Positions 1 through 49,045 of a stretch of 49,045 bases of DNA are shown here, piece after piece. The stretch covers positions 1-49,045 of the forward strand of contig CALLZN010000015.1 of the NCBI GenBank assembly GCA_937858895.1, written 5' to 3'. A model generated the notes under the pieces. It searched no databases. It worked only from the letters and a program-made list of their open reading frames with translations, and was not told the origin of the DNA. A program made the translations under genes and the position numbers. Every line of letters starts with the position of its first letter. Position 1 is the first letter of the stretch. The stretch comes from an uncultured bacterium (lineage in GTDB: Bacteria > Planctomycetota > UBA1135 > GCA-002748355).

Positions 1-894
1 CTCGGCAAACACGCCACGGGAGTCGGCTCCGCGTTCTGTCCTGAGAAGACCTTTGCCTACTTCGACTTGGCCTACGACGCCGAGGCCGCAGCCAAGGCCG
101 GCCTCGCGATCCTCGACGCGCTGCCAGGCGCTCTCGTCAATGAGGTTCGAAGGGAAGCGGGACGAGACCTAGGCCGCGCCGTCAGCCGGGTCGATCGCCG
201 GCTCCAACTCTTTGGCCTCTCGGTGCAGGACGTCAGCGAGGTCTTTTCTTTGATCGGCGATGAAGTGTCCGTCGCGGTCCACCTCGAGCAGCAGATCCCG
301 CAGGGGCTCGTTTTCTTGAAGTTGCGCGGTGATGCCCAGGTCGCGCGAGCGAAGCTCCTCGAAAAGCTCCAAGCGTTGTGCAGTGGCGAGAACATGCCGA
401 AGCTGCGCCACAATGAAGGTAGGGACTATTGGTTCGCGACGCTGCGCACACCTGCGATCACCTTGACACCTTCGATCGCCTTCCGTGGTGACACGGTCAT
501 TCTTTCACCCTTCAAGAACTTCTTGAGTGAAGCGCTCGCGCGCTTCGACGACGGCAAGCCGTCGCTCGCCGGTGACGAGGACTTCAAGAGCTTGACAGGG
601 CGCGCGGCTGCGATGCACGGCTTCATGCGCTACGGTGAGCCGCTGACTGCCTACTGGCCCATCGTGCGGCTGGCGCTCGCCGAAGCGGTCCAGCAGGTCG
701 GCGGCAACGACGATGGCTTGCCCGGTCCCGAGGTGCTCGCGCCCGCGCTCGGCAGCGTCAAGTGGAGCATCGTCGCCGACCAAGATGGCGTCACTTCGCA
801 GGCCGTGGACACGCTGGGCTTGTCGATGCTCTATGGCTACGCGGCGCTCGGCTTCGACTGGTTCTTCGAGCGCGTGCGCAACAGCGAGCGCTGA
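1..894 (+). CDS. hypothetical protein, 5' truncated by window edge
   Basis: The frame is open from base 1 to the stop at 892-894, giving 297 visible residues. Sequence before the first candidate start (TTG at 67) already reads as protein in the same frame, so the true start lies outside the window. The visible part has alternating hydrophobic and charged stretches, no membrane helix and no catalytic motif. The arrangement (a long alpha/beta domain with phrases such as SFKN-like and RYGEPLTAYW) resembles the DUF3352-type secreted proteins of planctomycetes, but I cannot confirm that without a profile search. It ends 13 bases before the convergent fucosidase stop. Function unknown. Confidence 0.75.
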   Translation, partial: LGKHATGVGSAFCPEKTFAYFDLAYDAEAAAKAGLAILDALPGALVNEVRREAGRDLGRAVSRVDRRLQLFGLSVQDVSEVFSLIGDEVSVAVHLEQQIPQGLVFLKLRGDAQVARAKLLEKLQALCSGENMPKLRHNEGRDYWFATLRTPAITLTPSIAFRGDTVILSPFKNFLSEALARFDDGKPSLAGDEDFKSLTGRAAAMHGFMRYGEPLTAYWPIVRLALAEAVQQVGGNDDGLPGPEVLAPALGSVKWSIVADQDGVTSQAVDTLGLSMLYGYAALGFDWFFERVRNSER

Positions 895-907
895 GGCGCG
901 CGACGCG

Positions 908-2263
908 TCACTTCGAGAGGCGCGCGACGCGCACGACGGTGTTGGTGCCGTAGCGCCACTTCGTGGCGTCGAGGATGAGGGCGTCGCCTTCGCGCTCGAG
1001 CTTTGCTTCGCTGCCGTCGTCGAGCCAATGGGCGCGGCGATAGTCCTCGGGGATGCCCTCGAAGCGACGCTTGCCCGGTCCACGGCACGACGCGCCGTGC
1101 AAGGTCGTCGCCGTCGCCGTGAGGTCGAAGACGTAGGCCTCGATGTCGTCGCCGCGTCGCAGCGCAAAGTCGCGCTCGCTGCCGCTCATGCCGTGTGGCC
1201 TGCCACGATAGAGCAGGGCATCGTCGCCGCCGTGTAGGCGGATCCAGTCGCCGACCCGCGCGAGGGCCGCGCGCTCGTAGTCGGGGACCCGCCCTTCGGC
1301 GTCTGGGCCGACGTTCATCAGCAAGTTGGCGCCCGCGCGCCGGCAGAGCAGGAGCTCTTCGATCACGTGGGCCGGTGAGAGGAGGTTGAAGTCCTTGGTC
1401 GCGATGCCCCAGTGCTGGTTGAAGGTCAGGCACATCTCGCCAGCCACATACTTTTTCATTGTGCTGTGATCGATGGGACTCGGTCGTCCGCGTTCGAAGG
1501 TCACAGCGTCGATCTCGTCGTGTGTGAGCCTGCCGCCCTGCTCGAGGCCGGTGTTGTTGATGATCAGGGCCTCGGGTTGGTGCTCACGGATCACCGCGTA
1601 GAGGGCGTCGAGCTCCCAGTCGGCGTCCTTCTTGCTCAAATTGCCGTCGAACCAGAAACCGCCGATGGGTCCGTATTGTGTGCAGAGGCGGCGCACCGAC
1701 GCGCGCAGGTATTCTTGGTAGGCCTTCCAGTCCTTGTCGAAGCGCTCGTCCGTCCAATCGAGGGTCGTGCAGTAGAGCATCGGCACGATGCCTTCTTCGC
1801 GGCAGCCGACACAGAAGTCTGCGATGAGGTCCCGACCTGCCGGCGTCTTGGTCACGTCGTAGGGCGAGAGGCCGCCCGTGTCGTAGAGACTGAAGCCGTC
1901 GTGGTGGCGACTGGTCAGGGTGACGTAGCGCATGCCGGCGCTCTTCGCGACGCGAGCCAGCGCTCGGCCTGAGAAGTCCTTCGCGGTGAAGGTCTTCATG
2001 AGCTCCATGTAGCGAGCGAGGTCGATGCCGTGCAGCTTCTTGACCCACTCGCCGGCGCCGATCTGTGAGTAGAGGCCCCAATGGACGAAGAGGCCGAAGG
2101 CCATGTCTTCGAAGCGTCGGACGCGATCGCTGGGCTTCGGTCCTTGGCCGCCGGTGTCGTCGACGATCGCGAAGCGCGGATTGGAGGCCATCGAACGAAA
2201 GGCGAGCGGCGTGGCGGCCAGCGCGAGCTTGGACGCCAAGAAGTGACGGCGGGACATCGACAT
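908..2263 (-). CDS. Tat-exported GH29 alpha-L-fucosidase
   Basis: This protein hydrolyses terminal alpha-L-fucose from glycans such as algal fucoidan or host-type oligosaccharides, acting outside the cytoplasm. I start it at ATG 2263 (451 aa), because the next residues give a twin-arginine signal, MSMSRRHFLASK, followed by an Ala/Leu-rich segment. Longer in-frame extensions upstream look non-coding. GH29 landmarks are visible: FVHWGLYS at about residues 59-66, the HHDGF motif near 120-124, and GGFWFDG at 201-207, where Asp206 is the expected nucleophile. The acid/base residue varies within GH29 and I did not assign it. The length fits a catalytic domain with a short C-terminal beta domain. 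It is divergent from the propeller gene at 2395, with a 131-bp spacer. Confidence 0.92.
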   Translation of the reverse strand: MSMSRRHFLASKLALAATPLAFRSMASNPRFAIVDDTGGQGPKPSDRVRRFEDMAFGLFVHWGLYSQIGAGEWVKKLHGIDLARYMELMKTFTAKDFSGRALARVAKSAGMRYVTLTSRHHDGFSLYDTGGLSPYDVTKTPAGRDLIADFCVGCREEGIVPMLYCTTLDWTDERFDKDWKAYQEYLRASVRRLCTQYGPIGGFWFDGNLSKKDADWELDALYAVIREHQPEALIINNTGLEQGGRLTHDEIDAVTFERGRPSPIDHSTMKKYVAGEMCLTFNQHWGIATKDFNLLSPAHVIEELLLCRRAGANLLMNVGPDAEGRVPDYERAALARVGDWIRLHGGDDALLYRGRPHGMSGSERDFALRRGDDIEAYVFDLTATATTLHGASCRGPGKRRFEGIPEDYRRAHWLDDGSEAKLEREGDALILDATKWRYGTNTVVRVARLSK

Positions 2264-2394
2264 CTCGTGTGGCCTCGGCTGGGTCTGGAGGAGCCCACAG
2301 CATCTCCGGGCGCAACCCGGCGACGGAAGGTGTTTTGGGACTTTCCGTGCGCCAAAGTTTGCTCTTGGCCTCGATTGGATCCAGGGCTCGTGCC

Positions 2395-3720
2395 ATGACG
2401 CCGCAATGTCGACTCCAGGCTCTCCTTTTCCTCTCATCCGCTTGCTTCACCACATTCCAATCTGGCGTCCTGCTGGCGCAGGACAGCGTGACCGCGCTTG
2501 CGCAAGCAGCCCACTGGAACCAATGGCGTGGGCCGCAGCGCTCAGGACAGGTGCAGGGGCCCGCGTGGCCTGCGAAGCTCGACGGTCTCGAGCGCACGTG
2601 GCGCGTGCCCCTCGGCAAGTCCTACTCGGGCCCGGTGGTCGACGCCGAGCGGGTCTACACGACCGAGTCGGGCACGCACGGCGAGGACAGCAAGTCCGAG
2701 CACGTCCGGGCCTTCGACCGCGGCACGGGTAAGGAGCTCTGGAAGGTCGACTGGGACGGCGCGATGAAGGTGCCCTTCTTTGCCGCGCGCAACGGGTCGT
2801 GGATCCGAGCGACGCCCGCGCTCGACGATCGGTCCATCTACGTCGCCGGCATGGTCGACACGCTGACCCGCATCGACAAGGCGAGCGGCGAGCTGCTCTG
2901 GCACATCGACTTGCGCAAGGATTGGAAGCAGCCCGAGCAAGCCTTCGGCTTCGTCTGTTCTCCCCTCGTCGTGGGCGGCCACGTCTTCGTGCAGACAGGC
3001 GGTGGGCTTCTCAAGATCGACAAAGAGAAGGGCGAGCGCGTGTGGACGAGCCTCGAGGACCGAGGCGGCATGATGGGCGGTGCCTTCTCATCTCCAATCC
3101 TCGCGAAGCTGAACGGCCAAGAGCAGTTGCTAGTACAGACGCGCGAAGAGCTTTGTGGCGTCGACCCCGAGCACGGTAATAAATATTGGGGTGTGCCGAT
3201 CAAGACCTTTCGCGGCATGAATATCTTGACACCGCTGCCGTTTGGTGACGCTGTATTTACATCGTCCTATGGCGGCCGGGCCCAGCTCTTCGACATCAAG
3301 GCTGCGGCTGCTGCCGTGGATGCGACCGAGGGCGCCGAAGCCAAGCCTGTCTACAGCAGCGAAGAACGCTGGAACGGCCGCACGCAAGGCTACATGACGA
3401 GTCCCGTCGAGATCGGAGGCCATGCGTACCTCTATTTGCGCAGCAAGCGCTTCACCTGCGTCGAACTCGCGACGGGCAAGATCTGCTGGACCTCGGAGCC
3501 CATCGGCGACGAGTACGCTTCACTCGTTGCGAACGGCGACAAGATCCTCGCGCTGATGAACAGCGGCGAACTCCATCTCTTGGCAGCGAACACCGAGCGC
3601 TACGAAGTGCTCGACACGAAGCGCGTCGCCGATGCCGAAACCTGGGCCCACCTCGCGGTCGATGGCGAGCAGCTCTTCGTGCGTGAGCTCGAAGCGCTGA
3701 GCGCCTTTACTTGGAAGTGA
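2395..3720 (+). CDS. secreted PQQ-like beta-propeller protein (1)
   Basis: This is a predicted exported eight-bladed-type propeller of 441 aa. The ATG at 2395 begins a signal peptide (MTPQCRLQALLFLSSACF) that ends near a VLLAQ cleavage region; the upstream in-frame extension is Arg-rich shadow. The mature protein opens with WNQWRGPQRSG, the usual entry motif of planctomycete PQQ-like proteins. Blades carry phrases such as DRGTGKELWKVDW and DKASGELLWHIDL. I see no quinoprotein catalytic residues that would prove a dehydrogenase, so a scaffold or binding role is more likely. Its last 14 bases overlap the stop of the convergent DoxX-like gene. Confidence 0.87.
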   Translation: MTPQCRLQALLFLSSACFTTFQSGVLLAQDSVTALAQAAHWNQWRGPQRSGQVQGPAWPAKLDGLERTWRVPLGKSYSGPVVDAERVYTTESGTHGEDSKSEHVRAFDRGTGKELWKVDWDGAMKVPFFAARNGSWIRATPALDDRSIYVAGMVDTLTRIDKASGELLWHIDLRKDWKQPEQAFGFVCSPLVVGGHVFVQTGGGLLKIDKEKGERVWTSLEDRGGMMGGAFSSPILAKLNGQEQLLVQTREELCGVDPEHGNKYWGVPIKTFRGMNILTPLPFGDAVFTSSYGGRAQLFDIKAAAAAVDATEGAEAKPVYSSEERWNGRTQGYMTSPVEIGGHAYLYLRSKRFTCVELATGKICWTSEPIGDEYASLVANGDKILALMNSGELHLLAANTERYEVLDTKRVADAETWAHLAVDGEQLFVRELEALSAFTWK

Positions 3721-4141
3721 CAGCTCGTGGCGCGCGCTGCACGAGGCCTGCGAAGGCCCGCCGTTCGACCCACAGCAGGTAGAGCGCCAGCGCGCAAACC
3801 GCGAGGACCATCGGCTCGAGCAAGCCGTGGCCGCCCGTGATGAAGACGTGGAAGGCGAGGATGTTCACGAGGATGGGGCCGAGCACGAGGAGGCCGAGGT
3901 TGCGCGTGCGCGGAATCGCGACCAGCACGCCGCCGAGAACCTCGAGCACTTTGATGAAGGTCAGGTAGCCCGTCGGCGCGAAGGCGCCCATGAAGAGCGC
4001 CACCGCTGACCCCTCGGGCGGCGGCGGCTGCTCGGGAACGAGGTCGAGCAAGAACATGCCGCCCGCCATGACGAAGAGCGCGCCGAGCGCGAGGCCGGCG
4101 ACGAGAGGGAGTGCTTCTGCGATTCGCATCATCACGGCCAT
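3707..4141 (-). CDS. DoxX-like integral membrane protein
   Basis: A small membrane protein of 144 aa from ATG 4141; ATGs at 4132 and 4129 are also possible. It has about four hydrophobic helices: residues near ALPLVAGLALGALFVMAG, GAFAPTGYLTFIKVLEVLGG, LLVLGPILVNILAFHVFI, and PMVLAVCALALYLLWV. The helix-loop spacing and the TGYLTFIKVLEVLGG stretch fit the DoxX/DoxD-like superfamily, whose members include subunits of quinone-linked redox systems, though most are uncharacterised. It is convergent with the propeller gene and overlaps its stop by 14 bp. I see no Shine-Dalgarno sequence. Confidence 0.8.
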   Translation of the reverse strand: MAVMMRIAEALPLVAGLALGALFVMAGGMFLLDLVPEQPPPPEGSAVALFMGAFAPTGYLTFIKVLEVLGGVLVAIPRTRNLGLLVLGPILVNILAFHVFITGGHGLLEPMVLAVCALALYLLWVERRAFAGLVQRAPRAVTSK

Positions 4142-4248
4142 GCAAGCAGGCCCGGCTCTGACCCGCAAGTCGCGAGGTCTGGTCGAGTTCGACCGTTCCG
4201 GTGTCTTCGAAGTGCGAAGCGGCATGTACCTGCCAACGCCGCGAAGAC

Positions 4249-4254
4249 TAGAAT
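4249..4254 (+). promoter_or_regulatory. candidate -10 box TAGAAT of the 632-aa propeller gene
   Basis: TAGAAT matches five of six bases of the bacterial -10 consensus and ends 7 bases before the ATG at 4262. No Shine-Dalgarno sequence lies between them. If it is used, the transcript would begin at or next to the start codon. No clear -35 is visible. Confidence 0.35.
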
Positions 4255-4261
4255 CACGCGC

Positions 4262-6160
4262 ATGACGACCCTGCTAGCAAGTGTCTTCTTCCTTCTTGCC
4301 TCCATCGCGGCTTCGAGTGCTCCACGCCAAGACGAAGCTGCCAAGCCCGATCCGGTTGCAGCGCGCGAGGCAGCATTCGCCGCGAAGATGAGCGGCTGCA
4401 AGATGGTCGGCTTCTTCACTCTCGACGGGAAGGCCGGCGACAACGCGAACAAGCGTGAGCCCAAGGAAGAGAGCTACACCATCGCCAAGGTCGAGAAGCT
4501 GCGCGGCGACCAGTGGCGCTTCATGGCCAAGATCGAGTACGGCGAACGCTCGGCGACGTTGCCCATCGTCGTCAAAGTCCTTTGGGCCGGTGACACGCCG
4601 GTGATCCAAGTCACGAAGATCCCCGTGCCGACCATGGGGACTTACACAGCGCGCGTGCTCGTCTACGACACGCATTCCGCTGGGTTCTGGGCCGGGTCCA
4701 ATTACGGCGGTCACATGTATGGGCGCATCGTTCGTGCGGACGACGAAGAGAGCAAGGTCGTCGAAGAAGAAGCGCGCAAGCAGACCCCTGCCGAGCCAGC
4801 ACCCGACAAGCAATCACCCGACAAGCAAACACCAAAGGACGCCGAGCGAAGCGATACCGGCAAGGACCGTGAACAGAGCGCCGCCGACTGGCCACAGTTT
4901 CGCGGCCGCTTCGGGCGTGGCATCGCCGATGCAGCGACCTACCCGACGACATGGAACGTGGAGACCGGCGACAACATCCTCTGGAAGACCGCCGTGCCCG
5001 GGCTCTCGCACAGCTCGCCTGTGCTGGTCGGCAATCGCATCTTCTTGACGACCGCAGTGCCAAAGGACGGCAAGGACGCGCAGCTCACCGTCGGTCTCTA
5101 TGGGAGCATCGTTCCGGTCGCGAACGAGGGCGCGCAGGAGTATCGCGTGCTCTGCTACGCGAAGCAGAGCGGCGAACTGCTCTGGTCGAAGACCTGCTTC
5201 GAAGGCGTGCCTGACGTCAAACGCCATCCCAAGGGTTCTCACGCCGCGCCGACCGCCACGAGTGACGGTAAATACGTCATCGCCCACTTCGGCAGTGAGG
5301 GCCTCTACTGCTTCGATGTCGACGGTCGTCCGCTCTGGAACAAGTCGCTGGGCCACCTCGACGCCGGCTACTTCATGCTCGACAAGGCGCAGTGGGGCTT
5401 TGCTTCCTCGCCGGTCCTGCATGACGGCAAGGTCATCGTCCAGTGTGACATCCAAGGGCAGAGCTTCTTGACGGTCCTCGATGCGGCGACCGGCAACGAG
5501 GTCTGGAGGACGCTCCGTGACGAGGTTCCGACGTGGGGCTGTCCGACCATCGACGAGCGCGATGGGCGGGTGCAGATCATCGTCAATGGCTTCAAGCACA
5601 TCGGCGGCTACGACTTCGCGAGTGGCAAAGAGATCTGGAAGCTGCGAGGCGGCGGCGACATCCCGGTGCCGACGCCGATCGTGCACGAAGACGTGATCTA
5701 CATCACGAATGCCCACGGCCGCTTGTCGCCGATCTTCGCGATCGCGGTCCATGCCGAGGGCGACTTGTCCATGGATGCCAGCGAGTGCGACCACATGAAG
5801 TGGAGTTGGACGAAGCGCGGCAATTACATGCAAACCCCGCTCGCCCACGACAAGGAGCTCTACTGTTGCAACGACATGGGGGTCTTGTCCTGTATCGACA
5901 ACAAGACCGGCGAACTCGTCTACCGAGAACGCATGGGCGGGGGCCGCATGGGCTTCACGAGCTCGCCGATCTTGGCGGACGGCAAGCTCTACTTCGGCAG
6001 CGAGGACGGCGAGGTCCATGTCGTGCGCGCTGGGCGGAGCTTCGAACGCTTGGCGCTCAACGAGCTCGGTGAAACCCTCATGGCGACCCCCGCGGCCTCG
6101 GGCGGTGTCCTCTACTATCGCGGGCGCCGGCATCTCTTCGCGATTGGCGAACGCGGCTGA
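4262..6160 (+). CDS. secreted PQQ-like propeller protein with extra N-terminal domain (2)
   Basis: This 632-aa protein starts with a clear signal peptide (MTTLLASVFFLLASIAAS). Residues about 35-165 form a beta-rich domain (KMVGFFTLDGK, then VLWAGDTPVIQV and YTARVLVYD), a type I associate with planctomycete secreted proteins. A Lys/Pro/Gln linker with short repeats (DKQSPDKQTPK) follows. From about residue 208 the propeller begins with WPQFRGRFGRG, then blades such as SGELLWSKT and GNEVWRTLRD. The ligand and role are unknown. DUF3817 follows 14 bp downstream and may be co-transcribed. The absence of a Shine-Dalgarno plus a TAGAAT box 7 bases upstream suggests a leaderless start. Confidence 0.87.
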   Translation: MTTLLASVFFLLASIAASSAPRQDEAAKPDPVAAREAAFAAKMSGCKMVGFFTLDGKAGDNANKREPKEESYTIAKVEKLRGDQWRFMAKIEYGERSATLPIVVKVLWAGDTPVIQVTKIPVPTMGTYTARVLVYDTHSAGFWAGSNYGGHMYGRIVRADDEESKVVEEEARKQTPAEPAPDKQSPDKQTPKDAERSDTGKDREQSAADWPQFRGRFGRGIADAATYPTTWNVETGDNILWKTAVPGLSHSSPVLVGNRIFLTTAVPKDGKDAQLTVGLYGSIVPVANEGAQEYRVLCYAKQSGELLWSKTCFEGVPDVKRHPKGSHAAPTATSDGKYVIAHFGSEGLYCFDVDGRPLWNKSLGHLDAGYFMLDKAQWGFASSPVLHDGKVIVQCDIQGQSFLTVLDAATGNEVWRTLRDEVPTWGCPTIDERDGRVQIIVNGFKHIGGYDFASGKEIWKLRGGGDIPVPTPIVHEDVIYITNAHGRLSPIFAIAVHAEGDLSMDASECDHMKWSWTKRGNYMQTPLAHDKELYCCNDMGVLSCIDNKTGELVYRERMGGGRMGFTSSPILADGKLYFGSEDGEVHVVRAGRSFERLALNELGETLMATPAASGGVLYYRGRRHLFAIGERG

Positions 6161-6174
6161 GGGCTGCGACGCCC

Positions 6175-6498
6175 ATGCGCTTCGACACCCCGGCCGCGAG
6201 ACTCAGAACGCTCGCCTTCGTCGAGGGGATCTCGTTCTTGGTCCTGCTCTTCGTCGCGATGCCGCTCAAGTACTTTTTTGCCATGCCGATCGCGGTGAGC
6301 ATCGTCGGCGCCGTGCACGGCGCCCTCTTCGTGTGGCTCTTCTGGCTCGTTTGGCAAGGTATGAACACGCGCGGCAAGGACGTCACATGGGCTGCACGCA
6401 TCGGCGTGGCCTCTCTGCTGCCGTTCGGGACGTTTTTCATCGACCGCGGCCTCGCTGCCGAAGAAGCGGCCGACCGTGCGTCCCGGATGGCTTCGTGA
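6175..6498 (+). CDS. DUF3817-like membrane protein
   Basis: A 107-aa membrane protein. It begins with LRTLAFVEGISFLVLLFVAM, then MPLKYFF, then VGAVHGALFVWLFWLVW, and a third hydrophobic stretch near the C-terminus (ASLLPFGTFFIDRGL). The EGxS, PLKY and GxxHG elements are typical of DUF3817 (YdzA-like) proteins of about 100 residues; their function is not established. It lies 14 bp after the 632-aa propeller gene, so they may form a short operon. The next propeller gene has its own -10-like box just after this stop. Confidence 0.85.
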   Translation: MRFDTPAARLRTLAFVEGISFLVLLFVAMPLKYFFAMPIAVSIVGAVHGALFVWLFWLVWQGMNTRGKDVTWAARIGVASLLPFGTFFIDRGLAAEEAADRASRMAS

Positions 6499-6504
6499 CT
6501 AAGG

Positions 6505-6510
6505 TACAAT
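6505..6510 (+). promoter_or_regulatory. candidate -10 box TACAAT of the third propeller gene
   Basis: TACAAT lies just after the DUF3817 stop and 30 bases before the ATG at 6541, which has a GGAG ribosome-binding site at spacing 5. This is a conventional leader, unlike the leaderless-looking neighbours. No good -35 is visible. Confidence 0.35.
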
Positions 6511-6540
6511 CTCACGCTTCTATTGCCTCACGGAGTCTTC

Positions 6541-7980
6541 ATGCGCGACCCGCAACGACTGAACAGCCCGCCTGCCCGCACCGTAATCCTCGCCTGTGGC
6601 GCTCTCGTCACGCCGTTCATCCTCGCTGCCGCTGGCCTCGCCCAAGCTGCGGAGTCTCCTTCGAAGGCAGCCAAGGCCGATGATCCGAGCGCCGCGCAGC
6701 ACAACTGGCCGACTTGGCGAGGGCCGACCGGCAACGGCGAGGCCTTCGGCAAGCCGCCGCTGCTGTGGTCGGAGGACGAGAACATCGTTTGGAAGGTCCA
6801 AGTGCCCGGCGTCGGTATCTCGACGCCGATCGTCTGGGAAGACCACCTTTACTTGACGACCGCCGTCTCGACCGAGCGCGAAGGCAAGGCGAAGACTGCC
6901 GACGAGCCTGCGAGCGACGAGCCCGAAGCGCCGCGTGTCCGCCGCGGCGGCGGAGGTCGCGGAGCCCAAGCTGCGACCAAGGTCCATGAGTTCTGGGTCT
7001 ACGCGCTCGATCGCAAGGACGGCAGCGTCGCGTGGAAGACCAAGGTCAACGAAGTCGTCCCGCACGAGGCCGGCCATGCGACTGGCAGCCTTGCGTCGAA
7101 CTCGCCGGTGACCGACGGCGAGCACATCTACGCCCACTTTGGATCGCGCGGGCTCTACTGCCTCGACATGTCCGGCGAGGTCCAGTGGAAGAAGGACCTC
7201 GGCATCATGCGCACGCGCAATGGTTTCGGCGAAGGCAGTTCGCCCGCACTTCATGGCGACACCCTCGTCGTCAACTGGGACCACGAAGGTGACTCCTTCG
7301 TCGTCGCCTTCGACAAGAAGACCGGCGAAGAGCGCTGGCGCAAGTCGCGTGACGAAGTGACGAGTTGGACGACGCCGCGCATCCTCGAGGTCAACGGCAA
7401 GGCGCAAGCCGTCATCCCGGCGACCGGCGCTTCGCGCAGCTACGACCTCGAGACCGGCGACGTCGTGTGGGAGTGTTCCGGCATGACGACCAACGCGATT
7501 CCGTCGCCGTGTTACGCCGATGGCGTCGTCTACTTGATGAGCGGCTTCCGCGGCTTCGCGCTGCAAGCGATCGAGCTCGCGGGCGCCAAAGGCAACGTCA
7601 AGGACAGCGACAAGCTGCTCTGGGCTTATGGCAGCAACACGAGCTATGTGCCTTCGGCCCTGCTCTACCAAGGTCGGCTCTGGTTCGTGCGCAACAACAC
7701 CGGGCGCGTTTCTTGCCTCGATGCCAAGACCGGGGAAGAGCACTACACCGGGAAGAGCCTGGCGGGCATCAGCTCGATTTATGCTTCACCGATCGGCGTC
7801 GCGAATCGCGTGTACTTTACGTCGCGCGATGGCCTCACCGTCGTGCTCGACGCCGGCAAGGACTTCCGCGAGCTCGCGGCGAACCAAGTCGACGACGAGG
7901 TCGATGCGAGCCTCGTCGCCGTCGGTGACCGCATCTACTTGCGCGGCCGCAAGTCGCTCTACTGCATCGGCGAGAAGTGA
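6541..7980 (+). CDS. secreted PQQ-like beta-propeller protein (3)
   Basis: A 479-aa exported propeller. I chose ATG 6541 over the TTG at 6523 because it is preceded by GGAG at good spacing and opens a signal peptide (RTVILACGALVTPFILAAAG). The mature part starts with WPTWRGPTGNGEAFG and NIVWKVQVPGVGISTP, the same entry pattern as the other propellers here. A low-complexity Arg/Gly insertion (RVRRGGGGRG) at about residues 139-148 interrupts an early blade. Later blades include KKTGEERWRKSRDEV and AKTGEEHYTGKSL. Its stop is one base away from the stop of the convergent metalloprotease gene. The role is unknown. Confidence 0.87.
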   Translation: MRDPQRLNSPPARTVILACGALVTPFILAAAGLAQAAESPSKAAKADDPSAAQHNWPTWRGPTGNGEAFGKPPLLWSEDENIVWKVQVPGVGISTPIVWEDHLYLTTAVSTEREGKAKTADEPASDEPEAPRVRRGGGGRGAQAATKVHEFWVYALDRKDGSVAWKTKVNEVVPHEAGHATGSLASNSPVTDGEHIYAHFGSRGLYCLDMSGEVQWKKDLGIMRTRNGFGEGSSPALHGDTLVVNWDHEGDSFVVAFDKKTGEERWRKSRDEVTSWTTPRILEVNGKAQAVIPATGASRSYDLETGDVVWECSGMTTNAIPSPCYADGVVYLMSGFRGFALQAIELAGAKGNVKDSDKLLWAYGSNTSYVPSALLYQGRLWFVRNNTGRVSCLDAKTGEEHYTGKSLAGISSIYASPIGVANRVYFTSRDGLTVVLDAGKDFRELAANQVDDEVDASLVAVGDRIYLRGRKSLYCIGEK

Positions 7981-7981
7981 A

Positions 7982-10900
7982 TCACAGCTTGGCGCCGACC
8001 TTCATCTCGCCGCCGTCCGACAGCGTGAGGCCGAAGGTGTTGCCGCCCAGGTCGAGGACGATCCACTGCCAGTTGAACTTGGCGCCGACGAACTGCGGGT
8101 CGGTCGAGAGCGACATCGGACCGAAGACCGCTGACCCCGTCGAAGAGGTCGGCAGCACGAAGTTGACGATGCCGATGTCGACGAGGCTCGAGCAACCGAT
8201 CATGCCGAGCGCGTCGAGGGCGATGTTGCTGCGGCCGACACCCAGCTTGAGGATGGCTGCCGAGTTCGTGCGGGCGCCACTCAAGGTGACGCGGATCGAT
8301 CCGCTTTGCCGCGGCATGGTGCCGGTCATTCCGATGCGCGGCAGCTTGCCCCCCGTGCCAGGGCAGGTGCGTCCGTAGTTGGTCCAACCCGGCGGATTGG
8401 CGACGACGTCGCGGTCATACTTCCAGAAGCAGACGTTGTTCTCGCTCACGAGGATGTCGCCGCGCGCATCGCCGTTGGCCTCGAGGCCCGCGACCATGGT
8501 GCCGAAGTCGAGGTTACTGCTGTCGATGCGGTGCCGAATCGAGCCGGTGCGCCCGCTCATCACGGCGACATAGCCCTTGGCGCCGACGAGTACGTCGACG
8601 ACGCCATCGCCGTCGTAGTCACCGATGGGTGCGACCGAGCGACCCCAGCGCAAGTCTCCGTTCGGCCCCCAGAGGCTGCGGATGAACTGACCCGTGCGGC
8701 CCGACCAGAACTGGACGAGTCCGTTGCCATTGTAGGGCGGCGAGGTCGAGACGAAGTCGAAGACCCCGTCGCCGTCGACGTCACCTTGGACACCGCAGAC
8801 AGCGCCACCGCGCTGCTCACCGGGGCTGCCATTCCACGAGCGATAGAGCGATCCGTCGCGGCCTGAGCGCAGCTCCCAGCGGCCCTGATTCGAAAGGTAG
8901 GTCGGCAAGCCGATGACCAAGTCGTCGTAGCCGTCGCCGTTGACGTCACCGACCGTACTGAGACCGGCGATGACGGTACCGGGTGCTGGCTTGACCCGCC
9001 ACAAGAGCGAGCCGTTGCTCGTCCACGCCGAGAGTTCGTCCCGGCCGACGGCTGCGACATCGAACCCAGGGTTGGCGTCGAGGTGGGCGACCGCCAAGCG
9101 CTCGCCAAAGCGATTGCCCGCGCCGCTACCCGTCGCGAACGGGAAGAGAGTGCGACCGCCGATGCGCATGTTGCTTCCCCGATGGAGCAAGACGCGCCCG
9201 TGGTTGCTGCTGTCTGCTGGAAGCCCGACCACGAGATCGCTGTAGCCGTCCCCGTCGAGGTCACCCCCGGCCAGGCTGTAGCCGGCCTCCGAGTTGAAGG
9301 CCCAGTACGTGATGATCACGTTGGTCTTGCCGGAGTAGACCGTGACCGTGCTGAGAGCAGGCTGGCCCAGCGCATAGTCGATGTGGCCGTCGCCATCGAC
9401 GTCGCCGATCTGCGCGACGACGTTCTGGGTCGACGACCCGACGCGGTGTACGCGTTCGGGGCCGACAGTAATCGTTGCCTTGTTCGTGTAGGTCGTGCCG
9501 GCGCAGCTCGTCACCACGCAATCGTAGCTACCGGCCATGGCCGGTGTGATGTTCGTGCCGAGCTTGAGCTCCGTGCTCGTCGCGGCGCTGATCGCGACGT
9601 TGTTGCGTCGCCACTGGAAGGCCATCGAGTTGCTGTGCCCGTCCGCTGCGCAAGAGAGGACCGTCGCCCCGTCGTGGTAGCCGATCGACAGCGTCACGCT
9701 CGTCGGCTGCTTCGTGATCGTCGGAGCGTTGTTCTTGCCTGTGATCACGCGGCTGAAGTTCGAGACCGACTGGCGGTTCTCGAGAATGACACGACGATTG
9801 TCGCGCGTCGCGGTCCCAGACGGGTAGTTGGTGTTGTTGAACTGCAGGTAAACCAAGGGCGAGGAGTACTGCGGCTGCCGCGTCCGTGTGCAGAAGAAGG
9901 GGAAGCTGCAGTCACCCCATCCGCTCCCGTAGCTCATGACCGTGTAAGCGTAGAAGCGCTCGAACAGGACGGTGTCGTAGTGGAAGTAGTGACCGCGGCC
10001 ATAGGTCGTCGGTGTGCAGTCGACGTTGACCGGGTCGTGCGCGCAGCCGAGGTTGTGTCCGAGCTCGTGCGCGAGAGTCATCGAAGCGAGCGAGCTGTAA
10101 CCAGTGACGCTGAAGGCTGCTGTAGTGGACCCGCTGTGGCACCACGCGATGCCGCCGCTGCCACTGACCACGAGGGCAACGAGGTCGGCGTTGTTGGTCT
10201 CACGCAGGCCATGGATCTGGTCCATGAAGCCATCGGTCTTGTTCGTCATCCGATTGAGATCGGTCGTGAGGTTACCCGATGTCGTATAGTTGCTGACCTT
10301 GATGATGGCCTTCGCGCGAAAGCGCATGAAAATGCTGGAGCGGTTCAAGATCACGTTGGCATTGCTCACGCCGTTGAGGCAGGCAGCGCTTGCATTCGAG
10401 TCGCCGCCGGCGGCAACCGACGCTGAAGCGTCGTAGGCCAAGAGCAAGTCGATCTGTTCCGGGTCGTCGTTGCAGACGAGGCTCGCGATACCTGTGTGCT
10501 GGTCGCGATGTGCCTGTGGCAGGTGCGGCGTCATGCAGACGTGCTTGTCATCGTCGAGCTCTTGGGCAACGTAGGCGCCGTTGCCCCCCTGAATCATCAA
10601 GGATTGGAGCTTGGGCTCGTTCGGGAAGATCCAGCCCGCGAAGCCGGTTCCGCTGATGGTGAGGATGACTTCGCTGCCTTCACGGCCCAGTACCTTCCCA
10701 TGCCAATGAAAGCTGTCCTTGACGAAAGGCTCGAGCTCGAGTCGATCGAGGCGGACCGTGAAGTCGGCGTCATCGAACATCTTGATGCGCAGCAAGGTGC
10801 CAACCACGGCGCGACGCAAGAGGGCCGTGTCGACGCGCACGGTGCGGGCGCGCTTGATACCTGGCTCCGGGGCGGGATCCCGTAGGGTCGGGATCAGGAG

Positions 10901-10987
10901 GTCTGGAGCTTCGATGCGAGCGAGGGCTTGACCGAAGGCGACGGGAGAGAGGGCCAAGGTCAGCAAGGCCGGAACGAGTGCATTCAT
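7982..10987 (-). CDS. secreted metzincin metalloprotease with Ig-like, FG-GAP and C-terminal module
   Basis: A 1001-aa exported protein from ATG 10987; residues 1-20 are the signal peptide. Residues about 30-170 look like a propeptide. The catalytic domain, roughly 175-400, carries HELGHNLGCAHD with zinc ligands His307, His311 and His317 and catalytic Glu308. A Met-turn (TVMSYGSG, Met351) places it among metzincins of the reprolysin-like type. An Ig-like domain follows (about 420-505; LSCAADGHS to GSYDCVV), then six or seven FG-GAP/integrin-type blades (DVDGDGHIDY, DLDGDGYSDL, DVNGDGYDDL) that probably bind calcium. The last ~110 residues are a module shared with other secreted proteins in this window. 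It is divergent from the ECF sigma gene (107-bp spacer). Confidence 0.88.
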   Translation of the reverse strand: MNALVPALLTLALSPVAFGQALARIEAPDLLIPTLRDPAPEPGIKRARTVRVDTALLRRAVVGTLLRIKMFDDADFTVRLDRLELEPFVKDSFHWHGKVLGREGSEVILTISGTGFAGWIFPNEPKLQSLMIQGGNGAYVAQELDDDKHVCMTPHLPQAHRDQHTGIASLVCNDDPEQIDLLLAYDASASVAAGGDSNASAACLNGVSNANVILNRSSIFMRFRAKAIIKVSNYTTSGNLTTDLNRMTNKTDGFMDQIHGLRETNNADLVALVVSGSGGIAWCHSGSTTAAFSVTGYSSLASMTLAHELGHNLGCAHDPVNVDCTPTTYGRGHYFHYDTVLFERFYAYTVMSYGSGWGDCSFPFFCTRTRQPQYSSPLVYLQFNNTNYPSGTATRDNRRVILENRQSVSNFSRVITGKNNAPTITKQPTSVTLSIGYHDGATVLSCAADGHSNSMAFQWRRNNVAISAATSTELKLGTNITPAMAGSYDCVVTSCAGTTYTNKATITVGPERVHRVGSSTQNVVAQIGDVDGDGHIDYALGQPALSTVTVYSGKTNVIITYWAFNSEAGYSLAGGDLDGDGYSDLVVGLPADSSNHGRVLLHRGSNMRIGGRTLFPFATGSGAGNRFGERLAVAHLDANPGFDVAAVGRDELSAWTSNGSLLWRVKPAPGTVIAGLSTVGDVNGDGYDDLVIGLPTYLSNQGRWELRSGRDGSLYRSWNGSPGEQRGGAVCGVQGDVDGDGVFDFVSTSPPYNGNGLVQFWSGRTGQFIRSLWGPNGDLRWGRSVAPIGDYDGDGVVDVLVGAKGYVAVMSGRTGSIRHRIDSSNLDFGTMVAGLEANGDARGDILVSENNVCFWKYDRDVVANPPGWTNYGRTCPGTGGKLPRIGMTGTMPRQSGSIRVTLSGARTNSAAILKLGVGRSNIALDALGMIGCSSLVDIGIVNFVLPTSSTGSAVFGPMSLSTDPQFVGAKFNWQWIVLDLGGNTFGLTLSDGGEMKVGAKL

Positions 10988-11079
10988 GGAGTCGTGTTCT
11001 CGATCGTGGATCAGGAACTGACTCAGTCGGAAATGGCCGCGTTCACGACCGGACTTCGGGCACTTTTTTCCTCGTGTCG

Positions 11080-11085
11080 TAGAAT
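11080..11085 (+). promoter_or_regulatory. candidate -10 box TAGAAT of the ECF sigma gene
   Basis: TAGAAT followed by C, the same heptamer as at 4249, ends 9 bases before ATG 11095. No Shine-Dalgarno sequence is present. A T-tract lies about 12-18 bases upstream, but no consensus -35 is visible. Confidence 0.35.
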
Positions 11086-11094
11086 CGCGGGCTG

Positions 11095-11727
11095 ATGCGA
11101 GACGGCTCCGACGCTCTGCCCATGTTCCTGCGTGACCGCGTTCAACGGCGGGCGAGCGCTGCTGCACCGCGCGGCACAGGTGCGGCCGACGACCGAGCGG
11201 TCGACCGCAGCACTGGCGATGACGACCTGCTGCCCCTTGTCTACGACGAGATGCGCGTCCTTGCCCAGGCCTTGTTGCGCGGAGAGCAGCACGAGACCCT
11301 GCAGGCGACCGCCCTCGTCCACGAGGCATGGTTGCGCATGATCGACCCGGCGCAGTTCGAGGGTGAAGACATGGAGGTCGTGCGGCGGCGCTTCTTGGCT
11401 CTTGCGGCGCGGGCGATGCGGTGGATCCTCGTCGACCGTGCGCGCGAACGCAGCGCCCAAAAGCGCGGCGGCGCGTGGAAGCGCATTACCCTCGTCGACG
11501 CCCCGGCCGGCTCGAGTTTCGACGCGAGCGGCGTCCTCGACATCGACGCCGCCCTCGCCAAGCTCGAGTCCTTTCGTCCGCGTCTCGCGCGCATTGCCGA
11601 GCTGCGCCTCTTCGCCGGTCTTACTGCGAACGACGTTGCCGCGACCTTGGGTATCAGCGTGACGCTCGCCAACGACGAGTGGGCGCTCGCGCGCTCGCTG
11701 CTCTCGCAGTCCTTGACCGCATCGTGA
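11095..11727 (+). CDS. ECF-type RNA polymerase sigma factor (PF07638 type)
   Basis: A 210-aa sigma factor that would direct RNA polymerase to a dedicated regulon. Region 2 is seen at about 42-115 (DDLLPLVYDEMRVLAQALL, LQATALVHEAWLRM, then RRRFLALAARAMRWILVDRAR). Region 4 is at about 150-205, with ELRLFAGLTANDVAATLGIS and DEWALARSLL as the helix-turn-helix. These phrases match the Sigma70_ECF (PF07638/TIGR02999) group, which is expanded in planctomycetes and often encoded beside WD40 or PQQ kinases. That is the case here: the kinase operon is convergent, 38 bp away. No anti-sigma factor gene is adjacent, so the kinase may take that role. Confidence 0.92.
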   Translation: MRDGSDALPMFLRDRVQRRASAAAPRGTGAADDRAVDRSTGDDDLLPLVYDEMRVLAQALLRGEQHETLQATALVHEAWLRMIDPAQFEGEDMEVVRRRFLALAARAMRWILVDRARERSAQKRGGAWKRITLVDAPAGSSFDASGVLDIDAALAKLESFRPRLARIAELRLFAGLTANDVAATLGISVTLANDEWALARSLLSQSLTAS

Positions 11728-11765
11728 GCGACGCGGCGGCCTCTGTTCGTGCGAAGGGCGGGGCC

Positions 11766-14700
11766 TCAGTCGCGCGGCGAGGCGTCGACGACCACGACGC
11801 GTCCGTCTTCGGTCGAGAGCGCGAGCATGCTTCCCTCGCGGTTCCACGCAACGGCCGTCACGTCGCTGTCGAAGGCCAGCTCGAAGGTCTGCTGCTGCGT
11901 CGCGAGGTTCCAGAGGCGGAGGCGGCGATCGCGTCCGCCGCTCGCTAGCCGCGATCCGTCGGGGCTCGCCGCGAGACAGAGGACTCGCCCGTCATGAGCG
12001 AGCCAGCGGGCGAGTACCTCCCGCGTCGTGGGATCGCAAACCTGGATGGCGTGGTCGTCGCCAGCGGCGCAGAAACCTGGCCCCGTGGCGTCCAGCGTGC
12101 AGAGGCCGAAACCACGAGCGACGGCGACCTTCCACGTCTCTCGCGCCTGCGTCACATCGAAGACGTGCACATTGTTGCTCCACGTTCGTTGGTGCAAGCT
12201 GCGGCCGTCGGCGGACCACTGGACCATGTGTAAGCGCATCAAGCCAGTGCTGACTGGGGCGACGCTCGCGTCCAAGGGGCTCCACAACAGAGTGTCCTCC
12301 AAGGTCGGCACGACGAGGCGGTCGTCAACTGGGCTCCACGCGACGTTGGCGTGGATCGCTTCGCCAAACTCGCGCACGACCAGCGGCTCGGCTTCGCCTT
12401 GACGGCGCACGACGACGGAACGACCGCGCCAGTGTGCTAACAGGCTGCCATCGCGATTCCAAGCGGCGCGCACCGCGGCCACGCGTTCGACGACGGTTCC
12501 GCGCATGGCTTCGATGACGAGGGTCTCGGCGCCGGATTGAACGGCGATGTTGCCGTCGGGACGAAAGCGCAGTTCATTCTGCCGCCCCTTGCGCACACCT
12601 GGATCGAGGATGCTGCGCACGGCGCGCGGCGTGTCGACACGCCAAGTCTTGAGGGAACCCGTCTGCGTCGCGCTGACCACACGCGCGCCGCTCGGTTCCC
12701 ACGCGATGTAGAACACGGGTGCGTCGTGACTGCCGAGCTTCGTGTATTCACCGTTCTCGAAGCGCCAGATCCCGACGCTCTCGTCCTGAGAGCCGCTGGC
12801 CAAGTGCTCTCCATCGGGACTCCACGCGATGGCCGGACCGCCGAGGCGCTGGCCACGCAAAGTCTTGACCAAGCGGCCATCGACGGCGTCGAAGACCGGG
12901 ACTTCATCTTCGTTGCGCAGCTTGACAGCGAAGATCGGCCGCGTCGGGTGCCATGCCGCGCCATGAAAGCTGTAGTTGGCATTGGGGTAAGCAATGTCGT
13001 GTAGCAGGGTCCAGGTCGTCGTTTCGAAGACGTGCAAGCGCGGCTGCGGATGCATTGGTACCACGCAGTAATGGCCATCCGTAGAGAACGCAGCACCACC
13101 GCCATAGAGGACGCCCGTGTCGGGCCGCTGCACGACCTCGCCCGACTCGACATCGACGATGACGAGGGTGCACTGATCGCCAGTCCCCGGATACTCGAGG
13201 GCGACGATGCTGCGCGCGTCAGGGCTGAGTGCCGCGTGGCGAGGAGCGCGCAGTGGCTTGGTCGTGCTCACGAGGACGCCAGCCTCGGTCACTACTTCGA
13301 TGCGGTCTCCCTGCCGTCGCAGCAGGAAGCCGTGTGCTGGTGAGCGGCCGATCAGGCCCAACGCCGGCGAGACTTCGCTCGCGATCACCATCTCGGGGAG
13401 CCGCCAAGTCGCGATCGTTCCCTTGAGTCTCGCAATCTGGAGCAAGCCGTTGTCCTTGCGAAAGGCGAGACTGCGCGGTGGACCGAACACGAAGTTGCAC
13501 TCGAGCTCCGCGCTTCGACAAGCCGCGCGCAGCACGTGCCATTCGAAGCCGCGCAGGTCGACCTCGCCAGCCCGCGGGGTCCAACGGTCGACGAGCATGC
13601 GCACCGTTGCATCGCCGCTCGTGCTCTGCAGCGCGGTGCTGCCCTGCACCATTTCCGAGGCGTAGAGCCGCGCACGCATGACCTCGCTCATCGCATCGGC
13701 GCTGCGTCGCAAGTCGCTCTGCACGAGCGCCATGGACTTGTTCTCAGCGGCGTAGAGCGAAGTCGCGATCAAGCCTGCGACCAAAGCCAGCAAGGTTGCC
13801 GCGCTGCCGAGGACGAGCGCCTTGTGTCGCCGCGCGAAGCGCCGCGCGCGATAGGTGAGCGTTGCAGGTCGCGCGCGGATCGGGAGGTGCGTGAGCCAGC
13901 GCTCGAGGTCGTCACGAAGCTCGGCCGCAGTCTGGTATCGGCGCGAAGGCTCCTTCGCGAGCGCGCGGTCGCAGATCGTCTCGATGTCGCCACGCCACTC
14001 TCGATCGAGGCTGCCGAGCCGCGTCGGATCGCGGTCGCGGACGAAGCGGCCCAGGTCGCTCAGCGGTCGCCCATGGAAGTCGAGGGGCAGGCGCCCCGAG
14101 AGCAGCTCGTAGAGCACGACGCCGAGCGAGTAGACGTCGCTGCGCCCGTCGACCTTGGCGCTCGACCCGGCGATCTGCTCGGGGCTCATGTAGGGGAGCG
14201 TCCCGAGCATCTGGCCGGTGCTCGTTTGCATCGCCGACGCTGGATTGTCGTCGTCGCGCGACTTCGCGATTCCGAAGTCCAAGACCTTGGGCACGGGCGC
14301 CGAGGTCGTCGTTGCCGGCGTCACGAGGATGTTCTGCGGTTTGAGATCTCGATGCACGACGCCGCAATCGTGTGCGTGCTGGACGGCGTCGCAGACCGCC
14401 ACGAAGAGCTCGATGCGCGCCCGCGTCGTGAGCCGTTTCTCCTTGGCGAAGTCCGTGATCGGCAGGCCGTCGACGAGCTCCATCGCGAAGTAGGGCATGG
14501 TGCCGAAGCCGTGGTCCGCGGTGCCAGCATCGTAGATGTGTGCGATCGACGGATGACGGAGGCGGGCGAGGAGCTCCGCTTCTTGGCGGAAGCGTTGCAG
14601 GAGTTCGGGGCGCGCGATGCCCGCGTGGAGGACCTTGAGGGCGACTTCGCGTCTTGGATGGGCTTGCTGCGCGCGGTAGACGACACCCATGCCGCCGCGG

Positions 14701-15008
14701 CCGAGGAGGCCGACGATGCGGTAGGGGCCGATCTGTTCGGGCGCTTCGGGCGAGGTCGCATCGTCGTCGTGCGCCGTCGCGGCGAGGCGCCCCAGCGCTT
14801 CGATGCTGGCTGCCGGCGCGTCGTGGTGGCGCAGCAGGTCTTCGACGGCAGACTCGAGGGCTCGGTCGCCTTTGGCCGCGCTTGCGAGTTGGCGAGCTCG
14901 CTCCTCGGGGTTCAGGGCGTAGAGCTCGATGAAGAGCTCTGCCGCGCGTCGCTTCGTGGCGTCGTCGTCGTTGTTGTCTTCTTCTTGCTCTTCTAGCGGC
15001 GTGGTCAC
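11766..15008 (-). CDS. transmembrane Ser/Thr protein kinase with C-terminal WD40 domain
   Basis: A 1080-aa sensor-type kinase. It begins at GTG 15008, which overlaps the stop of the upstream propeller gene as GTGA; no other start is nearby. An acidic N-terminus is followed by the kinase domain at about 95-372: glycine loop GRGGMGVVY (103-111), Lys125 in VALK, HRDLKPQN (219-226; Asp221), DFG at 244-246, and MSPEQ. All catalytic residues are intact. One membrane helix spans about 397-419. The rest is WD40 repeats (for example WSPDGEHLASGSQDESVGIW and SPDGSRLASGGRD), predicted outside the cytoplasm. It is the last gene of a three-gene operon and convergent with an ECF sigma gene. Confidence 0.92.
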   Translation of the reverse strand: MTTPLEEQEEDNNDDDATKRRAAELFIELYALNPEERARQLASAAKGDRALESAVEDLLRHHDAPAASIEALGRLAATAHDDDATSPEAPEQIGPYRIVGLLGRGGMGVVYRAQQAHPRREVALKVLHAGIARPELLQRFRQEAELLARLRHPSIAHIYDAGTADHGFGTMPYFAMELVDGLPITDFAKEKRLTTRARIELFVAVCDAVQHAHDCGVVHRDLKPQNILVTPATTTSAPVPKVLDFGIAKSRDDDNPASAMQTSTGQMLGTLPYMSPEQIAGSSAKVDGRSDVYSLGVVLYELLSGRLPLDFHGRPLSDLGRFVRDRDPTRLGSLDREWRGDIETICDRALAKEPSRRYQTAAELRDDLERWLTHLPIRARPATLTYRARRFARRHKALVLGSAATLLALVAGLIATSLYAAENKSMALVQSDLRRSADAMSEVMRARLYASEMVQGSTALQSTSGDATVRMLVDRWTPRAGEVDLRGFEWHVLRAACRSAELECNFVFGPPRSLAFRKDNGLLQIARLKGTIATWRLPEMVIASEVSPALGLIGRSPAHGFLLRRQGDRIEVVTEAGVLVSTTKPLRAPRHAALSPDARSIVALEYPGTGDQCTLVIVDVESGEVVQRPDTGVLYGGGAAFSTDGHYCVVPMHPQPRLHVFETTTWTLLHDIAYPNANYSFHGAAWHPTRPIFAVKLRNEDEVPVFDAVDGRLVKTLRGQRLGGPAIAWSPDGEHLASGSQDESVGIWRFENGEYTKLGSHDAPVFYIAWEPSGARVVSATQTGSLKTWRVDTPRAVRSILDPGVRKGRQNELRFRPDGNIAVQSGAETLVIEAMRGTVVERVAAVRAAWNRDGSLLAHWRGRSVVVRRQGEAEPLVVREFGEAIHANVAWSPVDDRLVVPTLEDTLLWSPLDASVAPVSTGLMRLHMVQWSADGRSLHQRTWSNNVHVFDVTQARETWKVAVARGFGLCTLDATGPGFCAAGDDHAIQVCDPTTREVLARWLAHDGRVLCLAASPDGSRLASGGRDRRLRLWNLATQQQTFELAFDSDVTAVAWNREGSMLALSTEDGRVVVVDASPRD

Positions 15009-16276
15009 TGCTCTTCGATGCGATAGAGATAGCGCTTGCTCCGCAGCAGGAAGGCGTCGTCGACGACGGCGGGCGAAGCCATGAAGCCATCGCCCTCGCC
15101 GAGTTCATTCCGCGCGAGGACCGTGAGCTCATCGCTCGCCGCGAGGACGGTCGTCCTTCCTTCGCGGTCGAAGAAGTAGACTCGCCCCTGCGCCAGCAGC
15201 GGCGAGGCCGAGACCTCGGCGTCGAGTCGCAGCAGCCAGCGGCGCTCGCCGGTTTTGCGATCGAGGCAGGAGGCGATGCCGGCGTCGTTGCTCATGTAGA
15301 TGCGCGTCGCGTCGAGGACCGGTGAAGGCATGGTCGGGACATTGCGCTTCTGTTCCCAGACGAGGGCGCGGTCGCTCACGTCGCCTTCACCGCTGAGGTC
15401 GAGGGCGAGTAGGCGCGGTCGATTGAAGGCCGTCGTCAAGTAGGCGACGCCGTCTATCGCGATCGGTCGCGCCGACATCGAATAGCCGCGGTAGCGGTAG
15501 CGCCAGACTTCGCGACCTGTTGCGGCTTCATACTGATAGACGGCCTCGGCGCCCGCGCTGAGCAGCCGCGTCTCGCCGTCGACAGTGACGAGGATGGGCG
15601 TGCTGTAGGCCTTGCGCTCGTCGGGGCTCAGTTCGCGGAAGTCGACCGAGCGCTTGGTCTTCCACCGAGTCGCGCCCGTTGCTTGGTCGAGCGCGACGAG
15701 GTACTGGACGTCGCCGCCGTCGACGTGGAAGACGAACAAATCGTCATAGGCGATCGGCGACGACCCAGGCCCGACGATGTGGTCGCAGACGAGGTCTCGG
15801 CGCTGCCAGAGGACCTTGCGCGTCGCCGTGTCGATGCAGGCGCTTCCATAGCTGCCGAAGTGAACGAAGACGCGCCCGCCCGCGAGCACCGGCGAGGGTG
15901 AGGCGTAGCTGTTGAGCTCGTGCTTGGGGGCAGGCTTCGCGATGTCCCAGAGCTTCTCGTCGTGGACGACCTTGCCGCTCGCGACGTCGACCGCGATCAC
16001 GTAGTGCTCGCTTCCGTCGTCTTTGGCTGACGTCAGCCACGCGAGGCCGGCGGCAATGACCGGCGACGACCAAGCGACGCCGCGGATGGGCGTTCGCCAC
16101 GTCACGTTCTTGTCGTTGCTCCACGTGAGCGGCAGCTTGGCTTGCTCGGGTGCATGGCCGTCGCGGCGAGGGCCGCGGTAGTCGGGCCACTCTGCTCGAG
16201 TCGTCGGGCGCTTCCCGTCGCTGTCTTGCAGGGACGCGAGTACGGCACAGACCGGCCACGCGAAGTGAAGGAGCAT
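15005..16276 (-). CDS. secreted PQQ-like beta-propeller protein (4)
   Basis: A 423-aa propeller from ATG 16276; an in-frame TTG at 16288 overlaps the upstream stop and would add four residues. The N-terminus (MLLHFAWPVCAVLASLQ) is a signal peptide. The mature protein opens with WPDYRGPRRDGHAPEQ, then NVTWRTPIRGVAWSSPVI, the standard entry of this family. Blades include ATGREVWRYRYRG and KTGERRWLLRLD, and it ends in LLRSKRYLYRIEEQ. It overlaps the kinase start by 4 bp and follows a similar propeller gene, so all three are probably translated together. I infer an extracytoplasmic partner of the kinase WD40 domain, but that is untested. Confidence 0.86.
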   Translation of the reverse strand: MLLHFAWPVCAVLASLQDSDGKRPTTRAEWPDYRGPRRDGHAPEQAKLPLTWSNDKNVTWRTPIRGVAWSSPVIAAGLAWLTSAKDDGSEHYVIAVDVASGKVVHDEKLWDIAKPAPKHELNSYASPSPVLAGGRVFVHFGSYGSACIDTATRKVLWQRRDLVCDHIVGPGSSPIAYDDLFVFHVDGGDVQYLVALDQATGATRWKTKRSVDFRELSPDERKAYSTPILVTVDGETRLLSAGAEAVYQYEAATGREVWRYRYRGYSMSARPIAIDGVAYLTTAFNRPRLLALDLSGEGDVSDRALVWEQKRNVPTMPSPVLDATRIYMSNDAGIASCLDRKTGERRWLLRLDAEVSASPLLAQGRVYFFDREGRTTVLAASDELTVLARNELGEGDGFMASPAVVDDAFLLRSKRYLYRIEEQ

Positions 16277-16284
16277 GGATGCGA

Positions 16285-17625
16285 TCAACTGTGGGCGATG
16301 CAGTAGAGGCTGCGATCCGACCGCAAGTAGATGCGGTCGAAGGCCAGCGCCGGCGACGCATTGAACGAGGACGCATCATCGAGCTCGTTGCGCGCGATGA
16401 GATCGAACTTGCCGTCGGCCGAGTAGACGAAGGTGCCGCGCTTGCGACTCACGACGTAGATGCGTCCATCGGCGATGACCGGCGATGCATAGATCTTGCT
16501 CGTCTTGCCAGCGAGCCGATCGTCGAAGAGGATCTTGCCGTCCTTGGCGTCGAGGCAGGCGGCCATGCCGCTCGTCTCGACCAAGAAGAGCTTGTCGTCG
16601 TGCAGCAGCGGCGAGGGTATCGCGAGGTTCTTGCTCTTCCAAACGGTGCGTTCGACGCCGTCCTCGAGCGTGGGTGCAACGCGCAGCGCGAGGCCCTCAC
16701 CCGAGCCGCCGAAGGCGTAGACGATGTCTTGCTTGGCGACCGGCGTTGGGGACATGCCGCCGCGGCTCTCGGTTTCGACGCGCCAGAGCAAGGCGCCGGT
16801 CTTGGGCGCGAGGGCCCAGATCTCGCCGGCGAGGGTGATGACGACGACAGCTTGGTCGCCCTTGCCGGCGAGCATCGGCGAAGTCGCACAGCCCTCGAGG
16901 TTCGCGGACTCGTACTTCCAGACCAGCTTGCCGCTCTTGCGGTCATGGGCGCGGATTTGGTTGCTCTCCTCGGAGGCGTTGATGATGACGAGATCATCGA
17001 CGACGAGCGGGCTCGAAGCTGCCCCCCAGCGCAGCGACAGTGCCTTGCCGTCGCGCACGACTTGGTTGCTCGGGGGCTTCGCATTCGGGTCGACCGTGCC
17101 GGTGTCGCTGCGCCAGAGGAGCTCTCCCTCGAGGTCGAGGGCGACTAGGCCCGCGTGGCCGAGGTAGGCATAGATGCGTTCGCCGTCGCAGAAGGGCGTC
17201 GGCGTCGCGAAGCCGTGTTCGGTCACCTGCACCTGCGGCGGCTTCTTGGCGAGCGGCGCTGGGACGTCGTGGCGCCAGAGCTGTCTACCGAATATCGCAT
17301 CGAAGGCCAGAATGTGCAGCGCCAAGTCCTCGAGGCGCCCGCCGTCGTCGAGGTGGCTGCCGTAGCCGCTGTAGCAGACGACGATGACGCGCCAGCCTAC
17401 GACGATGGGGCTCGAAGCGCCGGGTCCCGGCAAGTCGACCTTGAAGGCAAGGTTCTTGTCGTTGCTCCACTCGTATGGTGGCTTGGCGGTCTTCGTGACG
17501 CCGTCGCGGCCGGGGCCTCGGAAGCCTGCCCAGTCGGACTCGGCTGCACCACCTTGGCCAGGGAGTCGTTGCGCAACCAGAGCCACGAAGACTGCGGCGA
17601 GAGTTGAAAAGAATAGTCCGCTCAT
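16285..17625 (-). CDS. secreted PQQ-like beta-propeller protein (5)
   Basis: A 446-aa propeller and the first gene of the operon with the next propeller and the WD40 kinase. The signal peptide is MSGLFFSTLAAVFVALVAQ. The mature part starts with WAGFRGPGRDGVTK and NLAFKVDLPGPGASSPIV. Internal blades include DRKSGKLVWKYESA and PKTGALLWRVETES, and it ends in RIYLRSDRSLYCIAHS, close in pattern to the end of its downstream neighbour. The two are likely tandem duplicates that have diverged. The 46-bp gap to the DNRLRE gene on the same strand would allow read-through from that gene. Confidence 0.86.
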   Translation of the reverse strand: MSGLFFSTLAAVFVALVAQRLPGQGGAAESDWAGFRGPGRDGVTKTAKPPYEWSNDKNLAFKVDLPGPGASSPIVVGWRVIVVCYSGYGSHLDDGGRLEDLALHILAFDAIFGRQLWRHDVPAPLAKKPPQVQVTEHGFATPTPFCDGERIYAYLGHAGLVALDLEGELLWRSDTGTVDPNAKPPSNQVVRDGKALSLRWGAASSPLVVDDLVIINASEESNQIRAHDRKSGKLVWKYESANLEGCATSPMLAGKGDQAVVVITLAGEIWALAPKTGALLWRVETESRGGMSPTPVAKQDIVYAFGGSGEGLALRVAPTLEDGVERTVWKSKNLAIPSPLLHDDKLFLVETSGMAACLDAKDGKILFDDRLAGKTSKIYASPVIADGRIYVVSRKRGTFVYSADGKFDLIARNELDDASSFNASPALAFDRIYLRSDRSLYCIAHS

Positions 17626-17671
17626 CGCAGCAGTGTCGGAGCTGTACGCAAAGCGCGCAAGCTGCTCGACG

Positions 17672-18685
17672 TCAGCGGACCCGGACTTCGAGCGCTTGGC
17701 TCAGGACGAAGTTCTCGCCAAGCATCTGAAAATAGAGAGGGATGGCGCGCAGGCGCGCATCGTTGGGCAAGGGCAGGGTCCACTTCGCGTCTTTGCCGGA
17801 GAGCGCGAGGGTGCCGAGGATGTCGTCACCCGAGACGTGCACGTTGCAGTTGGGCAGGTTCAAGAAAGCGAGGTTGAGCGGCAAGGGAAGACTTCCCCAA
17901 GTCTGCTTGCTGAAACCGGCGAGCACGAAAGCCGCGCGTCCTCCTGAGCTCGCAGCGTCGAAGGCATGGAGGTCGAGCGGCTTGCCGACCAGGGCGTCGT
18001 CACTGTCGATGACGAGGACGGGCTGACCCCGGAGATTCTGACTCGAAGCGCAGGCCGCACCAAAGGACGTGATGGCCCAGCGCAGCTCGAGGAAGGGCCG
18101 CTCGGCGCTGACCGAGTCTTCACGGCTGCGCACGAGCGCGAGGCGCGAGGCGCCCGAGCGAATCTCCCAACCTGTGCGCAGCAGGACGCCGTGGTTGGGC
18201 CCGGTCCACCAAGTGCGCGCGACTTGCGTGACGTCGAAGACCCGCCAGCCCTTGTAGAAGCTGTCGCCGACGCAGCGGTAGTCGACCGGGTTGTTGTCGA
18301 AGGTCGGTTGGGCCTGCCAGGTGAGCGTCGTCTCACTCCAGGCGGACGTCACGGCGTGGGCGCTCGCCGCGAGGCAGCCAGCGCCACTCGCCCCCGACTG
18401 GTAGACGCGCAGGACTGCGCTCGTCGGCGCGCCGAGCGCCAAGTAGGGGCGGACGTCGAAGCCGAAGTAGGTGCGAATCCACGCCGAGTTGCCTTCCTTG
18501 GTCAGCTTGAGCGGCGAGGTCGTGCCGTAGTTGGTCGTTGGATTGGCTTCTTCGACGTGGGCGTCGCGGTCGGGGGCGAGGCGCAGGGTCGTCTGGGCCA
18601 GGAGCACGCCGTCGCACGCTGTGGCGAGGCCGAGGATCGAAGCGAGGGCGGCGACGATGTTGCGTTTCCGAGGGCTGACTTGCAT
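17672..18685 (-). CDS. secreted DNRLRE-domain protein with shared C-terminal module
   Basis: A 337-aa exported protein. The signal peptide covers the first ~31 residues (RNIVAALASILGLATACDG). Residues about 33-205 match the DNRLRE domain: TLRLAPDRDAHVEEANPTTN, then RTYFGFDV, TLTWQAQPTFDNNPVD, FDVTQVARTWWTG and RPFLELRW. The domain is common in large surface and stalk-associated proteins, where it forms beta-rich modules. The remainder begins at SFGAACASS and ends with LPLPNDARLRAIPLYFQ and LEVRV, the C-terminal module seen in several other secreted proteins of the window. No enzyme motif is seen, so the role is probably structural or adhesive. Confidence 0.85.
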   Translation of the reverse strand: MQVSPRKRNIVAALASILGLATACDGVLLAQTTLRLAPDRDAHVEEANPTTNYGTTSPLKLTKEGNSAWIRTYFGFDVRPYLALGAPTSAVLRVYQSGASGAGCLAASAHAVTSAWSETTLTWQAQPTFDNNPVDYRCVGDSFYKGWRVFDVTQVARTWWTGPNHGVLLRTGWEIRSGASRLALVRSREDSVSAERPFLELRWAITSFGAACASSQNLRGQPVLVIDSDDALVGKPLDLHAFDAASSGGRAAFVLAGFSKQTWGSLPLPLNLAFLNLPNCNVHVSGDDILGTLALSGKDAKWTLPLPNDARLRAIPLYFQMLGENFVLSQALEVRVR

Positions 18686-18723
18686 CGGCTTCTTCTTATC
18701 GTGGAGGGAAAATGAATCCGCGG

Positions 18724-18729
18724 ATCATA
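18724..18729 (-). promoter_or_regulatory. candidate -10 box TATGAT of the DNRLRE gene, beside a 10-bp palindrome
   Basis: On the minus strand TATGAT lies 38 bases before ATG 18685. It overlaps the palindrome ATCCGCGGAT (18716-18725). A similar CTATSATCCGCGGA string precedes the gene starting at 33246, so the palindromic half may be a shared binding site. Confidence 0.3.
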
Positions 18730-18809
18730 GCGCAGGGGGGCCACGTCGTCGGACGCTCTCGGCCTGCTGCGCGCACTCGAGCCAGAAACAACAACGCCGA
18801 ACCACGAAG

Positions 18810-20690
18810 ATGCCGATGCAAGCACGACTTCGCACCATTGCTCCTTCCTCGCACCGCATGCCTGCCCGAGGCGTGCGACTCACTGCGCTTCTCTTTGCAG
18901 CCTGTGGTCTCCACGGCGCCGCGCGCGCGCAGGTCGTCGCCGAACGCGCTGCGCCGGTCTTCGAGAACGGCGAAGCCCAAGTCGTCGAGGCCTTCAACAA
19001 CGCCAAGGACTGGATCCGCGAGGACCTCTGGGTCGAGACCAGCTTCGATTCGGACGGCGACGGGAAGAAGGACCGCGTCCACGTCGACGTCACGCGGCAG
19101 CTGCAGACCAAGACTGAAGGTTTGAAGGTGCCAGTCATTTACGAGACGAGTCCGTACTACAACGGCGTCGCTGGAAACAACCCGCAGTACTTTTGGAACC
19201 CGCGCCATGCGGTGGGTGCCGTGCCGCCGAAGCGCGAGAGCCCGCCAGGCATTCGCGAGCAGATCCGTCGCCCGTTGATGTCGCAGTCGCTCCTGCGCAC
19301 CTGGGTGCCGCGTGGCTTTGCTGTCGTGCACTCCGCGTCGCCGGGCACGGGGCTCTCGCAGGGCTGTCCGACGGTCGGTGGTGACAACGAGTCGCTCGCG
19401 CCAAAGGCGGTCATCGACTGGCTCTGTGGTCGCGCGAAGGGTTTCAGCGCGCCGAAGGGCGGCGACGCTGTGCTTGCTTCTTGGTGCACGGGCAAGGTTG
19501 GAATGACCGGCACTTCGTACAACGGCACCTTGCCGCTCGCCGCGGCGACGACCGGGGTCGAAGGGCTCGAGGCGATCATCCCCGTTGCACCCAATACTTC
19601 TTATTATCACTACTACCGTGCCAACGGTCTCATTCGCCATCCGGGTGGCTACATGGGTGAAGACATCGATGTGCTCTTCGATTTCATTCACTCGGGAGAC
19701 GTCGCGCGGCGCGAGTGGTGCAACTGCAACGTGCGTGACAAGGTGCTCGTCGCCGAGCACGATCGCTTGACCGGGGACTACAACGACTTTTGGGCGGGTC
19801 GCGACTACGCCAACAAGCTCGACAATGTCCGCGCCGCGGTCCTGCTCGCGCATGGGCTCAATGACTGGAACGTCATGCCGAGCCACTCGATTCGCATCTT
19901 CAAGGGGCTCGAGGAGCGCGGTCTGCCGACCCAGCTCTACTTGCACCAGGGCGGGCACGGCGGCGACCCGACGATGACGATGATGAATCGTTGGTTCACG
20001 CGTTACCTCTATGGGGTCGACAACGGGGTCGAGAAGGATCCTCGCGCCCAGATCGTGCGCATCGGCGAGCGGCAACCGACGGCCTACGCTGCTTATCCGA
20101 ACCCGGATGCTGCCTTGGTCGAGCTCTCCTTCGGCAAGGGTGGCTTGGACCAGGGTTCCCTGACACTCGAAGCTGCTAGCGACCAAGGCGTCGAGACCCT
20201 GACCGACAACGTCGAACTCTCGGGGACAGCCCTCGCGCAAGCGTCGTTGCCGCACCGCCTCATCTACGCAACGCCCGAGCTCGAGGCACCAGTCCACATC
20301 TCTGGCACAGCGAAGATCAAGCTGCGCGTCGCGTCCTCGGAGAAGGCCGCCAACCTTTCGGTGTGGCTCATTCAACTGCCTTGGAAGAAGGGCGGGCGCA
20401 TTTACGAGAATGTGATCACGCGCGGCTGGGCCGACCCGCAGAACCACGCCTCGCAGCGCAAAGGCGAAGCGTTGAAGGCCGGGCGCTTCTATGACGTGAG
20501 CTTCGAGCTCGAACCCGACGATCAGATCATTCCCGCTGGACGCGCCATCGGCGTGCTGCTGATGTCGAGCGATCGCGACTTCACGCTCTGGCCGCCGCCG
20601 GGCACGGAGTTGAGCTTCGAGCTCGACGCTTGCGGCCTCAGCCTACCTGTCGTTGGCGGCACCAAGGCCTATCGCGCAGCGATCAAGTGA
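18810..20690 (+). CDS. CocE/NonD-family hydrolase (X-Pro dipeptidyl-peptidase-like)
   Basis: A 626-aa exported alpha/beta hydrolase. I start at ATG 18810; ATG 18858 (MPARGVRLTALLFAACG) would give a shorter signal peptide and is also credible. The catalytic domain shows VPVIYETSPYYNG, RGFAVVHSASPGTGLSQG, the nucleophile elbow GMTGTSYNG (Ser236), then HGLNDWNVMP (Asp352) and HQGGHGG (His383), a complete triad. The C-terminal third (from ~470) is a jelly-roll typical of the X-Pro/CocE family, ending in WPPPGTELSFELD. Such enzymes cleave Xaa-Pro peptides or esters; the substrate cannot be read from sequence. The next gene starts inside its stop codon. Confidence 0.9.
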   Translation: MPMQARLRTIAPSSHRMPARGVRLTALLFAACGLHGAARAQVVAERAAPVFENGEAQVVEAFNNAKDWIREDLWVETSFDSDGDGKKDRVHVDVTRQLQTKTEGLKVPVIYETSPYYNGVAGNNPQYFWNPRHAVGAVPPKRESPPGIREQIRRPLMSQSLLRTWVPRGFAVVHSASPGTGLSQGCPTVGGDNESLAPKAVIDWLCGRAKGFSAPKGGDAVLASWCTGKVGMTGTSYNGTLPLAAATTGVEGLEAIIPVAPNTSYYHYYRANGLIRHPGGYMGEDIDVLFDFIHSGDVARREWCNCNVRDKVLVAEHDRLTGDYNDFWAGRDYANKLDNVRAAVLLAHGLNDWNVMPSHSIRIFKGLEERGLPTQLYLHQGGHGGDPTMTMMNRWFTRYLYGVDNGVEKDPRAQIVRIGERQPTAYAAYPNPDAALVELSFGKGGLDQGSLTLEAASDQGVETLTDNVELSGTALAQASLPHRLIYATPELEAPVHISGTAKIKLRVASSEKAANLSVWLIQLPWKKGGRIYENVITRGWADPQNHASQRKGEALKAGRFYDVSFELEPDDQIIPAGRAIGVLLMSSDRDFTLWPPPGTELSFELDACGLSLPVVGGTKAYRAAIK

Positions 20691-21661
20691 GGGCAGAGGA
20701 CGCTACGCAAGCGCAGCCAGCGAAGAGCGCTGCGCGCCGAGGGCTCGGCGTTGTCTGGTTGCTCTTTGCAGCCCTCTGCGCGGCCTTCACGGCTGGTCAG
20801 GTCGGCGCTTGGCATTGGCTCTTCGATCTCTGTGCCCATTTTCGTGTGCAGTACGCCTACGCGGCAGCGCTCTTCTTGGGCCTCTTCGTCGTCTATCGCG
20901 ACTTGCGCGGTGTACTGGCCGTCGTGGTCCTGGCTGTCTTCTTGTTGCCGGGGCTCTTCAGGCTCGCGTGGCGCATGGAGCATGACCCGAGCGCAGAGGC
21001 GCGCACACCGCTGCGGGTCTTGCTCGCAAACGTGCATACCTCGAATCGCGCGCATGAGGTGCTCGTTGAGGCCGTGCAGCGCGAAGAGCCGGACATCGTC
21101 GTGCTCCAAGAGACGGACGAAGCTTGGATCGCCGGCATCGAGCCGCTCATGGCTTCGTACCCGCATCGCATCGTCGAGCCGCGAGCTGACAATTTTGGAA
21201 TGACGCTACTAGCGCGCATGCCGCTCGAGACGGCCGAGTGCCGCTTCATCGCGGGCCCGCTGCCGACGCTGGTCGCGCGCTTCGTCCACGAGGCGAAGAC
21301 GTGGACGGTCTTCGCGACACACGCGCTTCCGCCAAGGCGGCGCAACGGCACGGCGCGGCGCGACCAGCAACTGATCGAGGTCGCGCAGCTCGCGCGCGAG
21401 GCGGGCGAGCGCTGCGTGGTCGTTGGCGACTTCAATACCACTCCGTGGTCGCACATCTTCGAACGCATGCTCGAGGTCGGTGACCTCGTCGACAGCGCCA
21501 AGGGCTTCGGCGTCCAACCTACGTGGCCGATGCGGCTGCCCGGCATCCTGCGCATTCCGCTCGATCATTGTCTCTGCAGCCGCGACGTCCTCGTGAAGCA
21601 ACGTCGCCTCGTCGGCGCGATCGGCTCTGACCACATGCCGGTCTTCTTCGAGCTGCGCTGA
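20687..21661 (+). CDS. membrane-anchored endonuclease/exonuclease/phosphatase family protein
   Basis: A 324-aa protein. I infer the GTG at 20687 as its start because it forms a GTGA overlap with the preceding stop and leaves no upstream extension. The N-terminus has three hydrophobic helices (about 18-38, 55-72, 76-93). The EEP domain follows with its usual set: VLLANVHTSN (Asn115), VVLQETDE (Glu142), ATHALPP, VVGDFNTTPWS and GSDHMPVFF. All metal and catalytic positions appear intact, so it is probably an active Mg-dependent phosphodiesterase. The domain could face either side of the membrane. Substrate unknown; coupling to the hydrolase gene suggests co-expression. Confidence 0.88.
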   Translation: MRAEDATQAQPAKSAARRGLGVVWLLFAALCAAFTAGQVGAWHWLFDLCAHFRVQYAYAAALFLGLFVVYRDLRGVLAVVVLAVFLLPGLFRLAWRMEHDPSAEARTPLRVLLANVHTSNRAHEVLVEAVQREEPDIVVLQETDEAWIAGIEPLMASYPHRIVEPRADNFGMTLLARMPLETAECRFIAGPLPTLVARFVHEAKTWTVFATHALPPRRRNGTARRDQQLIEVAQLAREAGERCVVVGDFNTTPWSHIFERMLEVGDLVDSAKGFGVQPTWPMRLPGILRIPLDHCLCSRDVLVKQRRLVGAIGSDHMPVFFELR

Positions 21662-21669
21662 CTACGTAG

Positions 21670-21695
21670 AGCTTGCAAGCCTAGGAGCGCAAGCT
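21670..21695 (+). terminator. hairpin after the EEP gene
   Basis: AGCTTGC (21670-21676) and GCAAGCT (21689-21695) form a perfect 7-bp stem with a 12-base loop, starting 9 bases after the EEP stop. Only a short pyrimidine stretch (TCCTC) follows, so intrinsic termination is plausible but weakly supported. Confidence 0.35.
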
Positions 21696-21722
21696 TCCTC
21701 GTTGCTGCGCGTCTGAGCGCCC

Positions 21723-22160
21723 ATGAACAAAACAGCGCTTGTCAGCACATGGATCACGGCTGTTCTCTTCGCGGCGCGGCCGAGCAGCGTCGTTACAACA
21801 TCCAGCAGTGACCGCTACGTCGGAGCGACGCCCGATCAGGTTCTCGAGGCCTATGGTGGGCCGCATCGAGTGTCGGCGTCAGCGACGAGTCTTACCTTCG
21901 AGTACGACGACAAGGACGGCGAGAGCGCGCGCTTCGTCTTCCACGATGGCATGGCAGTCGTCGTTCCAGCCGCCGGTTTCGAGGCCAAGACGCGAATCGC
22001 GCCGGAAAAGGGACAGCTCTTCGTCGGGCAGTCCCTGCGCGCTGCTGTTGCTCTCGTCGGCGCTGCCAAGTCGGCGACCTTTTCGGCGACGTCTCTCGAG
22101 CTCGACTTCGGCGGTAAGCGCGTGCTCGTCGCACACGGTCGCATCGTCGCCGTTCGCTGA
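21723..22160 (+). CDS. small secreted protein with two similar halves (BamE-like pattern)
   Basis: A 145-aa protein with a likely signal peptide in the first ~30 residues. I do not recognise a family. Two halves share a pattern: YVGATPDQVLEAYGGPHRVS then SLTFEYDD and FHDGMAVVV, and again FVGQSLRAAVALVGAAKSAT then SLELDFGG and HGRIVAVR. Each unit (short helix after a Gly-Xaa-Ser/Thr turn, then two or three strands ending in a Gly) recalls the BamE/SmpA-like fold, but this is a resemblance only. No Shine-Dalgarno sequence is seen. It stands between the EEP gene and the ELWxxDGT gene on the same strand. Confidence 0.7.
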   Translation: MNKTALVSTWITAVLFAARPSSVVTTSSSDRYVGATPDQVLEAYGGPHRVSASATSLTFEYDDKDGESARFVFHDGMAVVVPAAGFEAKTRIAPEKGQLFVGQSLRAAVALVGAAKSATFSATSLELDFGGKRVLVAHGRIVAVR

Positions 22161-22302
22161 AGCTCCGCGACCAAGGCTCCGCCTCGAGAGCAGGGGGCTG
22201 GCCGCCGTCTTGGTTGGCATCGGGCCGTGGGAGATCTTCGGCGATTTTCTCGAGCCGCTCCGGCGAGCGTTTGCGCATGGGGGGCGACTCTGGAAACGAA
22301 CC

Positions 22303-25300
22303 ATGAAGAACCTCACTCGCCCTATCGGCCGTTGCGCTCGTCTCGGCCTCATCGCCCTCGTGGCAGGAACACCGGCTGTGGTCACCGCGCAAAGCAGCGC
22401 GACCTTGTTGGCCGACATCGAGACCGCGCCGGAGCCCTTCTCGAGCGAGCCAAGCCGCGCCGTCGTGCTCGGCTCGCTGCAGCTCTTCGCCGCGACGGAC
22501 CTCGCGCACGGCCGCGAGCTTTGGGTCAAGACGGCCCAAGGCGTCTCGCTGTTGATCGACATCTTTCCCGGGACCGCTGGGTCGGCGCCGAGCGACCTCG
22601 TGGTCTTTGCCGGCAAGGTCTACTTCGCGGCGACCCATCCTGATCACGGCCGCGAACTCTGGGTCAGTGACGGCACGGCTGCCGGGACCAAGCTGCTCGT
22701 CGACCTGGAGCCCGGCGTCGTCGGTACGTCGCCGGCCGAGCTCAGCGTCGTCGGCTCCGATATCTACTTTCACGCCGCGCGGGCGAAGCGTGGTCGGGAG
22801 CCGCACGTCTCGGATGGGACAGCGGCCGGCACACGTTTGCTCCTGGATCTGCGCCCGGGACCGGCTTCGTCGACGGACGGCGCGCACCACTTCCGGCTCT
22901 GCAACGGGCACATTCTTTTTTGTGCCAATGATGGCGTGACAGGAACGGAATTGTGGCGGACCGACGGTACCGCTGCCGGGACATTTCAATTGAAGGACTT
23001 GCGTGTTGGAGTCATTTCGGGCTTCAACTCCAGAGAGATCCCAGTTGTCATCGGGGGCAAGCTCCTCTTCAACGGTTTCGAAACGAGAACGGGTCGCGAG
23101 CTCTATGCGAGCGATGGCACGACCGCCGGTACTGGCCTCTTGATCGATATCCGCGCTGGTGCTCTGAACGGTGACCCGAAGCAGTTCGCGCTGTTCGGCA
23201 ACGAGGTCTACTTTCAAGCAACGACCACAGCCGAAGGTGCGGAGCTCTGGAAGACGGATGGCACGACCATCGGCACGCGCTTGGTCGCGGACGTGGCGCC
23301 CGGCTCAGCCTCCAGCTTCCCCGCCGGGCTACGCGTCCTCGGCAACTCGCTGATCTTCAGTGCATCGGACGGCGCTCTCGGCAACGAGCTCTTCGTCAGC
23401 GACGGAAGCGCGCAAGGCACGCGCCTCTTGGCCGACCTCGTGCCGGGTCTTGCGAGCTCCTTTCCGTCCGAGATCGTGGTTGCGGGCAGCTTCGCGCTCA
23501 TCGTCGCCGACAAGGTCGGCGCCGGGCGTGAGCTCTGGGGAAGCGACGGGACGACGGCGGGGACGAAGTTCCTGGCCGACCTGCAGCCTGGCAGCGCAAG
23601 CTCGCTGCCCGGAGAGTTCTCGGAGTCGGTCGGCGGCAAAGTCTGCTTCGCGGCGACAGGCCCTGAGGGGCGCGAGCTCTACGAGACCGACGGCACGCCT
23701 TCGGGCACGCGGCTCGTCAAAGACATCGAAGCGGTCGTTGGCACGCGCGGCAGTGAACCCAGGGACTTCACGGAGGTCGGGCCCGATCGCTTTTACTTTG
23801 TGGCCACGACTCTCGCCAACGGGACTGAACTCTATTTCTTTGACGGCCAGCAGGCGCAGCTCATCGACGTCGAAGTTGGTGCGCGCAGCAGCTTTCCGGC
23901 TGACCTGACGGTGGTCGGCGACTCGCTCTACTTTGTCGCCACGCGCCTGAGCACGGGTACCGAGCTCTTCCGCATCCGACCTGGCGAGCAGCCGAGTCTC
24001 GTGGCCGACCTGCGTCCTGGGACCTCGAGTTCGTCACCTCGGAGCTTGACGGTCCTCGACGGCAAGAACTTGATCTTCACAGCCAACAATGGCGTAGCGG
24101 GTACGGAGGTCTGCACGCTCACGCACGGCGTACCAGGTGTTCGTGTTCATGACATTGCAGTTGGTCCCGCCACGAGTTCGGTCGGCAGCTTTCATGTGAT
24201 TCATGATCCGGCGACCGGTCTCGAGAACGCCCTCTTCGCCGCGACCGACGCCATCGTCGGACGTGAGCTCTTCGCGAGCGACGGCCTCGACGTGCGCTTG
24301 GCATTCGACTTCATCACCGGCCCCGCAGGGAGTTCGCCTGACAAGCTCGCGGTCAGCTCGGACGGGACGGCCTTGCTCTTGACAGCTCTTGATGCGAACG
24401 GCGACTTGATACTGCGCCGCGTCACTGGGAGCGAGCGCGGACCGGCGGGCGCCAGTGTTTTCATCTTCTATTCCGAGGAAGAGCTCGCCAATTTCCGGCG
24501 TAGCTTCGAGGTCTTCGCGATATTCGAGATCCTACGCAAGTTGCGAGTGCCGACCCGTCTCGTCCTCGCCAACATGCAGTTGCGCGGTTCGGCTGGCGCC
24601 GCCAACGAGACCTACGAAGTGTCTCCTGGCGATCGCTTCGTGCCGTTTCGCGATATCGACATCGGGACGATCGAGGACAGCGGCGACCACACGCTCGTGG
24701 GGGACGACTTCCTAGTCTTTCACGCAACGACCGCGGGTGGCGGCAAGGAGCTCTTCATCCGTGACCTCAACACGGGCAAGTTCTCGAGTTTCGACCTAGT
24801 GCCCGGTCCTGAGTCCTCCAATCCTCGTGACTTTCACGTGGTCGGCGACCGCGTTGTCTTCACGGCCGACACCCCGTCCGGTGGGAGCAGCATCTTCTCG
24901 ACCGACGGCAGGACCATTGTCGCGTCGACGCTACCGAGCTCTTCATCGCTCAGTAACAGCGTCATCAGCGGCCAGTCCGTTGCATCCTTCGATCCCGACG
25001 CTCGCAGCGGGCCGCAGCAAGCCGGGCCGACCGGCCTCGAGCTCTATGGTTTTGGCTCGCTCGGCGCATCAGCTCGGCCCTTCGGCCAGCCGTGCAACGG
25101 CCGGGCCCGCATCCAAGTCGACTCGACGCGCGTCGGTGTGAACTCGAAGTGGACCATGCTCTTCGGGCCGTCCTCGAACGTGCGCCTCGTCTATCTCGAC
25201 GCCTCGCGCCCGCAACCGATACGCCTCGGCGCCTGTGAACTCTGGACCGACCCAGGCCAGGCGCTGCTCATCGCGATCGGAGCTGCGCCAAGCTTCTCGC

Positions 25301-25431
25301 TGACCGTGCCGATCCCGAACGACACCAAGCTGGTCGATGTACGCGTTGTCCTGCAGGCCTTGTGGCTCAATCCGCTCACGCTGCTGCCGCTCGTGCCGAG
25401 TCAGGCCATGGTCCTGACCCTCGGCCGCTGA
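22303..25431 (+). CDS. secreted ELWxxDGT-repeat protein with shared C-terminal module
   Basis: A 1042-aa exported protein. ATG 22303 begins a signal peptide (RLGLIALVAGTPAVVTAQ); the long upstream extension in frame is shadow. At least eight repeats of about 45-50 residues carry the signature ELWxSDGTxxGT (ELWVSDGTAAGT, ELWRTDGTAAGT, ELYASDGTTAGT, ELWKTDGTTIGT, ELFVSDGSAQGT), a pattern of hyalin-like bacterial surface proteins. A stretch at about residues 720-760 (EEELANFRRSFEVFAIFEIL) breaks the pattern and looks helical. The last ~120 residues start at FGQPCNGRARI and contain VPIPNDTKL and RVVLQALWLN, the C-terminal module shared in this window. A structural or adhesive role is likely. Confidence 0.88.
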   Translation: MKNLTRPIGRCARLGLIALVAGTPAVVTAQSSATLLADIETAPEPFSSEPSRAVVLGSLQLFAATDLAHGRELWVKTAQGVSLLIDIFPGTAGSAPSDLVVFAGKVYFAATHPDHGRELWVSDGTAAGTKLLVDLEPGVVGTSPAELSVVGSDIYFHAARAKRGREPHVSDGTAAGTRLLLDLRPGPASSTDGAHHFRLCNGHILFCANDGVTGTELWRTDGTAAGTFQLKDLRVGVISGFNSREIPVVIGGKLLFNGFETRTGRELYASDGTTAGTGLLIDIRAGALNGDPKQFALFGNEVYFQATTTAEGAELWKTDGTTIGTRLVADVAPGSASSFPAGLRVLGNSLIFSASDGALGNELFVSDGSAQGTRLLADLVPGLASSFPSEIVVAGSFALIVADKVGAGRELWGSDGTTAGTKFLADLQPGSASSLPGEFSESVGGKVCFAATGPEGRELYETDGTPSGTRLVKDIEAVVGTRGSEPRDFTEVGPDRFYFVATTLANGTELYFFDGQQAQLIDVEVGARSSFPADLTVVGDSLYFVATRLSTGTELFRIRPGEQPSLVADLRPGTSSSSPRSLTVLDGKNLIFTANNGVAGTEVCTLTHGVPGVRVHDIAVGPATSSVGSFHVIHDPATGLENALFAATDAIVGRELFASDGLDVRLAFDFITGPAGSSPDKLAVSSDGTALLLTALDANGDLILRRVTGSERGPAGASVFIFYSEEELANFRRSFEVFAIFEILRKLRVPTRLVLANMQLRGSAGAANETYEVSPGDRFVPFRDIDIGTIEDSGDHTLVGDDFLVFHATTAGGGKELFIRDLNTGKFSSFDLVPGPESSNPRDFHVVGDRVVFTADTPSGGSSIFSTDGRTIVASTLPSSSSLSNSVISGQSVASFDPDARSGPQQAGPTGLELYGFGSLGASARPFGQPCNGRARIQVDSTRVGVNSKWTMLFGPSSNVRLVYLDASRPQPIRLGACELWTDPGQALLIAIGAAPSFSLTVPIPNDTKLVDVRVVLQALWLNPLTLLPLVPSQAMVLTLGR

Positions 25432-25487
25432 AAGCGGTATCGCGTTGAAGTGTCCCGATCTGATGCCGCAGAGCGCCGAACTGTCAG

Positions 25488-25512
25488 CCCGGCGACCGAT
25501 GCCTTGGCCGGG
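25488..25512 (+). terminator. weak GC hairpin after the ELWxxDGT gene
   Basis: CCCGGC and GCCGGG (25488-25493, 25507-25512) can pair across a 13-base loop, 57 bases after the ELWxxDGT stop. No U-tract follows. The rest of the 196-bp spacer to 25628 shows nothing recognisable. Confidence 0.2.
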
Positions 25513-25627
25513 TTGCTGCCGTCGCGGCCGAGGATGGTTCGCCCTTGGCTGACGCGGGAGGTCGCGGACGAAGAGTCGCACAAGGCCTGTATTTCCAGGA
25601 AAATGCGGCACGTCATGCTGGTTTTTC

Positions 25628-26797
25628 ATGGATACTGTCGCGGTGTTGGATCGAAGCGCTCACCGTCATCAGGTGCTGAGCCTGTTGGCGCAGTTTCCCG
25701 TCGTCGCGGTGCTCGGCGCTCGGCAAGTCGGGAAGACCACCCTGGCCCGTACGATCGGCGAGGCGACAGATGGCCCCAAGACACACCTCGATCTCGAGGA
25801 TCCGACGGATGCCGCGCGGCTCGAGCACCCCAAACTGGCGCTCGAGGGCCTTCGTGGTCTCGTCATTGTCGATGAAGTGCAGCGCGCTCCCGAGCTGTTC
25901 CCCCTGCTACGGGTTCTCGCCGACCGTAGCCCGTTACCAGCCCGCTTCTTGATCCTGGGCAGTGCTTCGCCGGCTCTGCTGCGCCAGTCCAGTGAGTCGC
26001 TGGCGGGTCGGATCGCGTATTACCGTCTCGATCCGCTGGATTTGGAAGAGGTCGGTTCGAGGGCGATGTCGTCCCTGTGGTTGCGGGGCGGGTTTCCGCG
26101 CTCGTTCCTTGCCGACGGCGACGCCGCCAGCCATCGCTGGCGCCAGGAGTTCACGCGAACGTATCTCGAGCGGGACCTGTCGGAGCTCGGCATCAGGGTG
26201 CCATCGATCACGCTTCGCCGCTTCTGGACAATGCTCGCGCACTATCACGGTCAGACTTGGAACGCAGCCGAGCTTGCGCGCGCATTCGGTGTTTCACAGC
26301 GGACTGTGGGACGTTACCTCGACATCCTCTGTGCGACGTTCATGGCGCGGCGCCTGAACCCTTGGTTCGAGAATGTAGGCAAGCGCGAGGTCCGTTCTCC
26401 CAAGGTCTATCTGAGCGACAGTGGCGTCCTGCACTTCCTGCTCGGCATCCGCACCATGGAGGAACTCGAAGGGCACCCCAAAGTCGGCGCGTCCTTCGAG
26501 GGCTTCGCGATCCAGCAGGTCACGCGCGCGCTCGCCGCCGAGCCTGAGGACTGTTTTTCATGGGGATTGCACACGGGCGCCGAACTCGACCTGCTCATCG
26601 TTCGTGGCGAACGCCGCTTGGGATTCGAGGTCAAGCGCACGGCCGCGCCGCGGACCACCCGCTCCATGTACTCCGCGCTCGAGACCCTCGGGCTCGAGCG
26701 GCTCGATGTGATTTATCAGGGGAACGATGTCTTTCCACTCGCTGAGCGCATTCGTGCCGTGGGCATCGGCGCGCTCTGGTCCGCGTTGGGGTCCTAG
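25628..26797 (+). CDS. AAA ATPase with DUF4143 domain
   Basis: A 389-aa ATP-binding protein of the AAA_14/DUF4143 type. Walker A is GARQVGKTT (30-38) and Walker B is LVIVDEVQRAPEL (78-90); SASPALLRQSSESLAGRI is the sensor region. The C-terminal DUF4143 part starts with RTYLERDLSELGI, continues through a winged-helix-like segment (ELARAFGVSQRTVGRYLDIL), then KVYLSDSGVLHFLLGI and an endonuclease-like core (GAELDLLIV then LGFEVKRT). Such genes are widespread, mobile, and of uncertain role, often discussed with toxin-antitoxin or restriction functions. Decayed transposase sequence lies directly downstream, consistent with acquisition. No Shine-Dalgarno sequence or -10-like box precedes it. Confidence 0.9.
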   Translation: MDTVAVLDRSAHRHQVLSLLAQFPVVAVLGARQVGKTTLARTIGEATDGPKTHLDLEDPTDAARLEHPKLALEGLRGLVIVDEVQRAPELFPLLRVLADRSPLPARFLILGSASPALLRQSSESLAGRIAYYRLDPLDLEEVGSRAMSSLWLRGGFPRSFLADGDAASHRWRQEFTRTYLERDLSELGIRVPSITLRRFWTMLAHYHGQTWNAAELARAFGVSQRTVGRYLDILCATFMARRLNPWFENVGKREVRSPKVYLSDSGVLHFLLGIRTMEELEGHPKVGASFEGFAIQQVTRALAAEPEDCFSWGLHTGAELDLLIVRGERRLGFEVKRTAAPRTTRSMYSALETLGLERLDVIYQGNDVFPLAERIRAVGIGALWSALGS

Positions 26798-26803
26798 GAG
26801 TCC

Positions 26804-26862
26804 GCGAGGTGCCGCCAAGGCCAGCAGTTTTGCGGCTCGCGGGTCGACGGGCGGCGAAGGCG
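26804..26862 (-). repeat. 59-bp intergenic repeat, copy A
   Basis: On the minus strand this 59-bp segment matches 43135-43193 (plus strand) at all but four positions. The core has inverted GAGCCGC/GCGGC arms around the loop AAAACTGCTGGCCTTG. It begins 6 bases after the stop of the DUF4143 gene. Confidence 0.75.
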
Positions 26863-26892
26863 AAGACCAACACGCCGATCACGGACATCACG

Positions 26893-27627
26893 ACCCATTA
26901 GCCAAAGCACGTGGAAGTGCGGGTTGAGGCGCAAGCACGAATCGAAGCTCGTGCCGCAAGTCGCGGGGGCCGCTGAGCCTTCGCCTGGAACTCCGAAAAT
27001 CAACAGCCCATGTCCAGATCGACTAACCGCCGGCGTCACTCAGGCGCCGAGAAGACCGACGGTGGCAGCACGATGGTCGGCCACTGTGGTCCGCGGGCAA
27101 GAAACGCGAGGATCTGGGACTGATTACAAGGTCTTCGACTTCCACACGATGCTTGGCAGGTGCAGCGAGATGCTGACCACCGGCGTGTGAATCGGGCTAG
27201 AAGGGAGACGATGCGTGGCGCATCGAGGACCTGCATTCGGCTACATCGCCGAATCTCCTCACGAAGTACGCAGCGGTAGCCCGCAGTAACGGTTGCGCCT
27301 GCGAAGTGCGTGACCCTACGCGAAGAACTCATCCTCGCATCCAGGCGGGGAGCGCGCGGGCGCGAGCACTCGGTGGTAGGTCACGAGCGGATGACGCGGC
27401 CTGGGGACGAGAGCGGCGAGTCGCACGAGGAAGGCACGAGGAGTGAGGTTGATGGCCTTGCTGCCGTCCTTCCAGGTGCGCTTGAAGCCGTAGATCACAT
27501 CGCCGTCGCGCGCGATGCGAAGCCTTGTACTCGCGATGGCCAGACGGGCCATGTAGCGGATGAGCTTCTCACGGCGTTCGCGGTTGCAGTCGGCGACGCG
27601 CACGTCCGCATGGAGCGAGAAGCCGTG
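26893..27627 (-). pseudogene. decayed IS91-family (Y2) transposase fragments
   Basis: The 872 bp between 26798 and 27669 hold no intact gene but contain recognisable transposase pieces on the minus strand. From 27627 to 27316 the frame reads HGFSLHADVRV, IRYMARLAIASTRLRI, GFKRTWKDGSKAINLTP and LAALVPRPRHPLVTYH, which matches the C-terminal half of IS91/Y2_Tnp transposases (normally YxARPPxA, KRPWRDGT and LVTYHGVLAP). A stop at 27628-27630 cuts the frame. At 26946-26893 a second piece reads FDSCLRLNPHFHVLWLMG, the N-terminal HFH metal motif of the same family. The pieces are in the reverse of their natural order, so this is a rearranged remnant or the debris of two copies. Confidence 0.75.
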
Positions 27628-27669
27628 TCAAATGCGATGAGCTTCTTCGGCTGCTGAAGCGTCACCGCC

Positions 27670-29394
27670 TCACTGCACGAGGCGCAGCGTCACCGCGTTC
27701 GTCGCGCGGGTGAACTGCAAGGTCGCCGTGTCAAGCAAGAGCACCGCGTGCTCGAGCCGCGTTCCGGCGAGGCTCGTGCTGAAGCCTGGCGCGAGGCCGA
27801 AGCTCATCGCGACCTTGCCGCTCGCGGGCAGCACGCCGAGGCCAGCCTGGACGAAGGTGTTGGGTGCGGCGAGCAAGATGTTCGTGTAAGCGTCGGCTGC
27901 GAGCGGGAGCGTGAGCGCGCCGATCGGGATGCCCGGGCTGCGGCCGGACGCGCTGCCGAGCGTGATGTAGAGCTGACCCGCGAAGCTCGTGGGCACTTCG
28001 AGCTGCATGGGCACCGTGGTCGGCATCACGATCGCCGCTTCGTTGAAACCGATCGTGAGGTCGGGTGCTACCCTCGTTTCGATCTCGAGGAGGCCGCGGC
28101 CGCCGCTGTGCGACGGCGCGCCGACCGCGATGTCGACTTGCCCGTTGTTGTCGAAGTCGCCAACCGGCCGCAGCGCGAAACCGAAGTTGCTGCCCGCAGC
28201 TGGTCCGAACCAAGTCTGGAGAATGCTGCCATCGACGCCCGAGAGGACGTCCACGCGACCGCAGCCCGTGAGCCCGTTGTGACTCGCGCGGCTCGAGCCG
28301 ACGAGGACGTCGGGCTTGCCGTCGCCGTTCCAATCGCCGATGCCCTCGACCGGCTCGCTGAACCAATCGCCGAGCGCGAGCCCTGACCAGCGGCGCAGGC
28401 TGACGCCGGTCTTGCCCGACAGAATGCGCAGGAAGCCCTTGCCGAGCGTCGCCGGTGTGAACTGCGGCGCGCCGACCGCGATGTCGGAGACACCGTCCGC
28501 GTCGAGGTCGCCGATGAAGCTGATCGAGTGACCGAGGTTGTCCGTCGTCAAGTCGCCGAGGACGAACCAGAGGCGCTGGAAAGTCTTGCCACTGTAAGCC
28601 TCGATGCGGCCGCTGTTGCTGCCAGCCGTGTCTTCGTCGGGGATGCCGACGAGGACGTCAGGCGTGCCGTCCGCATCGAGGTCGGCACCGGCCTCTACCG
28701 CGTGGCCAAAGAAGTCGAGTGGGTTCGCGCCAACGAAGCGATGGATCAAGGTCCCCGTCTTGCCCGACCAGAGGAGGGCGACGCCCTGATTCTGGACCGC
28801 GCCGCCGTGGCCGCCGACGAAGAAGTCGTCGACCCCGTCGCCGTCGACGTCCTTCGCGTTCGCGATGCTGACGCCCATGTAGTCGCTCGCGCTGCCGGCC
28901 ACCGAGCGAATCTTGGCGAAGGTCTTGCCCGAGTAGATGTGCACGGCGCCCGAGCGGTAGCCGCCGAGGTTCTCGTGTGGAGCGCCGACCGCGAAGTCGC
29001 GCGCACCGTCACCATCGAGGTCGCCGAGCCCGCGCACGGCGAGGCCGAAGCGGCTCTGGCTCTGGACGCCTTCGGCATCGAAGAGGCGGCGACCGTCGCG
29101 GCCCGCGATGACGACCGCGCGGCCGACCCAAGCGCCGAGGTTCTGCGTCCCCGGTGACTCGGGCGCGCCGACCAGGACTTCGGCGAAGCCATCGCCGTCG
29201 AGGTCACCGACGCCGTCGACCGAGAAGCCGTGACGCGCCGGGTTTTCACTCGACGGGAAGACGCCGATCGGTCGCCCTTGGGCTCCGGCGGCGAGGGTCG
29301 GCAAGAGGCCGAAGAGCGGAGTCAGGACGACGCGGACAAAACGGTCCCAAGACTTCGACTCGGAACCCGGGCAGGCAGCAGCATTGCTCGACAT
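27670..29394 (-). CDS. secreted FG-GAP (integrin alpha-like) repeat protein
   Basis: A 574-aa exported protein. I start at ATG 29394 (MSSNAAACPGSESKSWDRF), followed by a hydrophobic segment ending LPTLAAGAQG; the extension to 29481 lacks coding character. Seven FG-GAP blades are clear, each with a calcium-type loop and VGAP-like ending: DLDGDGFAEVLVGAPE, DLDGDGARDFAVGAPH, DVDGDGVDDFFVGG, DLDADGTPDVLVGIP, DLDADGVSDIAVGAP, DWNGDGKPDVLVGS, DFDNNGQVDIAVGAP. They should fold as one seven-bladed propeller. The final ~130 residues are a beta-rich tail ending TNAVTLRLVQ, a divergent version of the shared C-terminal module in which the usual Gln is replaced. A -10-like TAGAAT lies 50 bases upstream. 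Confidence 0.88.
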   Translation of the reverse strand: MSSNAAACPGSESKSWDRFVRVVLTPLFGLLPTLAAGAQGRPIGVFPSSENPARHGFSVDGVGDLDGDGFAEVLVGAPESPGTQNLGAWVGRAVVIAGRDGRRLFDAEGVQSQSRFGLAVRGLGDLDGDGARDFAVGAPHENLGGYRSGAVHIYSGKTFAKIRSVAGSASDYMGVSIANAKDVDGDGVDDFFVGGHGGAVQNQGVALLWSGKTGTLIHRFVGANPLDFFGHAVEAGADLDADGTPDVLVGIPDEDTAGSNSGRIEAYSGKTFQRLWFVLGDLTTDNLGHSISFIGDLDADGVSDIAVGAPQFTPATLGKGFLRILSGKTGVSLRRWSGLALGDWFSEPVEGIGDWNGDGKPDVLVGSSRASHNGLTGCGRVDVLSGVDGSILQTWFGPAAGSNFGFALRPVGDFDNNGQVDIAVGAPSHSGGRGLLEIETRVAPDLTIGFNEAAIVMPTTVPMQLEVPTSFAGQLYITLGSASGRSPGIPIGALTLPLAADAYTNILLAAPNTFVQAGLGVLPASGKVAMSFGLAPGFSTSLAGTRLEHAVLLLDTATLQFTRATNAVTLRLVQ

Positions 29395-29444
29395 GGGGTG
29401 GACGCCTCGAGGTCGCAACGAACGAAACGCAGGTCTTGCTGAGG

Positions 29445-29450
29445 ATTCTA
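29445..29450 (-). promoter_or_regulatory. candidate -10 box TAGAAT of the FG-GAP gene
   Basis: On the minus strand TAGAAT followed by CC lies 50 bases before ATG 29394. This is the same heptamer TAGAATC as at 4249 and 11080. A perfect 14-bp palindrome GCGCTGCGCAGCGC (29465-29478) sits just upstream, in the spacer shared with the divergent HD gene. Confidence 0.35.
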
Positions 29451-29627
29451 CTTCGTCTACGGGCGCGCTGCGCAGCGCCAATCGGCGGCAGACACCGGCG
29501 TCGGAGCGTCACTCCAAGAGGGCACGCCTCGAGCCGCCTTGCCATGGCAAGAAGGAGAACAAGAAGGAGGACAAGGACTGCCCATGCCGTGCGCCGCTTT
29601 CGGGGCAAGCCATGCAACCCTGGTGTG

Positions 29628-29633
29628 TATCTT
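29628..29633 (+). promoter_or_regulatory. candidate -10 box TATCTT of the HD-domain gene
   Basis: TATCTT ends 8 bases before ATG 29642, and no ribosome-binding site lies between them, which fits a leaderless start. It matches the -10 consensus at four of six positions only. The 247-bp spacer before it also holds a purine-rich direct repeat (AAGAAGGAG twice, 29548-29571). Confidence 0.25.
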
Positions 29634-29641
29634 CACCAACC

Positions 29642-30205
29642 ATGACCATCACACGGACAGAGGCTTGGGACCGACTCTGCGCCTGGACCGACAGCGACGC
29701 CTTGCGCAAGCACGCGCGGGCCGTCGAGGTCGTGATGCGCGCCGCAGCGCTCCGTTACGGCGCCGGTGAGAGCGACGTCGAGGCCTGGGGCATCGCCGGC
29801 ATGTTGCACGACGCCGACTACGAGAAGTGGCCCGAAGAGCATCCGCAGCGCATCGTCGCTTGGCTGCGCGAGCGCGGCTGCGAGGCCATCGCGCACGCGG
29901 TCTCGGCCCACTACACGAAGTGGGGCGTGCCCTACGATTCGATCCTCGACAAGGCCTTGCTCGCCTGCGACGAGCTCACCGGCTTCGTCGGCGCGTGCTG
30001 CCTCGTGCGCCCCGACGGCATCGCGAGCCTCACTGCGTCGAGCGTCAAAAAGAAGCTCAAGGACAAGTCCTTCGCCGCCAAGGTCGAGCGCGACGAAGTG
30101 CAAAAGGGCGCCGAGCTCCTCGGAGTCGACCTCGGTGCACATATCGACTTCGTGATCGTCGCCCTCACGCCCTTCGCCGCGGAGCTCGGCATCGGCCCCA
30201 AGTAA
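29642..30205 (+). CDS. HD-domain protein (putative metal-dependent phosphohydrolase)
   Basis: A 187-aa cytoplasmic protein. ATG 29642 is chosen because the family pattern starts right after it; the upstream in-frame extension is low-complexity. HD superfamily residues are visible: His24 (RKHARAVEVVMRAAA), the His56-Asp57 pair in GMLHDADYEKWPEEHP, HAVSAH at 85-90, and Asp near 118 in LLACDELTGFV. The pattern fits the HDIG-type subgroup that hydrolyses nucleotide or phosphoester substrates. A Lys-rich segment SSVKKKLKDKSFAAKV follows. The substrate is unknown. It converges with ribF, 19 bp away. Confidence 0.85.
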   Translation: MTITRTEAWDRLCAWTDSDALRKHARAVEVVMRAAALRYGAGESDVEAWGIAGMLHDADYEKWPEEHPQRIVAWLRERGCEAIAHAVSAHYTKWGVPYDSILDKALLACDELTGFVGACCLVRPDGIASLTASSVKKKLKDKSFAAKVERDEVQKGAELLGVDLGAHIDFVIVALTPFAAELGIGPK

Positions 30206-30224
30206 CCCCCAAATAGAAACGTCA

Positions 30225-31154
30225 TCAAGCCCGAGCGAGCCAAGTCCGCGCGGTCGCGACGTCCTCTTGGATCTGCCGTGTGAGCGCAGCTTCGCTCGCG
30301 AATTTCTGCTCAGCGCGGATGCGCGCAAGGAAGTCGACCTGCAGCTCGACGCCATAGAGATCGAGGTCGTCCCGGTCGAGCACATGGACCTCGAGGCTCT
30401 GCTCGCTCGCGCCAAAGGTCGGCCGCGTGCCGAGGTTGACGACGGCGTCGGCTCCGTCGAGACCGCGGTCGCGCGCGGTCGCACGCACCGCATAAACGCC
30501 GCTCGCGGGCAGGCAGAGGTCGGGAACGACGACGTTCGCCGTCCTGAAGCCGATGCGCCGCCCACGCGCCGCGCCGTGCACGACCAGGCCGCGCAGCGAG
30601 TAGGGGCGCCCGAGCATCGTCGTCGCCGTCGCGAGGTCGCCTTGGCCGAGCGCCTCGCGAATGGCCGAAGCGCTCACAGCGCGGCCGTCGACGACGAGGC
30701 GGTCGATGCGCTCGGCGTCGAGGCCGAGTTCACGGAAGCGTTCGACCGTCCCCTCGCGTTGCCGACAGATGGCCGCGTCATAGCCGAAGACCAAGGCCAC
30801 ACAGCCAAGGCCACCGATCAAGACTTCGTCGTAGAAGCGCGCAGCGCTCATCTCCATCAGCGAACGATCGAAGTCGAGGACGAAGCAAGCGTCGACGCCA
30901 GCGCGTTCGAGGCCCTCGAGCCGGTTGTCGAGCGACATGAGCGGGGCCGGCGCGGTCCCGCGCAGATAGGCATCGGGATGCGTACGAAAGGTCAAGACGA
31001 CCGTGCTCGCTTGCCGCTGCTGCGCGACACTGCAGAGGCGCGCGATCAGGGCTTGGTGCCCGCGGTGCATGCCGTCGAAGACGCCGACCGTCACGGCCGT
31101 GGGGCCGGCTAGCAACCGCTCATCGACGCGTGGTAGGCCTTCAACGCGCAGCAT
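30225..31154 (-). CDS. ribF: bifunctional riboflavin kinase / FAD synthetase
   Basis: RibF (309 aa) makes FMN from riboflavin and ATP, then FAD from FMN and ATP, in the cytoplasm. The N-terminal adenylyltransferase domain shows GVFDGMHRGHQ (24-34), FGYDAAICRQREGT (123-136) and SASAIREAL (161-169). The C-terminal flavokinase domain shows GRRIGFRTAN (198-207), NLGTRPTFG (240-248) and LEVHVLD (254-260). The flavokinase motif is normally GxPTAN; here Pro is replaced by Arg204 while Thr205 and Asn207 are kept. It overlaps def by 14 bp and would be translated from the same message. No FMN riboswitch precedes it, as expected for an internal operon gene. Confidence 0.95.
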   Translation of the reverse strand: MLRVEGLPRVDERLLAGPTAVTVGVFDGMHRGHQALIARLCSVAQQRQASTVVLTFRTHPDAYLRGTAPAPLMSLDNRLEGLERAGVDACFVLDFDRSLMEMSAARFYDEVLIGGLGCVALVFGYDAAICRQREGTVERFRELGLDAERIDRLVVDGRAVSASAIREALGQGDLATATTMLGRPYSLRGLVVHGAARGRRIGFRTANVVVPDLCLPASGVYAVRATARDRGLDGADAVVNLGTRPTFGASEQSLEVHVLDRDDLDLYGVELQVDFLARIRAEQKFASEAALTRQIQEDVATARTWLARA

Positions 31155-31659
31155 GCTCGGAGCGCCAGCGCTCCTCGAGTTCTTCGAGCTGGTTGCGAGT
31201 GCGGATCTTGTCAGCGGGCGAGAAGCGATCGGTGAAGACGATGCCGGCCAAGTGGTCCATCTCGTGTTGGATCACGCGCGCGAGAAATTCTTCGGCCACG
31301 AACTCGATGGGCGCGCCGTCGAGGTCTTGGGCGTGCACCACGATCTTGATCGCGCGCTGCACCTCGCCGTAGATCCCAGGAAAGCTCAGACAACCCTCGG
31401 CGCCCCACTCCTTGCCCTTCTTGGACACGATGCGCGGATTGACGAGGACGAGCTCCTCGTCGGGCTTGTCCTTGTCGCCGCTCGGGTTGAGGACGAGGAC
31501 GGCTTCGCTGATCCCGACTTGCGGCGCTGCGAGCCCGACGCCTTGGGTCTCGTACATGAGGTCCAACATCTCGCGGGCGCGCTCCTTCCAGCCGCTCGTG
31601 TCTTCGACTGCCTTCGTGCCGCGGCGCAGGACTGGGTCGGGAAAGAGAACGATCTTCAT
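31141..31659 (-). CDS. def: peptide deformylase
   Basis: Def (172 aa) removes the formyl group from the N-terminal methionine of new proteins. All three family motifs are present: GVGLAAPQ (40-47), EGCLS (88-92) with the metal-ligand Cys90, and QHEMDH (131-136) with two His ligands and the catalytic Glu. The length is typical. ATG 31659 has an AGGA ribosome-binding site at spacing 7, one of the few clear ones here. A 7-bp hairpin lies just upstream of that site. ribF follows with a 14-bp overlap, so the two form a housekeeping operon. Confidence 0.97.
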   Translation of the reverse strand: MKIVLFPDPVLRRGTKAVEDTSGWKERAREMLDLMYETQGVGLAAPQVGISEAVLVLNPSGDKDKPDEELVLVNPRIVSKKGKEWGAEGCLSFPGIYGEVQRAIKIVVHAQDLDGAPIEFVAEEFLARVIQHEMDHLAGIVFTDRFSPADKIRTRNQLEELEERWRSEHAAR

Positions 31660-31671
31660 GGTCGTATCCTG

Positions 31672-31691
31672 GACTCGAGGACTTTCGAGTC
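31672..31691 (-). promoter_or_regulatory. perfect 7-bp hairpin directly upstream of the def ribosome-binding site
   Basis: GACTCGA and TCGAGTC (31672-31678, 31685-31691) pair around a 6-base loop. On the minus strand the stem ends about two bases before the AGGA ribosome-binding site of def. It could be a leader structure for def or a terminator for the gene upstream; no U-tract follows. Confidence 0.35.
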
Positions 31692-31791
31692 GATCTTCGG
31701 TCGGTCGTGACTCTCGGTTGTGCCCACTGTCGCCCCAGGTTCGAGCCCGCGCAAGGCGAGGCTGTGCAAGTGGCGGTCGCGCAGCAAGTGC

Positions 31792-33246
31792 TCAGCGATG
31801 TCCGAGGGCCTCCATCGCGCGGTCGACGAGCAGGCGATGATAGTCGCGGATGTTCTCGTGCGTCGGAGCAACTTCGATGGCAGGCCGCGGTGGGTTGCCC
31901 TCCAGGCGCGTGCCGTCTCCGCGCAGCGTCTCGGCAACGCTCCAAGCAAAGCTCGCGAAGGCGCGGCCGCTGATCGGTGACACGACTTCGTCCCGGAGCG
32001 CCTTCGCGCAGCCGCGACCGCGGGTCGCGCGGCCGATGCCCTGTGCGAGGCGCTGGTCGAGGACCATCGTCGCGATGCGGTCGACGCTTGCATCCCCGCT
32101 GGGCCCGAAGAGGCAGGCTGCTCGGCCGCGGAAGCGCAGCCGCGGCGCCTTTGGAATCGTTTCACGCCACGAAGCCTCGGCGGCCTGCACGGTCTCGGTC
32201 GCGACTTCGATATCGAGAGCGAGCAGCGGAGCGTTGAAGACGTGCACGAGGAGCTTTGCTCCGTGGGCGCCACCTCGACAGTGGGTGAAGTCCAGGATGA
32301 GGTCATGGTCGAGGAGGCTCTCCCGTTCGGCGAAGGCCAAGAGCTGCGCGAGGTCGGCCTCGAGCGCCTCGTCGAACTCGTGGCAGTCGATGGCGAGGAC
32401 CGCAGCGCTGCCGGCGTAGGCGTGGACATCGAAGCTCTTGGTCGTGAGCACGCGCGAGAAGCCGTCGTAGTAGGGATCGTCGACGCGCAGCCACTGCTCG
32501 ACCGGCCGCTTCGTCCAGGCGATGGGGATGTCGACCTCGCGACCATCCTTGCGGCGCAAGCGCAAAGACGGTTCGTCGGGCACGAGTTCGGTGGGCCACG
32601 TCGGCGTGCGGCGGCTCATCGCGCGCGCGACTTCGGCGTGCGTCGCCGCCTCGGTCGAATCGCAGACGAGCCCGCGTGCGCGCGTGACCCAAGCGTCGAC
32701 ACTCAGGCCATGAAGACCGACCACGACATCGCCGACCTCGGGGCGTGAGTCCGGCAGGTAGTAATGCGCATCAAAGGGAAGGTCGCAGACGAAGTAGTGC
32801 CAGCGGCCATCGCCGCTTCGCTCGGCTTCGAAGCGCAGCGGCAACTCACTTGGCGCTGGAGTGGCTTCGGCCTCGGCTTGCTTGGGTAGCGGCGCGAGGC
32901 CGCCGCGCCCGCGAGCAGCGTCGAAGGCGCAGAGCGCCCTGAACAGCTCGGTGTCGTCGTGGGCGTCCTCGAAGCGCGCACGCGTCGCCTCGAGCGCTGT
33001 CCGCCGTTTCTTCGTGCGGGGGTCGAGCTCGAGCGTCCGCGCGAGCAAGGCTTCGAAGAAGGCCACGCGCGCCGCAGCGGCTGGGCTCTTCGGAGCCGCG
33101 CGATGTGAAGAACAAGCCGCAGACGAGAGTGCCAGGAAGCCGAGCAACACAGCGAGCCAGCAGGCCGCGACCCGGGTGATGCCGCGCGGGACACGAAGCC
33201 CGCCGCTGGGCGAAGGGGGTTGTCGGACGTAGCTCTCGAGCGCCAT
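31792..33246 (-). CDS. exported S41-like (C-terminal processing peptidase) protein, catalytic Lys not conserved
   Basis: A 484-aa protein with an N-terminal signal or membrane segment (VAACWLAVLLGFLALSSAAC); the Cys45 context is only a weak lipobox. Residues ~135-200 look PDZ-like (YLPDSRPEVGDVVVGLHG). The region 280-465 follows the S41 tail-specific protease plan: LILDFTHCRGGAHGAKLL for the usual DxRxNxGG strand, GDASVDRIATMVL for the TASAxE serine segment (Ser387), GRATRGRG for GxxTxGKG, and the terminal PAIEVAPTHENIRDY. At the expected catalytic Lys I read Arg411, so it may be inactive or use another Lys (Lys415). The peptidase call rests on motif order alone. Confidence 0.7.
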   Translation of the reverse strand: MALESYVRQPPSPSGGLRVPRGITRVAACWLAVLLGFLALSSAACSSHRAAPKSPAAAARVAFFEALLARTLELDPRTKKRRTALEATRARFEDAHDDTELFRALCAFDAARGRGGLAPLPKQAEAEATPAPSELPLRFEAERSGDGRWHYFVCDLPFDAHYYLPDSRPEVGDVVVGLHGLSVDAWVTRARGLVCDSTEAATHAEVARAMSRRTPTWPTELVPDEPSLRLRRKDGREVDIPIAWTKRPVEQWLRVDDPYYDGFSRVLTTKSFDVHAYAGSAAVLAIDCHEFDEALEADLAQLLAFAERESLLDHDLILDFTHCRGGAHGAKLLVHVFNAPLLALDIEVATETVQAAEASWRETIPKAPRLRFRGRAACLFGPSGDASVDRIATMVLDQRLAQGIGRATRGRGCAKALRDEVVSPISGRAFASFAWSVAETLRGDGTRLEGNPPRPAIEVAPTHENIRDYHRLLVDRAMEALGHR

Positions 33247-33256
33247 GGGTCCGCGG

Positions 33257-33262
33257 ATGATA
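33257..33262 (-). promoter_or_regulatory. candidate -10 box TATCAT of the S41-like gene
   Basis: On the minus strand TATCAT (five of six consensus bases) ends 10 bases before ATG 33246 with no Shine-Dalgarno between them, suggesting a leaderless transcript. CCGCGGA follows it, as after the TATGAT box at 18724. The palindrome CTCGCGCGAG lies upstream at 33278-33287. Confidence 0.3.
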
Positions 33263-33311
33263 GGCGATGCGTGTGCCCTCGCGCGAGCCAGAGCCTTTGT
33301 TGCGTTGAGCC

Positions 33312-33329
33312 AGCCAGCCAGCCAACCAG
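33312..33329 (+). repeat. short AGCC tandem repeat
   Basis: Four to five consecutive AGCC units, the last imperfect, lie between the S41-like gene and the stop of the YkgJ gene. I see no other function for them. Confidence 0.5.
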
Positions 33330-33653
33330 CTACGGCAAGGTGTCGCGCTCGAGCTGCTCGAGGATGCGCAGGGCCTCTTCGTCACTTGCGCCACACATGT
33401 CTGGGGCCGCTGCCAGGTCGCGACAGCACTGCGGGCGCTCGGGGCGGCCAAAGAGGGCGCAGCGGCGCTCGTCCGTCAGGTGGACGCAGCGTTCGCCCGC
33501 GCGCTTGCCGAGGGGCATGCCAAAGAAGGGCGTCGCGATCGACGGCGCGATGCAGCAGGCGCCGCATCCGACGCGGCACTCGAAGGGCGTGGCTGGCTGT
33601 GGCGCACTGCTTGGTGGCGCTGCTCTTGGCGTGCGTGGCGACTCGGCGCTCAT
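33330..33653 (-). CDS. YkgJ-family cysteine cluster protein
   Basis: A 107-aa protein from ATG 33653. The longer open frame upstream to 33989 is antisense to the TPR gene and non-coding in character. It carries the CxxxCxxCC cluster (Cys26, 30, 33, 34) in FECRVGCGACCIAPSI, then Cys56, 65, 76, 77 and 87 (RCVHL, RCALF, QCC, MCG). This is the zinc/iron-chelating YkgJ (PF03692) pattern. The family is thought to bind a metal and its role is unproven. It is divergent from the TPR gene across a 160-bp GC-rich spacer. A TATCGT hexamer 7 bases upstream may be a -10 element. Confidence 0.85.
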   Translation of the reverse strand: MSAESPRTPRAAPPSSAPQPATPFECRVGCGACCIAPSIATPFFGMPLGKRAGERCVHLTDERRCALFGRPERPQCCRDLAAAPDMCGASDEEALRILEQLERDTLP

Positions 33654-33813
33654 CGGCGCGACGATAGCACGTCGTTGCCGAGCTTCGGGCGACCGCGCAG
33701 CGGGGCGGCCGGCGCCTTGCGGCGGCGCCCCTCCTTCGCTACCCTCTTCGCCCCCCGCGACCGTCGGTCTCGCTGCGCGCCTTGCGCGGCCAGGCCAGCT
33801 TCCCCCAGAGTCC

Positions 33814-35190
33814 ATGGACCTCAGCAAGCAAATCCAGAAGGCCGACGAGGCCGTGAAGCGCCGCAACTGGGCCCTCGCGATCAGCCTCTTCCAGAGCATT
33901 CTCGACCTCGACCCAAACTCGGGCGAGGCGCGGCTCGGCTTGCGCAAGGCCCTCGATGGCAAGTTCGAGGGCAAGAAGGCCAGTGGCAATGTGCTGGCCT
34001 ATGTCGGGGGCTTCTTGCCTTTGCTGAGCGCTGGCGTCGCCAAGATGACCAAGGGCCACGCGGCGCGCGCTCGCAACCTCGAGCGCTTCCTCGTCCAGGC
34101 ACCGCATCACGTCGGGGCCAACCTCGCCCTCGGCGACGCCCTGTGGCAAGCCGGCCACATCGCTTCAGCCTACGTCGTCTACCGCCACCTTGGTGACCGG
34201 CTGCTCCAAGAGGGCCGCCAGACCAAGAACGCCGAAGCCGGCGGCCGCGCCTTCCGCGCGGCCGGGGCGTGCGCGCACGAGCTCGGCCGCTTCGACGAAG
34301 CGGCGACGTGCTACGAGGCGGCGCTCGAGCTGAATCCGCGCGACCAAGAAGCCCAGCGAGCGCGCAAGAACCTCGCGGCCGAGGGGCAGCTCGGCAAGGG
34401 CGGCTTCGCGACCGCCAAGTCGAGCCGCGAGCTCCTGAAAGACGCCGACCAGACCAAGCGCCTCGAGGAGTCCCAGCGCAAGCAGCACCGCAGCGCCGAC
34501 GAGAGCGCCGAGGCACTGAAGGCCGCGAAGAGCCGCCTGGCCCAGGATCCCGACGACGTCGAGGCGCTGCGTGAGGTCGGCGAACTCTCGGCCAAGCTCG
34601 GCAAGATCGACGACGCCCTCGACCACCTCGAGCGCGCGCTGGTCAAGAGCCCGGGCGACCTCGTCCTCGCGGGTCTCGTCGCCGACCTGCAAATCCGCGA
34701 AGCCGAAGGTGACCTCGACCGAGCCCGCAAGCTCGGTGACGAGGCCAAGATCGAGCGCCTCACCAAGAAGATCGCGACGATCCGCAAGCAGGGCCTCGAA
34801 GGCCGCGTCGCCGCCCACCCGACCGACCTCGGCCTGCGGCAGCAGTTCGGCGAAGCGCTCATGGGGGCGGGTGACGTCGACGCCGCGATCGCCGAGTTCC
34901 AGCGCTCGGTCAAGGACCCGCGCTTCGCTGTCGATGCGCGGATTTGCCTCGGCAAGGCCTTCCGGACCAAAGGGCTCGACGACCTCGCCAAGAACCAGTT
35001 CGAGGAGGCGCTCGAGTCGGCCGGACCGAAGAGCGACAAAGGCCTCGAACTGCTGTATGAACTGGGCTGCCTCGCCGAGGCTCGGCGCGATGCCGACGAG
35101 GCGCGGCGCTGCTTCGGACGCGTCCTCGAGGTCAACATCGGCTTCAAAGACGCCGCCAAGAAACTCGAAGCGCTCAAGGCCAGCTCTTGA
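33814..35190 (+). CDS. TPR-repeat protein
   Basis: A 458-aa, highly charged cytoplasmic-looking protein. ATG 33814 (MDLSKQIQKADEAVKRRN) is the first start after which the sequence looks like TPR. Repeats are seen at about 5-40 (WALAISLFQSILDLDPNSGEA), 160-200 (FDEAATCYEAALELNPRDQEA), 255-290 (IDDALDHLERALVKSPGD) and 345-400. A hydrophobic patch at about 60-75 (VLAYVGGFLPLLSAGVA) could be a short helix pair rather than a membrane span. The charged segment 205-250 is probably coiled coil. It is likely a protein-interaction scaffold; partners are unknown. rpsT follows 86 bp downstream on the same strand. Confidence 0.85.
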   Translation: MDLSKQIQKADEAVKRRNWALAISLFQSILDLDPNSGEARLGLRKALDGKFEGKKASGNVLAYVGGFLPLLSAGVAKMTKGHAARARNLERFLVQAPHHVGANLALGDALWQAGHIASAYVVYRHLGDRLLQEGRQTKNAEAGGRAFRAAGACAHELGRFDEAATCYEAALELNPRDQEAQRARKNLAAEGQLGKGGFATAKSSRELLKDADQTKRLEESQRKQHRSADESAEALKAAKSRLAQDPDDVEALREVGELSAKLGKIDDALDHLERALVKSPGDLVLAGLVADLQIREAEGDLDRARKLGDEAKIERLTKKIATIRKQGLEGRVAAHPTDLGLRQQFGEALMGAGDVDAAIAEFQRSVKDPRFAVDARICLGKAFRTKGLDDLAKNQFEEALESAGPKSDKGLELLYELGCLAEARRDADEARRCFGRVLEVNIGFKDAAKKLEALKASS

Positions 35191-35276
35191 TCGACTGCAA
35201 ACGGACCGACGAGCCGTCCTAGTGCGCTTCTTATCTACCTGATCACCAACAACCGTTCAGCTTCCATCAGACCCCA

Positions 35277-35540
35277 ATGCCGAACATCAAGAGCGCGAAG
35301 AAGCGCCTCAAGCAGGACGCGGTGCGACGCGTCGAGAACAAGACCAAGAAGTCGATGATGCGCACCTGGATCCGCAAGCTCAACGAAGCGGTCCAGGCGG
35401 GCAACAAGGCCGAGGCCCAAGAGATGCTGCCGACGGTCTTCCAGAAGATCGACAAGGCCGCCAAGGCCAACTGCATCCACGCCAACACGGCCGGCCGGCG
35501 CAAGGCGCTTGCTGCGCGTCGCGTTCAGGCCATGGCCTGA
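35277..35540 (+). CDS. rpsT: 30S ribosomal protein S20
   Basis: Ribosomal protein bS20 (87 aa), which binds 16S rRNA in the small subunit body. The typical start MPNIKSAKKRLKQDAVRR is followed by a Lys/Arg-rich helical hairpin (NKTKKSMMRTWIRKL) and ends GIIHANTAGRRK-like as CIHANTAGRRKALAARRVQ. The length is normal. No Shine-Dalgarno sequence precedes the ATG even though this should be a highly translated gene. A TATCTA hexamer at 35232-35237 could be its -10 element. Confidence 0.97.
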   Translation: MPNIKSAKKRLKQDAVRRVENKTKKSMMRTWIRKLNEAVQAGNKAEAQEMLPTVFQKIDKAAKANCIHANTAGRRKALAARRVQAMA

Positions 35541-35668
35541 GCTGCGAGACTGCTGCGAGGCTGCTGCTAGTTTGTGGGGGGGCCTGCTGCTGCGGCCCTG
35601 CTGCGAGGCGCGTGATCCGTTTCACGGGCACGGCGCCTGCTCGTGATTACCCACTATCGCGGGTCTGC
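35541..35668 (+). terminator. structured spacer downstream of rpsT
   Basis: The sequence after the rpsT stop has degenerate CTGCTGCGAGG repeats (35541-35608) and a hairpin. GGCG/CGCC (35607-35610, 35634-35637) flanks CGTGA/TCACG (35611-35615, 35622-35626). This could terminate the rpsT message. No U-tract follows, so the call is tentative. Confidence 0.3.
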
Positions 35669-35727
35669 CTCAGGCCTTAGACTGAGTCTTCCCCACCGTG
35701 TTCACGGTTGTCCAGACTCGGCCTGAG
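35669..35727 (+). promoter_or_regulatory. nested inverted repeat immediately upstream of the beta-helix gene
   Basis: Three perfect stems are nested: CTCAGGCC/GGCCTGAG (35669-35676, 35720-35727), GAGTCT/AGACTC (35684-35689, 35714-35719) and ACCGTG/CACGGT (35695-35700, 35703-35708). The two outer 3' arms abut without a gap. The structure ends 8 bases before ATG 35736. TAGACT (35678-35683), in the only 5' bulge, resembles a -10 element. It may be an RNA leader switch, an operator or a terminator. Confidence 0.5.
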
Positions 35728-35735
35728 AACACACC

Positions 35736-36872
35736 ATGCACTTACTCTTCCAGATGCCGCTTTCGTTAGCGGCTCTCGCCCTGGCGACTTCGCTGACTGC
35801 CCAACGCACCTGGGTCGTCGACGCCAACAACGGCCCCGGGACCGACTTCGTCGACCTCCCGCCCGCCATCGCGCAAGCCGTCGATGGGGACATCGTCACG
35901 GTGCGCAGCGGCACGTATCGTCCCTTCGTGACGTCCAAGGGGTTGAGTCTCCTGGGCGAAAGCGGTGCCACGATCGCGAGCTCGATCAGCGACTTCTGCT
36001 CCGTCAGCAACCTGGCTGCGGGCAAGCGCTTCGTGATGCGAGGCATCACCTTCACGGACGCTAGTCCGTTCTCATTGTCGTCGTACTACCTCGTCATCGA
36101 TCAGTGTCGCGGGGCTGTCCACCTCGACGGGCTTGCTACGGCCGGGGTGCGGAGCGTCCTCGTACTGCTTCGCTCTTGTGGCCTCGTGACTGTCTCGCAC
36201 ATCACGGCGACAAGCGGCATCGAGATCGAGTCGAGTCGCGTGTCGTTGCACGACGCCTCGCTCCAGGTGGCTGGGCTCGCCGCCGCGCTCCGCCTCACGA
36301 ACTCGACCGTCGAGGCGACCGAGGTCAACTTGCGCGGCTCGCCGGGCCACCCGCACATCAACCCGTATCCAGGCGTCTTGATGCTGTCGTCGACGCTCGA
36401 AGTTCGAGGCACGGTCGCCTCGCTCATCGCGGGCGGAACGGCGTCGTCCGCCCAAGCACCAGCCATTTGGTCCGATGGACCGACGCTCCGCCTCGATCCC
36501 AAGATCAGGCTCATCGGTGGAATCGAAGGCGTCACGCCGACGATCGCCGCGATGCCGGCCTTGCGGGTTGTTTCCGGTCAACTGGGCGGGACCAAGCGCT
36601 TCGACCTGAGCACGCAGCCGCAGCAACTCGCCGTCATCTTCGGGGCTCTTCCGATGAACCCCATCGACACCAACATCGGCCGCGTCTGGCTCGACCTGCC
36701 GACGCTCTTCGTCGTCGGAGCGATGGTCGTCGACGCATCCGGGACGTGGCGACTCACGACGCCGAACCCGAGCTTGCCGTCGCTGCGCGGCCTGGCCATC
36801 ACCTACCAGGCGCTCGACATCGGTCCGCAGGCGACGACAGTTTCGAACGCCGCGACCCTCGTTCTTCACTGA
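35736..36872 (+). CDS. secreted parallel beta-helix-type protein with shared C-terminal module
   Basis: A 378-aa exported protein. The signal peptide is MHLLFQMPLSLAALALATSL, with a second possible start at ATG 35754. The mature protein begins WVVDANNGPGTDFVDLPPAI and continues DGDIVTVRSGTYRPF and LSLLGESGATI. This is the opening of the pectin-lyase-like right-handed beta-helix found in many planctomycete proteins. Short beta strands follow through residue ~260. The C-terminal ~100 residues (LDLPTLFVVGAMVV, LPSLRGLAITYQAL, SNAATLVLH) carry the module shared with other secreted proteins in the window. No catalytic residues are recognised. A 59-base nested inverted repeat ends 8 bases before the start. 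Confidence 0.83.
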   Translation: MHLLFQMPLSLAALALATSLTAQRTWVVDANNGPGTDFVDLPPAIAQAVDGDIVTVRSGTYRPFVTSKGLSLLGESGATIASSISDFCSVSNLAAGKRFVMRGITFTDASPFSLSSYYLVIDQCRGAVHLDGLATAGVRSVLVLLRSCGLVTVSHITATSGIEIESSRVSLHDASLQVAGLAAALRLTNSTVEATEVNLRGSPGHPHINPYPGVLMLSSTLEVRGTVASLIAGGTASSAQAPAIWSDGPTLRLDPKIRLIGGIEGVTPTIAAMPALRVVSGQLGGTKRFDLSTQPQQLAVIFGALPMNPIDTNIGRVWLDLPTLFVVGAMVVDASGTWRLTTPNPSLPSLRGLAITYQALDIGPQATTVSNAATLVLH

Positions 36873-36899
36873 GCGCTGCGTGCTGACCACGGAGCGCTC
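36871..36899. terminator. bidirectional hairpin between convergent genes
   Basis: GAGCGCT/AGCGCTC (36871-36877, 36893-36899) encloses CGTG/CACG (36879-36882, 36888-36891), separated by one G-G mismatch, with loop CTGAC. A second short hairpin AGACC/GGTCT (36900-36904, 36913-36917) abuts it. The pair fills the space between the convergent stops at 36872 and 36917, which fits a shared terminator without U-tracts. Confidence 0.55.
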
Positions 36900-36916
36900 A
36901 GACCCGCACGCTGGTC

Positions 36917-38197
36917 TCAGCGCAGCGTCAGCGCAGCCGTGTTCGTGAAGACCGCGGCTCCGGTCCGGATGTCGACGACGAGCGCTTGCAGCGCGAGCGT
37001 GCCCCGCAAGTTGCTGTCGTTCGGCACGCGGAAGCTCAGGACCTGGTCGCCATCGAGGGTCGCGTGCACCATCGGCGGTAGCACGACGAGGGTCGCGAGG
37101 TCGAGGCCAAGGAGGCCCGCGAAGTCGTTGACCTTGACGCCGGCTGTCGTCGTGCCGGCCACCAGGACGACCGAAGCGAGGAGGCGGTTGGGGTTGACCG
37201 CGACGACGCGCAGGTCGGCCGTGCCGCCAAGCGGCTCGTCGTCGCCGACCATCCATGCCGACTCCGAGTGCATGACGTGGAAGCGCGGCAGGATGTCGTG
37301 ACCGAAGTAGAGGTAGCCACCGGCCGGCGCGCCGCCCGGCTGCCACTCTGGGTTTTGGATCAGCACGAGGCCTGGTGTCGCTGGGTCGAGGTCGGCAGCC
37401 CAGACCGGATCGGCGTCGCCGGTGCCGGTGCCATTGTGGGGTGTTACTTCTTCGGAGAGGAAGAGCGCTTCGGCGTCGCCGTCACCGCCGAGCAGCGGCG
37501 TCGGACGCAACGGCTTGGCACCGGCTTGCACGGGCAAGGACACGACGCTCGCCTGCCCAAGCAGCTTGGGCGCGGCAATGTTGAGGTCGATCGCCTGCAT
37601 GAGGATGCGGGCCTTGTCCGTGTAGAAGCACTGCATCTGCCCACCGCGCGGGGCGAGCGCCGGCATGACGTCGGTCAGCGAGCCGAAGCCCGCAACCTGG
37701 ACCGGAGCGCCGAAGGGATCCCCGACCTTGGCCCGCGTCGCGACGAAAACGCCACTCGTGCGTTCGAAGATGGCCCAGAGCCCGCTCGGATCGAGCGTGA
37801 GGTTGCGTTCGTCCCCGCTCGAGTTGAGGGCCTTCGCCTCCGTGCCCGCAATGAAGTAGCTGTCCTGCGGATAGGGCGCGAAGGTCCCCATCACGACGCC
37901 CGCCGAGCGCCCGTCACCACCGAAGAAGGCGGGCAAGGCCTGGACAGTCAAGCAGGTCGTCCATTGCCCGTCGCTGTTGTTCGAGAGCTTGGCGTGGAAG
38001 ATCTGCTGGATGTTGGTCCCCGGCACCGAGTTGAACGAGTTGACGAGGATCCACGACGGCTGCGGCGCCCTCGTGAAACCTGGCGTCGTACCCTGCGCGG
38101 ACAGCGGAGCCGACACGCAGAAGCAGAGAGTCGCGACCGCAATCGCGACGACGCAAGAGCTAGAGCGCTTCACGGTCGGCCTCACGAACTGCCTCAC
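36917..38197 (-). CDS. secreted protein of unknown function with shared C-terminal module
   Basis: A 426-aa exported protein. I start at GTG 38197, which overlaps the upstream stop as GTGA; GTGs at 38185 and 38176 are alternatives. All lead into the signal peptide SSSCVVAIAVATLCFCVSAP. The open frame to 38479 is shadow of the upstream gene. The mature part has phrases such as NSFNSVPGTNIQQIFHAKLS, LTLDPSGLWAIFER and LAPRGGQMQCFYT that suggest a beta-propeller of unassigned type. It ends with LSFRVPNDSNLRGTLALQ, VVDIRTG and TNTAALTLR, a clear copy of the shared C-terminal module. It is the second gene of an operon with the gene at 38194-39372. Confidence 0.8.
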   Translation of the reverse strand: MRQFVRPTVKRSSSCVVAIAVATLCFCVSAPLSAQGTTPGFTRAPQPSWILVNSFNSVPGTNIQQIFHAKLSNNSDGQWTTCLTVQALPAFFGGDGRSAGVVMGTFAPYPQDSYFIAGTEAKALNSSGDERNLTLDPSGLWAIFERTSGVFVATRAKVGDPFGAPVQVAGFGSLTDVMPALAPRGGQMQCFYTDKARILMQAIDLNIAAPKLLGQASVVSLPVQAGAKPLRPTPLLGGDGDAEALFLSEEVTPHNGTGTGDADPVWAADLDPATPGLVLIQNPEWQPGGAPAGGYLYFGHDILPRFHVMHSESAWMVGDDEPLGGTADLRVVAVNPNRLLASVVLVAGTTTAGVKVNDFAGLLGLDLATLVVLPPMVHATLDGDQVLSFRVPNDSNLRGTLALQALVVDIRTGAAVFTNTAALTLR

Positions 38198-39372
38198 TGA
38201 ATCGTGTAAGCGATGACCGGGCCAGCACCGACCGCGCCGAGCGTGCCGTCGGTGGCCGTGTGCGCTGCGGCGCCGGCCGCGTAGAGACCGCGCAGGCCGA
38301 AGTTCTTGTTCGCGCCGAGGTAGGTCGGCACTTGGCTCACCATCCAATTCGTGGCGGACAGCCTGAGGCCGTGCACGTCCCAGTTGGCTTCCTGGCCATA
38401 GATCTTGATGCCCATGAGCATCGGGCTGAAGGGCACCATGAAGAGGGCCCCGCCGTGGTGTCCGGCGTGAGCGGGCCACGTGATGTTGCCCTGGTCATCC
38501 GAGGTTTCGACCGAGTAGTGAAAGGCGCGCGTCTCGTCGATCACGAAGGTGCCGCAGTCGAAGGCGAGCCCCTTGTTCGTGAGACCGGTCGACAACACGA
38601 GCAAACCGCGGCTGTGGTGCATGGCGTTCTGGCGTTCGGCCCAGAAGCGCAGCATGTCCATGTTGTTGTGCACGACGTGCTCGAGGTGCTGGGTGTAGGT
38701 GATGGCCGGCTTCCACGGGTTCATCGAGAAGCAGCGCGAGGCGTTCGCGAGGCTCGCGCTCTCCTTCGTGCTCGTGATCGCGTCGACGTGCACCGAGAAG
38801 CCATGCCCGTGCATCTGGTCGTAGAGCGTGTTCGTGAAGTGCTGCAGGTCGTAGCAAAGCGAGCCCTTGTTCGCGTCGTAGACGAAGGGCTTGTCGAGCG
38901 GCAGGACGAAGTTGAAGCTCTCGGGGAAAGTACCCGCAAAATCGCGGGTGCCGAAGATGATGCGCTTGCGCGGTAGGACTTCGATCGCGTCGTTTCCGAC
39001 GGCGTCGGCGAAGCGCGTCGTCATCGCGCTACTCTTCAGCTTGGCGTGCGAGAGCGCGAGGCGCAGCTCGACCTGGAAGGCTTGGGTCCGATCGCCGGCG
39101 GCGACGACGCCGTCGCGCCGGAATGCGAGGCTCGTGATCGTGCCGCTCATCGAGGCCGGCAGGTCGCTGACGAGCACGTAGCGGAAGGCGTGGTCGGCGA
39201 CGTTCGTGCTCGAGTTCGTAGCCCACGGCGCGCCGAGGGTCGCGTCACTCGCGGCCAAGCTGCCTTCGGAGGTCGCGGCCTCGGCCGGGAAGACGACCGT
39301 GCGTTGAGAAAGGGCGGGCAGGGTCAGAAAAGCGATCGCTGAGCAGGACAGCGTGAGCAGGCGCATCGACAT
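38194..39372 (-). CDS. secreted protein of unknown function, paralogue of the 43304-44371 product
   Basis: A 392-aa exported protein from ATG 39372 (ATG 39366 also possible). The signal peptide is MRLLTLSCSAIAFLTLPALS. No named family is recognised. Its layout matches the 355-aa protein at 43304-44371: an early SEGSLAAS (there TTEGASNH), TSLAFRRDG (there NEVAWRRDG), and LDKPFVYDANKGSLCYDL (there FDAPFIYTGKDAFIWEV). Near the C-terminus GIKIYGQEANWDVHGLRLS resembles the Gln-centred strand of the shared module, followed by about 55 further residues. The next gene starts inside its stop codon. A TAGAAT box lies 80 bases upstream on the minus strand. Confidence 0.78.
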   Translation of the reverse strand: MSMRLLTLSCSAIAFLTLPALSQRTVVFPAEAATSEGSLAASDATLGAPWATNSSTNVADHAFRYVLVSDLPASMSGTITSLAFRRDGVVAAGDRTQAFQVELRLALSHAKLKSSAMTTRFADAVGNDAIEVLPRKRIIFGTRDFAGTFPESFNFVLPLDKPFVYDANKGSLCYDLQHFTNTLYDQMHGHGFSVHVDAITSTKESASLANASRCFSMNPWKPAITYTQHLEHVVHNNMDMLRFWAERQNAMHHSRGLLVLSTGLTNKGLAFDCGTFVIDETRAFHYSVETSDDQGNITWPAHAGHHGGALFMVPFSPMLMGIKIYGQEANWDVHGLRLSATNWMVSQVPTYLGANKNFGLRGLYAAGAAAHTATDGTLGAVGAGPVIAYTIQ

Positions 39373-39451
39373 GGAGTTCTTCGACTTCGATGGGGGGTCA
39401 GTGGGGGAAGGGAAAGTTCGGATCGAGAGTGCAAGTACGAGGAGCCCTTCC

Positions 39452-39457
39452 ATTCTA
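39452..39457 (-). promoter_or_regulatory. candidate -10 box TAGAAT for the secreted-protein operon
   Basis: Minus-strand TAGAAT lies 79 bases before ATG 39372. It is another occurrence of the hexamer seen before the genes at 4262, 11095 and 29394. No -35 is obvious. Confidence 0.3.
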
Positions 39458-39491
39458 GCCCTGGATCGAGCCGCCATCGCAAGCCGTGTTC

Positions 39492-39505
39492 GAAGCCGCG
39501 GCTTC
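39492..39505. promoter_or_regulatory. 14-bp perfect palindrome in the icmF divergent spacer
   Basis: GAAGCCGCGGCTTC is a perfect palindrome, 119 bases from the start at 39372 and 133 bases from the start at 39639. Its place between divergent genes fits an operator for a dimeric repressor, but chance occurrence in GC-rich DNA is possible. Confidence 0.35.
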
Positions 39506-39638
39506 ACGCGCGCTTCGGAGTATGGACAAGGGCGCAATGTCGCGCGTCGGTCGAAGTTTCGGACACAGAGCCCCCGGCACGGAGTCCCGGCCGAAGCGTC
39601 GGGGTTCCATTCGCAACCCGAGCGGCGACAATGGCAGC

Positions 39639-42600
39639 ATGTCCAGCCAGCTCGAAGCGCCAATCGGTGCACAGTCCAGCGCCGTGTCCGGGCGGCGTTA
39701 CCGCTTCGTCTCGGCGACCTCGCTCTTCGATGGTCACGATGCGTCGATCAACATCTTCCGCCGCATCCTCCAGGCCTCGGGCGCCGAGGTCATCCACCTC
39801 GGCCACAACCGCTCGGCGCAGGAGGTCGTCGAGGCCGCCGTTCAGGAGGACGTGCACGGCATCGCGTTGACGTCTTACCAGGGCGGCCACAACGAGTACT
39901 TCCGCTACATCCGCGACCTGCTGGTCGAGCACGGCTGCGGACACGTGCGCATCTTCGGCGGCGGTGGCGGTGTCATCCTGCCCGAAGAGATCGAAGCCCT
40001 GATGGCCTACGGCATCACGCGCATCTACTCGCCCGACGACGGCCGCGCCATGGGCTTGCAGGGGATGATCGACGACATGATCCGCGCCTGCGACTTCGAC
40101 GTCGGCAGCGTCGAGGGGCTCGAAGTGGCTGCCCTTGATTGGCGGCGGCACCGCGAGGTTGCGCGTTGGATCTCGGCGGCCGAGAACGCGCCGCAAGCCT
40201 TCGCGTCGCGCATGGCGGACCTGCGCGCGCGCGCCGACGCCGCGAAGACGCCGGTGCTCGGCATCACCGGCACGGGCGGCAGCGGCAAGTCGAGCTTCGT
40301 CGATGAGATCGTGCGTCGCTACCTCGCCGACTTCGAAGGGCGTTCGGTCGCCGTGATTTCGGTCGACCCCTCGAAGCGCAAGACAGGCGGCGCCCTGCTC
40401 GGTGACCGCATCCGCATGAACTCGATCGTCGCGCCGCGTGTCTTCATGCGCAGCCTCGCGACGCGCCAGGCCAACCTCGCGCTCTCGCCGCACGTCGACG
40501 ACGCCGTCGCGGTCTGCAAGGCGGCGGGCTTCGACCTCGTCATTCTGGAGACCTCGGGCATCGGCCAGTCCGATACCGAGATCACCGAGCACGCCGACGT
40601 CTCGCTCTACGTCATGACCGCCGAGTATGGCGCCGCGACCCAGCTCGAGAAGATCGACATGCTCGACTTCGCGGACATGGTCGTGCTCAACAAGTTCGAC
40701 AAGCGCGGCGCGCAGGACGCGCTGCGCGACGTGCGCAAGCAGTACCAGCGCAACCACGGCCGCTTCGACGACGACGTCGAGTCCATGCCGGTGCATGCGA
40801 CGATCGCGAGTCAGTTCAACGACCCGGGAACGAACCGCGCCTACAAGGCGCTGATGGAGCTCCTCGTCGCGAAGGGTTCGACGCAGTTCGAATCGAAGCT
40901 GCAGCTTGCGATCGCCGACAGCGACAAGGTCTTTGTCGTGCCACCGCAGCGTTCGCGCTACCTGGCCGAGATCGCCGAGGACAATCGCCGGCACCGGGCG
41001 TGGACCGAGGAGCAGGCCCAGGTCGCTGGTGATATCCAAAAGCTCGATGCGGCGATCGCGGCCCTCGAGGCGCGTGGCAAGACGAGCGCGGACCTCGTCG
41101 AGCTCCGCGACGAGGCCGCGCGCAAGCTCGACGGCCAGAACGCCAAGCTGCTCGCGGACTGGGACGAAGTCATGGCCCGCTACCGCGCGCCCGAGGCTCG
41201 GTACGAAGTGCGCGGCCGCGAGATCCGCGTGCCGAACTACGTCGAGTCCCTCTCCAAGCTCGGCATCCCCAAGGTCGCGATGCCGCGCTACGAGAGCCAC
41301 GCGGATCGCTTGCGCTGGCTCCTCCAAGAGAATGTGCCCGGCGACTTCCCTTACACGGCCGGGGTCTTTCCGTTCAAACGGACCAACGAAGACCCGACAC
41401 GCATGTTCGCGGGCGAAGGCGGGCCCGAGCGCACGAATCGGCGCTTCCACTACGTGTCGCTCGGCATGCCGGCCAAGCGTCTGTCGACGGCCTTCGACTC
41501 GGTGACGCTCTACGGCGAGGATCCGGCCGAGCGTCCCGACGTCTACGGCAAGATCGGCAATGCCGGGGTTTCGATCGCGACGCTCGATGACGCCAAGAAG
41601 CTCTATTCGGGCTTCGACCTCGCCGACCCGATGACTTCGGTGTCGATGACCATCAACGGTCCGGCGCCGATGCTGCTCGGCTTCTTCCTCAATGCGGCGG
41701 TCGACCAGCAGTGCGAGCGCTACTTGCGCGAGAACGGCACGCTCGCCGAGGTGGACGCCAAGATCGACACGATGTACCGCGACAAGGGCCTCCCGCGACC
41801 GCGCTACCAGGGCGAGGTGCCAGAAGGCAACGACGGCCTCGGTCTCGCGCTGCTCGGTGTCACGGGGGACGAGGTCCTGCCCGCCGACCGCTATGCCGAG
41901 ATCCGTGACGCGACCTTGCGTCAGGTGCGGGGCACCGTGCAAGCCGACATCCTCAAGGAGGATCAGGCGCAGAACACCTGCATCTTCTCGACCGAGTTTG
42001 CGCTCCGCCTCATGGGTGACGTGCAGGAGTGGTTCATCCAAAAGGACGTGCGCAACTTCTACTCGGTGTCGATCTCGGGTTATCACATCGCCGAGGCCGG
42101 CGCCAACCCGATCACGCAGCTGGCCTTTACGCTCGCCAATGGTTTCACCTATGTCGAGTACTACCTCGCGCGTGGGATGGATGTCGACGAGTTCGGGCCC
42201 AACCTGAGCTTCTTCTTCTCGAACGGTCTCGACCCTGAGTACGCGGTCATCGGCCGGGTCGCGCGCCGTATTTGGGCCAAGGCCATGCGCTCCAAGTACG
42301 GTGCCTCCGAGCGCGCGCAGAAGCTCAAGTACCACATCCAAACGAGTGGCCGTTCGCTGCACAGCCAAGAGATCCAGTTCAACGACATCCGCACGACCTT
42401 GCAGGCGCTCTACGCGATCTACGACAACTGCCAGTCGCTGCACACCAACGCCTACGACGAAGCGATCACGACGCCGACCGAGGAGTCCGTGCGGCGCGCG
42501 ATGGCCATCCAGCTCATCATCAATCGCGAACTCGGCCTCGCGAAGAACGAGAACCCACTCCAGGGTGCCTTCATCATCGACGAGCTGACCGACCTCGTCG

Positions 42601-43028
42601 AAGAGGCCGTGCTCAGCGAGTTCGAGCGCATCAGCGAGCGCGGCGGTGTCCTCGGCGCGATGGAGACGATGTACCAGCGCGGCAAGATCCAGGAGGAGTC
42701 GCTCTACTACGAGACCTTGAAGGCCAGCGGTGCCCTGCCGATCATTGGCGTCAATACCTTCCTCTCGAGTTCAGGCTCGCCCTTCGAGCGCCCCGACGAG
42801 GTGCGGCGCAGCAGCGAAGAGGAGAAGCGCTACCAGATCGAGGCCTGCCGCGCGGTACAGAAGCGCGATGAGGCGCGCATCGCAGCGGCCCTCGCCGCGC
42901 TCGAGCGCAGCGCGACGACACGGAGCAATCTCTTCGCCGAGCTCATGGAAGCCTGCAAGGTCTGCACGCTCGGCCAGATCTCGGGAGCGCTCTACCGCGT
43001 AGGCGGCCAGTACCGCCGCAACATGTGA
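39639..43028 (+). CDS. icmF: fused isobutyryl-CoA mutase (IcmF)
   Basis: An adenosylcobalamin enzyme of 1129 aa that interconverts isobutyryl-CoA and n-butyryl-CoA and carries its own G-protein chaperone. ATG 39639 is just before the first conserved residues. Domain order: B12-binding ([12 protein letters not shown], cobalt-ligand His33; [12 protein letters not shown]), MeaB-like GTPase (GTGGSGKSS with Lys217; [25 protein letters not shown]), coiled linker, mutase barrel from ~560. Specificity residues point to isobutyryl-CoA: Phe590 in RMFAGEG aligns with Tyr89 of methylmalonyl-CoA mutase, and Gln778 in [11 protein letters not shown] aligns with its Arg207. It likely serves branched-chain or butyrate metabolism. 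A GACAAT hexamer ends 5 bases before the start. The antisense 979-aa frame is a shadow. Confidence 0.95.
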
Positions 43029-43120
43029 CAGCGGGGCCTAGCCCGAACGCTGCGTGAACACCTACTACGGCGCCACCAATGCCAGCATCTTCGCGACATG
43101 CGGGCCGACGGCCTCCTCGT

Positions 43121-43136
43121 CGTACTGCAGAGTACG
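43121..43136. other. 6-bp perfect hairpin abutting repeat copy B
   Basis: CGTACT/AGTACG with loop GCAG lies at the 5' edge of the 59-bp repeat, about 93 bases after the icmF stop. It may be part of an icmF terminator region. No counterpart flanks repeat copy A. Confidence 0.3.
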
Positions 43137-43193
43137 CCTTCGTCGCCCTTCGACCCGCGAGCCGCAAATCTGCTGGCCTTGGCGGCTCCTCGC
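43135..43193 (+). repeat. 59-bp intergenic repeat, copy B
   Basis: This segment matches the minus strand of 26804-26862 with four mismatches. Core arms AGCCGC and GCGGCT enclose the loop AAATCTGCTGGCCTTG. It lies in the 275-bp spacer between icmF and the convergent gene at 43304. Confidence 0.75.
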
Positions 43194-43281
43194 AACGGTG
43201 TTCATGCAGAGTCCGGGCTAGCGCCTGACGCGCCGTGCCCCGCTGCGGTGAGCATCCATTTGTTTTTGTGCTGCTCCGCTA

Positions 43282-43299
43282 CTTCGGCTCGCGCCGAAG
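43282..43299. terminator. perfect 7-bp hairpin next to the stop of the 43304-44371 gene
   Basis: CTTCGGC/GCCGAAG around the tetraloop TCGC lies 5 bases beyond the minus-strand stop. A T-rich stretch (43260-43267) is on the wrong side for a classical terminator of the minus gene. It may end transcription from both directions without a U-tract. Confidence 0.4.
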
Positions 43300-43303
43300 G
43301 CGC

Positions 43304-44371
43304 TCACTGGAAGCGCGTGACGATGCCGCCGTACCAGGGACCACTCGTGATGGTCGAACCGGTGGCGGAGTTCTTGTAGTGATAGAAGCGCGTCACCGCG
43401 GTCGGGATCGGGTCGACAGGGACCGTGATCTTGCGACCGGCCGACAGCGAGAAGGGCAGGCCCGCTTGGCCGACGTCGACGCCGACGTACTGGAAGTAGA
43501 GGTCACCACCAACGACCGAGGCGCTGTACGGAATGTTGTCGATGATCGCGCTCGTGATGGAGCCCGTCGCGCTCGCCGCGCCGAGATAGATGTTGATGAG
43601 CGGGGTCGCGTGCAGCGTCGTGCAGAGACCGGGCACGGGCAGGTTCTGGTTGACCGCGTCGATCCAGAGGAAGACCGGCGCGTTGTCCGGCATGTTCGTC
43701 ACGGAGCGGCTGATGCGGAACTTCGTGCCGTGGTTGTAGAACGTTGTCGAGTTCGAGACCGCGCTCGTCTTACCGGTCGAGGTGCAGGCCGTGCCGATGA
43801 TCGTGCCGCTCGTCGAGTTGTAGCCGGTCGATGAGCCGCCAGACTGGAAGTCGAAGGAGTAGTCGGCCAGGACCGTGTTGTTGTCGTAGATGACTTCCCA
43901 GATGAAGGCGTCCTTTCCGGTGTAGATGAAGGGCGCGTCGAACTTGACGACGGTCGTCCAGGGCGCCGGCGACGTCGTCTGCGTGTTGATGTCGACGACG
44001 CTGAGGCTGACCGGCTTGATGACCTGGACCTTGCTGCCGGTCAGGTAGTTCTTCTCGAGGTCAGCGACCTGCACGTTGGCGTAGTCGGCGAGACCCATGT
44101 TCATCTGCCAGTTGGACATTGTGCGGGCGGTCCAGATCGTCGACGTCGCTGCCGTGCCGTCACGACGCCACGCGACTTCGTTCATGACCTTGGGGCCGTC
44201 GCCGACGTGGCTCTGGTCGATGCCCTGCCAACGCATTTCGTACTTCGCGAAAAGGATGTAGTTGTGGTTGGAGGCGCCTTCGGTCGTGAGATAACCCTTC
44301 GGCGAGGTGAAGCCCTGGGCCATGGCGGCCGAGGCGAGGATGGTGGTGGCGAGGCAGATGCGAGTCAGCAT
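43304..44371 (-). CDS. secreted protein of unknown function, paralogue of the 38194-39372 product
   Basis: A 355-aa exported protein with signal peptide MLTRICLATTILASAAMAQG. It is rich in Thr, Ser, Asn and aromatic residues and almost Cys-free, as in beta-sandwich surface proteins. It shares motif order with the 392-aa protein on the other side of icmF (EGASNHNYILF, NEVAWRRDG, FDAPFIYTGKDAFIWEV). GDLYFQYVGVDVGQAGLPFS near residue 310 is a good copy of the shared module, here followed by about 40 residues containing TRFYHYKNS. No enzyme motif is seen. It is downstream of the 665-aa protein gene on the same strand, after a 179-bp spacer that contains small GC hairpins. Confidence 0.8.
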   Translation of the reverse strand: MLTRICLATTILASAAMAQGFTSPKGYLTTEGASNHNYILFAKYEMRWQGIDQSHVGDGPKVMNEVAWRRDGTAATSTIWTARTMSNWQMNMGLADYANVQVADLEKNYLTGSKVQVIKPVSLSVVDINTQTTSPAPWTTVVKFDAPFIYTGKDAFIWEVIYDNNTVLADYSFDFQSGGSSTGYNSTSGTIIGTACTSTGKTSAVSNSTTFYNHGTKFRISRSVTNMPDNAPVFLWIDAVNQNLPVPGLCTTLHATPLINIYLGAASATGSITSAIIDNIPYSASVVGGDLYFQYVGVDVGQAGLPFSLSAGRKITVPVDPIPTAVTRFYHYKNSATGSTITSGPWYGGIVTRFQ

Positions 44372-44550
44372 GCGTTCTCTCTGTTGGATTCAGGCGGGGG
44401 CAGGGAGCTGGCACCAGAGCCAGGCTCCGCAGTGCGGCGCGCCCTCGGGCAAGCCGCTCTGAGTAAGATAAAGCATTGCTTCATACTTTGGCCATGCACG
44501 CCGGAGTGGCCGCGACGCATGGCCGCGGAACGGGCTGCGACAGATCAGCG

Positions 44551-46548
44551 CTACTTCACGAAGCGAAGCTCGACGAAGTCCTCGACGGGCTGGATGTTGG
44601 CCTGCTGGCTCGTGGCGCCGGAGTCATTCGTGAGGCAGGCGAAGAAGCGCAAGTTCAGGCTCGGCTCTGGCAATGCGACCTGGAACTTGCCGTCGCCGTC
44701 GATCTCGAGCTTCGGGATCGGCATGCCGAAGTAGCGCCACGTGCGCACGCGGATCTGCGTTCCGGCATCTTTGATGCGCCGCAAGTCGACGAACTCAGGG
44801 CTCGACGAACCCGAGAGCATCATGTTGGTCGACCAGCGGTCGAAGGGGGCGGCATGTGCGCTGCCGTGGAAACTCTGAACGTTGAGCCAGGCTCGATTGC
44901 CTTCCGACGCCGCACCGTCGATGCGGCCGCGAAAGAGCCGCGTGCCGTCGAGCCGCAGGTCGACCGCGAGGTCTTTCTGTGCTGTGCCGACCGTGCTCGC
45001 GAAGCCGCGCGGGCTCGAGAGCAAGATGCCGAAGGGATAGTCCTTGGGGGCCAGGAAGCAGACCTGACCTCGTCGATCGAGGCGGGACCGAAACGGCCCG
45101 TTGGGGCCCTCTTGCTTGCGCTCTCCGATCTCGACGATGCCGTCGACGAGCGGGCGACCATCGATGCCCGTGCACGCAACTCTCAGGCGCACGAGCTTCG
45201 TCGCATCGATGATGCCGAAGTCGATGTCACCCTTTTCGTTCCAACGGCCTTCGGCGACGATGACCTCGGAGGCGACCGGAAACTCGTCGCGCGCCAAGAG
45301 TCGACGCTGCGCTTCGCTCGGCAGCCAGGTCACGCGAAAGGGGTCCTTGGTGCCGCGGCCCGGAATCTCGAAGCGGCCGTCGGCATCGCAGAAGAAGAGG
45401 CGCGGTGCGCACGCGCATTGACCGCCCGAGCCCGTCTTGCCGACGAGCGAGTTGTAGACGAGGAGGCGCGCGTGGGCTGCTGGCTGTCCTTCACCGATCA
45501 TGACTTGGCCGAGCGCGCGAGCAGCCAGCTGCAACTCGAAGCGAACTTGGTTGGTGCCATCGGCGTCGGGCGCGCCACCGACATCGCTGAGGCTCGCGAA
45601 AGCATCGGCAGTCTCAGCGCCGCCGACGACGAGGACACAGTCTTCGAGGGTGTTCGCGCGGCTGACGCCGGCCTCGTCGAGTTGCAGCCGAGCTTGGTGA
45701 TCCGCGAAGGCGAGCTCGAAGTCGAGGACGCCATCCTCATTGGTCTTTCCGACCTCGATCAGCGGCAAGCGCGACGCGTTGCGCCCAAACCACACTCGGA
45801 CATCGCGGCAAGCCGCTTGGCTGGGCTTGCCCTGGACGACTGCGAAGCGCGTCTGCACCCGTAGCTTGCGTGGGGCGGCAATGCGCAAGACCTTCGCGCT
45901 CGTCGCTTCCCTCGGCGTTTCGCTTGTCGGCGCCGCAACGTGGGCTTGGAAGATCGGCTTGCCGTCCTTGTCATCGACCTCGACCCAGGCACCCGTGCCG
46001 GCGAGCAATGGCAGCGTGGCTCGGCCTTGATCGTCGAATTCGAGCGGCACGCGATACATCGTCTCCGGCAGCGGGTCGAGGACGTAGATGCGCAGCGGTC
46101 CACGCGCCTTCCACGCATCGAGGCCTTCGAAGCGGACACTCGTCGGCCAGCGTTCCTCGTCGTCGAGTACGAGGCGCAAAGTCCGTGGGGCGCGCACGCC
46201 GTCGATGATCTCGCTCGCGCGGTAGCTCTTGCCCGCATTCTTCGTTGCCCAAACTGAGTAGTCGCGGTGCACGAGCAAGGCGGCGCGAAAACGACCTTGC
46301 TCGTCCGACCGAACTTCGACGATGTCGAGAGGTCCGCTGTCGAGGACTGCCGACAGTGGGCGTGAACAGAGGACGACGTTCGCGTTGGCGACCACCTCGC
46401 CTCGAGCATCGCTGACGCGACCGACGAGTGAGCTGCGTTCTTCGTCGCGAGGACCGGAGCGGTCCTGCGTGACCAAGCTGCCGCAAGTGCCCACGACCAG
46501 GATCGCCGCGAGCCGTGCATTCCTCCAAGTCGCGGACTTCACATGCAT
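44551..46548 (-). CDS. carboxypeptidase-regulatory-like domain protein, secreted
   Basis: A 665-aa exported protein. I prefer ATG 46548 over ATG 46572, because AGAGG sits 7 bases before it and a TATGAT -10-like box overlaps the upstream ATGs. The signal segment is ARLAAILVVGTCGSLVTQ. Residues ~40-110 fit a carboxypeptidase-regulatory-like (transthyretin-type) beta-sandwich: SLVGRVSDARGEVVANANVV, then RSDEQGRFRAAL and DYSVWATK. Similar units recur later (EDGVLDFELAF, ARALGQVMIGEGQPAAHARL, RFEIPGRGTKDPF). It is probably an envelope-associated multi-domain protein, with no catalytic residues seen. It lies 57 bp after the AarF-like gene on the same strand. Confidence 0.8.
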   Translation of the reverse strand: MHVKSATWRNARLAAILVVGTCGSLVTQDRSGPRDEERSSLVGRVSDARGEVVANANVVLCSRPLSAVLDSGPLDIVEVRSDEQGRFRAALLVHRDYSVWATKNAGKSYRASEIIDGVRAPRTLRLVLDDEERWPTSVRFEGLDAWKARGPLRIYVLDPLPETMYRVPLEFDDQGRATLPLLAGTGAWVEVDDKDGKPIFQAHVAAPTSETPREATSAKVLRIAAPRKLRVQTRFAVVQGKPSQAACRDVRVWFGRNASRLPLIEVGKTNEDGVLDFELAFADHQARLQLDEAGVSRANTLEDCVLVVGGAETADAFASLSDVGGAPDADGTNQVRFELQLAARALGQVMIGEGQPAAHARLLVYNSLVGKTGSGGQCACAPRLFFCDADGRFEIPGRGTKDPFRVTWLPSEAQRRLLARDEFPVASEVIVAEGRWNEKGDIDFGIIDATKLVRLRVACTGIDGRPLVDGIVEIGERKQEGPNGPFRSRLDRRGQVCFLAPKDYPFGILLSSPRGFASTVGTAQKDLAVDLRLDGTRLFRGRIDGAASEGNRAWLNVQSFHGSAHAAPFDRWSTNMMLSGSSSPEFVDLRRIKDAGTQIRVRTWRYFGMPIPKLEIDGDGKFQVALPEPSLNLRFFACLTNDSGATSQQANIQPVEDFVELRFVK

Positions 46549-46567
46549 GTTCTTGCCTCTGCTGTGC

Positions 46568-46573
46568 ATCATA
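46568..46573 (-). promoter_or_regulatory. candidate -10 box TATGAT of the 665-aa protein gene
   Basis: Minus-strand TATGAT ends 19 bases before ATG 46548, leaving room for a short leader with an AGAGG ribosome-binding site. It overlaps the alternative ATGs at 46572 and 46569, which argues against those starts. Confidence 0.35.
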
Positions 46574-46605
46574 GCCGCGAGGTTCTCGCGCCTGTCGCGC
46601 GCCGC

Positions 46606-48285
46606 TCAGGAGCGTCGCCTCGTGCTCTGCCAAATGGACCAGAGCAGTCCGAGGCCGAGCACGATCGAGAAGACGAAGCCGACGAGGCCCAAGGCCGGAA
46701 TGCCGAAGATGCGCGGTCCGGCGTCGATCGTCATCGCGATCGCGGTGCCGATGATGAGAGCAGCCGTGATCATGCCGATCGTCAGACGATTCGCGCTGCT
46801 CGAGATGCGCTCGCCGAAGTGCTCGAGCCGCTCGAGGTCGAGCTCGAGGCGCAGCTTGCCGCGTCGTAGCCGCTTCAAGACCCGGTCGACGTCGCGCGGC
46901 AAATCCATGAGAAGCGAACGCAGCTCGTTCGCACCTCTGCGCATGAGGCTGCGCTTGGACAACAAGCGTCGCTCGAGTCCGCGCGCCAGCGGCTCGATGT
47001 GCGAGCTCAAGCGAAAACCCGGATCGAGCGCGCGTCCCAGGCCCTCGAGCAGGAGGAAGACCTTGACGAGGATGGCGACGTCGGCCGGCAAGTAGAGGTC
47101 GTTCTCGCGCACCATCTCGCTCAGGTCGAGCAAGAGCCGCTCGACATCGAGGTCTTGCAACTCGGCGCCGTAGTAGCGATCGATGAAGGCGCGGACGTCA
47201 CCAGCGAGCACATCGACTTCGCAATCGTTGCCTGGTGACCACTCGAGCAGCACGTCGATGATCGTGTCTTCGTCGCGCGACGCCACTCCGAGGAGGATGC
47301 GCAGCAGGTCGCGACGTCGCGCCTCCGAGAGGTGGGCGACCTGGCCGAAGTCGAGCAGGCCCAGGCGTCCAGCATCCAGGAAGAGCAAGTTGCCCGGATG
47401 CGGATCGGCATGAAAGACGCCGTCTTCGAAGACCATGCGCAGGACGACGTCCGTGCCGAGGCTCGCCATCGCTCGCGCATCGAAGGCCACGTCGCGCAGT
47501 CCACTGAGCCAATCGGCGGCGGACGTGCCACGCAGGCGGGTCATGACGAGCAGGCGTTCACGCGTGAAGGCGCTGATCACGCGCGGCAGGACGACCGCGT
47601 CGACGGCTTCGAGGTTGCGGGCGATGAGGGCGAGGTTGCGAGCTTCGCTGCGGAAGTCGAGTTCGGCCCGCATCGTGCGCGCAAAGTCCCGCACGATGCG
47701 GGTCGGGCGCAGGCGTCGCAGCTCGCCGCCTTCGTCCTCGAGGAAGCGCGCGAGCCGCGCGAGCAGGCGCAAGTCGGCGTGGACGGTCTTGTCGATCCCA
47801 GGGCGCCGCAGCTTTACGACGACATCGGTGCCGTCGTGCATCGTCGCTGCATGGACTTGCGCTATGGAGCCGGCTGCTAGCGCCTCCTCGTCGAAGCTCG
47901 CGAAGGCGGCTTCGATGTCCGTGCCGAGGTCTTCTTGCACTTGCGCTCGCAGGGCATCGAAGGGCAGCGCGGTCACATGGGCATGCAAGCGGCTGAGTTC
48001 GGCGGTCCACTCTGGGGGCAAGAGGTCCGAACGACTTGCCAAGGCTTGACCGAGCTTGACGAAGGTCGGTCCGAGTTCCTCGAGTGCGGCGCGCACGCGT
48101 GCCGGCGTCGACTCCAGGGTGGATGACTCTGACTTCGCAATGTCAGGCCGGACACCGGCCTTCTCGAGGGCGCGTCTCAATCCCGAGCGCTCGAAGAGAT
48201 CACGAAACCCGAAGCGCAGCAGAACGCCGGCGATCGAAGAGAGGCGCTTGAGGTCGCCGACGGCGCCGATCGTCTCGAAGATCAT
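46606..48285 (-). CDS. AarF/UbiB-type ABC1 atypical kinase
   Basis: A 559-aa membrane-associated member of the ABC1/UbiB family; the best-known members support ubiquinone synthesis through ATPase activity. Family marks: the KxGQ motif in PTFVKLGQALASRSDLLP (Lys77-Gln80), the Ala-rich loop AAGSIAQVH (137-145), the ATP-site Lys158 in VVVKLRRPG, ELDFRSEARN, GVFHADPHPGNLLFL for the catalytic loop, and LLDFGQ for the metal-binding Asp. Two membrane helices close the protein (about 505-525 and 530-552). No ubi or menaquinone genes are adjacent. The upstream spacer holds a run of G-tracts close to the start codon. Confidence 0.92.
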   Translation of the reverse strand: MIFETIGAVGDLKRLSSIAGVLLRFGFRDLFERSGLRRALEKAGVRPDIAKSESSTLESTPARVRAALEELGPTFVKLGQALASRSDLLPPEWTAELSRLHAHVTALPFDALRAQVQEDLGTDIEAAFASFDEEALAAGSIAQVHAATMHDGTDVVVKLRRPGIDKTVHADLRLLARLARFLEDEGGELRRLRPTRIVRDFARTMRAELDFRSEARNLALIARNLEAVDAVVLPRVISAFTRERLLVMTRLRGTSAADWLSGLRDVAFDARAMASLGTDVVLRMVFEDGVFHADPHPGNLLFLDAGRLGLLDFGQVAHLSEARRRDLLRILLGVASRDEDTIIDVLLEWSPGNDCEVDVLAGDVRAFIDRYYGAELQDLDVERLLLDLSEMVRENDLYLPADVAILVKVFLLLEGLGRALDPGFRLSSHIEPLARGLERRLLSKRSLMRRGANELRSLLMDLPRDVDRVLKRLRRGKLRLELDLERLEHFGERISSSANRLTIGMITAALIIGTAIAMTIDAGPRIFGIPALGLVGFVFSIVLGLGLLWSIWQSTRRRS

Positions 48286-48301
48286 CTCACGGAGCTCGGT
48301 C

Positions 48302-48337
48302 GGGTCGGGACGGGTTGGGGGAGGGGTCGGGGGAGGG
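48302..48337 (+). other. G-tract cluster, potential G-quadruplex
   Basis: Six runs of three or more G occur within 36 bases, separated by one to three bases. They lie 17-52 bases upstream of the AarF-like start, on the strand that is template for that gene. The pattern satisfies the usual G-quadruplex rule; a role in promoter control is inference. Confidence 0.5.
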
Positions 48338-48381
48338 CGAGGCTCTTGTGAATTTGCGAAGAATCACGCTCGGAGACCGCC

Positions 48382-48410
48382 TTGCCTCGCGGTCACCACA
48401 CTCTTAAACT
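48382..48410 (+). promoter_or_regulatory. weak sigma70-like promoter toward the RRM gene
   Basis: TTGCCT (48382-48387) and TAAACT (48405-48410) are spaced by exactly 17 bases, each matching consensus at four of six positions. If real, it would give the RRM gene a leader of about 300 bases. Confidence 0.25.
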
Positions 48411-48668
48411 AGCGCCGGTTCTGCGTCGTTCCAGACATCGAGGTGGTGCTCGAGACGGCGCAGCTGGTCTGAAAGAATTCGCGTGCGTACGCGGCGGCGT
48501 TCGATTCCTCAGTGAAGAAGGCGCACTCGCTCCATACCCGGGTCACTTGTCCTTGGGTGTCGGGCGAGGAGTCGGGGGGGACCCGGCCACCCTGTGCGGA
48601 GATTCCCACGGCGCTCGTGGCCGTGGCACCGATCTCGAAGTCCGCTGCCGGCAGGAGATCCGGCAACC
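48409..48668 (-). pseudogene. possible minus-strand open frame or gene remnant, weakly alkylmercury-lyase-like
   Basis: In the 436-bp spacer 48286-48721 one minus-strand frame ending at TAG 48409 has protein-like composition and GC-rich third positions: LPDLLPAADFEIGATATS, then RVWSECAFFTEESNAAAYAR. The order (DLL, a beta strand, a Cys followed by FF and an Ala-rich helix) faintly recalls the C-terminal part of MerB-type proteins. It has no ATG; a TTG near 48668 is the only nearby start and the frame runs on into the RRM gene antisense. It could be a remnant or chance. Confidence 0.2.
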
Positions 48669-48721
48669 GACACGGGTAGCAGAGAACCCCGTGCGGCTTT
48701 GATTCGACGAGGATAGAAACG

Positions 48722-49045
48722 TTGACGACTCGACTCTTTGTAGGAAACCTCTCGTTCCAGACGACGGAAGACTCGCTACTGCACGCTTTCAGCCAGGACG
48801 ATCGCCAAGTGCAGTCGGTCGCGATCATGACCGACCGCGAAACCGGCCGCCCGCGCGGCTTCGCCTTCGTCGAGATGGCGAATGAAGAGGACGCCCGTTC
48901 CGCCATCGAAGCCCTGGACGGCACCGAACTCGATGGCCGTGTCCTGCGCGTGAACGAAGCGCAGGAGCGCAAGCCCCGCAGTGGTGGTGGCGGCGGTGGT
49001 TACGGCGGCGGCGGCGGTGGTGGTGGCCGCGGCGGCTATGGCGGC
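48722..49045 (+). CDS. RRM RNA-binding protein, glycine-rich (3' truncated by window edge)
   Basis: The open frame runs to the last base, giving 108 visible residues. The start is TTG 48722, preceded by GAGGA at spacing 8; no ATG is nearby and the RRM begins at once. RNP2 is RLFVGNLS (residues 4-11) and RNP1 is RGFAFVEM at about 40-47, with DREGxxRG-like TDRETGRPRG before it and ALDGTELDGRVLRVNEA closing the domain. A Gly-rich tail with Arg and Tyr follows (SGGGGGGYGGG). This is the bacterial single-RRM family (cyanobacterial Rbp-like), which binds RNA and often responds to cold. A leader of up to about 300 bases is possible. Confidence 0.92.
   Translation, partial: MTTRLFVGNLSFQTTEDSLLHAFSQDDRQVQSVAIMTDRETGRPRGFAFVEMANEEDARSAIEALDGTELDGRVLRVNEAQERKPRSGGGGGGYGGGGGGGGRGGYGG

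Follow-up and report, generated by a model that had tools for sequence, protein, structure and literature searches.

The window analysed here, a stretch of 49,045 nucleotides from an uncultured member of the Planctomycetota, contains a conspicuous nested inverted repeat just upstream of a start codon. This raises the question of whether the repeat has a function of its own or whether it merely overlaps the promoter of the gene that follows. Both flanking genes lie on the plus strand. The upstream gene, rpsT (35277..35540), encodes ribosomal protein S20 (Pfam PF01649, E 4.6e-25), and directly after it, at 35541-35609, a 21-nt GCTGCGAGACTGCTGCGAGGC unit is present in three imperfect copies. The downstream gene (35736..36872) encodes a putative secreted protein of 378 aa with a signal-peptide-like N-terminus. 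The search for a Pfam or NCBIfam family gave no match for this product; the term beta-helix, which was used in the first-pass annotation, is a putative description. The protein belongs to a multi-copy family with 10 matches in this genome and 21 in a genome from the same genus.

The repeat (35669..35727, no strand assigned) consists of three nested stems without a mismatch. The outer stem of 8 bp is formed by CTCAGGCC (35669-35676) and GGCCTGAG (35720-35727), the middle stem of 6 bp by GAGTCT (35684-35689) and AGACTC (35714-35719), and the inner stem of 6 bp by ACCGTG (35695-35700) and CACGGT (35703-35708) with TT between the arms. A bulge of 7 nt, TTAGACT (35677-35683), occurs solely on the 5' side of the junction between the outer and middle stems, and AGACTGAGTCT is a palindrome in its own right. 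The repeat is separated from the ATG at 35736 by 8 bases, AACACACC. The geometry is hence the one described in the first-pass annotation. In its RNA form the inner stem has 5 bp and a loop of 4 nt, since two nucleotides are too few for a loop. Folding of the 59-nt repeat gave -26.2 kcal/mol and a z-score of -4.33, which was equalled by 0 of 200 shuffles; together with its flanks the z-score is -3.04.

It had been argued that so much pairing is unlikely by chance. The shuffles bear this out for the locus itself, but it does not hold on the scale of the genome. A count of nested 8+6+6 structures spanning no more than 66 nt gave two in 1.05 Mb of the genome, whereas 20 dinucleotide shuffles contained 0.85 on average; the chance expectation is ~0.04 per 49-kb window and ~5 per genome. 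Both matches are intergenic in DNA that is ~88% coding, a hint that intergenic hairpins may be under some selection. When 311 intergenic regions were ordered by the z-score of their best 60-nt fold, the repeat region ranked 53rd. With a frequency at chance level and this rank, the structure is unusual at its own spot and ordinary genome-wide. These statistics cover ~1.05 Mb of 5.77 Mb, namely the window and whole contigs or the first 20 kb of contigs, with one masked contig left out; the genes were called by a codon-usage script, not by Prodigal, and some starts are wrong. The strongest intergenic fold in the 1.05 Mb (z -13.4) belongs to another contig (L189 16159-16204), where a hairpin of 20 perfectly matched bp with a loop of 6 nt lies between two genes; it is possibly a terminator.

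The repeat is present as a single copy in the genome. The combination AGACTGAGTCT...AGACTC has one genomic occurrence, and the same holds for the outer arms. The search for further copies, which had been proposed as a check, hence found one copy only, and this argues against a target for recombination or phase variation. Rfam covariance models gave no match at the gathering score in the whole window.

The hexamer TAGACT in the bulge (35678..35683, plus strand) had been noticed as -10-like. In ~1.06 Mb of the genome TAGRMT was seen 18 times at 6-7 nt before an ATG, while ~4 occurrences were expected. Four control hexamer patterns were without a peak at this distance; the control TGARNT showed a 3-base rhythm, as expected from coding DNA. 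Long frames begin at many of the ATGs that follow TAGRMT; two examples in the window, TAGAATCACGCGC-ATG and TAGAATCGCGGGCTG-ATG, lead into frames of 632 and 210 codons respectively. TAGACT itself was found 8 times in promoter regions against 2.9 expected. Judged from the enrichment before ATG, TAGRMT looks like a local -10 box in this Planctomycetota MAG, and by this resemblance the TAGACT of the bulge is probably the -10 box of the secreted-protein gene. Support also comes from a paralogue in the same genome, where TAGACT stands 48 nt ahead of the ATG in the layout TAGACT-N12-CCCACCGTG...GAGAGACCCAA-ATG, with the stems absent. A -35 box is not visible at the locus, and this counts against the promoter reading. 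The position of TAGRMT close before ATG, in the window and in many contigs, also suggests leaderless mRNAs. In this context the starts called at 4403 and 11122 of the window probably lie too far downstream; the ATG directly after TAGAAT is the better choice in these cases.

If TAGACT is the -10 box, the statistics on TAGRMT predict a 5' leader at 35690..35735 on the plus strand. RNA spanning 35690-35760 is no more structured than expected (z 0.03), because the outer and middle 5' arms lie upstream of the predicted start. This bears on the earlier suggestion that the repeat is an RNA leader that hides the start region. We aligned the leader with those of three relatives, one from the same genome and two from the same-genus genome. 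The related leaders keep 5-7 of the 19 pairs, which is about the level expected from unrelated columns, and in this alignment of four paralogous sequences the columns of the inner stem are largely gapped. A retention of the stems by compensatory changes, as in a conserved structured RNA leader, was not found in the three related leaders; these relatives are either paralogous or remote, with 37-45% protein identity, such that a recent function at the species level could escape the comparison. Neither the fold of the predicted RNA nor the alignment thus favors a leader that hides the start. The first-pass annotation had named two findings that would speak against the structure, a lack of conservation and a transcript that begins downstream of 35709. 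Of these, the former was obtained in the relatives compared. The latter was not, since the predicted start near 35690 lies upstream of 35709; even so, an RNA with this start would be without the 5' arms of the outer and middle stems.

What the four aligned leaders do have in common are the invariant motifs CCCACC and GAGA, and some related leaders also have a -10-like hexamer. In the window the former is part of a CCCACCG box (35692..35698, plus strand). Of 18 leaders of the secreted-protein family, 8 contain CCCACC, ~30-60 nt before the start, compared with 0.37 expected, four of the eight having served to notice the motif. These leaders are the one in the window (35692-35697) and those of L229, L233, L234, L235, L239, L242 and L245; the motif is also present in L004 and L005, which come from two genomes of a different genus in the same family. 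An out-of-sample test was positive in 1 of 4 cases, and most loci failed with the start not recognisable. The sharing of CCCACC may reflect either a common regulatory box or plain descent from one ancestor. The second motif includes GAG (35725..35727, plus strand), a weak Shine-Dalgarno-like triplet within the outer 3' arm. GAG/GGAG, GAGG and AGGA peak ~6-15 nt before the called starts of the genome, which indicates that Shine-Dalgarno initiation is also used; with 8 nt to the ATG, GAG is inside the range of this peak. We also considered a leader peptide encoded by a 23-codon GTG frame at 35698, which is out of frame with the ATG at 35736, but nothing supports it.

Together, the TAGRMT and TAGACT statistics, the stem-less paralogue, the few pairs kept in related leaders, the chance-level frequency, the single copy and the rank among intergenic regions lead us to the following reading, to which we assign a probability of about 0.52. 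The gene at 35736 has its promoter and a short leader in this region, and the overlapping repeat is mostly a coincidence in a single species without conserved function. TAGACT would act as the -10 box and transcription would begin near 35690, such that the mRNA would lack the 5' arms of the outer and middle stems; the weak GAG may serve as the Shine-Dalgarno-like triplet before the ATG. The nested repeat would then overlap the -10 box, the start and GAG by coincidence in GC-rich intergenic DNA and would have no conserved role as an RNA or DNA element. Two results are counted against an incidental hairpin: the fold beats all 200 shuffles, and both nested matches in 1.05 Mb are intergenic.

Three other explanations give the repeat a function. 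Its location downstream of rpsT on the same strand had suggested a terminator of this gene. An intrinsic terminator, with a GC-rich hairpin followed by a U-tract, does not fit, as neither strand has a U-tract, the tails being AACACACC on the plus and GCAGACCC on the minus strand, and a terminator search on the plus strand of the region found none. A factor-dependent or U-tract-less terminator, or a 3' stabilising hairpin of the rpsT mRNA, would agree with the best folds of intergenic regions, which are stronger where genes converge (median z -3.0, 18 regions) than where they run in tandem (-1.5), and with several strong post-stop hairpins in the genome that are without long U-tracts. However, the distance from the rpsT stop to the hairpin is 128 nt, as against 10-80 nt for most of the strongest hairpins between tandem genes, and other hairpins are nearer to rpsT. 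We consider this function doubtful. Still less probable is a DNA operator in which a dimeric regulator would bind the arms that surround the -10 box and the start site. The arms do flank TAGACT, and AGACTGAGTCT could offer a site by its own symmetry, but the single occurrence of the arms in the genome and their absence from all paralogue promoters read speak against it.

A slightly better case, albeit also an unlikely one, can be made for protection against read-through. An mRNA that continues from rpsT would fold the full hairpin, bury GAG in the outer 3' arm and block translation, while the gene's own transcripts would start inside the repeat and escape. The two genes are in tandem with no recognisable terminator between them, and the strong fold of the full repeat contrasts with that of the RNA from 35690. 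Structure prediction agrees with a ribosome-binding site that is paired in the long and free in the short RNA, although this site is a weak one and both RNAs are hypothetical. Read-through from rpsT is an assumption, related leaders are without the stems, and in the same-genus genome there is no equivalent repeat after rpsT but a different sequence. A contig search with rpsT gave a single close relative (L047, 90%), which is probably identical with the record of the G001 contig. If the model were true, a planctomycete secreted-protein gene would be translatable solely from its own transcript and silent on the rpsT read-through mRNA.

The main value of the promoter reading is that it would explain away an eye-catching hairpin. 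As a by-product, the analysis provides evidence that a Planctomycetota lineage uses TAGRMT as a -10 box and has leaderless starts; the motif could improve start-codon calls in such genomes. None of the papers returned by a full-text literature search, judged by title and abstract, maps Planctomycetes promoters.

Hairpins that protect against read-through occur in phage T4 gene e and in the IS10 transposase gene, where the promoter lies in an inverted repeat and the 3' arm covers the ribosome-binding region. The locus here is similar in that a predicted promoter is inside the repeat and the 3' arm is over a putative ribosome-binding region; it differs in that it is not conserved in the relatives compared and has just GAG as a Shine-Dalgarno match. 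With intrinsic terminators it shares a GC-rich hairpin in an intergenic region after a gene, whereas it has no U-tract, is distant from the stop and adjoins the following start codon. In high-GC bacteria TANNNT ~12 bp upstream of the start is a mark of leaderless genes (PMC3160421; see also PMC12340547), and Deinococcus-Thermus have TANNNT-type -10 promoters, which are often leaderless (PMC12340547). The TAGACT described here is 52 nt before the ATG, hence the predicted leader of ~46 nt, unlike in these leaderless promoters. The likeness is that TAGACT fits TANNNT, that the hexamer is enriched at promoter positions of this genome and that many genes here have TAGRMT ~12 nt upstream of the ATG.
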